The notes under the pieces are model-generated. The model made no database searches and was not told where the DNA came from. It worked only from the letters and a program-made list of their open reading frames with translations. A stretch of DNA of 64,000 nt from Modestobacter sp. VKM Ac-2986 (GTDB lineage: Bacteria; Actinomycetota; Actinomycetes; Mycobacteriales; Geodermatophilaceae), in assembly GCF_026967795.1 (NCBI RefSeq), contig NZ_JAPVBH010000002.1, forward strand, positions 558,001-622,000, in the 5' to 3' direction. Below, one piece after another: positions 1-64,000 of the stretch. Each line of letters opens with the position of its first letter. Position 1 is the stretch's first letter. Made by a program: the position numbers and the translations under genes.

Positions 1-1300
1 CGAGCTCGGCGATCTCCAGCACGTCCTCGTCGGTCTCGGTGGGCAGACCGCACATGAAGTACAGCTTCACCTGGCGCCAGCCGTTGGCGTAGGCCGTGGT
101 GACCGTGCGGACCAGGTCCTCCTTGGACACGGTCTTGTTGATCACCCGGCGGATGCGCTCGCTGCCGCCCTCGGGGGCGAAGGTCAAGCCGCTGCGGCGG
201 CCGTTGCGGGACAGCTCGTTGGCGAGCGTCACGTTGAAGGCGTCGACGCGGGTGCTCGGGAGCGAGAGCCCGGTGTTGGTGCCCTCGTACCGGTCGGCCA
301 GCTCCTTGGCCAGCTGCCCGATCTCGGAGTGGTCGGCGCTGCTCAGCGAGAGCAGGCCCACCTCCTCGTAGCCGGTGGCCTTGAGACCGGCGTCGACCAT
401 CGAGCCGATGCCGGTGATGGTGCGCTCACGCACCGGGCGGGTGATCATCCCGGCCTGGCAGAAGCGGCAGCCGCGGGTGCAGCCGCGGAAGATCTCCACG
501 CTCATCCGCTCGTGCACGCTCTCGGCCAGCGGCACCAGCGGCTGCTTCGGGTAGGGCCACTCATCGAGGTCCATGACCGTGCGCTTGCTGATCCGCGGGG
601 GGACGTCGTCCCGGGTGCGCAGGACCTCGGCGATCGTGCCGTCGGCGCCGTAGGTGACGGCGTAGAAGCGCGGCACGTAGACGCCCTCGACGCGGGAGAG
701 CCGGGCCAGCAGCTCGACGCGCCCGCCGGGGCGGCCCTGTTCCTTCCAGGCGGCGACGACGTCGGTGATGTCGCCGACGACCTGCTCGCCGTCACCGAGG
801 ACGGCGCAGTCGACGAAGTCGCTGACCGGCTCGGGGTTGAAGGCGGCGTGCCCGCCGGCGACGACGACCGGGTGGCTCTCGTCGCGGTCGACCGCGTGCA
901 GCGGGACCCCGGCGAGGTCGAGGGCCTCGAGCAGGTTCGTGTAGCCCAGCTCGGTGGCGAAGCTGACGCCGAGCAGGTCGAAGTCGCGGACGGGGCGGTG
1001 GGCGTCGACGGTGAACTGGCCGACACCGGCCTCCCGCATCAGCCCGGCGAGGTCGGGCCAGACGGCGTAGGTGCGCTCGGCCAGGGCGTCCGGGCGCTCG
1101 TTGAGCACCTCGTACAGGATCATGAGGCCCTGGTTGGGCACCCCGACCTCGTAGGCGTCCGGGTACATGAGCGCCCAGTGGACGGCGACGGACTCCCAGG
1201 GCTTGACCTGGGCGTTCAGCTCACCGCCGACGTACTGGATCGGCTTCTGCACCTGGGCGAGGAGGGGCTCGAGGCGGGGGTAGAGAGACTCGACAGTCAT
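1..1300 (-). CDS. TIGR03960 family B12-binding/radical SAM protein (C-terminus outside window)
   Basis: The visible 433 residues start at ATG 1300 with MTVESLYPRLEPLLAQVQKP, the usual N-terminus of the TIGR03960 group. A B12-binding-like segment comes first (VGVPNQGLMILYEVLN, then GGHAAFNPEPVSDFVD). A radical-SAM cluster motif CTRGCRFC (CX3CX2C) follows near residue 270 and would hold the 4Fe-4S cluster that splits S-adenosylmethionine. In many actinobacteria this gene lies with a TIGR03936 gene and rne, next to ndk, and the neighbours here agree. The substrate of the family is not established; a tRNA or rRNA modification role is often suggested. The reading frame is intact to the window edge, so the gene is cut only by the window. 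Confidence 0.9.
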   Translation of the reverse strand, partial: MTVESLYPRLEPLLAQVQKPIQYVGGELNAQVKPWESVAVHWALMYPDAYEVGVPNQGLMILYEVLNERPDALAERTYAVWPDLAGLMREAGVGQFTVDAHRPVRDFDLLGVSFATELGYTNLLEALDLAGVPLHAVDRDESHPVVVAGGHAAFNPEPVSDFVDCAVLGDGEQVVGDITDVVAAWKEQGRPGGRVELLARLSRVEGVYVPRFYAVTYGADGTIAEVLRTRDDVPPRISKRTVMDLDEWPYPKQPLVPLAESVHERMSVEIFRGCTRGCRFCQAGMITRPVRERTITGIGSMVDAGLKATGYEEVGLLSLSSADHSEIGQLAKELADRYEGTNTGLSLPSTRVDAFNVTLANELSRNGRRSGLTFAPEGGSERIRRVINKTVSKEDLVRTVTTAYANGWRQVKLYFMCGLPTETDEDVLEIAEL

Positions 1301-1385
1301 GGCCCGTCCAGGGTAGACGGCGGCGTTCCCGACACGCCGTCCGGCGACGCCCCTCCCCGACGACCTGGTCGGTTCGCAGGGGCGG

Positions 1386-2450
1386 TCAGCAGTCGGGGGT
1401 GAGGGTCCTCGTCACCGGCGAGGACCGCCACGCGTTCCGGGCGGCGGTGAGCGTGAAGGTGTAGGCGGTGCCGTCGGCCAGCGGACCCTGCGAGACGCTC
1501 GAGGTCCCGGCCGCCAGCGTCGAGGACGTCGTGGCGCCACCGCCCGCGCGTTCCAGCCGGTAGCCGTCCGCCCACGTGCTCGGGGTCGGCGTCCACGACA
1601 GGTTGGCCGTGGCCGTGTCCGCCACGCGCTGCAGGACGACGACCTGGGCCACCCAGCGCGAGCTCTCCAGGGCCGTGGCACTGCGCGGCGTGGTGGACCC
1701 CGGGCCGCCGAAGGTCTCCCCGGCGCCCCTGATGCCCACGTGGACGCCGTCACCGGTGCCCGTCGACGTCCCGTAGAAGTCCGCGCCGCCGGAGGCCGGG
1801 TCCAGGGGTCCCTGTGTCTTGGTGAACAGGTGCACCACCTGCACGTTCTTGTCCTGGGTGGTCACGGACGGCGTGGTCGCCGTGTCGGAGCTGCCGGGGA
1901 CGCCGGCGAACAGGGGGGCGACGAGGCGTGCGTTGCGGAAGGCCGTCACGCCGCCGGCGAAGTACAGGGTGGAGCCGCTGGTGGGGTGGCGGAAGGTGGC
2001 GCTGGGCTCGTTGGCCCCCGCCTCCTTCCAGTAGACGTTCGAGGCGATGGTGGTGTTGTCGGTCCGCCCCACCAGCTGCCAGCCGCTCGGCGCGATGAGC
2101 GTCTGGGTGTCGTCGTGGTAGCCGACGTGTGCCAGGAGGTAGTCCCCCGCCGTCGTGTTGGCCGGCATCGGCAGCGTCACCGACCCCGCCCCGGTCGCAG
2201 TGCTGGAGGCGCGCCGGGCGATGGTCGGGGTGAGGGTGCAGCTCGAGGAGACCGTCAGGTTGGACGGCGGCTGCAGCTGGTCGGCCGCCCATGCGTCGCC
2301 GCTGTTCGCCGTGGTCGCCGAGAAGGACGCGTGGGCGCCGTCAAGGACGGTCGGCGCCAGGAGGAGCGCGGCCGCGGCCAGCACCGCCACGATCGCGGCC
2401 AACGGCCCGCGTCGTCCCCGAGGGAGACCGTGCGCCCGCATGCTCACCAC
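1386..2450 (-). CDS. secreted protein with fibronectin-III-like C-terminal domain
   Basis: Encodes about 354 residues. The N-terminus has an Arg-rich stretch, an Ala/Leu hydrophobic core and a likely signal-peptidase site before ASFSATTANSGDAWAAD, a mature start common in actinobacterial exported proteins of the SipW/TasA style. Residues about 65-270 resemble the secreted repeat domain with LLAHVGYHDD and APSGWQLVGR motifs. The last 80 residues (ATANLSWTPTPSTWADGYRL to TYTFTLTAARNAW) look like an Fn3 domain. It ends in a Cys three codons from another Thr-rich strand. Start is uncertain: GTG 2450, GTG 2447 and ATG 2441 are all in frame. It separates ndk from the TIGR03960 gene and has no functional partner beside it. 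Function unknown; extracellular adhesion or matrix use is a guess. Confidence 0.75.
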   Translation of the reverse strand: MVSMRAHGLPRGRRGPLAAIVAVLAAAALLLAPTVLDGAHASFSATTANSGDAWAADQLQPPSNLTVSSSCTLTPTIARRASSTATGAGSVTLPMPANTTAGDYLLAHVGYHDDTQTLIAPSGWQLVGRTDNTTIASNVYWKEAGANEPSATFRHPTSGSTLYFAGGVTAFRNARLVAPLFAGVPGSSDTATTPSVTTQDKNVQVVHLFTKTQGPLDPASGGADFYGTSTGTGDGVHVGIRGAGETFGGPGSTTPRSATALESSRWVAQVVVLQRVADTATANLSWTPTPSTWADGYRLERAGGGATTSSTLAAGTSSVSQGPLADGTAYTFTLTAARNAWRSSPVTRTLTPDC

Positions 2451-2622
2451 CCGTCCCCTCGTCGGTGGTGACGACCGGCCATGCGGAACCGCACACGGTC
2501 GTTGCTCGCACCGCTCCCACTATCGACAGGCCGACGCTCGCGCTTGAGCGGGACACGACACGGATCTGTACCGGATCGGGAGAGGGCAGCGGGTCGGACG
2601 CAGGTGCCGACTGTCGGGCAGG

Positions 2623-2639
2623 CGGGGGCCCCGCCCCCG
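2623..2639. terminator. GC-rich hairpin downstream of ndk
   Basis: A 7-bp perfect G/C stem (2623-2629 with 2633-2639) closes a 3-nt CCC loop about 75 bases past the ndk stop. There is no T-run, as is usual for hairpins in this window. It is a candidate terminator only. The rest of 2451-2713 shows no gene. Confidence 0.4.
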
Positions 2640-2713
2640 GGAGGAGTCGCACCGCAGGCGGCGCGCGACCGTCTCCCCCAGCGGGTGGACGGCGGTGCGC
2701 GCCGCCGCGGCGG

Positions 2714-3136
2714 TCAGCCGAGCTGGGGGAAGAAGAGCGCGATCTCGCGGGCGGCCGACTCGGGCGAGTCCGAGCCGTGGACGATGTTCGACTGCACCTC
2801 GAGGGCGAAGTCGCCGCGGATGGTGCCGGGGGCGGCCTTGACCGGGTCGGTGGCGCCGGCGAGCGCACGGAACGCCTCGATGGCGCGCGGGCCCTCGACG
2901 ACCAGGGCGAGCAGCGGCGCGCTGGTGATGAACTCGACCAGGGAGCCGAAGAACGGGCGCTCCCGGTGCTCGCCGTAGTGCTCCTCGGCGACCTCGACGG
3001 TCAGGGTGCGCAGCTCGGCGGCGACCAGGCGCAGGCCCTTGGCCTCGAGGCGGGCGACGACCTGGCCGACCAGGCCGCGGGCCACGCCGTCGGGCTTGAC
3101 CAGGACCAGGGAACGCTCAGCAGTGGGTGCAGACAC
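2714..3136 (-). CDS. ndk: nucleoside diphosphate kinase
   Basis: Encodes 140 residues, the usual length. It transfers the gamma-phosphate from ATP to (d)NDPs through a phosphohistidine. The [18 protein letters not shown] start and the active-site segment [12 protein letters not shown], with the catalytic His, are both present. The gene is divergent from the HTH/Clp-N pair; only 72 bases separate the two start codons and they contain two perfect or near-perfect palindromes. In related genomes ndk follows folC and the DUF4233 gene. Here three genes have been placed between them. Confidence 0.97.
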
Positions 3137-3162
3137 GCCGCGGAGAGTACGGGATCCGCATC

Positions 3163-3178
3163 GTCAACCTGGGTTGAC
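3163..3178. promoter_or_regulatory. operator-like palindrome 1 over the -35 of the HTH/Clp-N operon
   Basis: GTCAACCTGGGTTGAC has 7-bp perfect arms around TG. Its right arm overlaps TTGACA at 3174-3179, a consensus -35 for the rightward gene at 3209. Together with the second palindrome 27 bases later it looks like a dimer or tetramer site, presumably for the HTH protein encoded just downstream. Confidence 0.65.
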
Positions 3179-3189
3179 AGGACCAGGTC

Positions 3190-3205
3190 GTCAACCTACG
3201 TTGAC
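3190..3205. promoter_or_regulatory. operator-like palindrome 2 over the -10 of the HTH/Clp-N operon
   Basis: GTCAACCTACGTTGAC repeats the same 6-bp arms with a different centre. It covers TACGTT at 3197-3202, which lies 17 bases after the TTGACA at 3174-3179 and is the likely -10. Transcription would begin at about 3209, the A of the ATG itself, so the transcript is predicted to be leaderless. No Shine-Dalgarno sequence is visible before that ATG. Confidence 0.65.
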
Positions 3206-3208
3206 GTC

Positions 3209-3430
3209 ATGCCCATCACCACCGACGTCACGACCGCCGCGGCGGCCGACGACCCGGACACCGGCCTGCGTGCCGTCCGGGCGCTGCGCGACCTGGCCGA
3301 CCGGCTCGAGGTGCTCCAGGTCGGCAGCGCCCGGGACCGCGGCTGGTCCTGGCAGCAGATCGCCGACGCCCTCGGGGTCAGCAAGCAGGCCGTCCACAAG
3401 AAGCACGCCACCTCACGAAGGGACCGCTGA
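3209..3430 (+). CDS. small helix-turn-helix regulator paired with a Clp-N protein
   Basis: Encodes 73 residues. The C-terminal part, GWSWQQIADALGVSKQAVHK, is a clear helix-turn-helix with a recognition helix SKQAVHK; a short helix (LRAVRALRDLADRLEVLQ) that could dimerise precedes it. The stop is followed one base later by the GTG of the Clp-N gene, so the two are co-transcribed. ATG 3209 has no ribosome-binding site and sits at the predicted transcription start, so translation is probably leaderless. The two palindromes over the promoter suggest autorepression; this is inference. Such HTH/Clp-N pairs are widespread in actinobacteria. Confidence 0.85.
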   Translation: MPITTDVTTAAAADDPDTGLRAVRALRDLADRLEVLQVGSARDRGWSWQQIADALGVSKQAVHKKHATSRRDR

Positions 3431-3431
3431 C

Positions 3432-3950
3432 GTGTTCGAACGCTTCACCGACGAGGCCCGGCTGGCCGTCGTCCGCGCACAGGAGGAGGCCCGTCAGCTC
3501 GACGCCTCCCGCATCGAGCCGGTGCACCTGCTGCTCGCGCTCACCCGCGACACCGGCCGGGGCGGCACCGCGCTCGCCGCGTCGGGGGTCGACCACGCCA
3601 CGCTGCGCGCGGCGCTGACCCCGGACGCCCTGGACGCCGACGTCCTGGCCGCGGTGGGCGTGGACCTGGCCCAGGTGCGCGCCACCACGGAGGCCGTGTT
3701 CGGGCCGGGTGCACTCGACCGCGGCCGCGGCCCGGTCCGGGGACACCTCCCCTTCACCGACGGCAGCAAGCGGGCGCTGGAGGAGACGTTGCGGGCCGCG
3801 CTGCAGCGCAAGGAGCGGCGCCTGGACACCGGGCACGTGCTGCTCGGGGTGCTCGCGGTGGCCGACCCCACCGTCCGGCGGGTCCTGGCCCGGCTGGGCA
3901 CGGACGACGACCGGCTGGGCGCCGGTCTGGACAGCGGTCCGGCGGCCTGA
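3432..3950 (+). CDS. stand-alone Clp N-domain protein
   Basis: Encodes 172 residues from GTG 3432. It carries two Clp-N type repeats: residues 1-70 (FERFTDEARLAVVRAQEEAR, IEPVHLLLAL) and about 100-165 (FTDGSKRALEETLRAALQRK, DTGHVLLGVL). These match the substrate- and adaptor-binding N-domain of ClpA/ClpC. No AAA+ ATPase follows, so it is not a chaperone by itself. It may bind substrates, adaptors or damaged proteins and compete with ClpC1, or sense a signal for the HTH partner one base upstream. The clpX and clpP1P2 genes lie 6-9 kb away, but that linkage is probably coincidental. Confidence 0.85.
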   Translation: MFERFTDEARLAVVRAQEEARQLDASRIEPVHLLLALTRDTGRGGTALAASGVDHATLRAALTPDALDADVLAAVGVDLAQVRATTEAVFGPGALDRGRGPVRGHLPFTDGSKRALEETLRAALQRKERRLDTGHVLLGVLAVADPTVRRVLARLGTDDDRLGAGLDSGPAA

Positions 3951-3973
3951 CCGCCGGAGCCGGGCGCCTGGGC

Positions 3974-4261
3974 TCAGGCGCTCCGGCCGGTGGTCAGGTC
4001 GAGCCGGGCCATGTGGCGCCACAGCTCCTGGTCGCGGTCGGACAGGCCGTTCCAGCAGTCGAAGCTGGCCCGGGAGTGCAGCTCTCGGGCGTGCCGCTCG
4101 ACCAGGTCGCCGTGCACCTGGTGCCGGGTGCGTGCCGCGTACTCCACGATGGTCTGGCTGACCGGGCCGGCCAGGTCGATGGCCGGACCGTCGGTCCCGG
4201 TGCGCTTGCCGGTGCCGGTCCGGCCGGTGGCGCTCGCGCAACAGCCGTCGTGGTGCCTCAT
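3974..4261 (-). CDS. hypothetical protein, 95 aa
   Basis: ATG 4261 gives a 95-residue product with a Cys/His- and Gly/Thr-rich start (MRHHDGCCASATGRTGTGKR) and a helical, charged second half (QTIVEYAARTRHQVHGDLVE, LSDRDQELWRHMARLDL). I do not recognise a family. Third positions are GC-rich as in neighbouring genes and the frame is open throughout, which supports coding. It converges with the Clp-N gene, 23 bases between stops. No membrane segment or signal peptide is seen. Confidence 0.6.
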   Translation of the reverse strand: MRHHDGCCASATGRTGTGKRTGTDGPAIDLAGPVSQTIVEYAARTRHQVHGDLVERHARELHSRASFDCWNGLSDRDQELWRHMARLDLTTGRSA

Positions 4262-4386
4262 GACTGCCTCCGTCCTCAGCGCCGACCCCGTCGCTGGGGT
4301 CCGCGCCCACCCACCATCGACCACGACCCGGGGGTGCCGGAGGGTGTCCGCCCCGGCTCCCCCCGGTCGGGTGACCCCGGCCGTGG

Positions 4387-4776
4387 TCAGTCGACGGGCG
4401 GTGACGGCGGCGCGGCGGGCACGGGCCCCAGCGCCGAGCCGAGCAGGTCCTTGCGGGTCTGCAGCAGGTAGGCCCAGATGAGCACGAAGAGGCCGCCGAC
4501 CAGCCACATGGCGGCGCCGAAGAACCCGGTCAGCAGCAGCGGCACCTGCAGCACGGTGCCGATCATCAGCCCCCGCGGCTTCCGCTGCACGCCGCTGGCC
4601 AGGATGAACAGGACCGCCAGCACGATGAGCACGGTCAGCCGGAAGCCGGTCAGCCCGTCGCCGCTCTGCGCGATGCCGCGCGGGACGAACAGGACGGCGA
4701 TGCCCTCCAGCAGCAGGATCGCCGCGGCCGCCCCGCCGAGCGCCTTCCCCGCGCGGACCGGGTCCGGCGCCGTCAC
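4387..4776 (-). CDS. DUF4233 membrane protein
   Basis: Encodes 129 residues with about four hydrophobic segments (GGAAAAILLLEGIAVLFVPR, LTVLIVLAVLFILASGV, VLQVPLLLTGFFGAAMWLVG, GLFVLIWAYLL) and a short basic/proline tail. Its GTG start overlaps the folC TGA as GTGA (4773-4776), so the two are translationally coupled. DUF4233 proteins sit after folC across actinobacteria (Rv2446c in M. tuberculosis). Their function is unknown; the constant link to folC hints at a folate-related or purely inherited operon role. Confidence 0.9.
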   Translation of the reverse strand: MTAPDPVRAGKALGGAAAAILLLEGIAVLFVPRGIAQSGDGLTGFRLTVLIVLAVLFILASGVQRKPRGLMIGTVLQVPLLLTGFFGAAMWLVGGLFVLIWAYLLQTRKDLLGSALGPVPAAPPSPPVD

Positions 4777-6182
4777 TTCCGGCCCCCGCCCAGCAGCGTG
4801 CGGGCCTCCCCCGCGGTGACGACGCTGCCGGTGACCAGCACGCCGGACCCGCCCAGGGCGTCGTCCGGGCCGGCCTCGGCCAGCTCGATCGCCGCCTCCA
4901 GGGCGTCGGACAGCTGCGGGTGCACGCTCACCCGGTCGGACCCGAACACGTCGACGGCCAGCGCCCCCAGCTCGTCGGCCGGGATGGCCCGCGGGGAGCT
5001 GTTCTGGGTGACCACCAGCTCGGCGCACAGGCCCTCGAGCTCGGCGAGGATGCCGCCGACGTCCTTGCCCTGCACGCACCCGACGACCCCGACCAGCCGG
5101 GTGAAGTCGAAGGACTCCCGGACGGCGGCCACGGTCGCGGCCATGCCGGCCGGGTTGTGCGCGGCGTCGACCAGCACGGCCGGGGACGTGCGGAGCCGCT
5201 CCAGCCGCCCGGGCGAGCGCACCGCGGCGAAGGACTCCCGGACGACGTCCTGCGCGACCGGCCCGGTGGCCGACCCCGCCCCGAGGAACGCCTCGACGGC
5301 GGCCAGCGCGACGGCGGCGTTCTGCGCCTGGTGGGCGCCGAACAGCGGCAGGAAGACCTCGTCGTACTCCCCGCCCAGGCCCTGCAGGCGCACCTGCTGC
5401 CCGCCGACGGCGACCCGCCGCTCCAGCACGCCGAACTCGGTGCCCTCGCGGGCCACGGTCGCGTCGACCTCGATGGCCCGGCGCACCAGCGCCTCGAGCG
5501 CACCGGCCGGCTGGTGGGCGAGCACCGCGACGACGTCGACGCCGGGCAGCCCCTCCTCGGTCGGCGGCGCGGGCTTGATGATCCCGGACTTCTCCGTGGC
5601 GATGCTGGCGACGTCGGGGCCGAGGTACTCGGCGTGGTCCATCGACACCGGGGTGACCACCGCGACCCGGGCGTCGGCGACGTTGGTCGCGTCCCAGGTG
5701 CCGCCCATGCCGACCTCGACGACGGCGACGTCGACCGGGGTCTCGGCGAAGGCCGCGTAGGCCATGGCGACGGTGACCTCGAAGAAGGACATCGGGATGT
5801 CGCTGCCGGCGTCGACCATCTGCACGTAGGGCGCGATGTCGTCGAACACCTCGACGAAGCGCTCGGCGCCGATCGGCTCCCCGTCCAGGACGATCCGCTC
5901 GCGGACGGTCTCCAGGTGCGGGCTGGTGAACCGGCCCACGCGCAGGCCGAAGCCGCGCAGCAGCTCGTCGATCATCCGCGCCGTCGTGGTCTTGCCGTTG
6001 GTGCCGGTGACCTGGACGACGGGGAACGCCCGGTGCGGGGAGCCCAGCAGGTCCAGCAGCGCGGTGATGCGGGTCAGCGACGGCTCGAGGCGGCTCTCCG
6101 GCCAGCGGGCGAGGAGCGCCTGCTCGACCCGGTCGAGGTCACGGGAAAGGGAGGTGCTCACCGCTCCTAGGATGCCAGTCAT
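4773..6182 (-). CDS. folC: dihydrofolate synthase / folylpolyglutamate synthase
   Basis: Encodes about 469 residues from ATG 6182. It adds glutamate to dihydropteroate and extends the polyglutamate tail of folates. The Mur-ligase ATP loop [20 protein letters not shown] lies near residue 50, followed by [10 protein letters not shown] and the D-A-A-H-N motif ([12 protein letters not shown]) of the C-terminal domain. ATG 6182 has GGAGG 11 bases upstream on its own strand; GTG 6161 is the alternative. The ATG shares CATG with the valS ATG on the other strand, so at least one promoter must lie inside the opposite gene. Confidence 0.95.
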
Positions 6183-8772
6183 GGCAGCCGACACCTCCCC
6201 CCTGGACAGCACGGCCCCAGGAGCGACCGTCGGCGTACCCGACAAGCCCTCCGTGGACGGGCTCGAGGCCACCTGGACCGCCCGCTGGGCCGACCAGCAG
6301 ACCTACGGCTTCGACCGGGCCGCCGCGCTCGCCGCCCCCCGGTCGCAGACCTACGCGATCGACACCCCGCCGCCCACCGCGAGCGGCTCGCTGCACGTCG
6401 GGCACGTGTTCAGCTACACCCACACCGACATCGTCGCCCGCTACCAGCGGATGCGCGGCAAGCACGTGTTCTACCCGATGGGCTGGGACGACAACGGCCT
6501 GCCGACCGAGCGCCGGGTGCAGAACTACTACGGCGTGCGCTGCGACCCCTCGCTCCCCTACGACGCCGACTTCACCCCGCCGGAGAAGCCGGGCAAGGAC
6601 CAGCTGCCCATCTCCCGGCGCAACTTCGTCGAGCTGTGCGAGCAGCTGACCGCCGTCGACGAGGAGGAGTTCGCGAAGCTGTGGCGGCGGGTCGGCCTGT
6701 CGGTGGACTGGTCGAACGTCTACCGCACCATCTCGGAGACCTCCCGGGCCACCGCGCAGCGGATGTTCCTGCACAACCTGGCCCGCGGGGAGGCCTACGC
6801 CCAGGAGGCGCCGACCCTCTGGGACGTCACCTTCCGCACCGCCGTCGCCCAGGCCGAGCTGGAGGACCGCGAGCGCCCCGGCGCCTACCACCGGATCGGC
6901 TTCCCCGGCCCGGACGGTGAGCCGGTGTTCATCGAGACCACCCGCCCCGAGCTGCTGCCGGCCTGCGTCGCCCTGGTCGCGCACCCGGACGACGCCCGCT
7001 ACCAGCCGCTGTTCGGCAAGACGGTGACCACGCCGCTGTTCGGCGTCGAGGTCCCGGTGCTCGCTCACCGCCTCGCCGAGCCGGACAAGGGCTCGGGCAT
7101 CGCGATGATCTGCACCTTCGGCGACCTCAACGACGTCACCTGGTGGCGCGAGCTGCAGCTGCCGACCCGCGCCGTCATCGGCTGGGACGGCCGGTTCGTC
7201 GCCGACGCCCCCGAGGGCGTGCCCGCCCACGTCTACGCCGAGCTCGCCGGCAAGACCTCCTTCTCCGCCCAGCAGCGGGTCGTCGAGCTGCTGCGCGAGA
7301 GCGGCGACCTGGACGGCGACCCCCGCCCTATCACCCACCAGGTGAAGTTCTTCGAGAAGGGCGAGCGCCCGCTGGAGATCGTCACCACCCGCCAGTGGTA
7401 CATCCGCAACGGCGGCCGGGACGCCGACCTGCGCGCCGCGCTGATCGAGCGGGGCCGGGAGATCCAGTGGGTGCCCGAGCACATGCGGCACCGCTACGAG
7501 AACTGGGTCGACGGCCTCAACGGCGACTGGCTGGTCAGCCGCCAGCGGTTCTTCGGCGTCCCGTTCCCGATCTGGTACCGCCTGGACGCCGAGGGCCTGC
7601 CGGTGTACGACGAGCCGCTGCTGGCCCCGGAGGCCGCGCTGCCGGTGGACCCGTCCTCCGACGTCCCCGAGGGGTTCACCGAGGACCAGCGGGGCGTGCC
7701 CGGCGGGTTCATGGCCGACCCCGACGTCATGGACACCTGGGCGACGTCCTCCCTGTCGCCGCAGGTGGCCTCCGGGTGGGACACCGACCCGGAGCTCTTC
7801 GCGCACGTCTTCCCGATGGACCAGCGGCCGCAGGCGCACGACATCATCCGCACCTGGCTGTTCTCCACCGTCGTCCGCGCGCACTACGAGCACGGCTCGG
7901 TGCCCTTCACCCACGCCACCATCTCCGGCTTCGTGGTCGACCCCGACCGCAAGAAGATGAGCAAGTCCAAGGGCAACGCGACCACGCCGATCGACGTGCT
8001 GGAGCGCTACGGCACCGACGCGGTGCGCTGGCGCGCGGCCGGCGCCCGCCCGGGTGCCGACTCCCCCTTCGACGAGGCGCAGATGAAGGTCGGCCGCCGG
8101 CTGGCCATGAAGATCCTCAACGTCGGCAAGTTCGTCCTCGGCCTCGGCGCCTCCCCGGCGCTGACCGCCGCGGACGTCACCGAGCCGATCGACCTCGGGC
8201 TGCTGGCGTCGCTGGCGCAGGTGGTCGACGAGGCCACCGCGGCGATGGAGGCCTACAACTACACCCGGGCCCTCGAGGTCGCCGAGACGTTCTTCTGGTC
8301 GTTCTGCGACGACTACGTGGAGCTGGTGAAGACCCGCGCCTACCAGTCCGATGCCGCGGCGGTCTCCGCGCAGGCGACGCTGGCGCTGGCCCTGTCGGTG
8401 CAGCTGCGGCTGTTCGCCCCGGTGCTGCCCTTCGTCACCGAGGAGGTCTGGTCGTGGTGGCAGAGCGGGTCGGTGCACCGGGCGCTGTGGCCGACCGCGA
8501 CCGAGCTGCCGACCGGCGGTGACACCGCCGTCCCGGTGGTGGCCGCCGAGACCCTGGCCGCGGTGCGCAAGGCGAAGTCCGAGGCCAAGCAGTCGATGCG
8601 CGCCGACGTCGCCTCGGCCACGGTGACAGCCCCGGCCGCGCAGGTGCCGCTGGTGGAGGCGGTGCGCCCCGACCTCGTCGCCGCCGGCCGGATCGCCGAG
8701 CTCACCGTCGTCGCCGGCGAGGGCCCGCTGCGGGTCGACGTCGTCCTGGCCGAGGTGCCCGCGGAGGGCTGA
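6181..8772 (+). CDS. valS: valine--tRNA ligase (shorter, archaeal-like type)
   Basis: Encodes 863 residues from ATG 6181. It charges tRNA-Val. The class I signatures are [13 protein letters not shown] (HIGH) near residue 65 and [11 protein letters not shown] (KMSKS) near residue 590. The large editing insertion carries [20 protein letters not shown]. The protein stops soon after the anticodon-binding domain (ends [20 protein letters not shown]) and lacks the long C-terminal coiled coil of E. coli-type ValRS, matching the archaeal-like form known from some actinobacteria. It is divergent from folC with start codons interlocked at CATG 6180-6183. A 22-bp perfect hairpin ends the gene. Confidence 0.95.
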
Positions 8773-8780
8773 GCGGCTCC

Positions 8781-8829
8781 GGACGCCGACGGCCGGAGGA
8801 CCTGGGTGGTCCTCCGGCCGTCGGCGTCC
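8781..8829. terminator. 22-bp perfect hairpin between valS and a DUF4230 gene
   Basis: Arms 8781-8802 and 8808-8829 pair perfectly around TGGGT. There is no U-tract on either side. The position, 9 bases after the valS stop and 18 before the stop of the opposing gene, fits a bidirectional terminator for the convergent pair. Confidence 0.8.
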
Positions 8830-8847
8830 TGCGGGTGTCCGCGGGCC

Positions 8848-9555
8848 TCAGCCCCGGGCGTCCGCCGTCGGCGCGAAGGTCACGGTGACGCTCGGGACGC
8901 CGAAGCTCGCGCCGAGGCCGGTCAGCATCGCGCGGGTGTTCTCCTCGGCGCGGTCCCGCAGGTCGCTGGCCCCGGCGGCCGCCGCCATCCGCTCCCCCGC
9001 CGCCGCGTAGAGCGCGGTGTCGTCGACCGGCTCGTCGACCACGGCGTCGCCCACCCGGTCGAGCAGGCCGCGGTCGCGGTCGAGCACCCGGCTGTTGGCC
9101 ACGTCGACCTGCGGGGTGTCCAGCCGGGGTGCCGGCAGCGTGATGGTGGCCGAGGTGCCATCGGCGGACAGCTGGACCCCGTCGGCGTCCAGGCCGGTGA
9201 AGTCGACGTAGGCGTCGACGCTGCCGGTCGCCAGCAGGCTGGTGCGCTCACCGCTGATCACCGAGGGGACGTAGGGGGTGTCCCGCTCCTGGTCGATGAC
9301 GACCTGGAAGGTGCCGGTCGCAGCGTGGTACTCGGTCAGGTCGTCGAGGGCCAGCAGCAGCGGCGGCGTGCTGCGGTCGACGACCTGCTGCTCCAGCGGC
9401 GACCAGCCGGTGACCCGGTCGTAGGCCACCCCCACCAGCGGGACGACGACCGCGGCGCCGATCCCGACGGCCACCAGGCGACGGCGGAGCCGGCGTGGCC
9501 GGCGGGCGACCACGGTGGCGGCGGAGGTGTCCGGGTGCTGCAGCAGCGTCGGCAT
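8848..9555 (-). CDS. DUF4230 membrane-anchored protein
   Basis: Encodes 235 residues from ATG 9555, with GGGAG nine bases upstream. A basic cytoplasmic start (RRPRRLRRRLVAVG) leads into one membrane helix (IGAAVVVPLVGVAY), and the rest lies outside. The DUF4230 core runs from LTEYHAATGTFQVVIDQE through TGSVDAYVDFTGLDADGVQL to the helical C-terminus (AEENTRAMLTGLGASFGV). The family is common in Gram-positives but has no known role. It lies between the clpX and valS terminator hairpins and appears to be a single-gene transcript. Confidence 0.85.
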   Translation of the reverse strand: MPTLLQHPDTSAATVVARRPRRLRRRLVAVGIGAAVVVPLVGVAYDRVTGWSPLEQQVVDRSTPPLLLALDDLTEYHAATGTFQVVIDQERDTPYVPSVISGERTSLLATGSVDAYVDFTGLDADGVQLSADGTSATITLPAPRLDTPQVDVANSRVLDRDRGLLDRVGDAVVDEPVDDTALYAAAGERMAAAAGASDLRDRAEENTRAMLTGLGASFGVPSVTVTFAPTADARG

Positions 9556-9656
9556 CGCGGGGTGCTCCCTGGCTCGGCGGGCGTCCCCGCACAGAGCGCC
9601 CACAGCCCCGCTCCTCTTCCCCGCCCCGGCGTGTCGCGCCGACCGATGCGGTCGTC

Positions 9657-9703
9657 GGACGCCCGTGGCCCGGGACCTGGTCGGTTCCGGGCCACGGGCG
9701 TCC
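9657..9703. terminator. 17-bp hairpin between clpX and the DUF4230 gene
   Basis: Arms 9657-9673 and 9687-9703 are perfect complements around a 13-nt loop. The element is upstream of the DUF4230 start and downstream of clpX. It forms a tandem hairpin with 9706-9728. Confidence 0.6.
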
Positions 9704-9705
9704 AC

Positions 9706-9728
9706 GGCCCCGTCCGGTGGACGGGGCC
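9706..9728 (-). terminator. clpX terminator hairpin
   Basis: A 10-bp G/C stem with a 3-nt loop (9706-9715 and 9719-9728) ends five bases before the clpX stop at 9734 on the minus strand. It is the first of two stacked hairpins met by polymerase leaving clpX. Confidence 0.7.
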
Positions 9729-9733
9729 TTCGC

Positions 9734-11008
9734 TCAGGCGGACTTCTCGCGCGGGGCGCGGGCGACCTTGCGCGGGACGATCGTCGGGTTCACGTGCTCG
9801 AGCACGACGTCCTGGGTGATGACGACGGTGGCGACGTCCTCACGGCTGGGGATCTCGTACATGACCGACTGGAGGACCTCCTCCATGATCGCGCGGAGCC
9901 CGCGGGCGCCGGTGCCACGCAGGATCGCCTGGTCGGCGATGGCCTCGAGGGCGTCGTCGGTGAACTCCAGCTCGACCCCGTCGAGCTCGAAGAGCTTGCG
10001 GTACTGGCGGACCAGGGCGTTCTTCGGCTCGGTGAGGATGTTGATCAGGGCCTCACGGTCGAGCTTCTGCACGCTGGTGATGACCGGCAGACGGCCGATG
10101 AACTCCGGGATCATCCCGAACTTCAGCAGGTCCTCCGGCATGACCTGGGCGAAGGCGTTGGCCTGCTCGATCTCGGCCTTGCCGCGGACCTCGGCACCGA
10201 AGCCGATGCCCTGCTTGCCGGTGCGGGCCTCGATGACCTGGTCCAGCCCCGCGAAGGCACCACCGACGATGAACAGCACGTTGGTGGTGTCGATCTGGAT
10301 GAACTCCTGGTGCGGGTGCTTGCGACCGCCCTGCGGCGGCACCGAGGCGGTGGTGCCCTCGAGGATCTTCAGCAGCGCCTGCTGCACGCCCTCACCGGAG
10401 ACGTCCCGGGTGATCGACGGGTTCTCGCTCTTGCGGGCGATCTTGTCGACCTCGTCGATGTAGATGATCCCGGTCTCGGCGCGCTTGACGTCGTAGTCGG
10501 CGGCCTGGATCAGCTTGAGGAGGATGTTCTCGACGTCCTCACCGACGTAGCCGGCCTCGGTCAGCGCGGTGGCGTCGGCGATCGCGAAGGGGACGTTCAG
10601 CATCCGGGCGAGGGTCTGGGCCAGGTGCGTCTTGCCGCAACCGGTCGGGCCCATCAGCAGGATGTTGGACTTGGCCAGCTCCACGCCCTCGTCACGGCTG
10701 GCACGGTCACCGCCGGCCTGGATCCGCTTGTAGTGGTTGTAGACCGCCACCGCGAGCGTGCGCTTGGCCTGGTCCTGGCCGATGACGTACTGCTCGAGGA
10801 AGTCGTGGATCTCCTTGGGCTTCGGCAGCTCGTCGAACTTGAGGTCCGAGGACTCCGAGAGCTCCTCCTCGATGATCTCGTTGCACAGGTCGATGCACTC
10901 GTCGCAGATGTAGACCCCGGGGCCCGCGATGAGCTTCTTGACCTGCTTCTGGCTCTTGCCGCAGAACGAGCACTTGAGCAGGTCGCCGCTCTCACCGATT
11001 CGTGCCAC
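9734..11008 (-). CDS. clpX: ATP-dependent Clp protease ATP-binding subunit ClpX
   Basis: Encodes 424 residues from GTG 11008, which has GGAGGT eight bases upstream; an in-frame extension further up is not needed. It unfolds tagged proteins and feeds them to ClpP1P2. The N-terminal zinc domain is present (CSFCGKSQ, then CDECIDLC), followed by Walker [13 protein letters not shown], the pore-loop region [12 protein letters not shown], Walker [12 protein letters not shown], and [18 protein letters not shown] as [18 protein letters not shown]. The gene follows clpP1-clpP2 on the same strand but is separated by 361 bases with a hairpin, so it probably also has its own promoter. Confidence 0.97.
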
Positions 11009-11337
11009 CTGGCTGACCTCCACCTCGAGTGGGACGGCGGTGCCGCTGTCCCGTTGGTACCTGCGTGGTGCCCGTCGACACCGGGAACTGCCGGCGTCCG
11101 TCGTTCCCTGCGGTCTGGACCGGGGAGCCGGGCGTCCTGCGAACCTACCCGGCGGGAACGACCTTCCCGGGCAGGAACTCACCCGGGTCGTCCGGCCCGT
11201 AACACCCGTCCCGCACCCCTCCGGTGACCCGGCCGGGTTGCGGGTGACGCCGAGGTCCGGGAGCGCCGTGGTGGCGCCACCGGACCCCGGCGGTCCCCCG
11301 TCCCCCGGGCCGTGGACCCGGGGGACGGGGACCTCCC
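11009..11337. other. clpP2-clpX intergenic region, 329 bases
   Basis: No gene is seen. It holds the clpX ribosome-binding site next to 11008 and, at its far end, the clpP2 hairpin at 11296-11330. The middle should carry a clpX promoter. I could not pick out a confident -35/-10 pair or a ClgR-type palindrome by eye. Confidence 0.6.
11296..11330 (-). terminator. clpP2 terminator hairpin
   Basis: A 14-bp perfect stem (11296-11309 and 11317-11330) with a 7-nt loop sits eight bases past the clpP2 stop. Confidence 0.75.
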
Positions 11338-11976
11338 TCAGACGGCGAGGGGGGGCAGTGCGTTGAGCTTGCGGCTCGGGATGACCTGGTCGACGATCCC
11401 GTACTCCATGGCCTGCTCCGCGGTGAGGATCTTGTCGCGGTCGATGTCCTTGCGGACCTGCTCCTGGGTCTGGCCGGTGTGCCGGGCCAGGATCTGCTCC
11501 ATCTGGACCCGCACGCGCTCGATCTCGTTCGCGTGGATCTCCAGGTCGGTCACCTGACCGCCGGCCTCGCCGGAGGGCTGGTGGATCAGGACCCGGGAGT
11601 GCGGCAGCGCCAGGCGCTTGCCCTTGGTCCCGGCCGCGAGCAGGACGGCGGCCGCGGAAGCGGCCTGGCCCATGCAGACGGTCTGGATGTCGGGGCGGAC
11701 GAACATCATCGTGTCGTAGATCGCCGTCAGCGCGGTGAACGAGCCACCGGGTGAGTTGATGTACATGGTGATGTCGCGGTCGGGGTCGTTGGACTCCAGC
11801 GTAATGAGCTGGGCCATCACGTCGTTGGCCGAGGCGTCGTCCACCTGCACCCCGAGGAAGATGATGCGCTCCTCGAAGAGCTTGTTGTACGGGTTGGACT
11901 CCTTCATGCCGTAGCTGGTGCGCTCGACGAAGGAGGGGAGGATGTACCGGCTCTCCGGCATCTGGAAGTTGCTCAT
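11338..11976 (-). CDS. clpP2: ATP-dependent Clp protease proteolytic subunit ClpP2
   Basis: Encodes 212 residues. Serine protease of the ClpP fold: catalytic Ser in [13 protein letters not shown], His in [12 protein letters not shown], Asp in the [13 protein letters not shown] region. Actinobacteria need both ClpP1 and ClpP2 to form the active mixed 14-mer. ATG 11976 is preferred: GGAGAA lies six bases before it, while GTG 11982, which overlaps the clpP1 stop as GTGA, would abut that site. Either way the pair is coupled. Confidence 0.96.
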
Positions 11977-11978
11977 GG

Positions 11979-12629
11979 TCACTTCTCCGGTCCGTCGGTG
12001 ACCGGGTTGTCGGTCGAGGTCATGGTCTCCGCACGGGTCACCACGTGGTCGACGAAGCCGTACTCGAGGGCCTCCTGCGCGGTGAACCAGCGGTCGCGGT
12101 CGGAGTCCTTCTCGATCTGCTCGACCGTCTGCCCGGTGAACTGCGACTGCAGCTCGTTGAGCTGACGCTTGGTGCTGCGGAAGAGCTCCGCCTGGATCGC
12201 GATGTCGGAGGCGGTGCCACCGACGCCGGCCGAGGGCTGGTGCATGAGGATCCGCGTGTGCGGCAGCGAGTACCGCTTGCCCTTGGTGCCCGCGGTGAGC
12301 AGGAACTGCCCCATGGAGGCGGCCAAGCCCATCGCGTAGGTGGCGACGTCGCAGTCGATGAACTGCATCGTGTCGAAGATCGCCATGCCGGCGGTCACCG
12401 AGCCACCGGGCGAGTTGATGTACAGGTGGATGTCGCGGGAGGGGTCCTCGGCGGACAGCAGCAGCATCTGCGCGGCGAGCTGGTTGGCGATGACGTCGTC
12501 GACCTGGCTGCCCAGGAAGATGATGCGCTCGCGCAGCAGGCGCTCGTAGACCGAGTCGTTGAGGTTCATCATCGACCCACCGCCGCGCAGCATCGGCGTG
12601 CCGGGGGTGATCAGGGCTGGGTTGCTCAC
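11979..12629 (-). CDS. clpP1: ATP-dependent Clp protease proteolytic subunit ClpP1
   Basis: Encodes 216 residues from GTG 12629 with a GGAGG upstream. Catalytic Ser in [14 protein letters not shown], His in [12 protein letters not shown], Asp in [17 protein letters not shown]. The N-terminal extension before [14 protein letters not shown] is processed in known ClpP1 proteins. It is first in the clpP1-clpP2 operon, downstream of tig in the conserved tig-clpP1-clpP2-clpX order. Confidence 0.96.
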
Positions 12630-12859
12630 GGGTGCGGTGACCTCCGTAGGACTGCGGTGCAGTCGGTCTCGTGGAACGGGTTGCCGGTGGTCTGGGGCGT
12701 TCGCCGGGTCCGCGGACGACCGTCGTGGACGGACGTCGTGAGGTGCGGTCCCGATGACCGTCTCGGTGTCACGTCGACCCTAACGCCCACCCCCGACCGG
12801 TTCCTCCCGGTGCAGGGCGGTGTTCGCCGTGGGCGCAGCGGGGGCGCCGGTGGCCGGGA

Positions 12860-12907
12860 ACGACAGCGCCGCCCGCACCCGGGACGGGGTGCGGGCGGCG
12901 CTGTCGT
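12860..12907 (-). terminator. tig terminator, 21-bp perfect hairpin
   Basis: Arms 12860-12880 and 12887-12907 pair perfectly around a 6-nt loop, nine bases past the tig stop. The remaining 12630-12859 is the clpP1 leader and promoter region with no gene seen. Confidence 0.85.
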
Positions 12908-12916
12908 GGCGGGCGG

Positions 12917-14488
<1,572 letters not shown>

Positions 14489-14585
14489 AGGGCAGCGCTC
14501 CTCTTGGGGGACAGACGGGACCCGACGCCGGCGGCGCCAGGTCGCCCACGAGTCTAGAGACGTCGCGGACGACGGTTGACGTGAG

Positions 14586-14659
14586 TCGGGGTGGCGGGAT
14601 TCGAACCCACGGCCCCCCGCTCCCAAAGCGGGTGCGCTACCAAGCTGCGCTACACCCCG
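14586..14659 (-). tRNA. tRNA-Pro (UGG)
   Basis: A 74-nt cloverleaf on the minus strand with acceptor CGGGGTG/CACCCCG, D-arm, anticodon loop TTTGGGA (UGG), T-loop TTCGAAT and discriminator A. CCA is not encoded. It is upstream of tig, as in other actinobacteria. Confidence 0.96.
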
Positions 14660-14727
14660 TGGCCCGCCGCTGAGTCTAGGCACTCGGGGCGACCGGTACT
14701 CTGTGCAGGCACCTCTCGGGGTGCACC

Positions 14728-14801
14728 GCGGGTGTAGCTCAATGGTAGAGCCCCAGCCTTCCAAGCTGGCCATGCCGGTTCGATCCCGGTCACCCGCTCC
14801 A
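14728..14801 (+). tRNA. tRNA-Gly (UCC), CCA encoded
   Basis: Acceptor GCGGGTG pairs with CACCCGC (14791-14797); anticodon loop CTTCCAA gives UCC; T-loop TTCGATC. The 3' CCA is encoded at 14799-14801. It diverges from tRNA-Pro with 68 bases between. The lower-GC island starts directly after it, so it is the likely insertion point, although I found no copy of its 3' end at the far side. Confidence 0.96.
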
Positions 14802-15377
14802 CGTGGTCACGCAGGTCACGGGATTGTCAGCGCCAGCTGGTGTCGCCGAGCCGATCCAACAGCCCGCTGCTTGCAGGCGGTCGCTCAGATGGCGTACTGG
14901 CTGTCGAGGTGCTCGACCCGGCTGCGGAACGTCACCTCAGGCAGTCAGCACTCGCGCAGGCCGTCGTGCACTCAAGGCTCAGCGGCAGCCGAACATGCGC
15001 ATCGAGCGCCGTGACGGCCAACGGAGGCAGTGATGCGTCCGGCGTGGACCGAACCGGGCCCGCAACTAAGCGTTGAGGACGCCGACGTCGCTGCCCACCA
15101 CCAGATCCGCGGAACCACGACCTAAACGCGAACCTCACGGCGTGACCGTGTTGGTCCTGAAGGGGCCGATGGACGCCGGTAAGGTCCACTGTCGGTGAGA
15201 TCAGGCGGTCCAGAGTTGCTTGCAATCGCTCCACGGTCCGGTCCCGGAGTAGCCGACGACGTCCCACCCAGGCTGCCGCCCTGTCGGCGTCGGCCGGTCT
15301 CACGCGGTGGGCCGTCGGCGGCGAGAGCCGCCTGGAAACGTCAGCCCAACCCGATATGAACGGGTGCCGTGGAGCCA
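14802..15377. other. non-coding or unassigned stretch between tRNA-Gly and the methyltransferase operon
   Basis: 576 bases with visibly lower GC than the core. Short open frames exist on both strands (for example 14932-15399 minus, 155 codons), but none has a ribosome-binding site, recognisable motif or the codon bias of neighbours. It probably contains the promoter of the methyltransferase operon and degraded island DNA. Confidence 0.5.
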
Positions 15378-16637
15378 ATGAGTGAGGTACGTGTGTCACA
15401 GATGGATGTTGGCCCAGTGGTGCATGAGCCGACCGGCGTTCATCAAACGCTGGTGCGATCCGGAGCCGACCTCACCCCGTACGAGGTGCAGTTCCTCGAC
15501 TTGTCCGGGCTCACCGATCTCGTGGCTGAGCCGGAGACCTGGACCTTCCTCGCGTCTAACCAAGCACTCTCGTTCGCCACCCATGGGACATTCCGGTACT
15601 TCGGCAAGTTCCCACCTCCGGTCGCTCGGCGGCTGATCTCGGCTTACACGGTGCCGGGGGACACTGTCGTCGACCTCATGGCCGGCAGCGGAACGACCGG
15701 CGTCGAGGCGTTGCTGTCCGGGCGCACCGCCATCCTCAACGACGTCAATCCGTTTAGCGCCCTGGTGGCCCGGGTCAAGACCACGAGGATCGCCACCGTG
15801 GAGGCACGCGCCGCCCTGCAGCAGGTGCGGCTGGTGGTCGAGGAGGGACTGGCCCAGCCTGTCGCGCCGTCCGGGTTGCGGAACACCGACCATTGGTTCC
15901 TGCCGGAGACGCAGACCAGCCTGGGTGCCATCCGCGGGGCTATCGACATGGTGACCAGAGGAGAAGTCCGCGACCTGCTGCTCGTGGCGCTGGCGGCGGT
16001 CGTTCGCAAGGTGTCACGGGCGACGACCCAGCAGGGCCGGCTCTTCCTCGATGCGACCACTGCACAGCTCGATGCGCTGCCTGCCTTCCTGAAGGCCGCG
16101 GACAAGCTGATCGACCGTGCAGCCTCCCTGCCCGAAGGCCTGGTCACTGTCACCAGTGAGGACGTCCGTGAGCTGGCGGTTCGCAGCCGTGCTCCGCTCG
16201 TGGTGCTCCATCCGCCGTATTTCAACGCATACAAGTACAGCTCGGTCAACAGCTTGGAGATGGCATGGCTGGGAATCGATCGAGCTGCTGTCCGCCGGCG
16301 TGAGATCCGCGAGTTTTTCAAGACCGCGAAACCCGACAAGCTCCAGGACTTCCTCTCCGACATGACGGCCGCCGCCACTCGCGCCGTCGACTGGCTTGCT
16401 CCGGGTGGACGCCTGGCTCTGATGCTGGGCGACGCGCGGCTCGGCGGTGAGCACGTTCGCGTGGTGCGGCCCCTGCTCGACGCACTCAGCGACCGACTGG
16501 TCGTAGAGCGATTGATCATGCGCGTGCCCAAGTTCACCGAGGCCAGCTGGGCGGCGAGCCAGCGGCGCACAACAGCCGAACTGGGGGCGTCGAAGATGTA
16601 CGACTTCATCGTCGTCCTGAGGCCTGCTCATGGCTGA
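15378..16637 (+). CDS. DNA methyltransferase A of the island (N4-C/N6-A type, HPPY motif)
   Basis: Encodes about 419 residues from ATG 15378 (GGAG four bases upstream; GTG 15369 and ATG 15402 are alternatives). The AdoMet-binding motif I, VVDLMAGSGTTGVEALL, is near residue 100, followed by NDVNPFS, and the catalytic motif IV, VVLHPPYFNAYKYSS, is near 280. The C-terminal GGRLALMLGDARLGG fits motifs V-VI. Motif order (I, long insert, IV) puts target recognition in the insert. The HPPY in place of DPPY/SPPY is unusual. The stop overlaps the next ATG by eight bases. It very likely methylates DNA in a restriction-modification or defence setting; base and site are unknown. Confidence 0.85.
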   Translation: MSEVRVSQMDVGPVVHEPTGVHQTLVRSGADLTPYEVQFLDLSGLTDLVAEPETWTFLASNQALSFATHGTFRYFGKFPPPVARRLISAYTVPGDTVVDLMAGSGTTGVEALLSGRTAILNDVNPFSALVARVKTTRIATVEARAALQQVRLVVEEGLAQPVAPSGLRNTDHWFLPETQTSLGAIRGAIDMVTRGEVRDLLLVALAAVVRKVSRATTQQGRLFLDATTAQLDALPAFLKAADKLIDRAASLPEGLVTVTSEDVRELAVRSRAPLVVLHPPYFNAYKYSSVNSLEMAWLGIDRAAVRRREIREFFKTAKPDKLQDFLSDMTAAATRAVDWLAPGGRLALMLGDARLGGEHVRVVRPLLDALSDRLVVERLIMRVPKFTEASWAASQRRTTAELGASKMYDFIVVLRPAHG

Positions 16638-18333
16638 AGTCGTCGTTCCGGCCGAGACTCACGGGCCGCAATACGGCCTGCATAAGTACTGGGCGCGCAA
16701 GCCGGCGACCGTCCTGGATCACCACCTCGGCAGGCTGCTGACGGCTCCCGGAGTCGTCGTCGACCCGTTCTGCGGCAGCGGGGTGTTCCTCCGGCAGGCA
16801 GCAGAGGCCGGGCACAGTGCATACGGCTTCGACGTCAATCCCCTCGCGGTGATGCTCTCCAGCATGACGCTGGACCCGCCGCCCGCACGGGACTTCTGCG
16901 ACGCGGTCGAAGTCCTGCTGGCGACGCTGGGCGACGATGCCGAGCGGAGCTTCAAGCTCGACGACGGTCGACCCGTCAGATATGTCGTGCATGCCCTGGT
17001 CACTTGCTGCCCGCAGTGTTCGCGGCGTACCGCAGCCAACCTGGCAGGCAAGGTGGGACGCCGATACGTTTGCATCTGCGGGACACGCTTGCAGTACAAC
17101 CTCGCCGTCTCCGAGAGCACTCGTGTCGTCGACGTAGTCGGGCCTGACCCCTCAGCGGCCTCACCTCAAAGGGAGTTAAAGCGACAGCAGCAGCTGTCCG
17201 CCGTCCCGAGCGCTCCGGAGCTGCACGAGCGGTACTCCGTCCCCTTCGTGGACAACGCACGCACGCTCACCCGAGCCGACATGAGAACCGAGGACCTGTT
17301 CACCCCCCGCAACTTCTCCCTCCTCGTCCGTGCCGCGGACTTCGCCGAAGGCCTGCCGGACGCGGGCCTGCGGGAAGCCATGCAGATGCTGGTAACCAGC
17401 AGCGTTGCCCAGTGCTCGCGGCTCATCGCCGATCGGGGCCGGATGTCCGGCGGCGGCCCGGCGTGGACGGTTCCGGGGTACTGGGTGCCACCGGTGCACC
17501 TGGAGACCAATCCGATCAATCACCTGAGAGCGCGCGCCAAGCGGTTCTCGGCGGGCCTCGCCCGACTGCACGGAGTGCCGGCCCGTAAGGGCCGGGTGGA
17601 GCTTGAGGACGCACGCACCGGGATGCGCGGACTGCGGGAGACCGGCGTCCGGGCGGACTTGGTCTTCCTCGACCCACCGTACGGCGACAGCGTTGCCTAT
17701 CTTGAGTTCTCCGCGCTGTGGAACGCCTTTCTACGCCGCGACGCGGACCTGGCCCAGGACCTCAGCGTTTCCCAGCGCAAGCAGCAGCCGGCCACGTGGG
17801 AGGCATACGAGGACGGGCTCCGGGTCGCCGTACAGGAGGCCGCGCAGTTGCTGACCGACGACGGGCGCCTCCTTGTCACCTTCAACAGCTTGGACCTGCG
17901 GGCCTGGTCGGCACTGATGACGGCGGTGCAGGGAGCCGGGCTCATCCTTGAAGAAGTTACCTATCAGAGGCCAGCGGTGGTGTCGGCCAAGGCGCAGTTC
18001 TCCACCGACGGCAGCTACCAGGGTGACTTCTACGGCACCTTTCGCGCGGGCTCAGCGGAGATGATCACCACGAGCGAGGGGGAGGACCAGCTAGCCGCTC
18101 AGTATGAGCAGCTCGTCGCAGGGCACGGGCCCGTCGTGCCGCGCGGCCTGGTACATCGGGTGACCGCACTGTCCGCGATGCGGATGAACCTGGACAGCGC
18201 GAGCTGGGGTGAACTCGATCAACTCATCGGCCGCTACTTCTCGGGTCGAGGAACGCGGCTGTCCGCGACCGCACTCCTCCTGCAGCGGTGCGCGCCTGTC
18301 GACGGCACTCCGCGGCCGGCTCCGGCGGCCTAG
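16630..18333 (+). CDS. DNA methyltransferase B of the island (DPPY, Cys-rich insert)
   Basis: Encodes 567 residues. The N-terminal GLHKYWARKP (near 16-25) is a hallmark of large DNA methylases related to DUF1156-type enzymes. Motif I is VVVDPFCGSGVFLRQA near 45, then GFDVNPLAV; motif IV is LVFLDPPYGDSVAYLEF near 345; GRLLVTFNSLDLRAW is motif VI-like. Between them, CCPQC (126-130) and CIC (148-150) look like a zinc ribbon. A TTA leucine codon, rare in this genome, is at 17176-17178. It overlaps methyltransferase A by eight bases and ends at a CTAG shared with the opposing nuclease gene. Two methylases side by side suggest an asymmetric target with one enzyme per strand. Confidence 0.85.
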   Translation: MAEVVVPAETHGPQYGLHKYWARKPATVLDHHLGRLLTAPGVVVDPFCGSGVFLRQAAEAGHSAYGFDVNPLAVMLSSMTLDPPPARDFCDAVEVLLATLGDDAERSFKLDDGRPVRYVVHALVTCCPQCSRRTAANLAGKVGRRYVCICGTRLQYNLAVSESTRVVDVVGPDPSAASPQRELKRQQQLSAVPSAPELHERYSVPFVDNARTLTRADMRTEDLFTPRNFSLLVRAADFAEGLPDAGLREAMQMLVTSSVAQCSRLIADRGRMSGGGPAWTVPGYWVPPVHLETNPINHLRARAKRFSAGLARLHGVPARKGRVELEDARTGMRGLRETGVRADLVFLDPPYGDSVAYLEFSALWNAFLRRDADLAQDLSVSQRKQQPATWEAYEDGLRVAVQEAAQLLTDDGRLLVTFNSLDLRAWSALMTAVQGAGLILEEVTYQRPAVVSAKAQFSTDGSYQGDFYGTFRAGSAEMITTSEGEDQLAAQYEQLVAGHGPVVPRGLVHRVTALSAMRMNLDSASWGELDQLIGRYFSGRGTRLSATALLLQRCAPVDGTPRPAPAA

Positions 18334-18944
18334 ACGAGGACCACGGGGACGTCCAGGGACTCAGCGATCTGCTCGGCGGTCGCGGCGAATGTCTCCGGGG
18401 CGATCAACCGGCAGTCGATCCGAGTGGCGCCAGCGGTGCGAAGGCACTCGAAACCGAACACCTCCGGTCGAAGGTGACCAGCCCTGTCAACGCGTTCGAC
18501 GTGACCCGCGTAGAGGTCGGTGGCGGCGCGCGCGGCGGTGGCGGACGTGGGCCGTTCCGCGCCCCAGAGCAACGCACAGTACGTCGCGTGGGCGCGCCGG
18601 GAGATCCAGGCGCCCTCCCGGGACGCGAGGGCTCCCGTCAGGTCCACGGCGACCTGAGCCGACTTGGCGGCCTGCGCGGTGAGGCCGGCCAGCTCGGTCT
18701 TCGCCTCGATGATCAGCGTCGTTGCCAGCCGATCGTTGACCAGCACCAGGTCCGGGCGGGTCTCCTCGCGGCCGAAACGGTGCACCTCTGTGGACCGGCC
18801 GCTCGAATCAGGCGCCATGACGCGCTTCCACGGGCCAGCGGTCGGGTTGGTGAAGGCGACGAACCACTCGTCGCCGGCGACGTCCACCTTGACCTCGAGT
18901 GCCCAGCGGGCCATCTCCTCGGTTACCTTGCGCACACGCCTCAC
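18330..18944 (-). CDS. PD-(D/E)XK-type nuclease C of the island, 204 aa
   Basis: GTG 18944 gives 204 residues and overlaps the stop of the upstream gene as GTGA (18941-18944). Residues 62-82 carry ETRPDLVLVN followed by TTLIIEAKTEL: a P-D, a spacer and E-A-K, which is the textbook PD-(D/E)XK nuclease core (D65, E80, K82). No helicase or HNH motif is present. Its gene is the second in a two-gene operon that converges on the methyltransferases, so it is the likeliest cleaving subunit. The family is not recognised. It might instead be a subunit or accessory nuclease needing the 493-aa partner. Confidence 0.75.
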   Translation of the reverse strand: MRRVRKVTEEMARWALEVKVDVAGDEWFVAFTNPTAGPWKRVMAPDSSGRSTEVHRFGREETRPDLVLVNDRLATTLIIEAKTELAGLTAQAAKSAQVAVDLTGALASREGAWISRRAHATYCALLWGAERPTSATAARAATDLYAGHVERVDRAGHLRPEVFGFECLRTAGATRIDCRLIAPETFAATAEQIAESLDVPVVLV

Positions 18945-20422
18945 AAGGTCACGCCGGTTGTGGGCAGGACGGCGACGCCTCCAGCGAAGATGATGAGGTC
19001 GGTCAGTTCCTTCATGATCGTGACTCCCTTGTTCGGTCTGGCCGCCCTGAGCGCGCGAATTTGGGCATGGGACTGGTGCGGGTAGTAGGCCACGACGCGG
19101 CGAGGACGCTGGTCGAACTTCCCGAAGGCGGTGGCCCATGCCGCGAGCTGGCCGGTGAACGGGTCCCCGAAGATGCGGCCGGGCTTGACGCTGCTGCTCA
19201 AGTAGACGAACACCGGATCCTCCTCGGCGAAGACGAGACCGTCGAGCTTCTCGGAGAGCCTCGGGAAGGTGGTCTGGAGACTTTGGGAAAAGTCGCCCCA
19301 GCTGTCGTACAAGTAGGCGATGTGCCGGCTGCGGGTCACGTGCTTGCGGCCTGTCGGGCTGTTCTGGAAGTCGTCCATCGACAGCGTCCAGCGCACAGCG
19401 GGATCGAGAGCCGGCATCCGTTGGTGGCTGGTCCGATGGGCCGTCAGCCACACCTCGAGGTCGGCAGGTGGTTGCGGCTTGGAACCGCGCCCCTTCATCA
19501 CCGGGTACGCCAACCCCTCCGCGACGTCCTTCTCGATTTGCTGCGCCAGTACGTCGTCCGTGGTGACCTTTTCTGCCACTCCCTCGCGCAAGGGGTGATC
19601 GCCCGAACTCAACAAAGGCCACCGCAGGAAAGCCTTGTCCCAGATGGCCTCCTCCGCCTCCGGATGACCCAGGGCAGCGGCGGCGTACTGAGCTGGCAGG
19701 TCGGCGTCGGCCAGCGCCGGACTGCCCGGGAGGTACTCGATCTGACTGCGCCACTGCCGATCGATGAACTTCAGCATCTCGTCGTACTGCTCGGTCAGCA
19801 GCGCCTGCAGGCTCGCCTCGACAGACGACGCGCCGACCGAGTCGAGGATCAGCCGGTGCAGTGTCTGGAAGAGGCTGCGGAGACCAGTGCCGGCGGAGTA
19901 GTCCTCGGGCGACGTCAGGTCAGAGTAGTGCAGCACGACGGATGGAACCCGACGGTCCTGAGTCAGCTTCAGGGCCGTGATGGTGGGCCAGATCGAGTCA
20001 TGCCGCACGCCGCCGTCCAGGTGCATGCCGAACTCGCTCAGCAGGTACCAGAAGGGGATGCCGAGGCGCATCGCTCCGTACTGTCGCTCGCACCGTTGCA
20101 TGGCCTGGTTGCCGGTCGGGGTGGCCGCCGTCTCTTCGACCGCGAAGAGAATCCGGTCGGACGAGGCGTCGTACAACGCCAGATCTGGCTTACCCCATGG
20201 CACGAGCTCGCTGATCTTCTCCGGTCGAGACTCCCACGCGTCGTAGTCGCCGTAGACCACGATCTCGAACGACGCAGGACCGGAATAGGTGTGCACGGGG
20301 AGGAAGCCGTCCACGAAGGAGTAGGAGTGCGTCCCTCCGGCCTGTATGTGTGTCAGGGCGAGTTGCTCGCACGCCCACTGGCCCTCATGAAAGCTGTCGC
20401 TCCAGAGTTCGAACGTCCGCAT
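18941..20422 (-). CDS. putative restriction subunit D of the island, 493 aa, PD...EET motif
   Basis: ATG 20422 has GGAGGT eight bases upstream, which sets the start; the long in-frame extension above it is not protein-like. Residues 77-98 read WGKPDLALYD then ILFAVEETAAT, and TGNQAMQR follows at 103-110. This resembles a nuclease core of PD-(D/E)XK type with E-E-T in place of E-X-K (D80, E96, E97), plus a conserved-looking QR. The remaining 380 residues have no recognised domain and may hold target recognition. Coupled to nuclease C by GTGA. Restriction function is inferred from motif plus context. Confidence 0.65.
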   Translation of the reverse strand: MRTFELWSDSFHEGQWACEQLALTHIQAGGTHSYSFVDGFLPVHTYSGPASFEIVVYGDYDAWESRPEKISELVPWGKPDLALYDASSDRILFAVEETAATPTGNQAMQRCERQYGAMRLGIPFWYLLSEFGMHLDGGVRHDSIWPTITALKLTQDRRVPSVVLHYSDLTSPEDYSAGTGLRSLFQTLHRLILDSVGASSVEASLQALLTEQYDEMLKFIDRQWRSQIEYLPGSPALADADLPAQYAAAALGHPEAEEAIWDKAFLRWPLLSSGDHPLREGVAEKVTTDDVLAQQIEKDVAEGLAYPVMKGRGSKPQPPADLEVWLTAHRTSHQRMPALDPAVRWTLSMDDFQNSPTGRKHVTRSRHIAYLYDSWGDFSQSLQTTFPRLSEKLDGLVFAEEDPVFVYLSSSVKPGRIFGDPFTGQLAAWATAFGKFDQRPRRVVAYYPHQSHAQIRALRAARPNKGVTIMKELTDLIIFAGGVAVLPTTGVTL

Positions 20423-21099
20423 TGTCACAACCTCCGACTTCCACCAGATCGCGGCCGAGGCGCACTCACTCCACCTCGACAGGCCGGTGAGATCAGCACG
20501 CGTCATGTCAGGTCGACCAGGCCATCGACGTCCCGCTCGACACCGCGTGACACTTTTGCTCCTCCATCGGCAGGCTGGTGCCACCTCTTGACCAGGTGCG
20601 CAAGGCGAGACACCCTCGCGTCGACAGCCGTGACCTGTTGATGGGCGTGTCTCAGGCGGCCTGTTGATCACCCTTTGATCCGTCGGGTCGTTCGACGACG
20701 CCGTGGTCTTCAACGCACGAGCCGATGCATAGGCCTGGCCGGCCAGCCAGCCAGCAGACTGGCTTGCTCCGCGGAGCTGGTGGGTTCTACACGCCGTTCA
20801 CCGCACCATCGGTCGGAACGCCCAGGATCACCGGTCACTCGCGCTGAATGCCGCAGCGCAGCCAGCTCCTGGTGAGCTACCTCCTGGGATGGAGTGGGTG
20901 CTTGGCGGCCCCCATACCCAACCCGAAGGTCCCTATTCAGATCAAGATCAGCTGCTCACCGCAGCACTGCACCAACCTGTCCGGGCAGTACACCTAGGCG
21001 GCGTTGAAGGCGCCCTCGGTGAGCTCCCGCCGCCACCACGCCGCTCCCGACGGCCGTGTCGGGGCAGTGCTGCCAGCTCGCCCGGATTGACGGCCTGCT
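20423..21099. other. unassigned stretch at the right end of the island
   Basis: 677 bases. The left part must contain the promoter and leader of the nuclease operon. A short CCAG-rich stretch near 20738-20762 can fold back. Open frames here (20675-20875 plus, 20889-21551 plus, 20994-21305 minus) have no start site or motif I can support; the last ends in a protein-like RRELTEGAFNAA and may be a gene remnant. GC rises to core level after about 21000, which I take as the island edge. Confidence 0.45.
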
Positions 21100-21657
21100 T
21101 CACGGCTCCACGCGGTGGTGCAGGTGGACGACGCCACCGGCGAACCTGCGCTCGGAGACCAGCTCCAAGTCCAGTCGCAGCCCGTCGGGCAGGGCGCGGG
21201 TGCCGCCGCCGACGACGACCGGGTGCACGAACTGGTGCAGGTCGTCGACGAGGCCGGCCCGCAGCGCGTGCGCGGCCAGCCCCGGCCCGCCGATCGCCAG
21301 GTCACGGTCCGTCCCGGCCTTCAGCCGGGCGACCGCCGCCGGGTCGAAGGTGCGCTCGAGCCGGGTCCGCGGGGTGCCCACCTCCGCCAGCGTCGTGGAA
21401 TAGACGACCTTGTCCGCGGCCCGCCAGATCTCGGCGTAGTCGTTCTCGACCGGGTCGTGGTCGGGGCCGGCGACGTCCTGCCAGACCGCGAGGGTCTCGT
21501 ACATCCGCCGGCCGTACAGGTGGGTGCCCACCGGCCGCTCGAGGTCGTTGACGAACGCGTGCAGCTCCTCGTCCGGCGCCGCCCAGTCGAACCGGCCGTC
21601 GGCGTCGGCGGTGTACCCGTCCAGCGAGCACAGCACGGCGTACTGCAGCCGGCCCAT
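21100..21657 (-). CDS. dihydrofolate reductase family protein (RibD C-terminal type)
   Basis: Encodes 185 residues with the DHFR/RibD fold: MGRLQYAVLCSLDGYTADA at the start, LYGRRMYETLAVW in the middle, and DLAIGGPGLAAHAL before the NADPH-binding end. Bacterial proteins of this kind are uncharacterised NAD(P)H reductases rather than true DHFR. Its ATG overlaps the stop of the sigma factor gene as TGATG (21655-21659), so the two are translated together and the reductase may be part of the sigma factor's response. Confidence 0.85.
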   Translation of the reverse strand: MGRLQYAVLCSLDGYTADADGRFDWAAPDEELHAFVNDLERPVGTHLYGRRMYETLAVWQDVAGPDHDPVENDYAEIWRAADKVVYSTTLAEVGTPRTRLERTFDPAAVARLKAGTDRDLAIGGPGLAAHALRAGLVDDLHQFVHPVVVGGGTRALPDGLRLDLELVSERRFAGGVVHLHHRVEP

Positions 21658-22673
21658 CAGCGGGCCGCCGGCTCCGGGTGCAGCGGCAGACCGAACGCCT
21701 CGAACAGCCGCGGGCCGAGGAACGCCGTCATCCGGGTGACCTTGCCGTCGGTGAACTCCAGCGCGTGCACCGCCCACGGCTCGAACGACCCGCCCGGGCC
21801 GCTGGGGCGCCACTGCGCGAAGGCGGGGTTGCCGCCCAGCTGCAGCGGGACGACGTGCGACCCGCGGCACTCCGCACCCGGGCCGAGGAACCAGGTGGCG
21901 ATGTCGGCGGAGCTGCGCAGCCACATGGCGAACGGCGGCATGTCCATCACCGCGTCCTCGTGCAGCAGCGCCACCAGCGCGTCGATGTCGTAGCGGGCGA
22001 AGGCGTCGAGGTAGCGGGCCAGCAGCTCGGCCTGGTCGTCGCCCACCTCGCGCGGCGCGGGAGCCGGACCGGCCTGCTGTGCGGCCATGGTGGCCCGGGC
22101 CCGCTGCAGGGCGCTGTTCGCCGCCGCGACCGTGGTCTCCAGCAGGACGGCGACCTCGTCGGCCCGCCAGCGCAGCACGTCGCGCAGGATGAGCACGGCC
22201 CGCTGGCGCGGCGGCAGGTGCTGCAGGGCGGCGAGGAAGGCCAGCCGCACCGAGTCCCGCTGGACGGCGATCTCGGCCGGGTCACCGCCGCCGGAGGGCA
22301 GCACCTGGCGGTCCAGCGCCGGCTCCAGCCACGCGCCGTCGGCCAGCACCCCGGCCAGCGAGGCCGGGACCGGCGCGGACGGCTCGGCGGACAGGTCGAC
22401 CGGGAGTGCCCGGCGCTTGCGCCCGTCCAGGGAGTCCAGGCAGACGTTGGTGGCGATCCGGTAGAGCCAGGAGCGCAGCGCCCCGCTGCCCTCGAGCTTG
22501 TCGAGGGACCGCCAGGCTCGCAGCATCGTCTCCTGCACCGCGTCCTCGGCGTCGAAGACCGACCCGAGCATCCGGTAGCAGTAGCCGGTCAGCTCCCGCC
22601 GGTGCTCGGCCAGCCGCGGTTCCAGGTCCGCGGCCTCTCCCGTGCCGGGACGTTCGCTGATCACACCGGTCAT
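21657..22673 (-). CDS. ECF-type RNA polymerase sigma factor with SnoaL-like C-terminal domain
   Basis: Encodes 338 residues. Region 2 is HRRELTGYCYRMLGSVFDAE with VQETMLRAWR; region 4 is LQHLPPRQRAVLILRDVLRW followed by a helix-turn-helix. From about 215 on, a SnoaL-like domain is fused (LLARYLDAFARYDIDALVAL, HEDAVMDMPPFAMWL). This layout is that of the TIGR02960/SigG-SigJ type, in which the C-terminal domain takes over the regulatory job of an anti-sigma factor. No anti-sigma gene is adjacent, in agreement. Coupled to the downstream reductase by TGATG. Confidence 0.92.
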   Translation of the reverse strand: MTGVISERPGTGEAADLEPRLAEHRRELTGYCYRMLGSVFDAEDAVQETMLRAWRSLDKLEGSGALRSWLYRIATNVCLDSLDGRKRRALPVDLSAEPSAPVPASLAGVLADGAWLEPALDRQVLPSGGGDPAEIAVQRDSVRLAFLAALQHLPPRQRAVLILRDVLRWRADEVAVLLETTVAAANSALQRARATMAAQQAGPAPAPREVGDDQAELLARYLDAFARYDIDALVALLHEDAVMDMPPFAMWLRSSADIATWFLGPGAECRGSHVVPLQLGGNPAFAQWRPSGPGGSFEPWAVHALEFTDGKVTRMTAFLGPRLFEAFGLPLHPEPAAR

Positions 22674-22770
22674 GGCTGGCTCCCGCGGTCGTCGACGTGG
22701 TGGCCGATGGTGCCCGAGGGCACCGACGGAACCAAGGGCCCACGACGCGCGGGACCGACGGGGGCGTCCG

Positions 22771-24462
22771 CTACTGGTAGGTGACCAGCTCCGGGGTCGG
22801 CAGCACCTGCTCGATCGTCTGCTCGGGGGTGAGCATCGGCAGGTCCTCGTCGATGAAGTTCTTCCAGCCCCAGGTGAGCTCCTCCTGGGCCCCGTCGTGC
22901 AGCACCCGCCAGGTGTCCTGCTTGGCCGACTGCCCGCCCTGCCCGTCGACGTGGACCATGTAGGCCAGCTCGTCGCGGGAGACGTCCAGCCGCTCGCGGT
23001 CGACGACCATCCGCACCTGGAACTGGTGCAGCACCAGGAGCTTCTGCGGCAGCGCCTTCTCCCGGGTCAGGTCGGCCAGCCAGGTGACGACGGAGTTGAC
23101 CTCGTCGATGCCGACCTGGCCGATCTTCTGCAGCGGCAGGCCGTTCGGCTCCAGCCGCCACTCCGGGTCCAGCGCCAGGCCGACGTGGGGCAGCTCCAGC
23201 AGCGGCTGGTACATCTTCGCCTGGGACAGGAAGTCGCTGCGGCCCGGCTGCAGGTCCAGCACCACGTACATCCCCGCCGCGCCGGCGCCCTCGACCCACG
23301 GGCGCAGCGTCTCGACGTCCTGCTCGGCGGAGTAGTCGCCGTCCGCGCCGGCGCTGCTGGAGGCGACCGTGGCGATGATCTCGAAGGTCGGGACGACGGT
23401 GGTGTCGACCAGCGGGCGGTACTCGTCGGCCAGCTGCTGCGCGCGCTGGATCGAGGCGGGCAGGTCCTGCTCGCCCAGCAGCCCCAGCGCACCGCTGCCC
23501 GGGATGCCGTAGAGGGCGACCATCATGTGCTCGGGGAACAGCAGCTGACCGCCGCCGGGCAGCTGGGGGCCGGTGGCCGCCGTGTCCAGCTTCCAGTCGA
23601 TGCCCGGAGCGGCGGCGAGGTCGGCGCCCAGCACGACCACCGACGGGTCGGTCGCCAGGCGGTCGACGACCTCGGCGGAAGCCCGCGGGTCGGGCTCGCC
23701 GGTCAGCAGCACCTCGGCGCCGGCGGCGCGGGCGGTGGCGATGCCGGCGAGGGAGTCCGGGGCTCCGCTGGCCAGGACGACGACGTCGGTGAGCGCCTCA
23801 CCCCGGGTGACCGCGGGCAGCGTGCCCGGCTCCGCTGCTGCCGACGGGCTGGACGACGGGCTGGCGGACGACGGGCTGGCGGGCTCGGCCTCGGCGCTCA
23901 ACGCGGGCAGGCTGTCCGCGGCGAGACCGGCCACCGCCGCGGCGCGGTCGGCCGGGGCGAGGGTCTGCTCCGGGCCGAACTGCAGCCCGGTCGCCTGCGC
24001 CACCGCGGCGGCCTCGGCCGGGACCGCGACCACGGCGGCGTCCTCACCCGGCGGGAGCAGGCCGGCGGCGTCGGCGCCGACCGCCAGCACCGACTGCACA
24101 CCGAGGCGGTCGAGCTCGGGCCCCACGACGTCGGGGTCCCCGAGCAGCAGCGGCACCCCCAGCCCGACGGCGGCAGCCGCGCCGAGCAGCTGCCCCGAGG
24201 CGTCGTCCGGTGCGGCGACGACGGCCACCGGGGAGCTGGCGAAGACGGCCCGGCTGGCCGACACCGCGGCGGCGGCCGGCTCGGCGTCGGGGACCAGCGT
24301 GCGGTCGGCGTCCGGTGCCGCGGTGACCACCGCGGCGGGCTGGGCGGCGGACCCGGACCCCCCGGCGGCGTCGTCGGCGGGGTCGTCACCGCTGGTGCAC
24401 CCGGCGAGCACGACGAGGGCCAGGGCGGCGGGCAGGACGGCGGTGGTGGTGGAGCGCATCAT
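22771..24462 (-). CDS. large lipoprotein, possible cell-wall-binding/hydrolase fold
   Basis: Encodes about 563 residues from ATG 24462 (or 24459), with GAGGAA just upstream. The signal peptide ends in LVVLAGC, a lipobox, so the protein is lipid-anchored outside the membrane. Residues 40-330 are Ala-rich with repeats such as VAVVAAPDDASGQLLGAAAA and VVVLASGAPDSLAGIATARA, reminiscent of cell-wall-binding repeat 2. A Ser/Pro linker (SPSSASPSSSPS) divides it. The last 230 residues (EQDVETLRPWVEGAGAAGMY, LELPHVGLALDPEWRL, TREKALPQKLLVLHQFQVRM) look like a barrel-type enzyme domain. I do not recognise a characterised family. Divergent from the histidine kinase. Confidence 0.8.
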   Translation of the reverse strand: MMRSTTTAVLPAALALVVLAGCTSGDDPADDAAGGSGSAAQPAAVVTAAPDADRTLVPDAEPAAAAVSASRAVFASSPVAVVAAPDDASGQLLGAAAAVGLGVPLLLGDPDVVGPELDRLGVQSVLAVGADAAGLLPPGEDAAVVAVPAEAAAVAQATGLQFGPEQTLAPADRAAAVAGLAADSLPALSAEAEPASPSSASPSSSPSAAAEPGTLPAVTRGEALTDVVVLASGAPDSLAGIATARAAGAEVLLTGEPDPRASAEVVDRLATDPSVVVLGADLAAAPGIDWKLDTAATGPQLPGGGQLLFPEHMMVALYGIPGSGALGLLGEQDLPASIQRAQQLADEYRPLVDTTVVPTFEIIATVASSSAGADGDYSAEQDVETLRPWVEGAGAAGMYVVLDLQPGRSDFLSQAKMYQPLLELPHVGLALDPEWRLEPNGLPLQKIGQVGIDEVNSVVTWLADLTREKALPQKLLVLHQFQVRMVVDRERLDVSRDELAYMVHVDGQGGQSAKQDTWRVLHDGAQEELTWGWKNFIDEDLPMLTPEQTIEQVLPTPELVTYQ

Positions 24463-24713
24463 CAACTTCCTCGGTCCGGTGCCCCTCCCCCGCAGACCGG
24501 GGACCCGAGGGCGCGACCGCGCCGAGGGACACACCACCCTAGGGGCACGGCACCCGATGGGGCCCCCTCGCGCCCGCCGGTGCTGGACAGCGGGGCTGCC
24601 CGCCGGGAGCATCCGCGGACGGGATGACGGTGCAGGGGTCGGGACAGCCCGACGTGGCAGTGGCCAGCCAGCAGGCTGGGGGCCCAGGGGACGACCGGAC
24701 CAGGCTGGGACCC

Positions 24714-25994
24714 GTGACCACCCCGACCACGCGCACCGGACAGCGGGCCCGCTGGCGCCAGACCGGTGTCGACGCGGCCCACGTCCTGCTGGGCTTCCCG
24801 CTCGCGCTGGTCGCGTTCGTCGTCGTGGTCGTCGGGCTGGCCCTGGGCGCAGGTCTGCTGATCGTCTGGATCGGCCTGCCGGTGCTGGTCGGCACGCTCT
24901 TCGTGGCCCGCGGCCTGGCGACCGTGGAGCGGCGCCGGCTGCCCGCCGTCCTCGGCCGCCCGCTGCCCCGACCGGTGTACCGCCCGGTCGACCCGACGCA
25001 GGGACTCCCCCAGCGGCTGGTCGCCCCGATGCGCGAGCCGCAGTACTGGCTCGACGCCCTGCACGGGGTGCTCCACCTGGTCGTGGCGCTGCCCGCCTTC
25101 GTCGTGGTGGTCACCTGGGGTGCCGGCGTGCTCGGCGGACTCAGTTACGGCGCGTGGGGCTGGGCGCTGCCCGAGGGGCCCGACTCCCGGGACCTGCCGG
25201 AGCTGCTGGGGCTCGGTGAGGGCCTGGGCGTCCGGATCGCCGCCAACGCCGTCCTGGGGCTCTTCTTCCTGGTCACGCTGCCCCCGGTGACCCGGGCGAT
25301 GGCCCTGCTGGAGGCGCAGCTGGGCCGGGCGCTGCTCACCTCGCGGGCCGGCACCCAGGCCGAGCTCGGCCGACTGGCCGAGGGCCGGGACGCCGCGGTC
25401 GCCGCGGAGGCGGTCGCGCTGCGGCAGCTCGAGCGCGACATCCACGACGGCCCGCAGCAACGGCTGGTGCGGCTGAGCATGGACCTGCACCGGGCCCGCC
25501 GGATGATCGACACCGACCCCGAGGGTGCCCGCGCCACGCTGGCCGAGGCCGCCGAGCAGACCCGGGAGACGCTGGAGGAGCTGCGGGCGCTGTCCCGCGG
25601 GATCGCACCGCCCGTGCTCGCCGACCGCGGGCTGACCGCCGCGCTGGCCGCGATCGCGGCGCGCTCCCCCGTCGCCGTCGACCTGGCCGTCTCCCTGCCG
25701 CTGGGCCAGCGCCTGCCACCGGTCGTGGAGAACACCGCCTACTTCCTGGTCAGCGAGGCCCTGGCCAACGTCGCCAAGCACAGCACCGCCACCCTGGCCC
25801 GGGTCGCCGTCGACCTCGAGGACGGCCTGCTGCGGGTGGAGGTCGAGGACGACGGCGCCGGTGGGGCCGTCCTGGCCCCCGGGCACGGCCTGGCCGGGCT
25901 GACCGACCGGCTGCGCGCCGTGGACGGCGTGCTCACCGTGGACAGCCCCCGGGGCGGTCCCACCCGACTGATCGGAGAGGTCCCGTGCCGCTGA
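24714..25994 (+). CDS. NarL-type sensor histidine kinase
   Basis: Encodes 426 residues from GTG 24714; an in-frame ATG at 24624 exists but adds non-protein-like sequence. Four membrane helices form two pairs (VLLGFPLALVAFVVVVVGLA; LHLVVALPAFVVVVTWGAGV) in a 'putative sensor' type region, then the HisKA_3 dimer domain with phospho-His in LERDIHDGPQQRLVRLSMDL near 245, and a HATPase with VSEALANVAKHS and GHGLAGLTDRL. It would phosphorylate the response regulator whose start codon lies inside this gene's last codons. Cue unknown. Confidence 0.92.
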   Translation: MTTPTTRTGQRARWRQTGVDAAHVLLGFPLALVAFVVVVVGLALGAGLLIVWIGLPVLVGTLFVARGLATVERRRLPAVLGRPLPRPVYRPVDPTQGLPQRLVAPMREPQYWLDALHGVLHLVVALPAFVVVVTWGAGVLGGLSYGAWGWALPEGPDSRDLPELLGLGEGLGVRIAANAVLGLFFLVTLPPVTRAMALLEAQLGRALLTSRAGTQAELGRLAEGRDAAVAAEAVALRQLERDIHDGPQQRLVRLSMDLHRARRMIDTDPEGARATLAEAAEQTRETLEELRALSRGIAPPVLADRGLTAALAAIAARSPVAVDLAVSLPLGQRLPPVVENTAYFLVSEALANVAKHSTATLARVAVDLEDGLLRVEVEDDGAGGAVLAPGHGLAGLTDRLRAVDGVLTVDSPRGGPTRLIGEVPCR

Positions 25995-26647
25995 ACCGGC
26001 CCATGCGCGTCGTGCTCGCCGAGGACTCCGTGCTGCTGCGCGAGGGGCTGGTCCGGCTGCTCGGCGAGGCCGGCACCGAGGTGCTGGCCGCCGTCGGCGA
26101 CGGCCCGCACCTGGTGCGCGCGGTCGTCGAGCACCGCCCCGACGTCGCCGTCGTCGACGTCCGCATGCCGCCCACCCACACCGACGAGGGGTTGCGGGCC
26201 GCGGTGGAGGCCCGCCGGCTCGTGCCGACGACGGCGGTGCTGGTGCTGTCGCAGTACGTCGAGGTCGCCTACGCCGACGAGCTGCTCGCCGACGGCGCCG
26301 GCGGGGTGGGCTACCTGCTCAAGGACCGGGTCGCCCAGGTGGAGCAGTTCCTCTCCGCTCTGGACGACGTCGTCGCCGGCGGCACGGTCCTGGACCCGCA
26401 GGTGGTCTCCCAGCTGTTCGCCCGGCGCCGGCGCGACGACCCGGTGCGCTCACTGTCACCCCGCGAGCGGGAGGTGCTGGGGCTGATCGCCGAGGGCCAC
26501 TCGAACACCGCGATCGCCCGGGAGCTGGTGGTCACCCCGGGTGCGGTGGAGAAGCACACCCAGCACATCTTCGCCAAGCTCGGGCTCGCCCAGGACGAGG
26601 ACCAGCACCGCCGCGTGCTGGCGACCCTGGCCTACCTGCGCAGCTGA
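25985..26647 (+). CDS. NarL/LuxR family response regulator
   Basis: Encodes 220 residues from GTG 25985, overlapping the kinase stop by 10 bases, with GAGAGG just before it. The receiver domain has acidic pocket AEDS, phospho-acceptor Asp in DVAVVDVRMPP and Lys in GYLLKDRV. The LuxR helix-turn-helix follows: LSPREREVLGLIAEGHSNTA, then GAVEKHTQHIFAKLGL. Targets are unknown; the divergent lipoprotein is the nearest candidate. Confidence 0.95.
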   Translation: MPLNRPMRVVLAEDSVLLREGLVRLLGEAGTEVLAAVGDGPHLVRAVVEHRPDVAVVDVRMPPTHTDEGLRAAVEARRLVPTTAVLVLSQYVEVAYADELLADGAGGVGYLLKDRVAQVEQFLSALDDVVAGGTVLDPQVVSQLFARRRRDDPVRSLSPREREVLGLIAEGHSNTAIARELVVTPGAVEKHTQHIFAKLGLAQDEDQHRRVLATLAYLRS

Positions 26648-26733
26648 CCGGCAGGGGCCCGCGCCCAGACCGGGGACGGCCGAGCGGCGGAACTGGTTGG
26701 CGGAGGGTCGTACCGGGCCGGTAGACACCACCC

Positions 26734-27969
26734 GTGACCGAACCCGCCGACCAGCTCCGCCCGATCACCGCCGAGGAGTGGCCGCGGTTCATCCGCGCCA
26801 TGCACACCACCTTCGGCGTCGAGTCCACGGGCCCGTTCCTCGACGAGCCCTCCCCGCTCGCCGAGCTCGACCGGACCCTCGCCCTGTTCGACGGCGACCG
26901 GGTGGCGGCCACCTCCGGCGTCTACAGCCTGGAGATGAGCGTCCCCGGCGCCGTCGTCCCCACCGCCGGGGTCACCTGGGTCACCGTCGCCCCCGACCAC
27001 CGCCGGCAGGGCGTGCTGACCGGGATCATGCGGCGGCAGCTCGCCCAGGCGCAGTCGGCCGGCCGGGAGCCGGTGGCGGCCCTGTGGGCCGCGGAGTCCT
27101 CGATCTACGGCCGCTTCGGTTACGCCCCGGCCACCTGGCGGGGCGGCTGGACCGGTCGCACCGAACGGCTCCGACTGCGCCCGGACGTCGACTGCGGCAC
27201 CGGCACCGTCGCCCTGGTCGACGTCGAGCGGTTCCGCCCGGCCGCCGTCCGGCTGTACGAGCAGGTCCGGCGGTTCGTCCCCGGCAACCTCGCCCGCGAC
27301 GAGCGGTGGTGGGACCGGGTGCTCTTCGACCGCCCGACCGAGGGGGGCACCGGCCGGCAGCACCTGCTGCACACCGAGGTCGACGGCACCGTCACCGGCT
27401 ACGCGACCTACCGGGTGAAGGCCGACTGGACCGACACCGGCGAGCCCGAGGGCGTGCTCACCGTCGGTGAGGTGCGCGCCGGCACGCCGGCCGCGTACGC
27501 CGCCCTGTGGCGCTTCCTGCTCGGCGTGGACCTGGTGCGCACCGTCGAGGTCCCCGACGCCTCCGCCGACGACCCGCTGCGGCACCTGCTCGCCGACCCG
27601 CGGGCGCTGCACGCCCGGCCGGTCGACGCGCTGTGGGTCCGGCTGGTCGACGTCGGCCGGGCCCTGTCCGCCCGGCGCTACCCGGCCCGCATCGACCTGG
27701 TCATCGAGGTGCGCGACCGGTTCTGCGACTGGAACGACGGGCGCTGGCACGTCTGGGGCCACCCGTCCGGTGCCTTCTGCGACCGCACCGACCGTGACGC
27801 CGACCTGGTCCTCGACATCGAGGCGCTGTCCGCGGCGTTCCTCGGTGGCGTCTCGCTGGCCAGCCTGCAGGCCGCCGGCCGGGTCACCGAGATCAGCCCC
27901 GGCGCGGTCATCGCGGCCTCGACGGCGTTCAGCTGGCCGGTCACCCCGTGGTGCCCCGACCACTTCTGA
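26734..27969 (+). CDS. Eis-family GNAT N-acetyltransferase
   Basis: Encodes 411 residues, the usual Eis length. The N-terminal GNAT domain has the acetyl-CoA signature VTVAPDHRRQGVLTGIM, followed by SIYGRFGYAPAT. A second GNAT-like region and an SCP2-like C-terminal domain (DRFCDWNDGRWHVWG, LSAAFLGGVSLASLQAAGR) follow. The protein ends in Phe; Eis uses its C-terminal carboxylate in catalysis. Known Eis enzymes acetylate aminoglycosides at several amines and some lysines; the natural substrate here is unknown. A single gene, ending in the hairpin repeat at 27970. Confidence 0.9.
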   Translation: MTEPADQLRPITAEEWPRFIRAMHTTFGVESTGPFLDEPSPLAELDRTLALFDGDRVAATSGVYSLEMSVPGAVVPTAGVTWVTVAPDHRRQGVLTGIMRRQLAQAQSAGREPVAALWAAESSIYGRFGYAPATWRGGWTGRTERLRLRPDVDCGTGTVALVDVERFRPAAVRLYEQVRRFVPGNLARDERWWDRVLFDRPTEGGTGRQHLLHTEVDGTVTGYATYRVKADWTDTGEPEGVLTVGEVRAGTPAAYAALWRFLLGVDLVRTVEVPDASADDPLRHLLADPRALHARPVDALWVRLVDVGRALSARRYPARIDLVIEVRDRFCDWNDGRWHVWGHPSGAFCDRTDRDADLVLDIEALSAAFLGGVSLASLQAAGRVTEISPGAVIAASTAFSWPVTPWCPDHF

Positions 27970-28029
27970 GGAAGGACCCCCTCGCCCCCCACCACTCGCG
28001 GGCTCGTGGCGGGCCCCTGCGAGGGGGCC
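27970..28029. repeat. covarying hairpin repeat, copy A (reverse orientation)
   Basis: The minus-strand reading aligns with copies at 35061-35114 and 50071-50131. Shared core on that strand: CAGGGGCCCGCCACGAGC, GCGAGTGGTGGGGG, GGGTCCTTC. The outer stem pairs CCCCCTCG (27977-27984) with CGAGGGGG (28020-28027). It lies between two convergent genes and very likely acts as a bidirectional terminator. Confidence 0.75.
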
Positions 28030-28031
28030 GA

Positions 28032-28622
28032 TCAGGCAGGGCGGGTGCCGTCCCACTCGTCGAGGGGGGCGCAGTGCCAGCGCCAGGAGGTGACCGGGGC
28101 GCGGCCGGGGAGGTCGGTGCGGCCGGTGGCCCACAGCAGCGCCGTCCACGGGTCGGTGTCGGCCGGGGCCCAGGGGAACAGCCGGGCGCGGGTGGCGGCG
28201 GCCAGCGCGGGCGGCGGCGTCCAGTCCAGGCCCTGGTCGTCGGCGACGTCACCGGCGTGCAGCAGCAGCTCCGCGCAGCCCATGCCGGCGAAGCCCGAGG
28301 CGTCGGCCAGGCCCCAGTCGTGGAACCCGCGCTCGTCCGGCCCTGCGGCGTCCACGACCCGGGCGAGCACCTCGGTGGCGGCGCGCAGCTGGGTGAGCAC
28401 CTCGGACAGCGAGGCGTCCGGCTGGCGCACCAGCTCGAACGCCGTCGCCTCGTCGACCCCGGCCACCAGGTCGGTGGCGTACCAGGTCAGGCACGAGGTG
28501 ATGTGCGCGGCGACGCCGATGACGTCGGTGCCCAGGGTGGGCACCGACGCCGCGCCGTCGGGCACGCGGGTGAACAGCTCCTGCACGGCGGCCCCCGCCG
28601 CCCGCAGGTCGTCGCCGGTCAC
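28032..28622 (-). CDS. mycothiol-dependent/DinB-like enzyme (maleylpyruvate isomerase family)
   Basis: Encodes 196 residues from GTG 28622, seven bases after the rpiB stop. The four-helix DinB/MDMPI style is seen in VPTLGTDVIGVAAHITSCLT, LSEVLTQLRAATEVLARVV and GMGCAELLLHAGDVADDQGL, with His residues at the positions that would bind a metal. Actinobacterial members use mycothiol or are uncharacterised. The operon with rpiB says little about the substrate. Confidence 0.8.
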   Translation of the reverse strand: MTGDDLRAAGAAVQELFTRVPDGAASVPTLGTDVIGVAAHITSCLTWYATDLVAGVDEATAFELVRQPDASLSEVLTQLRAATEVLARVVDAAGPDERGFHDWGLADASGFAGMGCAELLLHAGDVADDQGLDWTPPPALAAATRARLFPWAPADTDPWTALLWATGRTDLPGRAPVTSWRWHCAPLDEWDGTRPA

Positions 28623-28629
28623 CGCGCCG

Positions 28630-29115
28630 TCAGGGAGCCGGGTGCCGCGACTCGCCGGAGACGCCGATCCGCTCGCGCTCGTAGTCGGTGAGCAGCCCGA
28701 TCCGGCGGACGTGCCGGGCCTCGCCGCTGAACGGCTCGCGCAGGTAGGTCAGCACGAGCTCGGTGGCCTCCTCGACGCTGTGCTGCCGGTTGCCCACGGC
28801 GGCGACGTTGGCGTCGTTGTGCTGGCGGGCCAGCCGGGCGGTGCTGCCGTTCCAGATCAGGGCCGCACGCACGCCGGGCACCTTGTTGGCCGCGATCTGC
28901 TCGCCGTTGCCCGAGCCGCCGATGACGATGCCCAGGCTGCCGGGCTCGGTGACGACCCGCTCCCCGACCTCGAAGCAGAACGGCGGGTAGTCGTCCTGCG
29001 GGTCGTAGTCGAAGGCGCCGCAGTCGACGGGCTCGAAGCCCTCGTCGGCGAGCACCGTCATCAGGTGGGCTTTCAGTTCCAGACCGGCGTGGTCGGTGCC
29101 GAGGAAGACGCGCAT
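28630..29115 (-). CDS. rpiB: ribose-5-phosphate isomerase B
   Basis: Encodes 161 residues. It interconverts ribose-5-phosphate and ribulose-5-phosphate in the pentose phosphate pathway. RpiB family marks are GTDHAGLELKAHL, DYPPFCFEVGERV, GIVIGGSGNGEQIAANKVPG and VAAVGNRQHS. The order rpiB, DsbA-like gene, pepN matches Rv2465c-Rv2467 of M. tuberculosis, with three genes inserted here. Confidence 0.95.
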   Translation of the reverse strand: MRVFLGTDHAGLELKAHLMTVLADEGFEPVDCGAFDYDPQDDYPPFCFEVGERVVTEPGSLGIVIGGSGNGEQIAANKVPGVRAALIWNGSTARLARQHNDANVAAVGNRQHSVEEATELVLTYLREPFSGEARHVRRIGLLTDYERERIGVSGESRHPAP

Positions 29116-29152
29116 GGCCCGATCCTCTCAGGAGAGGTGACAGTCTGGCCCG

Positions 29153-29830
29153 GTGGCGGTGCTCGGTGTCGACGGCTGGCAGCTCGGCTGGGTCGGCGCG
29201 CGCCTGGACGGCCGCACCGTCCAGCTGCTCGACCTCCCGACCGTCGCGGACGTGCTCGCCGTCCCCGGCGTCGAGGTGGTCGGGATCGACATGCCGATCG
29301 GGCTGTCGGAGGACGGCGTCCGGGCCTGCGACGTCGCGGCTCGTGACCTGCTGAGGACGTTCGGCGCGGCCAGCTCGGTCTTCCCCGCGCCGGTCCGCGC
29401 GGTGCTGGCCACCGAGGACTACGCCGAGGCCCGCGCGCTCTCCCGGGCGGCCACCACTCCCCCACGGGCGCCCTCGGCGCAGACGTTCCAGCTGGTGCGG
29501 TCCATCCGCGCACTCGACGACGCCCTCGGCGACCCACCTCCCGGCCGGGTCGTGGAGGTGCACCCCGAGCTGGCGTTCCGGGTCGGGCTCGGCGGCGTGC
29601 CCGACCGCAAGGGCACCGCCCGCGGCACCGTGCAGCGACTGGCCGCCCTGCGCGCGGTGATGGACGTGGAGGCCGCGCTCGCCGACGCGCCCACCGGCGT
29701 CCCGCTGGTCGACGCGCTCGACGCCTGCGCGGCCGCCTGGTCGGCCCGGCGGCTCGCCGACGGAACGGCCGAGTGCGTCGGCGACGGGACGAGCGACTCC
29801 CGCGGCCGGCCGATGCGGATCTGCTGGTGA
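29153..29830 (+). CDS. DUF429 protein
   Basis: Encodes 225 residues from GTG 29153. RNase H-like start AVLGVDGWQLGWVGARLDG, then VVGIDMPIGLSEDGVRACD, and VVEVHPELAFRVG, all DUF429 family marks with conserved acidic residues. The family is suspected to be nuclease-like, without proof. Its stop overlaps the GTG of the MBL-fold gene as GTGA (29827-29830). Confidence 0.85.
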   Translation: MAVLGVDGWQLGWVGARLDGRTVQLLDLPTVADVLAVPGVEVVGIDMPIGLSEDGVRACDVAARDLLRTFGAASSVFPAPVRAVLATEDYAEARALSRAATTPPRAPSAQTFQLVRSIRALDDALGDPPPGRVVEVHPELAFRVGLGGVPDRKGTARGTVQRLAALRAVMDVEAALADAPTGVPLVDALDACAAAWSARRLADGTAECVGDGTSDSRGRPMRICW

Positions 29831-30588
29831 CCGCCGGCTGGCGCGAGGTCGGCGACCGCGTGTTCGTCCGCCGGCACCGCGAGCTCGACCTCAACTGCGG
29901 CCTGGTCGTGGGCGAGGACGCCTGCCTGGTCGTCGACACCCGCTCGCACCTGGGCGAGGGGCAGGCGCTGGCCGAGGCGGTGCGCACCGTGACCGGGCAC
30001 CCGTGGACGGTGGTCAACACCCACGCCCACCACGACCACTGCTTCGGCAACGCCGCGTTCCGCCCGGCCGCCGTCTGGGGCACCCGCCGGTGCGCCGAGG
30101 GGCTGGACGCCACCGGCGAGCTGCAGCGGGCCGACGTCGTCAACGGTCTGCGTGCCGACGGCGACCCGGCGGCCGAGCTGGTCGCCACCGCGCCGATCGA
30201 CACCCCCGACCACCTCGTCGACGACGCGGCCGTGCTCGACGTCGGTGGCCGGCAGGTGACCCTGCGCCACCTGGGCCGCGGGCACACCGACGGCGACCTG
30301 GTGGTCGCGGTGGACGACGTCGTGTTCGCCGGGGACCTGGTCGAGGAGGGTGCTCCCCCAGCGATGGAGGACGCCTTCCCGCTCGAGTGGCCGGGCACCC
30401 TGACCGCCCTGCTGGCCGGGGTGCGCGGGCCGGTGGTGCCCGGGCACGGCGCGGTCGTGGACGCGGCGTTCGTGGCCGCCCAGCGCGACGAGCTCGCCCG
30501 GCTGGCGCGCTGGCTCACCGACCCGGGCGCGCCGCCGGCGTTCGACGCGCACACCCGCGCGGTCGCGCGGACCCGTGTCCCGGGCTGA
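29827..30588 (+). CDS. MBL-fold metallo-hydrolase
   Basis: Encodes 253 residues. The zinc-binding motif NTHAHHDHCFGN is near residue 60; later ligands are in LGRGHTDGDLVV, FAGDLVEEG and VPGHGAVVD. It belongs to the broad MBL hydrolase group; substrate unknown. Translationally coupled to the DUF429 gene. Confidence 0.9.
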   Translation: MTAGWREVGDRVFVRRHRELDLNCGLVVGEDACLVVDTRSHLGEGQALAEAVRTVTGHPWTVVNTHAHHDHCFGNAAFRPAAVWGTRRCAEGLDATGELQRADVVNGLRADGDPAAELVATAPIDTPDHLVDDAAVLDVGGRQVTLRHLGRGHTDGDLVVAVDDVVFAGDLVEEGAPPAMEDAFPLEWPGTLTALLAGVRGPVVPGHGAVVDAAFVAAQRDELARLARWLTDPGAPPAFDAHTRAVARTRVPG

Positions 30589-30597
30589 GCGGGACGC

Positions 30598-31368
30598 TCA
30601 GGCCAGCCGGCGGGCCACCGGCAGCGGCAGGACGCGCAGCAGCGCGGCCACCGGGCGCCACGGCCACTCCGGCACGTAGGCGCGCACCGGCTCGCGCTCG
30701 ATCGCTGCGGTGAGCGCCGTGACACCGGTGTCCAGGTCCACGGTGAACGGGCCGCGGCGTCCGGTGTTGATGTCGGTCTCGATGAACCCCGGGTGGACGG
30801 TGGTCACCCGGATGCCGCGGGTCGCCCGGTCGCCGAGCAGGTCGGCGCGGATGCCCTCGGCGAGCACCGCGTCGGCGGCCTTGGAGGTGGCGTACGCCGT
30901 CCGGGTGCCGCGCATGCCGCGCACGCCGGCGACGGAGGAGACGACCACGAGGTGACCGGCGCCCTGGGCGCGGAACAGCGCGACGGCGGCCTCGCAACAG
31001 GCGTGCGTGCCGAGCACGTTCGTGACCAGCACCTGCCGGTTGGGCCGCGGGTCACCGCTGCCGATCGGGGTGCCCTTGCCGAGCCCGGCGTTGGCGATGA
31101 ACCGGTCCAGCCCGCCGAGCTCGGCGGCCAGCCGCGGGACCACCTCGGCGACGGCGTCCGGGTCGTCGACGTCCAGCGGGGCGACCGCGACCCGGACGCC
31201 GGGGTGCCGGGTGACCAGCTCGTCGCGCAGTGCCTCCAGCCGGTCCAGCCGGCGGGCGACGAGGGCGAGGTCGCGGCCCCGGGCGGCGAACCGCCGGGCC
31301 ATGCCCGCACCGAGCCCGGAGCTCGCACCGGTGATCAGGATCCGCTGCCGGAGCGGGGGTCGCGCCAT
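30598..31368 (-). CDS. SDR family oxidoreductase
   Basis: Encodes 256 residues from ATG 31368. Classical SDR: cofactor loop ITGASSGLGAGMARRFA, NAG motif RFIANAGLGKG, catalytic Ser in VVVSSVAGVRG and YxxxK in AYATSKAADAVLAEG. The basic residue in VARRLDRLEAL suggests NADP(H). Substrate unknown. It converges with the MBL-fold gene, nine bases between stops. Confidence 0.92.
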   Translation of the reverse strand: MARPPLRQRILITGASSGLGAGMARRFAARGRDLALVARRLDRLEALRDELVTRHPGVRVAVAPLDVDDPDAVAEVVPRLAAELGGLDRFIANAGLGKGTPIGSGDPRPNRQVLVTNVLGTHACCEAAVALFRAQGAGHLVVVSSVAGVRGMRGTRTAYATSKAADAVLAEGIRADLLGDRATRGIRVTTVHPGFIETDINTGRRGPFTVDLDTGVTALTAAIEREPVRAYVPEWPWRPVAALLRVLPLPVARRLA

Positions 31369-31387
31369 CGACCCAGCATGCCGCCGA

Positions 31388-31427
31388 TGGAGTCCCAGCG
31401 CTCGGGATCTGCAGCGCTGGGACTCCA
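31388..31427 (-). terminator. 15-bp hairpin downstream of the DsbA-family gene
   Basis: Arms 31388-31402 and 31413-31427 are perfect complements around a 10-nt loop, 12 bases past the stop of the gene at 31440. It probably ends that transcript before the SDR gene. Confidence 0.75.
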
Positions 31428-31439
31428 CGGCGTCCTCCC

Positions 31440-32105
31440 TCAGCGGGTGCCGGTGAGCTCCAGGGTGTCGGCGGGGACCGAGGACATGTCCGGGTCGGCG
31501 GTGCGGGTGCGCTTGAGCTCCCAGAAGTCCGGCAGCCCGGCCAGCAGCACGGCGCCGTCGAAGGCCCGGCCGGCGTCCTCGCCGGTGGGCACCTTGCTGA
31601 TCACCGGGCCGAAGAACGCCACGCCGTCGACGTGGACGATCGGGGTGCCGACGTCCTCGCCCACCGGGTCCATGCCCTCGTGGTGGCTCTTCTCCAACGC
31701 CTCGTCGTACTCGGTCGAGCCGGCGGCCTCGGCGAGCTCGGCGGGCAGGCCGACCCGCTCCAGCGCCGGGGCGATGACCTCGTCGATCTCCAGCTTCTCG
31801 TGGTGCCGCAGCGTGCCCATGGCGGTGTAGAGGTCGGCGAGCACGCCCTCGCCGTGCTGCTGGACGGCGGCGGTGAGCACCCGGACCGGGCCGATCGCCT
31901 TGGCCATCATCTCCTGGTACTGCTCGGGGAGCTCGCGGCCGCGGTTGAGCACCGACAGGCTCATGACGTGCCAGTGCAGGTCGATGTCGCGGACCTTGGC
32001 GGCCTCGAGCACCCAGCGGCTGGTCAGCCACGCCCAGGGACACAGCGGGTCGACCCACACGTCGACGCGGGCGCGGGTGGGTGCGGTCTGCACGGTCTCG
32101 GTCAC
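31440..32105 (-). CDS. DsbA-family protein of the Rv2466c (mycothiol-dependent nitroreductase) type, CPWA active site
   Basis: Encodes 221 residues from GTG 32105, GAGAGG six bases upstream. Thioredoxin fold with helical insert; the active site is [17 protein letters not shown] near residue 20. M. tuberculosis Rv2466c, at the same position beside pepN, has two cysteines (CPWC) and reduces nitro compounds with mycothiol. Here the second Cys is Ala, so only a monothiol mechanism is possible. The C-terminal [20 protein letters not shown] is the cis-Pro region. No signal peptide: cytoplasmic. Divergent from pepN. Confidence 0.88.
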
Positions 32106-32253
32106 GGGGTGCCTCTCGATCGGTGGACAGGGGCCCGCGGCGCGCGCGGGCCGGTCATCGGTTGCGGCAAGTCGGGGCGCCGTCCGGTCATTCCCGCGGC
32201 CCGCCGCGACCACACCGGGGAGGGTGTCGGTGCCACGTGGCAGGCTCCGGTGC

Positions 32254-34800
<2,547 letters not shown>

Positions 34801-34818
34801 CGACGGCCCCTGCGGGGA

Positions 34819-34859
34819 CGACGGGCCCGGGACGCAGCAGCCGCGTCCCGGGCCCGTCG
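34819..34859 (+). terminator. pepN terminator hairpin
   Basis: A 17-bp perfect stem (34819-34835 and 34843-34859) with a 7-nt loop, 18 bases past the pepN stop. Confidence 0.8.
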
Positions 34860-34912
34860 CCGTTCCGGCGCCTGCCGGTGGCGCTCCGGGGCCAGGTCAG
34901 CTGGTCGTGGGG

Positions 34913-34946
34913 GCTCCTGGCTCACCGCAGACGCTGAGCCAGGAGC
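34913..34946. terminator. second hairpin after pepN
   Basis: A 12-bp perfect stem (34913-34924 and 34935-34946) with a 10-nt loop. Lower GC than its neighbours; either a back-up terminator or an unrelated structure. Confidence 0.5.
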
Positions 34947-35022
34947 ACGCGGGGTGAGCCCGGACGGCGGTGACCGGCGTGCCACCGCCGGCGGGCGGCC
35001 CGGCACCAGTCCGGGAGACGAC

Positions 35023-35059
35023 GCAGGCCCCGCCCCCGGGATCCGGGAGCGGGGCCTGC
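35023..35059. terminator. third hairpin after pepN, next to repeat copy B
   Basis: Arms 35023-35033 and 35049-35059 pair over 11 bp, and the inner CCCGGGATCCGGG can extend the stem. It abuts the repeat at 35061. Confidence 0.55.
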
Positions 35060-35060
35060 T

Positions 35061-35114
35061 GGGCCCCTTCCAGGGGCCCGCCACGAGCGTGCGAGTCGTG
35101 GGGGTCCTTCGTCA
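35061..35114. repeat. covarying hairpin repeat, copy B
   Basis: Same core as copies A and C: CAGGGGCCCGCCACGAGC (35071-35088) then GCGAGTCGTGGGGG and TCCTTCGTCAG. The inner stem CCACGA/TCGTGG is perfect here because the variable base changed to match. The outer variable stem seen in A and C is missing, making this the shortest copy. Its end covers the stop of the DUF5130 gene. Confidence 0.75.
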
Positions 35115-35633
35115 GTGACCGCCGCGGCGGGCGGGGTGGCCGGCGCCGTCCGACAACTGCCGGAGGCCGTGCACGATCGCGCCGACCAGGTCGCCGGAGC
35201 CGAGCCGGTTGGTCATCGACAGCACGGCGAGGGCGCACGCGCGGTCGGGCAGCCGGCGGGCCGCGGCGGTGCCGGTGACGATCTCCATGACCCGCTGCCC
35301 GGGCGAGATGGCCACCAGGACGCCGATGCTGACGTCGCCCCCGGAGCGCTGGTGCAGGTCCTCGGCGGTGGCGCGGGTGTCGCGGCCCAGGTCGCCGATG
35401 TAGAGGGTGAACCGGAGCCCGGTCTCCTTCGTGGACATGGTCAGCGCCTCGTCGATGCGGGCCAGGTCGCGGTAGCTGAAGATCCCGCTGTTGGCGTCGT
35501 CGACGACGGAGTTGGCGGTGTCCTTGGTCGAGGTGTGCCCGGCGTCGGGCTGCTGCTGCGTCTGGGTCTGGGACTGCGACATCGAGGCGGGGTCTCCGGA
35601 GGACGACGGGGTGGAGGAGATCGCGGTGCTCAT
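35112..35633 (-). CDS. DUF5130 family protein
   Basis: Encodes about 173 residues from ATG 35633. A Ser/Gln-rich start (SQSQTQTQQQPD) is followed by the conserved domain: SGIFSYRDLARIDEALTMST, FTLYIGDLGRDTRATAEDLH and SIGVLVAISPGQRVMEIVTG, resembling TPM-domain proteins. No signal peptide is obvious. The M. tuberculosis counterpart is Rv2468c, also after pepN. Function unknown. Starts four bases after the stop of the membrane gene upstream. Confidence 0.85.
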   Translation of the reverse strand: MSTAISSTPSSSGDPASMSQSQTQTQQQPDAGHTSTKDTANSVVDDANSGIFSYRDLARIDEALTMSTKETGLRFTLYIGDLGRDTRATAEDLHQRSGGDVSIGVLVAISPGQRVMEIVTGTAAARRLPDRACALAVLSMTNRLGSGDLVGAIVHGLRQLSDGAGHPARRGGH

Positions 35634-35637
35634 CGGG

Positions 35638-36087
35638 TCACCAGGTCCCGCGCGCGCCGCCGGCGGCGCTGCGCCGCGGGACGTCGACCTCGTGGGTGTG
35701 CGGGTGCTCGCCGAGCGCCAGCGCGGCGGCGGTCGCGCCGACCCCGGCGGTCGCGGCGCTGGCGCCGGTGCGCCCGTCACCGGCGGTCAGGGCGCGGGGG
35801 CCGTTGCCGTTGCTGCCGCCGGTCAGGGCGCGGGCGCCGGTCTGGCCGCCGACGGCACCGTGCGCGCTGAGGCCGCCACCGTGGTCGTCGTGCCGGTCAC
35901 CGTGCACGGGCAGGCCCGGGATGTCGGGGTGCGGCTCGTACCAGACGGCCTCGTGCTCCCACGGCTGACCGGGCTTGTACTTGGCCGGGCCCTTGCCGCG
36001 ACCGGGGATCATGGTGACCCCGGCGAACAGCAGGACGACCACCAGCGGGACGACGACGTAGAGGAGCACGGTCTCGAGCACGGGCAT
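35638..36087 (-). CDS. small membrane protein, CtaJ-like (aa3 oxidase accessory)
   Basis: Encodes 149 residues: one N-terminal membrane helix (LETVLLYVVVPLVVVLLFAG), then PAKYKPGQPWEHEAVWYEP, a pattern seen in the CtaJ subunit of actinobacterial aa3 cytochrome oxidase, and a long Gly/Ala/Thr-rich tail ending EHPHTHEVDVPRR. CtaJ assignment rests on the helix plus RPGxPW-like motif from memory, so it is moderate. Coupled to the DUF5130 gene. Confidence 0.6.
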   Translation of the reverse strand: MPVLETVLLYVVVPLVVVLLFAGVTMIPGRGKGPAKYKPGQPWEHEAVWYEPHPDIPGLPVHGDRHDDHGGGLSAHGAVGGQTGARALTGGSNGNGPRALTAGDGRTGASAATAGVGATAAALALGEHPHTHEVDVPRRSAAGGARGTW

Positions 36088-36129
36088 GGCCGCAATCTAC
36101 CGGGGTCGACGATCACCGGCCCGGCAGGA

Positions 36130-37548
36130 TCACCACATCGCGGGATGGCGCGCCACCCACGGCCGGGCGGCCTCCAGCTGCGCGGACAGCGAGATCAGCG
36201 TGGCCTCGTCGGCCGGGCGGCCCACGAGCATCGTGCCGATCGGCAGGCCCTCCGGCGTCCACCACAGCGGCACGCTCACGGCCGGCTGGCCGGTGACGTT
36301 GTAGACGGCCGGGAAGGCCGCGTACTCCACCTGCCGGGCGAAGTCGGTGGCGCCGTCCTCGCCGAACCAGCCCACCGGCCGCGGCGTCATCGTGCAGACC
36401 GGCGCCAGCAGGACGTCGAACCCGCTGGTGGCCTGCACGAACCGGCGGGAGAACAGCCGCAGCGTCGCCATCGCCTCCATGACCTCGCGGGCACCCAGGG
36501 CCAGCCCGCGCTCGCGCAGGAACCTGGTCAGCGGTCGCAACTGCCCGACCTGGCCGGGGCCGACCGGCAGGGTGGTCGCCGACAGCGCCCACACCACCTC
36601 GAAGGCGGGGAACACCTGGGGCGTGAGCGGGGTCGGCGGGAGGTCCTCCACGTCGTGGCCCAGGTCGGTCAGCAGCGCCGAGGCGTCCTCGAAGGCCGCC
36701 CGCACCTGCGGGTCCAGCTCCACCCCGGACATGCCCGACTCCAGCTGGCGGCCGATCCGCAGCCGCCCGGGCGCGCGGTCGGCGTGGCCGAGGAACGTCT
36801 CCCCCGCCGGCAGCGGCGCGGCCCAGAACGGGTCGCCGGGGACCGGGCCGGCCATCGCGTCGAGCATCGCGGCGGCGTCCCGGACCGTGCGGGCCAGCGG
36901 CCCCTGCACCCCCAGCCCGGTGGTCTCGCTGCCCAGCGGCGCGTTGCTGACCCGGCCGCGGCTGGGCTTGATGCCGACCAGCCCGTTGATGCCGGCCGGG
37001 ATGCGGATCGACCCGCCGCCGTCCGAGCCCTGCGCAAAGGGCAGCATCCCGGCGGCCACGGCCACGGCGGCCCCGCCGCTGGAGCCACCGGCCAGCAGCG
37101 AGGGGTCCCACGGGGACCGGGCGGGGCCGGCGAGGGCGTTGTCGGTGTAGCAGGGGAAGCCGAACTCCGGGGTGTTCGTCTTGCCCACGCTGATCGTCCC
37201 GGCCGCGGCCAGCTTCGTGACCACGGCGTCGTCGAAGGTCGCCACGTTGTCGGCCAGCACGGCCGACCCGAAGGTGGTGCGCACCCCGGCGGTGTTGTTC
37301 AGGTCCTTGATCGCGGTGGGCACGCCGTGCAGCGGCGGGAGGTCGACCCCGTCGAGCACCGCCCCGTCGGCCACCGCGGCCGCGGCCAGCGCCCGCTCGG
37401 GGGTGACGGTGAGGAAGGCGCCGAGCGAGGCGTCCAGCGCCTCGATCCGGGACAGGCAGTGCCGCACCAGCTCGGTCGCGCTCACCTCCCGCGCCCGGAC
37501 GGCGGCGGCCTGCTCCAGCGCGGTGAGGTCGTGCAGCTGCGTGCTCAC
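36130..37548 (-). CDS. amidase (amidase signature family)
   Basis: Encodes 472 residues from GTG 37548. Ser-cisSer-Lys hydrolase: Lys in GVPTAIKDLNNTAGV, the Gly/Ser signature LAGGSSGGAAVAVAAGML with the catalytic serines, and GSDGGGSIRIPAGINGLVGI. Substrate not predictable within this family; 6-aminohexanoate-dimer or aryl-amide type enzymes look similar. It is divergent from kynureninase with 66 bases between starts, so a shared role in aromatic amide or formylkynurenine-like breakdown is possible but unproved. Confidence 0.92.
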   Translation of the reverse strand: MSTQLHDLTALEQAAAVRAREVSATELVRHCLSRIEALDASLGAFLTVTPERALAAAAVADGAVLDGVDLPPLHGVPTAIKDLNNTAGVRTTFGSAVLADNVATFDDAVVTKLAAAGTISVGKTNTPEFGFPCYTDNALAGPARSPWDPSLLAGGSSGGAAVAVAAGMLPFAQGSDGGGSIRIPAGINGLVGIKPSRGRVSNAPLGSETTGLGVQGPLARTVRDAAAMLDAMAGPVPGDPFWAAPLPAGETFLGHADRAPGRLRIGRQLESGMSGVELDPQVRAAFEDASALLTDLGHDVEDLPPTPLTPQVFPAFEVVWALSATTLPVGPGQVGQLRPLTRFLRERGLALGAREVMEAMATLRLFSRRFVQATSGFDVLLAPVCTMTPRPVGWFGEDGATDFARQVEYAAFPAVYNVTGQPAVSVPLWWTPEGLPIGTMLVGRPADEATLISLSAQLEAARPWVARHPAMW

Positions 37549-37614
37549 GGACCGGACGCTAGCCGCCGCCCCCGACGGCGGGAGACCGGCCGGGACGTCG
37601 GACATCATGGCCGC

Positions 37615-38880
37615 GTGGACCTCTCCCGCGCCGCCGCCGTCGCCGCCGACGCCACCGACCCGCTGGCCGGGTTCCGCGCCCGCTTCACCGGCACGGACGA
37701 CGAGGGCCCCGGCCGCTCGCTGTACCTGGACGGCAACTCCCTGGGCCGGCTGCCGGTGGACACCCCGGCCGCGGTCGCACGGGTCGTCGAGCAGGAGTGG
37801 GGTCGTGGGCTGGTCGGCTCCTGGGGTGGCTGGGTCGAGCAGTCCCGGCGGATCGGCGACGTCCTGGCCGCGGGCGTGCTGGGTGCCCGGCCCGGTGAGG
37901 TGCTGATCAGCGACACGACCAGCGTCGACCTCTACAAGCTGCTGGTCGCCGCCGTCGACGCACGCCCGGGCCGCGACGTGCTGGTGTGCTGCGCCGACGA
38001 CTTCCCCACCGACCGGTACGTCGTGGCCGGGGTGGCCGGGCAGCGCGGGATGACCGTGCGCTCGGTGGCGGCCCACGTCGACGAGGGACTGGACCTGGCC
38101 GTGCTGGCGCGGGCACTGGACGAGCGGGTCGCCGTCCTGGTGCTGTCGCAGGTGGCCTACCGGTCCGGCGCGGTGGTCGACATGGCCGCGGTGACCCGGC
38201 TGGCCCGCGAGCACGGCGCCCTGGTGGTCTGGGACCTGAGCCACGGCGCCGGTGCGGTGCCCGCCGACCTGACCGCGGTCGGCGCGGACCTGGCCGTGGG
38301 CTGCACCTACAAGCACCTCAACGGCGGGCCGGGCGCCCCGGCGTTCCTCTACGTGCGGCAGGAGCTGCAGGACCAGCTGCGCCAGCCGATCTGGGGCTGG
38401 TTCGGGGCCCGCGACCAGTTCGCCATGGGTGCGACCTACGAGCCGGCCGAGGGCGTGGACCGCTTCGCCGTCGGCACTCCCCCGGTCCTGGCGATGGCCG
38501 CCGTCGAGGTGGGCGCCCGGCTCACCGCAGGGGCCGGCATCGACGCGATCGCAGCGAAGGGCCGGGCGCTGACCGACCTGGTCGTGGCGCTGGCCGACGA
38601 GTGGCTGGCCGGGCACGGCGTGGCGGTGGCCAGCCCGCGGGACGCCGCCCGACGCGGGGCGCACGTGTCGCTGGCCCACCCCGCCGCCTGGCAGCTGACC
38701 CAGGCGCTGATCGAGCGCGGCGTCGTCCCGGACTTCCGGACGCCGGACCGGTTGCGGCTGGGCCCGGCGCCGCTCTACACCCGGTTCGTCGACGTCTGGG
38801 ACGCGATGGACCGGCTGCGCACCGTGCTCACCGACCGGTCCTGGGAGGCCTACCCGGTCGAGCGCAGCCGGGTCACCTGA
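37615..38880 (+). CDS. kynU: kynureninase
   Basis: Encodes 421 residues from GTG 37615. PLP enzyme that splits kynurenine into anthranilate and alanine. Family marks are SLYLDGNSLGRLP, WGRGLVGSWGGW, LISDTTSVDLYKLL, VVWDLSHGAGAVPADL and the PLP lysine in GCTYKHLNGGPGAPAFLYV. No tryptophan dioxygenase or kynurenine formamidase gene is in the window, unless the divergent amidase serves that step. A large open frame extending upstream to 35491 is only antisense to the amidase. Confidence 0.93.
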   Translation: MDLSRAAAVAADATDPLAGFRARFTGTDDEGPGRSLYLDGNSLGRLPVDTPAAVARVVEQEWGRGLVGSWGGWVEQSRRIGDVLAAGVLGARPGEVLISDTTSVDLYKLLVAAVDARPGRDVLVCCADDFPTDRYVVAGVAGQRGMTVRSVAAHVDEGLDLAVLARALDERVAVLVLSQVAYRSGAVVDMAAVTRLAREHGALVVWDLSHGAGAVPADLTAVGADLAVGCTYKHLNGGPGAPAFLYVRQELQDQLRQPIWGWFGARDQFAMGATYEPAEGVDRFAVGTPPVLAMAAVEVGARLTAGAGIDAIAAKGRALTDLVVALADEWLAGHGVAVASPRDAARRGAHVSLAHPAAWQLTQALIERGVVPDFRTPDRLRLGPAPLYTRFVDVWDAMDRLRTVLTDRSWEAYPVERSRVT

Positions 38881-38946
38881 CGCACCGATGAGTTCCGCGG
38901 CCGGGGGCGGTCCTCCCCGCGACCGACCCCGACCAGGAGGAACCGC

Positions 38947-39594
38947 GTGCCCCAGCTGCTGGAGGTCCAGGACTTCACCGTCTCGAGCGACGGGTTCGGT
39001 GCCGGGGAGGGGCAGAGCCTGGAACGGCCGTTCGGGCACGCCGACCCCGGAGCGCTCATGAGCTGGGCGCTCGGCACGGCGAGCTTCCCCAACCGCACCG
39101 GACCGGGCGGCAGCCGCGGGCTCGACGACCACCTGGTCCGCGACTTCTCCCACGGCATCGGCGCCGAGATCATGGGGGCGCACGAGTTAAGCCCGCACCG
39201 CGGCCCGTGGACCGATCACGACTGGCAGGGCTGGTGGGGCGACGAGCCGCCGTTCCACACCCCGGTGTTCGTGATGACCCACCACCTGCGCCCGTCGTTC
39301 ACGCTGTCGGACACCACCTTCCACTTCGTCGACGGCACACCGGCCGAGGTGCTGGCCCAGGCGCAGGAGGCCGCGCAGGGACGCGACGTCCGGCTCGGCG
39401 GAGGGGCGTCGGTGATCCGGGAGTTCCTGGACGCCGACCTGGTCGACACGCTGCACGTGGCGGTCGCACCGGCGATCCAGCTCGGCTCCGGGTCGCGGTT
39501 GTGGCACTCACCCGACGAGCTGCTGGACCGCTTCCACCGGGACGTCGTCCCCAGTCCCAGCGGCGTGGTGCACCACCTCTTCTGGCGGCGGTGA
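38947..39594 (+). CDS. dihydrofolate reductase family protein
   Basis: Encodes 215 residues from GTG 38947 with AGGAGG upstream. DHFR/RibD-like fold: VQDFTVSSDGFGAGEGQSLE, AEIMGAHELSPHRGPW, FVMTHHLRPSFTLSDTTFHF and RLGGGASVIREFLDADLVD. Uncharacterised reductase type. Contains a TTA leucine codon at 39187-39189, rare in this genome. Stops two bases before the opposite-strand sortase stop. Confidence 0.88.
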   Translation: MPQLLEVQDFTVSSDGFGAGEGQSLERPFGHADPGALMSWALGTASFPNRTGPGGSRGLDDHLVRDFSHGIGAEIMGAHELSPHRGPWTDHDWQGWWGDEPPFHTPVFVMTHHLRPSFTLSDTTFHFVDGTPAEVLAQAQEAAQGRDVRLGGGASVIREFLDADLVDTLHVAVAPAIQLGSGSRLWHSPDELLDRFHRDVVPSPSGVVHHLFWRR

Positions 39595-39595
39595 G

Positions 39596-40261
39596 TCAGC
39601 GCGCGGTGGCGAAGACGACCAGGTCCTCCGTCGTCGCGCCGGAGCCCAGCGGCGTCAGGCAGGTGATCAGGACCAGCCGCCCGGGGACGGCCTCCCACAC
39701 CTCGGTCGCGCCGGCGAGGGCGTCCGCGGCGTACCGGGCGGTGCGCTCGACGGTGTAGTCGACGGTGCCCTCGGGGGTGCTGACGGAGACGACGTCCCCG
39801 GGGACCAGCGCGGACCCCTGGTGGTCGGCGGTGAGCAGCGGGTCGAAGCCGGAGTTCCCCGTGCTGGTCGAGTGCGCCGCCAGGTAGAGGGTGTTGTCGG
39901 CGTCCTCCGCCGCGCCGACGGGCTCGCCGTAGGGCTGCACCCAGTAGGCGGCGGTCAGCAGCGGTGGGTCGATCACCCCGGTCGGCGCCGCCAGCGGCAG
40001 CACCGGCAGGTCCAGGCCCACCGCGTCGACCCGCACGTGCACCGGCGAGGACGGCGTCGTCCACGCCGTGGCGGTGGTCCGCGGCAGCGCGGTCGCCTGC
40101 GACGGGGCACCGGAGGGCGGCGCGGTCACCGCGGCCGCCGCGGCCCCACCCGCCGAGAGCGGCTCCGCGCCGGACAGGCCGACCCCGAGGACGACGGCAC
40201 CGGCGACCCCGAGGACGGTGCACCCGGAGAGCGCCGCCGCCCGCGGGCCCGGACGCCGCAC
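39596..40261 (-). CDS. sortase (class F-like)
   Basis: Encodes 221 residues from GTG 40261. One N-terminal membrane helix (GCTVLGVAGAVVLGVGLSG), a Ser/Thr/Ala linker, then the sortase barrel from VHVRVDAVGLDLPVLPL. Catalytic His in LYLAAHSTSTGNSGFDPLL and Cys in RLVLITCLTPLGSG. The Arg that normally follows on the next strand is not evident (EDLVVFATAR ends the protein). It starts one base after the stop of the surface-protein gene, its likely substrate. Confidence 0.85.
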   Translation of the reverse strand: MRRPGPRAAALSGCTVLGVAGAVVLGVGLSGAEPLSAGGAAAAAVTAPPSGAPSQATALPRTTATAWTTPSSPVHVRVDAVGLDLPVLPLAAPTGVIDPPLLTAAYWVQPYGEPVGAAEDADNTLYLAAHSTSTGNSGFDPLLTADHQGSALVPGDVVSVSTPEGTVDYTVERTARYAADALAGATEVWEAVPGRLVLITCLTPLGSGATTEDLVVFATAR

Positions 40262-40262
40262 G

Positions 40263-41888
40263 TCAGTCCTGCGGCGCGGCGGCCGGGCGGCGCCGCGGCC
40301 GCAGCACCGCACCCGCACCGAGCGCCGCGACCAGCAGCGCCGTGCCGCCCACCGCGACCAGCGGCACCGAGGCACCGGCGTCCGGCTCGGTCCAGCCGGT
40401 GTTGGACGCCAGGCCCGGGTTGAGCACCGGGACTACCACCGGCTGCCCCGGCGGCGCGACGACGGGGGCGACGGCGACCGGTGCGGCCGTCACGTCCAGG
40501 GTGAGGGTGACGCTGTACCAGGGGTTCTCCGCGTCGGTGCCGATGATCAGCGCCAGCGCGTGGTCGCCGGACCGGGAGTCGGCCGGCACGGTCAGCTCGA
40601 TCCCGTCGGCCGTGACGGTCACCGGCAGCGTGTCGTCCCCGAACGACCCACCGTCGACCGACACCTCCTCGTCGACGTCCTCGGACACGTCGGGTGCGGG
40701 CTGCTCCGCGGGCTCGTCGGCGGCCTCGGCAGCGGCCTGCGCGGCGTCCACGGCCTCGGCGGCGGCCACGCGGGCCAGCGCCTCCGCGGGAGCCGGCTCC
40801 GCCAACGGGGAGGTCGGGATGCCGAAGTCGCCGGTCAGGGACCCGATGAGGTACTGCCACCGCGAGAGCTCGTCGTCCGGGTCGAACCCGGGGTCGGTGT
40901 CGGGCTCCACCTCCGGGGCGGGCACGGTCGCCTCGTACCAGCCGTCGGTGTGGCCCTCGTCGTACCCCTGCTCGTAGCCGGTGTCGGCAGCGGCCTGTGC
41001 GGCGTCGAAGGACGGCCCGTGCGCCGGGACGTGCACGGCGCCCAGCCCGGCCTGCAGCCCGGCGTCGGAGCCGTCGGTGTACCCGGCCTCGTACCCGGCC
41101 CAGAAGCCGTCCTCGTCGGGCTCGGTCCGGAAGAAGACCGCCGTCGTGTCGGTGAGCGCGTCGAGTCCGACGGTGCGCATCAGCGAGTCCGCCGGCAGCG
41201 TGAACGCGATCGTCGTCCCGGCGGTGACCGCGTAGGACGAGCAGTCGACCTCCGCGCCCGGGTCGGCACCGGCGTCCACGTCCGGCTCGGGCGCCTCGGC
41301 CAGCCACGCGTAGGTGCACGGCAGCCCGGCCTGGGCGCTCAGCACGGGGGCGAGCGGGACCACGGAGGTGCCGGCGCCGGCGAACTCGAGCAGGTACTCG
41401 ACGTCCGCGCCGACCTCGACCCCGGGGGCGGTGCCGGTGAGCCCTGCGACCGTGAGCAGGCCCAGCGGCCCGCTGGACGCGTCGGTCGGCAGCGTGATGC
41501 GCACGAGGCCGTCCGAGGGCCCGGTGACGTCGAGGTGGCCGGCACCGGTCGCCGCGGACGAGAGGGTGCGGGTCGGCTCCTCGTCGGTCTCGGCGCCGGT
41601 CTCCAGCAGGTAGGTGGCCGCCGAGGCGTCGACACCGGCGGGCAGCTGCAGGTCGACCGCGCCACCCCACTCGACCTCGACGGGGACGAACTCGCCGCCA
41701 CCGTCCTCGGTGGGCGGTGACGTGTTCTCCGACGGGTACAGGAAGAGGACGACGTCCGGTGGCGACAGCGGGACGGTCAGCCCCACCGCCGCACTGGCCG
41801 GGGAGGTGCCCAACGCGAGGGCGACCAGCGTCGCCAGCGCGCCGACGGCGGCACGGGCCGACGCTCGGGACGGGGTGGGAACGGACAC
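40263..41888 (-). CDS. surface protein with C-terminal sorting-like signal
   Basis: Encodes 541 residues. Signal peptide (RAAVGALATLVALALGTSPASA), beta-rich repeats with LPADSLMR and VPADSRSGDHALALI, a Gly/Asp/Tyr-rich stretch (WAGYEAGYTDGSDAGLQAGL, YEQGYDEGHTDGWYE) and acidic/Ala linkers. The C-terminus has the layout of a sorting signal: LASNTGWTEPDAG, hydrophobic helix (VPLVAVGGTALLVAALGAGA), basic tail RPRRRPAAAPQD. The NTG triad would be the cleavage region in place of LPXTG. Probably wall-anchored by the adjacent sortase; only two Cys pairs are visible (CTYAW, CSSYA). Confidence 0.8.
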   Translation of the reverse strand: MSVPTPSRASARAAVGALATLVALALGTSPASAAVGLTVPLSPPDVVLFLYPSENTSPPTEDGGGEFVPVEVEWGGAVDLQLPAGVDASAATYLLETGAETDEEPTRTLSSAATGAGHLDVTGPSDGLVRITLPTDASSGPLGLLTVAGLTGTAPGVEVGADVEYLLEFAGAGTSVVPLAPVLSAQAGLPCTYAWLAEAPEPDVDAGADPGAEVDCSSYAVTAGTTIAFTLPADSLMRTVGLDALTDTTAVFFRTEPDEDGFWAGYEAGYTDGSDAGLQAGLGAVHVPAHGPSFDAAQAAADTGYEQGYDEGHTDGWYEATVPAPEVEPDTDPGFDPDDELSRWQYLIGSLTGDFGIPTSPLAEPAPAEALARVAAAEAVDAAQAAAEAADEPAEQPAPDVSEDVDEEVSVDGGSFGDDTLPVTVTADGIELTVPADSRSGDHALALIIGTDAENPWYSVTLTLDVTAAPVAVAPVVAPPGQPVVVPVLNPGLASNTGWTEPDAGASVPLVAVGGTALLVAALGAGAVLRPRRRPAAAPQD

Positions 41889-42008
41889 GGGGACGCCTCT
41901 CGACCGCGGCGTCCGACACGCCGACGCGGCGAAAGGTAGGGCACGACCGGCTGCCTCCGACGGCGCGACGCGCCCGTGTGACTGGTGGGACCGGCCGGGC
42001 GCGTCTGC

Positions 42009-42605
42009 TCAGGCGCTGACGGACTCGGTCAGCCCCAGCCACTCCCGCCAGCGGGGGTCGACCGTGCGGTGCCCCAGCAAGCGCCACGCCGTCCCGCTGG
42101 GTGCCCGCGGTGGGTGCGGCAGCGCCCAGCCCATCTCCGCCAGCGAGCGGTCGGCCTTGACGTGGTTGCAGCGGCGGCAGGCGGCCACCACGTTCTCCCA
42201 GGTGTGCGTCCCGCCCCTGCTGCGCGGCACCACGTGGTCGATGCTGGTGGCCGACGCGCCGCAGTAGACGCAGGTCGAGGAGTCGCGGGTGAACACCGCC
42301 CGGCGCGACAGCGGCACCTGCACCGGGAAGGGCACCCGCACGTAGCGGGTCAGCCGCACCACGACCGGCACCGCCAGGGTGACCCGTTCGGCGTGCACCT
42401 CCTCGTCACCGACGTCGACGCTCTCGGCCTTGGCGGCCAGCACGAGCACGATCGCGCGCCGACTGGACACCACGCACAACGGCTCGTAGGTGGCGTTGAG
42501 CAGCAACGTGGCGCCGGTCGTGGCGGCCGGCTGGGCGGTCGGGGCGACCGGGTCACGCCGTGGTGCGGCGCGGCCCGACGCGGGCGGGAGTGCGGTGATC
42601 GACAC
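42009..42605 (-). CDS. HNH endonuclease
   Basis: Encodes 198 residues from GTG 42605 with GGAGG six bases upstream. The C-terminal half has CVYCGASATSIDHVVPRSRG, then NVVAACRRCNHVK: a CxxC/CxxC zinc site around the DH...N HNH core. The N-terminal half (LLLNATYEPLCVVSSRRAIV) is typical of the McrA-like housekeeping HNH group. The counterpart in M. tuberculosis is Rv2469c, between DUF5130 and glbO. Physiological target unknown. Confidence 0.92.
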   Translation of the reverse strand: MSITALPPASGRAAPRRDPVAPTAQPAATTGATLLLNATYEPLCVVSSRRAIVLVLAAKAESVDVGDEEVHAERVTLAVPVVVRLTRYVRVPFPVQVPLSRRAVFTRDSSTCVYCGASATSIDHVVPRSRGGTHTWENVVAACRRCNHVKADRSLAEMGWALPHPPRAPSGTAWRLLGHRTVDPRWREWLGLTESVSA

Positions 42606-42726
42606 GGGACACCTCCGGGTGCCCGTTGCCACCGACGGCTTCGACAGCCCACGGGCACCTCCATCCTGCACCGGAAACGGCCGTGGTGGGCGGCGGGCGT
42701 CACACCCCCGCACTACCGTCGCCCAC

Positions 42727-44805
42727 GTGCGCTACCCCGACGCCCCCCGCCTGGACCTGGTCGAGAACCTGCACGGCCACTCGGTCGCCGACCCCTACCG
42801 CTGGCTGGAGGACGCCGCCGACCCGCGCACCGTGGCCTGGGCCGCCGCCCAGGACGAGCTGGCCGCGGACCTGCTGGCCGGGCTGCCGACCCGGCCGGTG
42901 TTCGCCGAGCGGCTCGAGCAGCTGGTGCACGCCGGCGCCGTCGGGGTCCCGGTCCGGCGCCGCGGGCGGGCCTTCTCCACCCGCCGCGACCCCGGGCAGG
43001 AGCACGCCGTCCTGCGGGTGACCGAGCCCGACGGCACCGTGCGGGTGCTGGTCGACCCGACCGCGCTGGACCCCGCGGGCACCACCACCCTCGATGCCTG
43101 GCAGCCCTCCTGGGAGGGCGACCGGCTGGCCTACCAGCTCTCGGTCGGCGGCGACGAGGAGTCCCAGCTGTTCGTCCTGGACGTCGCCACCGGCGAGGTG
43201 GTCGAGGGCCCGATCGACCGCTGCCGCTACTCCCCCGTCGGCTGGCTGCCCGGCGGCGAGGAGCTCTTCTACGTGCGCCGGCTCGCCCCCGACCTCGTGC
43301 CGGCCGGCGAGGAGCAGTTCCACCGCCGGGTGTGGCGCCACCGGGTGGGCGCCGACGCGGCCACCGACGTGCTGGTGCACGGCGAGGGCAGCGACCCCTC
43401 CACCTACTTCGGTGCCCGCACCAGCGCCGACGGCCGCTGGCTGGTCGTCTCCGCCTCGGTGGGCACCGCCCCGCGCGACGACGTCTGGCTGGCCGACCTG
43501 GCCGGTGACGGCGTCCTGCGCGAGCTGCAGGTCGGCGTGGACGCCCAGACCTCGGCCTGGGTGGCCCGCGACGGGCGGCTGTGGCTGCACACCGACCGCG
43601 ACAGCCCGCGCGGCCGGCTGGTCGTCGCCGACCCCACCGACCCCGCGACGTGGGCCCCGGCGGCCTGGCGCGAGGTCGTGCCGCAGCAGGCCGACGGCGT
43701 GCTGACCGATCTCGCCCTGGTCGACGGCGCGGACGGCGCCCTGACGGTGCTAGCGGTGCACGCCGTGGACGCCACCGACCGGCTGTCGCTGTGGGCCGGC
43801 GACGGCTCCGGCGCGCTCGGCGAGGTCAGCGACCTGCAGCCGGGCAGCATCTCCGGGGTGAGCGCACCGCCCGAGGGCGGCACCACCGCCTGGATCGGCT
43901 TCACCGACTACTCGACGCCGCCCTCGGTGCTGCGCTGGGACGCCACCGAGCCGACCGTGCTCACCGAGCACGAGAAGGCACCGACCACGGCGACGGTCCT
44001 GTCGGTGCAGGTGGTCGAGGCCCACGCCACCTCCGCCGACGGCACGCCGGTGCACCTGTTCGTTCTCTCGCCCTCCGGCATGCCCGACACCCCCCGGCCG
44101 ACCGTGCTCTACGGCTACGGCGGCTTCAACGTCTCCCTCACCCCGGCCTACAGCGCGCAGGCGCTGGCCTGGGTCGCCGCCGGCGGGGTGTGGGTGGTGG
44201 CCAACCTGCGCGGTGGCTCCGAGCACGGCGAGGAGTGGCACCGGGCCGGCATGCGCGAGCACAAGCAGAACGTGTTCGACGACTTCGCCGCCGCGGCACA
44301 GCACCTGGTCGCCGCCGGCTGGACGACGCCGGCGCAGCTGGCGGTGATGGGCGGGTCGAACGGCGGGCTGCTGGTGGGCGCGATGGCCACCCAGCACCCC
44401 GACCTGGTCGCGGCCGTCGTGTGCAGCGCACCGCTGCTGGACATGGTCCGCTACGAGCTGTTCGGCCTGGGCCGCACCTGGAACGACGAGTACGGCACCG
44501 CCGCGGACCCGGTCGAGCTGGGCTGGCTGCTGGGGTACTCGCCCTACCACCGGGTGGTCGAGGGCACCGCCTACCCGGCGGTGCTGTTCACGACCTTCGA
44601 GTCCGACACCCGGGTCGACCCGCTGCACGCCCGCAAGCTCGCCGCGGCGCTGCAGCACGCCACCTCCGCCGAGGCGCCGATCGTGCTGCGCCGCGAGCTG
44701 TCGGTCGGGCACGGGGCCCGCGCGGTGAGCCGGACGGTCGGCCTGGCCGCCGACCAGCTGGCGTTCCTGGCCGCGCACACCGGCCTCGCCCCGGCCTCCG
44801 CCTGA
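42727..44805 (+). CDS. prolyl oligopeptidase family protein (S9A)
   Basis: Encodes 692 residues from GTG 42727. N-terminal [20 protein letters not shown] with PYRWLED is the S9A hallmark; a seven-bladed propeller follows; the hydrolase domain begins near 430 ([17 protein letters not shown]). Catalytic Ser in [13 protein letters not shown], Asp in [13 protein letters not shown], His in VGHGARAVS. Cleaves peptides after proline. No signal peptide, so cytoplasmic. Divergent from the HNH gene. Confidence 0.93.
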
Positions 44806-44889
44806 GCGTGACCCGGCCGGCCCGACCGTGACCCCGACCGCCGGCCCGACCACGGGCCGGCGGTCCCCGGCGCGCCCGGTGGACCCCGG

Positions 44890-46317
44890 GTGGCACCGGC
44901 CGGTTCCGTTCCACCTGCCAGAATCCCCCGTCATGCGACGTGCCCGAGCGGTCACCGTCACCGAGGCCGCCGGGCCCCGGTCCCGTGCAGGTGCCCGCTG
45001 AGCGCCCACGGGACGGGCCCGGCCGACGCGCCGGCGACCTACGGGCAGGTCTTCGCCGTCGGTGAGTTCCGGCCGCTGTTCGGCTCCCACCTGCTGTCCA
45101 CGATCGGCGACGAGCTCGCCCGGGTGGCGCTGACGGTGCTGGTCTACCAGCGCACCGACTCCGCGGTGCTGGCCGCGCTCACCTTCGCGATCAGCTACCT
45201 GCCGTGGCTGCTGGGCGGCCCGGTGCTGTCCGCCCTGGCCGACCGGCTGCCCCGGCACCAGGTGCTCATCGGCAGCGACGTCGCCCGCGCCGTCCTGGTG
45301 GCCGCGATGGCCGTGCCGGGGACGCCGTTGCCGCTGCTGCTCCTCCTGCTGCTGCTGGTGTCGTTGTTCGCCCCAGCCTTCGAGGCCGCCCGCTCGGCGC
45401 TGACGGCCGACGTGCTCGAGGGCGACCGGTACGCCGTCGCGACCTCGCTGACCGGGATCACCCAGCAGGTCGCCCAGCTGATCGGCTTCGGCCTCGGCGG
45501 CCTGCTGCTGACGCAGCTGTCCGCCTCCGCCGCCCTGCTGCTCAACGCGGCCACCTTCGCCGTCTCCGCCGTCTGGCTGACCCTGGGGCTGCGCCGCCGG
45601 CCCGCACCGGTGCAGGACGCCGGGGAGGCCGGGCGCTCGCTGCTGCAGGACACCGCCAGCGGCCTGCGCCTGGTGGCCGGCGCCGCCCGGCTGCGGGCGA
45701 TCGTCGGGCTGCTGTGGGTCGCGGCGCTGTTCGTCAACGCCCCGGAGGGCATCGCCGCCCCCTGGACGCTGGAGCTGCAGGACGCCCTCGGCGCGACCGG
45801 GCTGCTGCTGGCCGCCAACCCGGCCGGCGCCGCGGTCGGCGGGGTGCTCGTGGGCCGGTTCTGTCCACCGGCGCTGCGCGACCGGCTGCTCACCCCGCTG
45901 GTGCTGCTCTCCCTGGGCGGCATCCTGCTGGCCGGGCTGGTGCCGCTGGTGCTCGACCGCGGCACCACGGCCTTCGTCGTCGTCCTGGTCCTGCTGTTCG
46001 TCGCCGGACTGGGCGGGGCCTGCTCGATCCCGCTCAACGTCGCCTTCGTCCAGGCCGTGCCCAGCGCCTACCGCGGCCGCGCGTTCGGGGTGGCGGTGGC
46101 CGGGCTGTACGGCGTCCAGGGGCTGGGTGCCGTGCTGGCCGGGGTCGCTGCCGACCTGGTCCGGCCGAGCACCGTGGTGGTGCTGTCGGGGGCCGTGGGG
46201 CTGGTCGCCGTCGTCGTCCCGCTGCTGGCGCTGCGGCGGTCGGCGTCCGGGCCGGCCGGAGGAGACCCTGCCCACGTGGCCTCCGGTCCCCCGGCTGGGG
46301 GACCATCGCAGGCATGA
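44890..46317 (+). CDS. MFS transporter, N-terminus uncertain
   Basis: About 440-475 residues. From [20 protein letters not shown] on it is a clear major facilitator of the MFS_3/EntS-like exporter group with 10-12 helices, for example [40 protein letters not shown] and [20 protein letters not shown]. The start is a problem: the only in-frame GTG is 44890 and its first 36 codons read like non-protein sequence; a CTG at 44998 is the next option. An ATG at 44933 in another frame encodes 22 residues ([16 protein letters not shown]...) before a stop, so a frameshift or sequencing error is also possible. Overlaps the next gene as ATGA. Confidence 0.8.
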
Positions 46318-46742
46318 CCCAGAGCGCGTCCCCGTCGGAGGCTGCGACCTTCTACGACCAGATCGGCGGCGAGCCGGTCTTCTCCGCGCTGGTGGCCCAC
46401 TTCTACGCCGCCGTGAAGGAGGACCCGGTCCTGCGCCCGATGTACCCCGGCGACGACTGGGAGGGCGCGGAGACGCGGCTGCGGATGTTCCTGCAGCAGT
46501 ACTGGGGCGGGCCGCGCACCTACTCCGAGGAGCGCGGGCACCCCCGGCTGCGGATGCGGCACGCCCCCTTCGCCATCGACGACGCCGCGCGGCAGGCCTG
46601 GCTGACCCACATGCGCGCCGCCGTCGACTCGCTGGGGCTCACCGCCGAGCAGGACGCCACGTTGTGGGGTTACCTGGAGATGGCGGCGCACAGCATGCAG
46701 AACCGGTGGCCCGAGGGGGCCGGCGGCACGCTGTCGGTCTGA
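46314..46742 (+). CDS. glbO: truncated haemoglobin, group II (trHbO)
   Basis: Encodes 142 residues. [60 protein letters not shown] with the proximal His in [15 protein letters not shown] is typical of trHbO. Binds oxygen at haem; roles proposed are oxygen/NO handling or respiration. Rv2470 (glbO) is the syntenic M. tuberculosis gene, next to aglA as here. Confidence 0.94.
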
Positions 46743-46802
46743 TCCGGCGCCGCAGCCCCTCCACACCCGCAGGAGCCCCCGCTGAGCGAGCACCCGACGT
46801 CC

Positions 46803-48368
46803 GTGACCACCCCGACCGCCGACTGGTGGCGCGAGGCGGTGTTCTACCAGGTCTACATCCGCAGCTTCGCCGACGCCTCCAGTGACGGGGTCGGCGACCT
46901 CGCCGGCATCCGGTCCCGGCTGCCGCACCTGGTCGACCTGGGCGTCGACGCGCTGTGGATCACGCCGTTCTACCCCTCGCCGATGGCCGACCACGGCTAC
47001 GACGTCGCCGACCCGCGGGACGTCGAGCCGACGTTCGGTGACCTGTCCGGCTTCGACGCCCTGCTCGCCGACGCACACGCCGCCGGCCTGAAGGTCACCG
47101 TCGACCTGGTCCCCAACCACAGCTCCGACCAGCACGTCTGGTTCCAGGAGGCGCTGGCGTCGGCGCCCGGCTCACCGGCCCGGGCCCGGTACTTCTTCCG
47201 GGACGGCCGCGGGCCCGACGGCAGCGAGCCGCCGAACAACTGGCCCTCGGTGTTCGGCGGTCCGACCTGGACCCGGGTGCCCGACGGTCAGTGGTACCTG
47301 CACATCTTCGCCCCGGAGCAGCCCGACCTGGACTTCGCCAACCCCGAGGTCGTGGCGGACCTGGAGGAGACGCTGCACTTCTGGCTGCGGCGCGGGGTCG
47401 ACGGCTTCCGGATCGACGTCGCGCACGGCATGGCCAAGCCCGACGGGCTCCCGGACATGGCGCCGGCCGAGGACACCGGCCTGTTCGCCGACGACGGCCC
47501 CGGCGACCTGCGCTTCGACCAGGACGGCGTGCACGCGGTCCACCGGCGGCTGCGGGCGGTGCTCGACCAGTACGAGGACCGGATGGCCGTCGGCGAGTGC
47601 TGGGTGTTCGACGACGAGCGGCTGGCCGCCTACCTGCGCCCCGACGAGCTGCACCTGGCCTTCAACTTCCGGCTGCTGACCGCCGACTGGGAGGCGGACT
47701 CGCTGCGCTCGGCGGTGCAGCACTCGCTGGCCGCGGTCGCGCCCACCCCCGCCCCGGCCTGCTGGGTGCTGTCCAACCACGACCGGCCGCGGCACGTCAC
47801 CCGCTACGGCGGCGGCGAGCTGGGCACCCGCCGGGCCCGGGCCGCGGCACTGCTGCAGCTGGCCCTGCCCGGGGTCGCCTACGTCTACAACGGCGACGAG
47901 CTCGGCATGCCCGACGTCGACCTGCCCGACGAGGCGCTGCAGGACCCGATCTGGGAACGCTCCGGGCACACCGAGCGCGGCCGGGACGCCTGCCGGGTCC
48001 CCGTCCCGTGGTCCGGGGACTCCCCCGCCTACGGGTTCTCCACGACGCCCGACACGTGGCTGCCCATGCCGGCGGGCTGGGGTCCGCTGACGGCCGAGGC
48101 CCAGGCCGCCGACCCGGGTTCGATGCTGTCGCTGTACCGCAGCGCGCTGGCCCTGCGGCGCAGCTCGTCGGCCTTCACCGGCGAGGACGTGCAGTGGCTG
48201 CCCGCCCCCGAGGGCGTCCTGGCCTTCCGCCGCTCCGGTGGGCTGGTGTGCCTGGTGAACCTCTCCGGCGCCCCCGTCCCGCTGCCCGAGGGCGAGGTGC
48301 TGCTGGCCAGCGAGGCGGTCGCCGACAGCACGCTGGCGGCCGACGCGGCGGTCTGGCTGCAGGGCTGA
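46803..48368 (+). CDS. aglA: GH13 alpha-glucosidase / alpha-amylase family
   Basis: Encodes 521 residues. Barrel start DWWREAVFYQVYIRSFADAS, GH13 regions GLKVTVDLVPNHSSDQH, GVDGFRIDVAHGMAK (nucleophile Asp), MAVGECWVFDD (acid/base Glu) and CWVLSNHDRPRHVT (third Asp). Cleaves alpha-glucosidic bonds in malto-oligosaccharides or related glucosides. Syntenic to Rv2471 (aglA). No signal peptide. The orphan sugar-type ABC ATPase downstream might feed it, but no permease is present. Confidence 0.93.
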   Translation: MTTPTADWWREAVFYQVYIRSFADASSDGVGDLAGIRSRLPHLVDLGVDALWITPFYPSPMADHGYDVADPRDVEPTFGDLSGFDALLADAHAAGLKVTVDLVPNHSSDQHVWFQEALASAPGSPARARYFFRDGRGPDGSEPPNNWPSVFGGPTWTRVPDGQWYLHIFAPEQPDLDFANPEVVADLEETLHFWLRRGVDGFRIDVAHGMAKPDGLPDMAPAEDTGLFADDGPGDLRFDQDGVHAVHRRLRAVLDQYEDRMAVGECWVFDDERLAAYLRPDELHLAFNFRLLTADWEADSLRSAVQHSLAAVAPTPAPACWVLSNHDRPRHVTRYGGGELGTRRARAAALLQLALPGVAYVYNGDELGMPDVDLPDEALQDPIWERSGHTERGRDACRVPVPWSGDSPAYGFSTTPDTWLPMPAGWGPLTAEAQAADPGSMLSLYRSALALRRSSSAFTGEDVQWLPAPEGVLAFRRSGGLVCLVNLSGAPVPLPEGEVLLASEAVADSTLAADAAVWLQG

Positions 48369-48380
48369 CCTGACCCGCCG

Positions 48381-48415
48381 GGCGCCTCCCGGGACCGACC
48401 GTCCCGGGAGGCGCC
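48381..48415 (+). terminator. hairpin after the GH13 gene
   Basis: A 15-bp perfect stem (48381-48395 and 48401-48415) with a 5-nt loop, 12 bases past the stop. Confidence 0.8.
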
Positions 48416-48515
48416 GCACCCCGCGGCAGGTAGCATCCGACCCGTTACGCAGCGTCGCGGGGGACGCTCGTCACCTGTCCACCAGCGTCGCTGGACCCGC
48501 CCCGGGAGGCCCGCC

Positions 48516-50033
48516 ATGACGTTGTTGCAGGTCGAGGGTGTGCAGAAGTCGTTCGGTGCCCGCCGCGTGCTGCGCGGGGTGTCGTTCACCGTCGGCGAGG
48601 GCGAGATCGTCGGACTCGTCGGCACCAACGGTGCGGGCAAGTCCACGCTCGGCGACGTGCTCGCCGGCATCACCGCCGCCGACGCCGGCACGATGACCCT
48701 GGGCGGCCGTCCGTACGCACCGCTGTCGGCCGGGGACGCCCGCGACCTGGGCATCGGCGTCGTCGAGCAGCTGGTCCGCATCGACCCGGCGCTGACCGTC
48801 GCGCAGGCGGTCTTCCGCGGCACCGCGCAGGCCGGGCGCCCCCAGGCCGAGCTGCGCGGGCCGGCGCAGGCGCTGCTGGCCGAGGTCACCCTCGACGTCG
48901 ACCCCGACACCCCGGTCGGGGAGCTGCCGCACTTCGTGCACGGGCTGGTGGAGATCGCCCGGGTCCTCGCCGAGGACACCCGGGTGGTCGTGCTCGACGA
49001 GGTGTCGGCCGCCCTGCTCCCGCTGGAGGTGACCAGCCTGCACGCCGTCGCCGGCCGGCTCAGCCGCCAGGGCCGCGGCGTGCTCTACATCAGCCACCGG
49101 CTGCCCGAGCTGCTCGCGGTGGTCGACCGGGTGCTGGTGCTGCGCGAGGGGCGGATCGCCCTGGACAGCCCGGCCGAGGAGATGGACCCGGTCCGGCTGG
49201 CCGCCGAGACCGTCGGCGAGCCGGTGCCGCTGCCCCCGGCCCGGGTGCCCGCACCGGCACGGCCGGAGACGAGCCGTCCGCCGGCGCCACGGGCCGGGGA
49301 CGAGGAGGTCGCGCTGCAGGTCCGCAACCTGCGGGTGCCCGGCGCGGTGGACGGCGTGGACCTGCTGCTGCGCCGCGGCGAGGTGATCGGGCTGACCGGG
49401 CACCGCTCCTCCGGCGTCCGCGAGATCGCCGGCGCGCTCTCCGGTGAGCTGCCCGCCGTCACCGACGAGCTGCTGCTGCACGGCGAGCCACGGCAGCTGA
49501 GCACGGCTGCGGGTGACGGGGCGCTGCAGCTGCCGGTCTACCGCGCCGACGACGACGCCTACGGGGTGGACCCCGGCGAGACGATCGCCCGCACGCTCAC
49601 CCAGGAGGCCTGGGGCACGCTCAGCGACCTGCACAAGGAGATCGCCACGCTGCGCAGCGTGATCCGCACGGTGCACCAGCTGGACGTCAAGACCCTCAGC
49701 ATCCGCACCGTGTTCGGCGCGCTGTCCGGCGGCGACCAGCACAAGCTGGCCCTGGCCCGGTGGATGGCCTCGGCACGCGACGTCGTCGTCCTGCACGAGC
49801 CCACCCGCGGCCTGGACGTCCGCGCCCGGCAGCAGGTGCGCCAGCTGCTGGACGACGCCACGCAGCACGGGACGTCCGTGGTCGTCGTGTCCGTGGACCC
49901 CGACGAGCTGGCCGAGTGCTGCGACCGCATCGGCATCGTCTCCGGTGGCCGCGTCACCCGGTGGATCGAGGCCGGCGACCTGGCCGTCGAGACCGTCCGC
50001 GCCCGGATCCTCGAGGCCGCCACCGCCGCGTGA
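48516..50033 (+). CDS. sugar-type ABC transporter ATP-binding protein, orphan
   Basis: Encodes 505 residues with two fused ATPase domains like RbsA/MglA. First domain: GLVGTNGAGKSTLGDVLAGI (Walker A) and VVVLDEVSAALL (Walker B), but the signature loop is changed (LPHFVHGLVEIAR). Second domain: the Walker A is broken (GHRSSGVREIAG, no GKS/T), while ALSGGDQHKLALARW and VVVLHEPTRGLDVRARQQVR are intact. Half-active ABC2 is usual for this group. No permease or binding protein gene is adjacent, so it must work with distant partners or has another role. Confidence 0.9.
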   Translation: MTLLQVEGVQKSFGARRVLRGVSFTVGEGEIVGLVGTNGAGKSTLGDVLAGITAADAGTMTLGGRPYAPLSAGDARDLGIGVVEQLVRIDPALTVAQAVFRGTAQAGRPQAELRGPAQALLAEVTLDVDPDTPVGELPHFVHGLVEIARVLAEDTRVVVLDEVSAALLPLEVTSLHAVAGRLSRQGRGVLYISHRLPELLAVVDRVLVLREGRIALDSPAEEMDPVRLAAETVGEPVPLPPARVPAPARPETSRPPAPRAGDEEVALQVRNLRVPGAVDGVDLLLRRGEVIGLTGHRSSGVREIAGALSGELPAVTDELLLHGEPRQLSTAAGDGALQLPVYRADDDAYGVDPGETIARTLTQEAWGTLSDLHKEIATLRSVIRTVHQLDVKTLSIRTVFGALSGGDQHKLALARWMASARDVVVLHEPTRGLDVRARQQVRQLLDDATQHGTSVVVVSVDPDELAECCDRIGIVSGGRVTRWIEAGDLAVETVRARILEAATAA

Positions 50034-50067
50034 CCGCGGTGCCGCCCGCATGGGGCGGCACCGCGGT
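50033..50067 (+). terminator. hairpin at the end of the ABC ATPase gene
   Basis: A 15-bp perfect stem (50033-50047 and 50053-50067) with loop GCATG. It begins at the last base of the stop codon. Confidence 0.75.
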
Positions 50068-50070
50068 GAG

Positions 50071-50131
50071 GCCCCGCTGCAGGGTCCCGCCGCGAGCGTG
50101 CGAGTGGTGGGGGCAGCGGGGTCCTGCGTCA
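50071..50131. repeat. covarying hairpin repeat, copy C
   Basis: Core CAGGGTCCCGCCGCGAGC (50080-50097), then GCGAGTGGTGGGGG, and GGGTCCTGCGTCAG. The outer variable stem here is CCCCGCTG (50072-50079) with CAGCGGGG (50114-50121), different in sequence from copy A but still paired. Lies at the convergent junction of the ABC ATPase and roadblock genes and covers the latter's stop. Confidence 0.75.
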
Positions 50132-50755
50132 GACGGCGACGCCCGCGGCGACCGACCGCAGCTTGTGCCGGGCCAGCGCCAGGTTCGCCGTCGTCCGGTT
50201 GAGCACCAGGTAGATGAACAGGCCGGCGTTGCCCTGGCCGCGCAGCACGTTGATCAGGTGGTACTGGCCCTGCAGGGTGATCAGGACGTCCTCGATCTCG
50301 TCCTTGAGCTCGAGGTCGGAGATCGTCCGCAGCTTCGCGCGCACCACGTTGGAGTTCCCGGCGGCCGCGACGTTGAGGTCGAAGCCGGGGTTGCCGCCGG
50401 TCGCGAGGGCCATGCCGCTGTCGATGTCGACGATCGCGGCGCCGGTGGCACCGTCGATGGCGAGCAGGTCGGCGATGACGTTGTCGAGCTGGGCCACGGT
50501 GGGGGCTCCTGTCGTTGTCGTGACGGTGGGCAGCGGGTCGCTGTCCCCCGGGTCGGGAGCTGACCGGGGCGGGTCGTCGTGCACGGGGTCCCCGGCCGGC
50601 GGAGCCGTCTCGTCGGGGGCGGGCGCGGCAGGTGCGCGGTCGGGTCCGGAGCCGTCGTCGGGCGCCGGGTCCGGTGACCGCAGGGCTCCCCCGAGGGGGT
50701 CCTGCGGTGCGGGGCGCCCCCACGACAGCAGCGACGACCACCACCCGGTTGCCAT
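50129..50755 (-). CDS. roadblock/LC7 domain protein with Pro-rich N-terminus
   Basis: Encodes 208 residues from ATG 50755. Residues 1-85 are Pro/Asp/Ala-rich and disordered in look (APDDGSGPDRAPAAPAPDE). The rest is a roadblock/LC7 fold: VAQLDNVIADLLAIDGATGA, AIVDIDSGMALATGGNPGFD and LNVLRGQGNAGLFIYLVLNR. In actinobacteria such domains usually sit in CvnABCD operons with a GTPase; no GTPase gene is here. Presumed scaffold or GTPase modulator. Confidence 0.85.
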   Translation of the reverse strand: MATGWWSSLLSWGRPAPQDPLGGALRSPDPAPDDGSGPDRAPAAPAPDETAPPAGDPVHDDPPRSAPDPGDSDPLPTVTTTTGAPTVAQLDNVIADLLAIDGATGAAIVDIDSGMALATGGNPGFDLNVAAAGNSNVVRAKLRTISDLELKDEIEDVLITLQGQYHLINVLRGQGNAGLFIYLVLNRTTANLALARHKLRSVAAGVAV

Positions 50756-51003
50756 GCCGTGATCCACCTTCGCCGAGGGGCTCTGGACCTCAGCGAACAC
50801 GTCGGCGGCTGGCCGGGCAAACCGACGGACGTATCTGCAGGTGAGCGGGCAGGTACGCACCGCGACCGCTCCCGGTGTGCCCGAGGCCGCCGCCGAGGCG
50901 CCGTCGCGGCCGTCCCGACCGGCGGTCCGGAACCCGGCCGGATAGGGCAGACTCTCTGCCGTTCGACGGTGCGCTGCGCCGTCCCGCACTCCCAGGAGGA
51001 CCC

Positions 51004-51600
51004 GTGGCCACTGCCTCGATGCCCGCGCTGCCGATGCGCCCGCTCGTGCTCGCCGACCTCGTCCCGGCCGTCCGTGCCCGCAACGTGGTCCTGGTCGCCT
51101 TCGGCGTGCTGTTCACCGCGCTGCTGGCCCAGGTGTCGGTCCCGGTGCCCGGGTCGCCGGTGCCCATCACCGGCCAGACGCTCGCCGTGGTGCTCACCGC
51201 GGCCAGCCTCGGCCCGGTCCGCGGCGTCGCCGTGCAGGCGTTCTACATCCTGGCCGCGCTGGTCGGGCTGCCGTTCTACTCCGAGGCCAGCGGCGGCGTC
51301 GACGTCGTCTTCGGCGCCACCGGCGGCTACGTGGTCGGCTTCATCCCCGCCGCGTACCTGATCGGCATGGCCGCCCGCCGGGGCATGGACCGGCAGCCGC
51401 TCAAGGCCGCTCCGCTCTTCGTCGCCGGCCAGGCCGTGATCTTCGCCGTCGGTGTCCCGTGGCTGGCCGTCAGCACCGGCATGTCGGCCGGCCAGGCGCT
51501 GGACGCGGGCTTCTACCCGTTCATCGTCGGTGGCCTGGTCAAGGCCGTCGTCGCCGCCGGCGTGCTCGGTGGTGCCTGGCGGCTCGCCCGGCGCAGCTGA
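51004..51600 (+). CDS. bioY: biotin transporter BioY
   Basis: Encodes 198 residues from GTG 51004 with AGGAGG six bases upstream. S-component of an ECF-type biotin importer: six helices including NVVLVAFGVLFTALLAQVSV, PVPGSPVPITGQTLAVVLTA, LVGLPFYSEASGGVDVVFGA and GYVVGFIPAAYLIGM. No ECF ATPase or BioN gene is adjacent, so it would use a shared module or act alone. The 247-base divergent region from the roadblock gene may hold a BirA/BioR-type operator; none was recognised. Confidence 0.93.
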   Translation: MATASMPALPMRPLVLADLVPAVRARNVVLVAFGVLFTALLAQVSVPVPGSPVPITGQTLAVVLTAASLGPVRGVAVQAFYILAALVGLPFYSEASGGVDVVFGATGGYVVGFIPAAYLIGMAARRGMDRQPLKAAPLFVAGQAVIFAVGVPWLAVSTGMSAGQALDAGFYPFIVGGLVKAVVAAGVLGGAWRLARRS

Positions 51601-51613
51601 CCGCACCGCACCC

Positions 51614-51653
51614 CGACCGCCCCGCTGCCGAGCACCTGGCAGCGGGGCGGTCG
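51614..51653 (+). terminator. bioY terminator hairpin
   Basis: A 16-bp perfect stem (51614-51629 and 51638-51653) with an 8-nt loop, 13 bases past the bioY stop. Confidence 0.8.
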
Positions 51654-51748
51654 TCGTTCCGGACGACGACGGGCGCCGCCGTCCGCCGCTCGACGACACC
51701 GCCGGGCGTGGACCCGGGGCGCCACGTGGTGCGTGCCGACCGGCGGGC

Positions 51749-52162
51749 TCAGGCCGGCGCGTCCTCGGTGTAGCGGGCCAGGAAGACCTTCTCCTCCGGG
51801 GTGAGCCGGCGCGGCCGGTTCGTGGCGAAGTCGAAGGTGACCAGCACCGTGCTGCCGGTGACGGCGAGCTGCCCGTGGTCGAGGAGCTCGTAGTGGCAGG
51901 TGAAGGCCGCCGACCGGACGCCGGACACCCAGATCTGCACCTGCAGCGGCTCGGCGTCGTAGACGACCGGGCGCTTGTAGGTGATCTCGTGGCTGGCCAC
52001 CACGATGCCCCGGCGCAGGCCGGTCTTCTCGTCGTGGGTGGGCTGGTCGAAGAACAGGTCCACCCGGGCGGTCTCGAAGTAGCCGAGGAAGGCCACGTTG
52101 TTGACGTGCTGGTAGGCGTCCATGTCCGACCAGCGCATGGGGACCGCCACGGTGTGCCTCAC
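51749..52162 (-). CDS. acyl-CoA thioesterase (hot-dog fold, 4HBT type)
   Basis: Encodes 137 residues from GTG 52162 (GTG 52171 also possible). Hot-dog signature: VPMRWSDMDAYQHVNNVAFL with catalytic Asp, then GIVVASHEITYKRPVVYDAE and LVTFDFATNRPRRLTPEEK. Cleaves acyl-CoA thioesters; chain length unknown. Counterpart of Rv2475c in M. tuberculosis, near ettA and ssb as here. Divergent from the phosphatase-like gene. Confidence 0.92.
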   Translation of the reverse strand: MRHTVAVPMRWSDMDAYQHVNNVAFLGYFETARVDLFFDQPTHDEKTGLRRGIVVASHEITYKRPVVYDAEPLQVQIWVSGVRSAAFTCHYELLDHGQLAVTGSTVLVTFDFATNRPRRLTPEEKVFLARYTEDAPA

Positions 52163-52264
52163 CCGCGCCACCCTGCCAGCCCGGTGCGCGGGCACCGCAC
52201 GACGGGTCCGGTCCGGCGCTCCGCACGCCCGGTCCGGGCGGCCGCGCGCCCCTACGCTGCCGGC

Positions 52265-52693
52265 ATGGTCGAGGGCTGGGACGACGGGACGCCCGGCGTG
52301 CTGGTCCTGCCGTCGGGACGGCGGGTGCGCGGGCGGGGCCTGGGCGCGCCGCTGCCGCCCGGCCCGGTGCCCACGTTCGGGCTGTACCTGCTGGGCCGCC
52401 GCCCGGAGCCGCTGCCGTGGGAGCACCGCTGGGTGCGCTGGCCGGACTTCCGGCTGCCGCGGGACCCGGTGCTGCTGCGCGCGGAGCTGGCGCAGGTGTG
52501 GGAGCGGGCGGCCGGCGAGCGCGTGGAGGTGGCCTGCTGGGGCGGGACCGGACGCACCGGCACGGCGCTGGCCTGCCTCGCCGTCCTCGACGGTGTGCCC
52601 GCGGCCGACGCGGTGGCCCACGTGCGCGCCCACTACCGCCCCCGCGCGGTCGAGACCCCGGCCCAGCGCCGGTTCGTCGCGCGGTTCGGGTGA
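52265..52693 (+). CDS. protein-tyrosine phosphatase-like protein
   Basis: Encodes 142 residues from ATG 52265. The P-loop CWGGTGRTGTALACLAVLDG fits CX5R(S/T). Before it lie YLLGRRPEPLPWEHRWVRWP and VLLRAELAQVWERA; after it VAHVRAHYRPRAVETPAQRR, typical of the short swiss-army-knife-type tyrosine phosphatase group. Substrate unknown. Takes the place where M. tuberculosis has other genes next to the thioesterase. Confidence 0.82.
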   Translation: MVEGWDDGTPGVLVLPSGRRVRGRGLGAPLPPGPVPTFGLYLLGRRPEPLPWEHRWVRWPDFRLPRDPVLLRAELAQVWERAAGERVEVACWGGTGRTGTALACLAVLDGVPAADAVAHVRAHYRPRAVETPAQRRFVARFG

Positions 52694-52750
52694 CGCGGCC
52701 CGACCCTGCCGGTGCGGGCGTCCCACCCGGGGTGGGGTCCACGAGACGCC

Positions 52751-52786
52751 GACGGCCGGCCGGAGCGTGAGCTCCGACCGGCCGTC
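52751..52786. terminator. hairpin between the phosphatase-like and ettA genes
   Basis: Two 16-nt arms (52751-52766 and 52771-52786) with one mismatch and loop GTGA, between two convergent stops. The rest of 52694-52894 has no gene seen. Confidence 0.6.
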
Positions 52787-52894
52787 ATGACGTGCTGCCC
52801 TGCCCGCGAGCAAGAGGATGGGCGCGGTCGGACCCCGTCCGGGCTCCACCCCGTAGGTGCGCGGGGTGAGGAGGACGAGGTCCGCCGACCCCGA

Positions 52895-54565
<1,671 letters not shown>

Positions 54566-54593
54566 GAGGTCGGTGCCTTCCGTCGGTGAGGGG

Positions 54594-54640
54594 GCAGGGC
54601 GGGGCAGCCGTTCCCGGCGTCCACCGGCCCCGCCCCCTGC
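54594..54640 (-). terminator. imperfect hairpin between ssb and ettA
   Basis: GCAGGGCGGGGC (54594-54605) can pair with the G/C-complement at 54627-54640 with a bulge. It lies between ssb stop and ettA start and may reduce read-through. Confidence 0.35.
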
Positions 54641-54673
54641 GTTCTCAGCTCCGATCCTCCCAGTCCGGGAGGC

Positions 54674-55204
54674 TCACGTCAGCGCCGGCACCGCGGCACG
54701 GTCGCCGGTGAGGTCGGAGTCCACCTCGGAGAACGCCGCCTCCCCCTCGATGTAGTCCGTGGGCCGGTCGGCCCAGGGGTCCTCGGCCGGCGGCTCCGCA
54801 GCGACGTCGTCCGGGACCCCGGGAGGCGCGGCCTGGGTGACCGGCCGCGCGGACCGGCGGAACTCGGCGGTCCCGCGGGTCAGGTCCGGGCCGACGTGCG
54901 CGGCGCGGATCTGCGGCCGGCTGCGGCGGCCCTGCTCGCTGTCCCAGGAGTGCGTGTACAGCTCACCGCGGACCACGACCGGGTCGCCCTTGCTCAGGGT
55001 GTGCGAGACGTTGCCGCCCAGCTCGCCCCAGCACTCGACGTCGACGAAGAAGGTGCGGTTGTCGGTCCAGGCCTGCGTCTCCCGGTCGAACCGGCGCGAC
55101 GTGGAGGCCATGCGGAAGTTGGTCACGCCGTCCCCGCTGGGCAGCCGGCTGCGCTGCGGTGAGTTGACGATGTTGCCGACGACGGTGATCAGGCACTCGT
55201 TCAC
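54674..55204 (-). CDS. ssb: single-stranded DNA-binding protein, second paralogue
   Basis: Encodes 176 residues from GTG 55204 with GGAGG six bases upstream. OB fold: NECLITVVGNIVNSPQRSRL, VTNFRMASTSRRFDRETQAW, RTFFVDVECWGELGGNV and GDPVVVRGELYTHSWDSEQG. The tail lacks the usual acidic DDDIPF end (ends DLTGDRAAVPALT). It is not in an rpsF-ssb-rpsR operon, so it is the actinobacterial paralogue (SsbB type; Rv2478c in M. tuberculosis, next to the ABC-F gene as here), linked with competence or chromosome segregation in Streptomyces. Confidence 0.9.
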   Translation of the reverse strand: MNECLITVVGNIVNSPQRSRLPSGDGVTNFRMASTSRRFDRETQAWTDNRTFFVDVECWGELGGNVSHTLSKGDPVVVRGELYTHSWDSEQGRRSRPQIRAAHVGPDLTRGTAEFRRSARPVTQAAPPGVPDDVAAEPPAEDPWADRPTDYIEGEAAFSEVDSDLTGDRAAVPALT

Positions 55205-55442
55205 GGTGCTCCTCCGATGGGTGGGCCCGGCGACCTGCCGGGGATGCCACCACCGTGCTGTCCGGGTGCCGCCCGGGACAGCGGTCCGGCCCGCTTGTGG
55301 AGGAACCGGCCGGGTGTGGACGGCGGCCGGCGGAGGACCGACCCGCAGCACTACGTGCGACCCGCCGAACGCACCGGACGCGGTGGGCACCCCGGGTTCG
55401 TCCCGCTCGGCGGCGCGCGCGATGCGATGATGCGGGCCGCGA

Positions 55443-55515
55443 GCGCCCGTAGCTCAGTGGACAGAGCAGGTGCCTTCTAAGCACTTGGTCGCAGGTTCGA
55501 TCCCTGCCGGGCGCG
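55443..55515 (+). tRNA. tRNA-Arg (UCU)
   Basis: 73-nt cloverleaf: acceptor GCGCCCG/CGGGCGC, anticodon loop CTTCTAA (UCU), T-loop TTCGATC, discriminator G. CCA not encoded. It reads AGA/AGG codons, which are rare in this genome's core but appear in the island. Confidence 0.95.
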
Positions 55516-55572
55516 CTCCCCACCGCGCGCCACGGACGCGTCGGCACACCCGGCGGCGGGTAGAGCCCGGGC

Positions 55573-56121
55573 ATGAGCTCACCGACCCCCTCCCCCACCG
55601 GCCACACCCCCGAGGGCGGCGTGCTCGTGGGCAGCGAAGACGCGCGCCGCACGCTCGTCCTGTTCGAGGACCCGCAGTGCCCCTACTGCCGCCAGTCCGA
55701 GGACGCCACCGGCGACGTGCTCCGGCGCGAGATCTCCTCGGGCTCGGTCTCCGTCGAGTACCGGATGCGCAGCTTCCTCGGCCCCGAGTCGGTCCGGGCG
55801 AACAACGCCCTGGCCCTGGCCGCCGAGGCCGGCCACTTCGACCAGCTCCGCCGTGAGCTGTTCGCCCACCAGCCGGCCGAGCAGACCGGCGGCTTCACCA
55901 CCGACGAGCTCGTCGAACTGGGCCGCAGGGCCGGCCTGACCACCCCCGAGTTCGTGTCCGGTGTGCGGGAGGGCCGCCACGTCGACTGGGTGGTCGAGCG
56001 GGAGGAGGCCTTCCTGGCCCAGGACCCCGACGGCACCCCGCAGGCACAGCTGGACGGCGAGTGGGTCGACGCGCAGGTCCTCTACGACCCCGAGGCGCTG
56101 GGCGCGCTGGTCCGCGGCTGA
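55573..56121 (+). CDS. cytoplasmic DsbA-family thioredoxin-fold protein
   Basis: Encodes 182 residues. Thioredoxin fold with active site LVLFEDPQCPYCRQSEDATG (CPYC) and helical insert (FTTDELVELGRRAGLTTPEF). No signal peptide or lipobox, so a cytoplasmic disulfide or glutathione/mycothiol-type oxidoreductase is likely rather than an exported DsbA. No partner genes nearby. Confidence 0.88.
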   Translation: MSSPTPSPTGHTPEGGVLVGSEDARRTLVLFEDPQCPYCRQSEDATGDVLRREISSGSVSVEYRMRSFLGPESVRANNALALAAEAGHFDQLRRELFAHQPAEQTGGFTTDELVELGRRAGLTTPEFVSGVREGRHVDWVVEREEAFLAQDPDGTPQAQLDGEWVDAQVLYDPEALGALVRG

Positions 56122-56146
56122 CCCGCGGCGGCCGGCTGGCGCGCGG

Positions 56147-56257
56147 TCAGCCGGCCTCGGCCGGGTCGGGGTGCGCGGCCAGGAACCGCTCGGCCTGACG
56201 GCCGTCCCGCTCCAACGCCCAGGTCAGCGAGGCGAGCAGGCCGACGACCACCCCCAT
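56147..56257 (-). CDS. possible 36-aa small protein
   Basis: ATG 56257 opens MGVVVGLLASLTWALERDGR followed by QAERFLAAHPDPAEAG. The sequence looks protein-like: a short hydrophobic helix then an amphipathic one. GGGAG lies upstream within the direct repeats at 56271. There is no homology I know. It may be noise. Confidence 0.25.
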   Translation of the reverse strand: MGVVVGLLASLTWALERDGRQAERFLAAHPDPAEAG

Positions 56258-56270
56258 CGGGTGCCGCTCC

Positions 56271-56303
56271 CAGGCAACTCCCAGGGCGTGCAGGCAACTC
56301 CCA
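56271..56303. promoter_or_regulatory. two perfect 13-bp direct repeats with 20-bp period
   Basis: CAGGCAACTCCCA occurs at 56271-56283 and 56291-56303, centre spacing 20 bases, about two helical turns, 46 bases before the HtrA-like gene. Direct repeats on one DNA face are typical of OmpR-type regulator sites; which regulator is unknown. Confidence 0.5.
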
Positions 56304-56348
56304 ACCGGCGCACAGCCCCCGCTGGGTCCCGGGCGGTCCACTCGTCCC

Positions 56349-57530
56349 ATGAACGACGAGACGACCCCGCTGTCCGACGCCCAGCCGGCCCCCACGACCA
56401 CCACTGCCCCCACCCCGCGGCGGCGACGCGGGACCCGCGCCCTCGCGACCGGTGCGGTCGGGGCGCTGGGCGTCGCCGCCGGCGTGGTCATCGGCGTGCA
56501 GACCAGCGGGGGCGCGAGCGCGGCGACCATCACGCCGTCGGCGGCCACCGAGCCGGCGGTCACCTTCGGCCGCGGCCCCGGCAGCTACGGGACGCCCCCC
56601 GGCTACGGCAGCTCGACGGCTGTCGCGGCCGGCACGGCGACCGCGGACCAGGTGGTCGGCGTCGTCGACATCGTCACCGAGCTCGCGTACTCCGGTGGTG
56701 AGGCAGCGGGCACCGGCATGGTGCTCACCTCCAACGGCGAGGTGCTGACCAACGACCACGTCGTCGAGGGCGCCACCAGCATCACGGTGACCGTGCTGTC
56801 GACCGGCGAGCAGTACACCGCGACCGTCGTCGGCACCGTCCCGACCGCGGACGTCGCCGTCCTCCAGCTGGAGGACGCCTCCGGGCTGGACACCGTGCAG
56901 GTCGACGCCGACGGCGTCGAGCTGGGCGAGGCGGTGACCGCGGTCGGCAACGCCGGCGGCGACCCCTCCTCGACGAGCGCGGCCGAGGGCACGGTCACCG
57001 CACTGGACCAGTCGATCACCGCGACCAGCGAGTCCGGCACGGACGCCGAGCGGCTCACCGGGCTGATCGAGACGAACGCCGACGTCCAGGCCGGCGACTC
57101 CGGCGGCCCGCTGTTCGACGCCGACGGCGAGGTGGTCGGGATGGACACGGCGGCCTCCAGCGGCGGTGCCGTCCGGTCCTACGCGATCCCGATCGACACC
57201 GCGATGGACCTGGTCGGGCAGATCGAGGACGGCGTGGACGACGCGACGGTGCACCAGGGCCTGCCGGCGTTCCTAGGCGTCTCGGTGGCCGACGGCACCG
57301 CGGGCGCGATCATCGCCGGGGTGCTGTCCGACGGCCCGGCCGACCAGGCCGGGATCGGCGCCGGCGACGTCGTCACCGCCCTCGGCGGGACGCCGGTCGA
57401 CAGCGCCACCGACCTGACCACCGCCCTGGCCGCGCAGGACCCCGGCGACGAGGTCGAGGTCACCTGGACCGACATCACCGGGACGTCGCAGACCGCCACC
57501 GTCACCCTGGTCGCCGGCCCCGCCGACTGA
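56349..57530 (+). CDS. HtrA/DegP-like S1C serine protease with PDZ domain
   Basis: Encodes 393 residues. Cytoplasmic start with PRRRRGTRAL, one membrane helix (ATGAVGALGVAAGVVIGVQT), extracellular linker, then a trypsin-like domain: His in VLTNDHVVEGA, Asp in VPTADVAVLQLE, Ser in VQAGDSGGPLFDADG. A C-terminal PDZ domain carries FLGVSVADGTAGAIIAGVLS with AGIGAGDVVTALGG. Envelope quality-control or regulatory protease; substrates unknown. The paired direct repeats upstream suggest stress regulation. Ends in a 21-bp hairpin. Confidence 0.94.
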   Translation: MNDETTPLSDAQPAPTTTTAPTPRRRRGTRALATGAVGALGVAAGVVIGVQTSGGASAATITPSAATEPAVTFGRGPGSYGTPPGYGSSTAVAAGTATADQVVGVVDIVTELAYSGGEAAGTGMVLTSNGEVLTNDHVVEGATSITVTVLSTGEQYTATVVGTVPTADVAVLQLEDASGLDTVQVDADGVELGEAVTAVGNAGGDPSSTSAAEGTVTALDQSITATSESGTDAERLTGLIETNADVQAGDSGGPLFDADGEVVGMDTAASSGGAVRSYAIPIDTAMDLVGQIEDGVDDATVHQGLPAFLGVSVADGTAGAIIAGVLSDGPADQAGIGAGDVVTALGGTPVDSATDLTTALAAQDPGDEVEVTWTDITGTSQTATVTLVAGPAD

Positions 57531-57542
57531 CCGGCCGGCCAG

Positions 57543-57591
57543 TGTGCGCTGGTGGTCGCCTCCGGGACCGGGAGGCGACCACCAGCGCACA
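57543..57591. terminator. 21-bp perfect hairpin between the protease and aldo/keto reductase genes
   Basis: Arms 57543-57563 and 57571-57591 pair perfectly with a 7-nt loop, 13 bases past the protease stop and 10 before the opposing stop: bidirectional terminator. Confidence 0.85.
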
Positions 57592-57600
57592 ACGGTGACG

Positions 57601-58623
57601 TCAGCGGCGGCGCAGCGCGGCGTCGGTGAGCGAGGGCGGCTGGTAGCCGGCGTCGTCGGCGCGGATGTTCGTCCCCGGCGGGACGATCGCGTCGATCGCA
57701 TCGAGCACCTCCGCCGACAGGACGACGTCGACGGCGGGGAGCTGACTGGTCAGCTGCTCCATCGTGCGCGGGCCGATGATCGCCGAGGTCACGCCCGGGT
57801 GGTTGAGGACGAAGGCGATCGCCAGCTCGACCAGCGTCATCCCGTTGTCCTCGGCGAGGGTGGCCAGGGCGTCGGCGGCGTCGAGCTTGCGCTGGTTGAC
57901 CGGGTCCGACAGGTCGTAGCGGGCGCCCATCCGCCCCGACCGGCTGCTCTCCGGCGCGTCGGCCCCCTTGCGCCACTTCCCGGACAGCCAGCCACCGGCC
58001 AGCGGGCTCCACGGCAGCACGCCCATGCCGTACTGCTGGGCGACCGGCAGCACCTCGGTCTCGATGCCGCGCACCAGCAGCGAGTACGGCGGCTGCTCGG
58101 TGACGAACCGGCCGCTGTGTCGCTTCTCGGCCGCCCACTGGGCCTGCACCATCTCCGAGGCGGGGAAGGTCGAGGAGCCGAAGTAGCGGATCTTGCCGGC
58201 GCGCTGCAGGTCGGTCAGCGCGTCGAGGGTCTCCTCGACGTCGGTGTCCGGCGAGGGCCGGTGGATCTGGTAGAGGTCGATCCAGTCGGTCTGCAGCCGG
58301 CGCAGGCTGCTCTCCACCTCCCGGACCAGCCAGCGGCGGCTGTTGCCCTGGTGGTTGGGGTCCTCGCCCATCTTCCCGTGCGCCTTGGTGGCCAACACGA
58401 CGTCGTCCCGCCGGCCGAGCAGGGCCTTGCCGACGATCTCCTCGGACTCCCCGGCGGAGTAGACGTCGGCGGTGTCGACGAAGTTCAGGCCGGCGTCCAG
58501 GGCGGCGTGGACGATCCGGACCGAGTCCTCGTGGTCGGGGTTGCCCCAGGCACCGAACATCATCGCGCCGAGGCAGAGCGGGCTGACCTTGACGCCGGTA
58601 CGACCGAGCGTGCGCATCTCCAT
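57601..58623 (-). CDS. aldo/keto reductase
   Basis: Encodes 340 residues from ATG 58623 (ATG 58617 also possible; a longer frame to 58689 crosses a hairpin). AKR barrel: MRTLGRTGVKVSPLCLGAMM, catalytic Tyr in NFVDTADVYSAGESEEIVGK, Lys in VVLATKAHGKMGED, His in DLYQIHRPSPDTDVEETLDA. Close in style to AKR12-type NADPH-dependent reductases. Substrate unknown. Confidence 0.93.
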   Translation of the reverse strand: MEMRTLGRTGVKVSPLCLGAMMFGAWGNPDHEDSVRIVHAALDAGLNFVDTADVYSAGESEEIVGKALLGRRDDVVLATKAHGKMGEDPNHQGNSRRWLVREVESSLRRLQTDWIDLYQIHRPSPDTDVEETLDALTDLQRAGKIRYFGSSTFPASEMVQAQWAAEKRHSGRFVTEQPPYSLLVRGIETEVLPVAQQYGMGVLPWSPLAGGWLSGKWRKGADAPESSRSGRMGARYDLSDPVNQRKLDAADALATLAEDNGMTLVELAIAFVLNHPGVTSAIIGPRTMEQLTSQLPAVDVVLSAEVLDAIDAIVPPGTNIRADDAGYQPPSLTDAALRRR

Positions 58624-58642
58624 GCCGACCCCCGTAACCGCG

Positions 58643-58677
58643 ACCACCCCCGCCGAACCGTTCTCGGCGGGGGTGGT
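58643..58677. terminator. hairpin between the LLM oxidoreductase and aldo/keto reductase genes
   Basis: A 14-bp perfect stem (58643-58656 and 58664-58677) with a 7-nt loop, nine bases past the LLM stop on the minus strand and 20 before the aldo/keto reductase start. Probably terminates the first gene; could also attenuate the second. Confidence 0.7.
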
Positions 58678-58685
58678 TGCAGAGA

Positions 58686-59717
58686 TCAACGCTGGTCGGG
58701 GTGCACCCAGCCGATCGCGGGCGCGACGTGCTGCGTGATCGTCTCCAGCAGCCGGGCGTTGTACTCGACGCCGAGCATGTTGGGGATGGTCAGCAGCAGG
58801 GTGTCGGCCTCGCGCACGGCCATGTCCTTGGACAGCTGCTCGGCCAGCTCGTCGGGCTCACCGGCGTAGCTCTTGCCGAACCGGGACCGCACACCGCCGA
58901 GCAGGCCGACCTGGTCGCCGCTGTCGCGGTCGGCACCGAAGTAGGCGCGGTCCTCGTCGGTGGTGATCGGCATGACCGACCGGCTCACCGACACCCGCGG
59001 CTGGTGCGCCCAGCCGGCCTCGTCCCAGGCGGCGCGGAACAGCGCGATCTGCTCGGCCTGCAGCTCGTCGAAGGGCACGCCGGTGTCCTCCGACAGCAGG
59101 GTCGAGCTCATCAGGTTCATGCCCTGCTGGGCGGTCCAGACCGCGGTGGACCGCGTGCCCGAGCCCCACCAGATGCGCTCGCGGAGCCCCGGCGACTGCG
59201 GCTGGACGGCGAGCCGGGTCCCGCCGCGGTGCATCCGCGGGTCGGCGTCGACCAGCGCGGTGCCGCTGATCGCGGACAGGAACAGGCCCGTCTTGGCCCG
59301 GGCGAGCTCGGCGTCGTCGCTGCCCTCGCCGGGCACGTAGCCGAACGCCTCGGACCCGCGCAGCGCCGTCTCCGGTGACCCGCGGCTCACGCCGAGCTGC
59401 AGCCGCCCGGCGCTGATCAGGTCGGCCGCGGCCGCCTCCTCCGCCATGTACAGCGGGTTCTCGTAGCGCATGTCGATGACACCGGTGCCGATCTCGATGC
59501 GCCGGGTGCGCGCGCCGATGGCGGCCAGCAGCGGGAACGGCGAGGAGAGCTGGCGGGCGAAGTGGTGCACCCGCACGTAGGCGCCGTCGACGCCCAGCTC
59601 CTCGGCCGCCTCGGCCAGCTCCACGGTCTGCAGCAGCGCGTCCGCGCCGGTGCGCACCTGCGAGCCCTGGACCGGTTGCCAGTGCCCGAAGTTCAGGAAG
59701 CCGATCTTCTTGTCCAC
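58686..59717 (-). CDS. LLM class flavin-dependent oxidoreductase
   Basis: Encodes 343 residues from GTG 59717, which has GAGAGG eight bases upstream (GTG 59726 is less well placed). Luciferase-like barrel: KIGFLNFGHWQPVQG, LGVDGAYVRVHHFARQLSSP, RRIEIGTGVIDMRYENPLYM, SAGRLQLGVSRGSPET. Flavin monooxygenase or F420-type enzyme; the cofactor cannot be told from the sequence. No gene partner. Confidence 0.92.
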   Translation of the reverse strand: MDKKIGFLNFGHWQPVQGSQVRTGADALLQTVELAEAAEELGVDGAYVRVHHFARQLSSPFPLLAAIGARTRRIEIGTGVIDMRYENPLYMAEEAAAADLISAGRLQLGVSRGSPETALRGSEAFGYVPGEGSDDAELARAKTGLFLSAISGTALVDADPRMHRGGTRLAVQPQSPGLRERIWWGSGTRSTAVWTAQQGMNLMSSTLLSEDTGVPFDELQAEQIALFRAAWDEAGWAHQPRVSVSRSVMPITTDEDRAYFGADRDSGDQVGLLGGVRSRFGKSYAGEPDELAEQLSKDMAVREADTLLLTIPNMLGVEYNARLLETITQHVAPAIGWVHPDQR

Positions 59718-59856
59718 CGCACTCACCTCTCGTCGTCTGCCCCGTGAGCGTCCACGGGGGCCACGGTGTTCCCGGTGGGATCACATCGGGTGGTCCGTGC
59801 GTTGCCCCCGACGTGTCGGGCGGCACACCAGCCGCCCGCTGACCCCAGGAGGACCC

Positions 59857-60159
59857 ATGCGCGCCACCGTGAACGGCACCGTCGTCGCCGAGGCGACCGA
59901 GGACGAGCTCGTCAAGATCGAGGGCAACTGGTACTTCCCGCCCTCGGCGCTCACCCCGGGCGCGCTCAGCGAGAGCCCCACGCCCTACACCTGCCCGTGG
60001 AAGGGCGCGGCCCAGTACTGGGACGTCGTCACCCCCGACGGCACCACGAAGGACGGCGCCTGGAGCTACCCCGACCTCAAGCCCTCGGCGGTCGAGCGGG
60101 TCGGCCGTGACTTCGCCGGCTACGTGGCCTTCTCCCCCGGCGTCACCGTCTCCGCCTGA
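59857..60159 (+). CDS. DUF427 protein
   Basis: Encodes 100 residues, AGGAGG upstream of ATG 59857. Small beta-tent fold: MRATVNGTVVAEATEDELVK, NWYFPPSAL, YTCPWKGAAQYWDV. DUF427 proteins are widespread and lack a known function. Single gene followed by a G/C hairpin near 60171-60200. Confidence 0.9.
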   Translation: MRATVNGTVVAEATEDELVKIEGNWYFPPSALTPGALSESPTPYTCPWKGAAQYWDVVTPDGTTKDGAWSYPDLKPSAVERVGRDFAGYVAFSPGVTVSA

Positions 60160-60276
60160 CCCGGCCCGGCAGGCGGCGGCACCCGTCACCGCCTGCCGCC
60201 CGGACGCCGGTGGTGCAGGACGGGAACCGCGTGACCCGAGTGGCGTCCTGTCACTGGACGTGACGGCACGAACACG

Positions 60277-60305
60277 TTGACACGGCCGAGGTTGCGTGGT
60301 TAAGG
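60277..60305 (+). promoter_or_regulatory. predicted promoter of the PAS-GGDEF-EAL gene
   Basis: TTGACA (60277-60282), 17-base spacer, TTAAGG (60300-60305) as a weak -10. The start point would fall at about 60312, next to ATG 60313, giving a leaderless or near-leaderless mRNA like the one at 3209. Confidence 0.45.
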
Positions 60306-60312
60306 GCTCACG

Positions 60313-62652
60313 ATGGGCGAGGCTGTCGAGGTGACCACCTCCGTTCCCGAGTCGCCTCGGGCCACCGGGCCCGACGGCACCGCCGGGCAGCGGCTGCGTG
60401 CGGCCGACGTGCTGCTGGCCGACCGGGGGCAGCTGTTCCGGGCCCTGTTCCTCTCCGCGCCGGTCGCCCAGGCCGTCGTCGACGCCAGCGGCCAGCTGCT
60501 GGTCGTCAACCCCGCGCTGTGCGATCTCACCGGCCGCACGACGGGCGAGCTCGTCGGCCGCCACCTGGACCTGCTGACCCACCCCGACGACGTCCCGCTG
60601 GCCGACCTCGCCGACGAGCACCTGCCCGGCACGACGCTGCTGGACCCGCAGCTGCAGGTCGTCGGCGAGCGCCGGCTGCAGCGCGCCGACGGCGAGAGCC
60701 TGTGGGTGGAGCAGAGCCGCGAGCTCATCCACCGCAGCACCGGCGAGCTGCACTTCGTCGTCCTGTCCCTGGTCGACGTGACCGACCGCCGCCGGGCCGA
60801 GGACGACCTGGTGCGCCGCACCTTCATCGACCCGCTGACCGGCCTGCCCAACCGCCGCGCCCTGAGTGAGCGCCTGCAGCACGCGCTGGCCGTCTCCGGG
60901 CGCCGGGACACCTCCGTGGGCCTGCTGCACCTGGACATCGACCGGTTCACCGCCGTCAACGACTCCCTGGGCCACGAGGGCGGGGACCAGCTGCTGTGCC
61001 AGGTCGCCGACCGGCTGCGCTGGAGCACCCGGGTCGAGGACACCGCCGTGCGCTTCGGCGCCGACGAGTTCCTCGTGCTCGCCGAGGACGTCGAGGACGT
61101 CGAGGCGCTGCGCACCCTGGCCGACCGCCTGCTCAGCGTGCTCGACGAGCCCTTCCACGTGGCCGGCCGCGAGGTGAGCCTGTCCGCCAGCGTCGGCATG
61201 ACGCTGGGGTCGGACATCTCCCCCGAGGCGCTGCTCCGCCAGGCCCACAGCGCGCTCGCCCGGGCCAAGGACAGCGGCGGCCGCGGCCGGGTCGAGCTGC
61301 ACGACGGCGCGGTCACCGAGGCCTACGTCGACCAGCTGCAGCTGGAGACCGACCTGCGCCACGCGCTGGAGGCCGGCGAGCTGCGGCTGTTCTACCAACC
61401 GATCGTCGCGCTCTCCGACGAGCACCTGCTCGGCTACGAGGCGCTCATCCGCTGGCAGCACCCCACCCGCGGGCTGCTGCCGCCGGGCGCGTTCCTGGCC
61501 GCCGCCGAGGACAACCGGCTCACCTCCCGGCTGGGCGCCTGGGTGCTGCACCAGGCCTGCTGGGACGCGGCCGGCTGGGACCCGGCGCTGCGGGTGCACG
61601 TCAACATCTCCGCCCGGCACCTGGCCGAGCCGGGGTTCGCCGAGCTGGTCGCCGACGCCCTCGCCGAGTCCGGCCTGGCCCCGGAGCGGCTGGAGCTGGA
61701 GATCACCGAGTCGACGGCGCTGTTCGCCGCCGACGCCACGCTGCACGCGGTGGACACGGTGACCGAGACCGGCGTGACCCTGGCCCTGGACGACTTCGGC
61801 ACCGGCTACTCCGCGATCACCGCGCTGCACCGGCTGCCGATCCACACGCTGAAGATCGACCGCTCCTTCGTCGCCGACGTCGTCGGCCAGCCGGCCACCG
61901 CGGCGCTGGTGCAGGGGCTGCTGCAGCTCGGCGCGGGCATGGGCCTGCAGGTCATCGCCGAGGGCATCGAGGACGGCGAGCAGGCCAAGTGGCTGCTCGA
62001 GCACGGCTGCTCGATGGCCCAGGGCTACGCCTTCGGCCGGCCCGCGCCGCTGCCGGCCCGCGAGCTCGAGGACCTCGACACCCCGCCGGACCTCAGCCTG
62101 CCGGGCGGCCCGCCGTCCGGTCCGGCGCCGTCCGGGGGGCTGTCGGCCGGCCCGCTGGCCTTCGACACCCCCTTCGCCCTGCCCGCCGACGTCCTGTCCG
62201 ACGTCGACGAGCTGGACGACGTGGAGCTCGGTGAGCAGGACCGCGACGAGCGGCCCCGCAGCCGGGACCGGTGGACGCCGAAGCCGGCGCAGGGCACCGC
62301 CGCGGTGCCGGAGCTCAACGCCTTCGCCCTGCCCGTGACCGGTGCGTCCCCGGCGCCGGAGCCGCTCGCCGCAGCGGTCCCGGAGGCCGACGAGGTCCCG
62401 GCCGTCGACCCCGACTTCGACCCGTCGGTGTTCCGGCCCTCGCGCGCCTTCCTGGAGCTGCGCGAGCTGCTGGCCGCCAACGGCGTCCAGGACCCGTTCG
62501 TGCCCGAGCCCCGCGAGGCCGCCGAGATCGGCGACCTGAGCGGCCTGACCCCCGACGCCGGGGACCTGTCGGGGCTGCGTCCCTGGCTGGAGTCCTTCCA
62601 GCAGCGCCTCGGCCCGCGCACCGGCGAGCTCCCCGAGGTCGGCCGCAGCTGA
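60313..62652 (+). CDS. PAS-GGDEF-EAL protein (likely c-di-GMP phosphodiesterase)
   Basis: Encodes 779 residues. PAS domain about 40-150 (FLSAPVAQAVVDASGQLLVV), GGDEF domain 165-330 (DPLTGLPNRRALSERLQHAL; signature RFGADEFLVL, so GADEF instead of GGDEF) and EAL domain 345-590 (GYEALIRWQHPTRGLLPPG, LELEITESTALF, LALDDFGTGYSAIT, LKIDRSFVADVV). EAL metal and catalytic residues look intact, so c-di-GMP hydrolysis is favoured and synthesis doubtful. The last 180 residues are disordered and acidic with GDLSGL repeats. No transmembrane helix. Confidence 0.93.
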   Translation: MGEAVEVTTSVPESPRATGPDGTAGQRLRAADVLLADRGQLFRALFLSAPVAQAVVDASGQLLVVNPALCDLTGRTTGELVGRHLDLLTHPDDVPLADLADEHLPGTTLLDPQLQVVGERRLQRADGESLWVEQSRELIHRSTGELHFVVLSLVDVTDRRRAEDDLVRRTFIDPLTGLPNRRALSERLQHALAVSGRRDTSVGLLHLDIDRFTAVNDSLGHEGGDQLLCQVADRLRWSTRVEDTAVRFGADEFLVLAEDVEDVEALRTLADRLLSVLDEPFHVAGREVSLSASVGMTLGSDISPEALLRQAHSALARAKDSGGRGRVELHDGAVTEAYVDQLQLETDLRHALEAGELRLFYQPIVALSDEHLLGYEALIRWQHPTRGLLPPGAFLAAAEDNRLTSRLGAWVLHQACWDAAGWDPALRVHVNISARHLAEPGFAELVADALAESGLAPERLELEITESTALFAADATLHAVDTVTETGVTLALDDFGTGYSAITALHRLPIHTLKIDRSFVADVVGQPATAALVQGLLQLGAGMGLQVIAEGIEDGEQAKWLLEHGCSMAQGYAFGRPAPLPARELEDLDTPPDLSLPGGPPSGPAPSGGLSAGPLAFDTPFALPADVLSDVDELDDVELGEQDRDERPRSRDRWTPKPAQGTAAVPELNAFALPVTGASPAPEPLAAAVPEADEVPAVDPDFDPSVFRPSRAFLELRELLAANGVQDPFVPEPREAAEIGDLSGLTPDAGDLSGLRPWLESFQQRLGPRTGELPEVGRS

Positions 62653-62659
62653 CGCTCCC

Positions 62660-62691
62660 CTGACCGGCCGGCGACGACGCCGGCCGGTCAG
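62660..62691. terminator. hairpin between the PAS-GGDEF-EAL and SGNH genes
   Basis: A 14-bp perfect stem (62660-62673 and 62678-62691) with loop ACGA, eight bases after the first stop and overlapping the opposing stop. Confidence 0.8.
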
Positions 62692-63509
62692 CCGACGCGC
62701 TCTCCGGCCTGCACCGGCCGCAGCTCGGGCTGCTTCGGCGTCCGGCCGTCGCCGGAGGACCGCCCGCGCAGCCGGCGGCCGATCCACGGCACCACGAACC
62801 CGCGCACCCAGGCGGCCTCCTGGGCGAGGACCTCGCGGGCCGGCCGCGGCGGCGCCGGGTCCAGCGGCGTCCGCCAGTCGGTGTCGTCGCCGGTGACCGG
62901 CACCCCGAGTGCCGCGGCCGCCGCCAGCGCGGTGCGCCGGTGACCCTCGGCGGTGAGGTGGATGCGGTCGCCGGCGTCCCACATCCGCGCGTCCTGCACC
63001 CACGCCGCGCCCCACTGGTCGACCACGACGGCGCCCTGCCGGGCGGCGATCGACCACAGGTGGGCGTTGAACACCGCGACCCGGCCGCGGGTGCGCCGGA
63101 TGATCGGGGTCTGCCGCGGGTCGACCCCGGTCACCAGCAGGACGTCGGCCCCGGCCTCCCGGAACCCCACCACGGCCTGCTCGAGGTCGGCGGCCAGCCG
63201 GTCGGGGTCGGCGCCGGGGCGGAGCAGGTCGTTGCCGCCGGCGACCAGGCTGACCAGGTCCGGCCGTGCGGCCAGCGCCGCGGGCACCTGCTCGGCGAGC
63301 ACCTGGTGCAGCAGCCGGCCGCGGATGGCCAGGTTGGCGTACTCGACGGTGCCCGCGGGGGCCGCGGCCGCGAGGTGCCCGGCCAGCCGGTCGGCCCAGC
63401 CGCGGAAGGCGTCCGGCGTCCCCGGGTCGGGGTCGCTGAGCCCCTCGGTGAAGGAGTCCCCCAGCGCGATGTAGCGCTGCCACGTCCGTCGGTCGCTGCC
63501 CGGCTGCAC
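62688..63509 (-). CDS. SGNH/GDSL hydrolase
   Basis: Encodes about 273 residues from GTG 63509. SGNH blocks: Ser in RYIALGDSFTEGLSDP, Gly in EYANLAIRGRLLHQV, Asn in VSLVAGGNDLLRPGAD, Asp/His in GDRIHLTAEGHRR. Esterase or lipase-like; no signal peptide. C-terminal basic extension RRLRGRSSGDGRTPK. Start uncertain by a few codons. Confidence 0.9.
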   Translation of the reverse strand: MQPGSDRRTWQRYIALGDSFTEGLSDPDPGTPDAFRGWADRLAGHLAAAAPAGTVEYANLAIRGRLLHQVLAEQVPAALAARPDLVSLVAGGNDLLRPGADPDRLAADLEQAVVGFREAGADVLLVTGVDPRQTPIIRRTRGRVAVFNAHLWSIAARQGAVVVDQWGAAWVQDARMWDAGDRIHLTAEGHRRTALAAAAALGVPVTGDDTDWRTPLDPAPPRPAREVLAQEAAWVRGFVVPWIGRRLRGRSSGDGRTPKQPELRPVQAGERVG

Positions 63510-63615
63510 GCTGCTACTGCACCACGCCCGGACCGGCGGCACGCAGCGAGGGGTGGGGCCGACCTCAACGTCGCCGTCTCCTGCCCGTCACATGAGACCG
63601 CCAGGATCTGCGGTC

Positions 63616-64000
63616 ATGCGCACCGACGTGGCCTGCACCCTCATCGTCTCCTCGCCCGCACCGGCGACCGCCCTGCTGCAGGTCGCCGTGGCCGCGCCGC
63701 TGACCGAGCAGCTGACCGTGCTCGGCGACGGACGGCCGGTGCCGGTCGAGGAGGTCGCCGTCCCCGGTGCCCGGGTGCACCGGCTGGAGGTGCCGGCCGG
63801 GGAGACGACGATCGTCTACACCGCGCAGGTCGAGTCGGCCGGCAGCCCGCGGGAGGTCACGCCGGCGGAGTGGGCGGAGTTCGTCCGGCCCAGCCGCTAC
63901 TGCCCGTCGGACCAGCTGGAGGGCTACGCCGGCACCGAGTTCGACCGGTCGCTGCCGCGCGCGGAGCTGATCGCCTCCGTCGCCGCCTGGGTGGCCGGGC
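63616..64000 (+). CDS. transglutaminase-like protein (N-terminal part, cut by window)
   Basis: 128 residues are visible from ATG 63616: a beta-rich N-terminal domain (VACTLIVSSPAPATALLQVA, GARVHRLEVPAGETTIVYTA) then FVRPSRYCPSDQLEGYAGTE, the conserved RPSRYCPSD motif at the start of bacterial transglutaminase-like proteins. The catalytic Cys-His-Asp core would lie beyond the window. Divergent from the SGNH gene. Confidence 0.82.
   Translation, partial: MRTDVACTLIVSSPAPATALLQVAVAAPLTEQLTVLGDGRPVPVEEVAVPGARVHRLEVPAGETTIVYTAQVESAGSPREVTPAEWAEFVRPSRYCPSDQLEGYAGTEFDRSLPRAELIASVAAWVAG

Follow-up and report, generated by a model that had tools for sequence, protein, structure and literature searches.

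What do the two convergent gene pairs beside a tRNA-Gly gene of Modestobacter sp. VKM Ac-2986 encode, and is their product a defense system of a new kind? In the window (the whole stretch of 64,000 nucleotides that was analyzed), a first-pass annotation had noted two DNA methyltransferase genes facing two putative nuclease genes and had proposed an undescribed restriction or defense system. Our analysis makes it very probable that this cluster is a complete Type IIS/IIT restriction–modification system for an asymmetric site, with the architecture that published descriptions give for BsrDI and BtsI. The features of the locus are collected in Table 1.

Table 1. The methylase–nuclease cluster and its surroundings, in window coordinates.
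Feature	Position	Strand	Basis or remark
tRNA-Gly (TCC)	14728..14801	+	ARAGORN and Rfam agree; 3′ end marks the left boundary of the variable insertion site
Island	14803..20996		6,194 bp here; the equivalent stretch of genome G020 has 885 bp
M1, amino-type DNA methyltransferase, 419 aa	15378..16637	+	PF01555 and PDLC03239
M2, amino-type DNA methyltransferase, 567 aa	16630..18333	+	PF01555 and PDLC03367
Small nuclease subunit (putative), 204 aa, GTG start	18330..18944	-	PD-X14-EAK motif
Large nuclease subunit (putative), 493 aa	18941..20422	-	PDLC03392 and PD-X15-EET...GNQAMQR

All four reading frames are open where they had first been placed, and the overlaps are as first described: the M1 and M2 genes share 8 bases on the plus strand, the small and large nuclease genes, both on the minus strand, share 4 bases (GTGA), and the stop codons of the convergent M2 and small nuclease genes share 4 bases (CTAG). 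The motifs claimed for the minus-strand products, PD...EAK and PD...EET...GNQAMQR, are present as well, and since both are kept in all five of the full quartets considered below (the window’s own included), they are not a product of chance. The GC3 of the four genes lies between 0.80 and 0.87. No promoter-like site was found at the locus, and its terminator-like sites did not rise above shuffles.

Both plus-strand proteins are readily placed. M1 matches PF01555 in Pfam (2.3e-14) and, with 290 bits over residues 32–415, the PADLOC model PDLC03239, “Type II methyltransferase”; its glycine-rich motif is MAGSGTT and its PPY motif reads HPPY. The first residue of methylase motif IV is usually D, N or S, which makes HPPY unusual; it occupies motif IV in all five M1 proteins of the full quartets and also in the methylase of a more distant locus, L010. 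M2 matches PF01555 (2.8e-10) and another PADLOC model named “Type II methyltransferase”, PDLC03367, with 455 bits over residues 5–545, and has the motifs DPFCGSG and DPPY together with a cysteine-rich insert.

For the 493-aa protein, PADLOC returned PDLC03392, “Type II nicking endonuclease”, with 431 bits over residues 5–485 (the model is named by enzyme class only, and the enzymes behind it are not stated), as well as a weak match of 18.6 bits to a second restriction-enzyme model, PDLC03434. When a profile of this protein and five relatives was compared with the Protein Data Bank, it matched BsmI, an isoschizomer of Mva1269I (structures 9f38, 9ezd, 9ez5 and 9ez7), at E 1.2e-5 over profile positions 79–235, an alignment that spans the PD...E...GNQAxQR region; BsmI is a single polypeptide of about 676 aa, whereas the nuclease encoded here would consist of two proteins. 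Two designed TIM barrels also scored in this search (1.8e-4 and 2.7e-4, over a 20-residue stretch), and we take these matches to be due to chance. The large subunit does not have the lysine of the canonical PD-(D/E)XK site but reads E-E-T, and BsmI at the aligned place reads E-F-C, likewise without a lysine.

The 204-aa protein matched no family in Pfam, NCBIfam or PADLOC and no convincing solved relative in the Protein Data Bank, where its best E values were 1.6 and 1.9. Its motif residues P64, D65, E80 and K82 are invariant in all five quartets, and in each of them the small gene lies directly after the large one. Plasmid records contained no relative of it at E 0.01, and viral scans found it only on the contig of L011, one of the quartet carriers described next.

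Close relatives of the large subunit were sought in two ways: a pattern-based scan of an 84,980-species collection, which detects close relatives only, gave four loci, and a scan of viral contigs with the large-subunit family alignment gave one. The four-gene arrangement, for which the first-pass annotation had recommended a search in other genomes, recurs in full at four of these five loci (L004, L005, L006 and L011), the carriers being three Firmicutes MAGs and one IMG/VR contig (L011). Because L004, L005 and L011 are mutually close (79–94% identity), the full quartets outside the window amount to two lineages. The L006 large subunit, near a contig edge, has no start, and a piece matching positions 3–61 of the large-subunit profile is found on a different contig of the same genome. 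When pairwise identities are tabulated across the five full quartets, the matrices for the four proteins correlate closely (r 0.99–1.00, a figure dominated by the close trio), as expected if the four proteins travel together. Gene order differs: the pairs converge in the window and in L006, and all four genes stand in line in L004, L005 and L011.

The first-pass annotation had staked its reading on relatives of these genes not being regularly found apart. This holds among the close kin, four out of five of which are in quartets while the fifth, L007, is fused or deleted; further out, methylase kin do occur separately, and large-subunit kin stand beside other methylases. M1-like genes are found without a detected large subunit in 11 plasmid records (at most 31% identity) and M2-like genes in 8 (at most 26%), and the one plasmid record with a large-subunit relative, a weak one, is not among these 19. 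A few viral contigs also have methylase relatives, at 24–32% over long or partial stretches, with one short match of 50%. Phage records gave no large-subunit relative at E 1e-3. At L007 (8001–10991), a single 996-aa frame joins the first ~397 large-subunit residues to M2, and neither a small subunit nor M1 adjoins it; as the contig name gives a coverage of 2.85, misassembly is possible, and the frame could be either that or a natural fusion after deletion. The end of another viral contig (L062/L065) carries a partial M1 and a complete M2, and by eye these methylase sequences look the same as those of L011. From our reading of the sequence, L065 also has phage-like genes; L065 and L011 are both IMG/VR contigs. 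With the quartet or its methylase end on such contigs, and phage-like genes in L065, the quartet may be carried by a phage or prophage.

The arrangement resembles that of several restriction enzymes that cut with two unlike subunits. According to PMC2909958, site recognition and bottom-strand nicking by BtsI are both functions of the large subunit; the small subunit, which has no activity by itself, contributes the remainder of the top-strand site, and modification is divided between M1 and M2, one for each strand. Type IIT is defined by two different catalytic sites in PMC4081073, which counts BsrDI, BtsI and BspD6I as large–small heterodimers, gives two methylases as the general accompaniment of Type IIT enzymes, and describes the single-chain Mva1269I as a fusion of an ancestral heterodimer. 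At the level of motifs, two unlike nuclease polypeptides, each with its own motif, are present in all five quartets; the window’s large subunit is of the nicking-endonuclease family (PDLC03392), and two methylases, M1 and M2, accompany the pair.

BsrDI and BtsI share with the window a set of two nuclease genes of unequal size and two methylase genes (for BtsI, PMC2909958), a likeness at the level of published descriptions. The PD...E motif is present in both BtsI and the window, whose large subunit matches a model named for nicking endonucleases. BtsIB is about 38 kDa (by arithmetic from concentrations given in PMC2909958), whereas the window’s large subunit is longer, at 493 aa; the P-to-E spacing of BtsIB is 15 (P57 and E72 in the same paper), like that of L010, and that of the window’s large subunit is 17. 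BspD6I likewise consists of a large nickase, Nt.BspD6I, and a small catalytic subunit (PMC6261011), but searches with the window proteins retrieved neither of its solved subunits at E values of 5 or less. BbvCI, the example chosen in the first-pass annotation, is also an asymmetric-site heterodimer, but it is a weaker analogue because its subunits are similar in size (PMC4081073), compared with 204 and 493 aa in the window. The label “undescribed” does not stand, given that a library model covers the large subunit over almost its full length and that the BsrDI/BtsI architecture has been published (PMC2909958 and PMC4081073). The cluster looks like a member of the kind known from BsrDI and BtsI rather than a new type of defense.

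If it works as such a system, the 493-aa protein would combine the recognition function with one PD-(D/E)XK-like site and would, alone, nick one strand; the 204-aa protein, bound to the large subunit, would bring the second site, PD...EAK, and cut the other strand. Protection of the host would come from M1 and M2, one methylating each strand of a shared recognition site, and unmethylated phage or plasmid DNA would be cut. We infer the formation of the heterodimer, its division of labor and assignment of strands, the target site and cut positions, and the role in defense. The mechanism first proposed, with two methylases and a two-protein Type IIS/IIT nuclease, agrees with the 431-bit nicking model, the Type II methyltransferase models and the recurrence of the quartet, and appears largely right. 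The window’s cluster would add a high-GC actinobacterial member to the natural nicking-enzyme family, which provides useful strand-specific nickases in the form of its large subunits, and the cluster’s recognition site may be new.

Several other readings of the four genes have to be weighed. The large subunit might be a nicking enzyme that works alone, with the 204-aa protein a regulator or inhibitor and not a catalytic partner; the name of the PADLOC model points that way, as do the small protein’s want of a family match and two distant loci (L009 and L010) at which, in the stretch examined, no partner of at least 130 aa follows the large gene. Such a role is hard to square with a PD...EAK motif kept in all five quartets, with a small gene directly after the large one in every quartet, and with the small protein that also follows the large gene directly at three of the five distant loci (L014, L016 and L017, bearing PD...ENK in the last two), and we consider this reading improbable. 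We also think it quite unlikely that the system is decayed or silent, with active methylases and a nuclease that no longer functions in this strain: four open frames and motif residues kept across relatives argue against it, and the feature that might betray decay, the absence of the motif lysine from the large subunit, is shared by BsmI at the aligned place.

It would be very surprising if the methylases instead served a defense of a different principle, such as one like BREX, DISARM, MADS or PglX. M2 does show weak matches to DUF1156, PglX and MAD2 models, but the PADLOC models in question reach at most 59 bits, where the Type II model has 455, and in NCBIfam DUF1156 gets 45.8 bits, far under its cut-off of 1000. 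Searches with Pfam, NCBIfam and PADLOC found no helicase or ATPase family in the four proteins, and a Pfam scan of four neighboring ORFs gave a trigger factor, a RibD_C-domain protein, a sigma factor and one ORF that matched nothing. The first-pass annotation had argued against Type I, Type III, BREX and DISARM from the absence of a helicase or translocase, and over these proteins and neighbors we concur.

Beyond the close relatives, a profile of L016, L009 and L010 (A9) aligned over 140 columns with the window’s large-subunit family, with a probability of 95.5%, and single proteins from L010, L009, L016 and L014 match PDLC03392 at E 3.2e-4 or better, so that some of the weak matches are real large-subunit kin. 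(Weak matches with internal stops, L002 and L003/L018, were left out, and L015 had no readable ORF in the stretch examined.) The L016/L009/L010 profile found no solved relative, BsmI included. PD...E...GHNxxQR is present in four of the five distant kin (L016, L017, L009 and L010) and in a looser form in L014, a haloarchaeal plasmid with a pair of 452-aa and 205-aa proteins; the P-to-E spacing of L010 is 15. Large–small pairs that are kin of the nicking family through their large member, and that have other methylases, lie at L016 (1342–3071), L017 (107–3009) and L014 (4983–6943), one of the methylases being fused into an 817-aa protein. No homology was detected between the window’s small subunit (P0003) and the small partner of L016/L017: the profile probability was 0.54%, in a comparison where one of the alignments had just two rows, although the PD...E.K motifs of the two fall in register.

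These loci allow the tentative suggestion that the large subunit is an exchangeable module and that new specificities arise by swapping unrelated small partners and unrelated methylases. The small partners would be those with PD...EAK in the window and with PD...ENK in L016 and L017, and the 205-aa protein of L014, in which no PD...E.K motif was found; none was seen at L009 and L010, where the 3.3 kb examined contain no protein of at least 130 aa immediately after the large gene on the same strand. As for the methylases, the window has two amino-methylases, whereas our reading of the sequence places a C5-type enzyme in L016, fused in L017 and near L009; that of L010 is of the PDLC03380 type. 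If the large subunit is such a module, the window system would be one of several uncharacterized natural nicking enzymes with new sites.

Among the genomes sampled, the system looks rare, each sample including by design either the home genome or G351. A strong large-subunit match was obtained in the home genome only, in one of 296 genomes of the phylum sample (PADLOC model; weak in two further genomes), one of 298 of the order sample (A2; weak in one further) and one of 59 relatives (P0004; weak in two further), and in G351 only among 391 genomes of its class (A2; weak in three further). The small subunit was found in one of the 296 genomes (at most ten candidates scored per genome) and one of the 391, again the home genome and G351.

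The cluster sits just past the tRNA-Gly gene at the left edge of the island. The match to relatives around this gene ends at 14799–14820 in all ten of the relatives’ stretches compared, and at 14802–14804 in seven, and the next flank match lies from 75 bp (G005) to ~129 kb (G008) away, so that the tRNA gene marks a variable insertion site. The corresponding place in G020, which matches best of 22 other genomes of the genus, has 885 bp, largely covered by a phosphotransferase-family ORF. A direct-repeat or integrase origin of the island was also considered: no copy of the tRNA-Gly 3′ end was among the 20 direct-repeat families seen of the 22 listed for 14500–21200, and no integrase family was found in the four proteins or the neighbors scanned. 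Some islands at the tRNA-Gly site in other genomes have partial tRNA copies inside them.

We also considered whether the site is a defense hotspot, and this idea was not supported, as the occupants scanned elsewhere were not defense genes by PADLOC or Pfam. The scan of relatives’ islands covered 14 different proteins and three more, 17 of the 64 ORFs listed: ten proteins from three relatives’ islands had no PADLOC match at 1e-10, and Pfam placed ten from five relatives’ islands in families of metabolism, transport or signalling. For defense biology, the cluster would be a restriction system of the ordinary sort, at a chromosomal site whose content varies. Elsewhere in the window, ARAGORN calls a tRNA-His at 8451–8538 on the plus strand that is absent from the Rfam results at the gathering score and is probably a false positive. 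The neighboring trigger factor (12917–14773, minus strand) has a long histidine-rich C-terminal tail (HDHAGHDHDHDH...).
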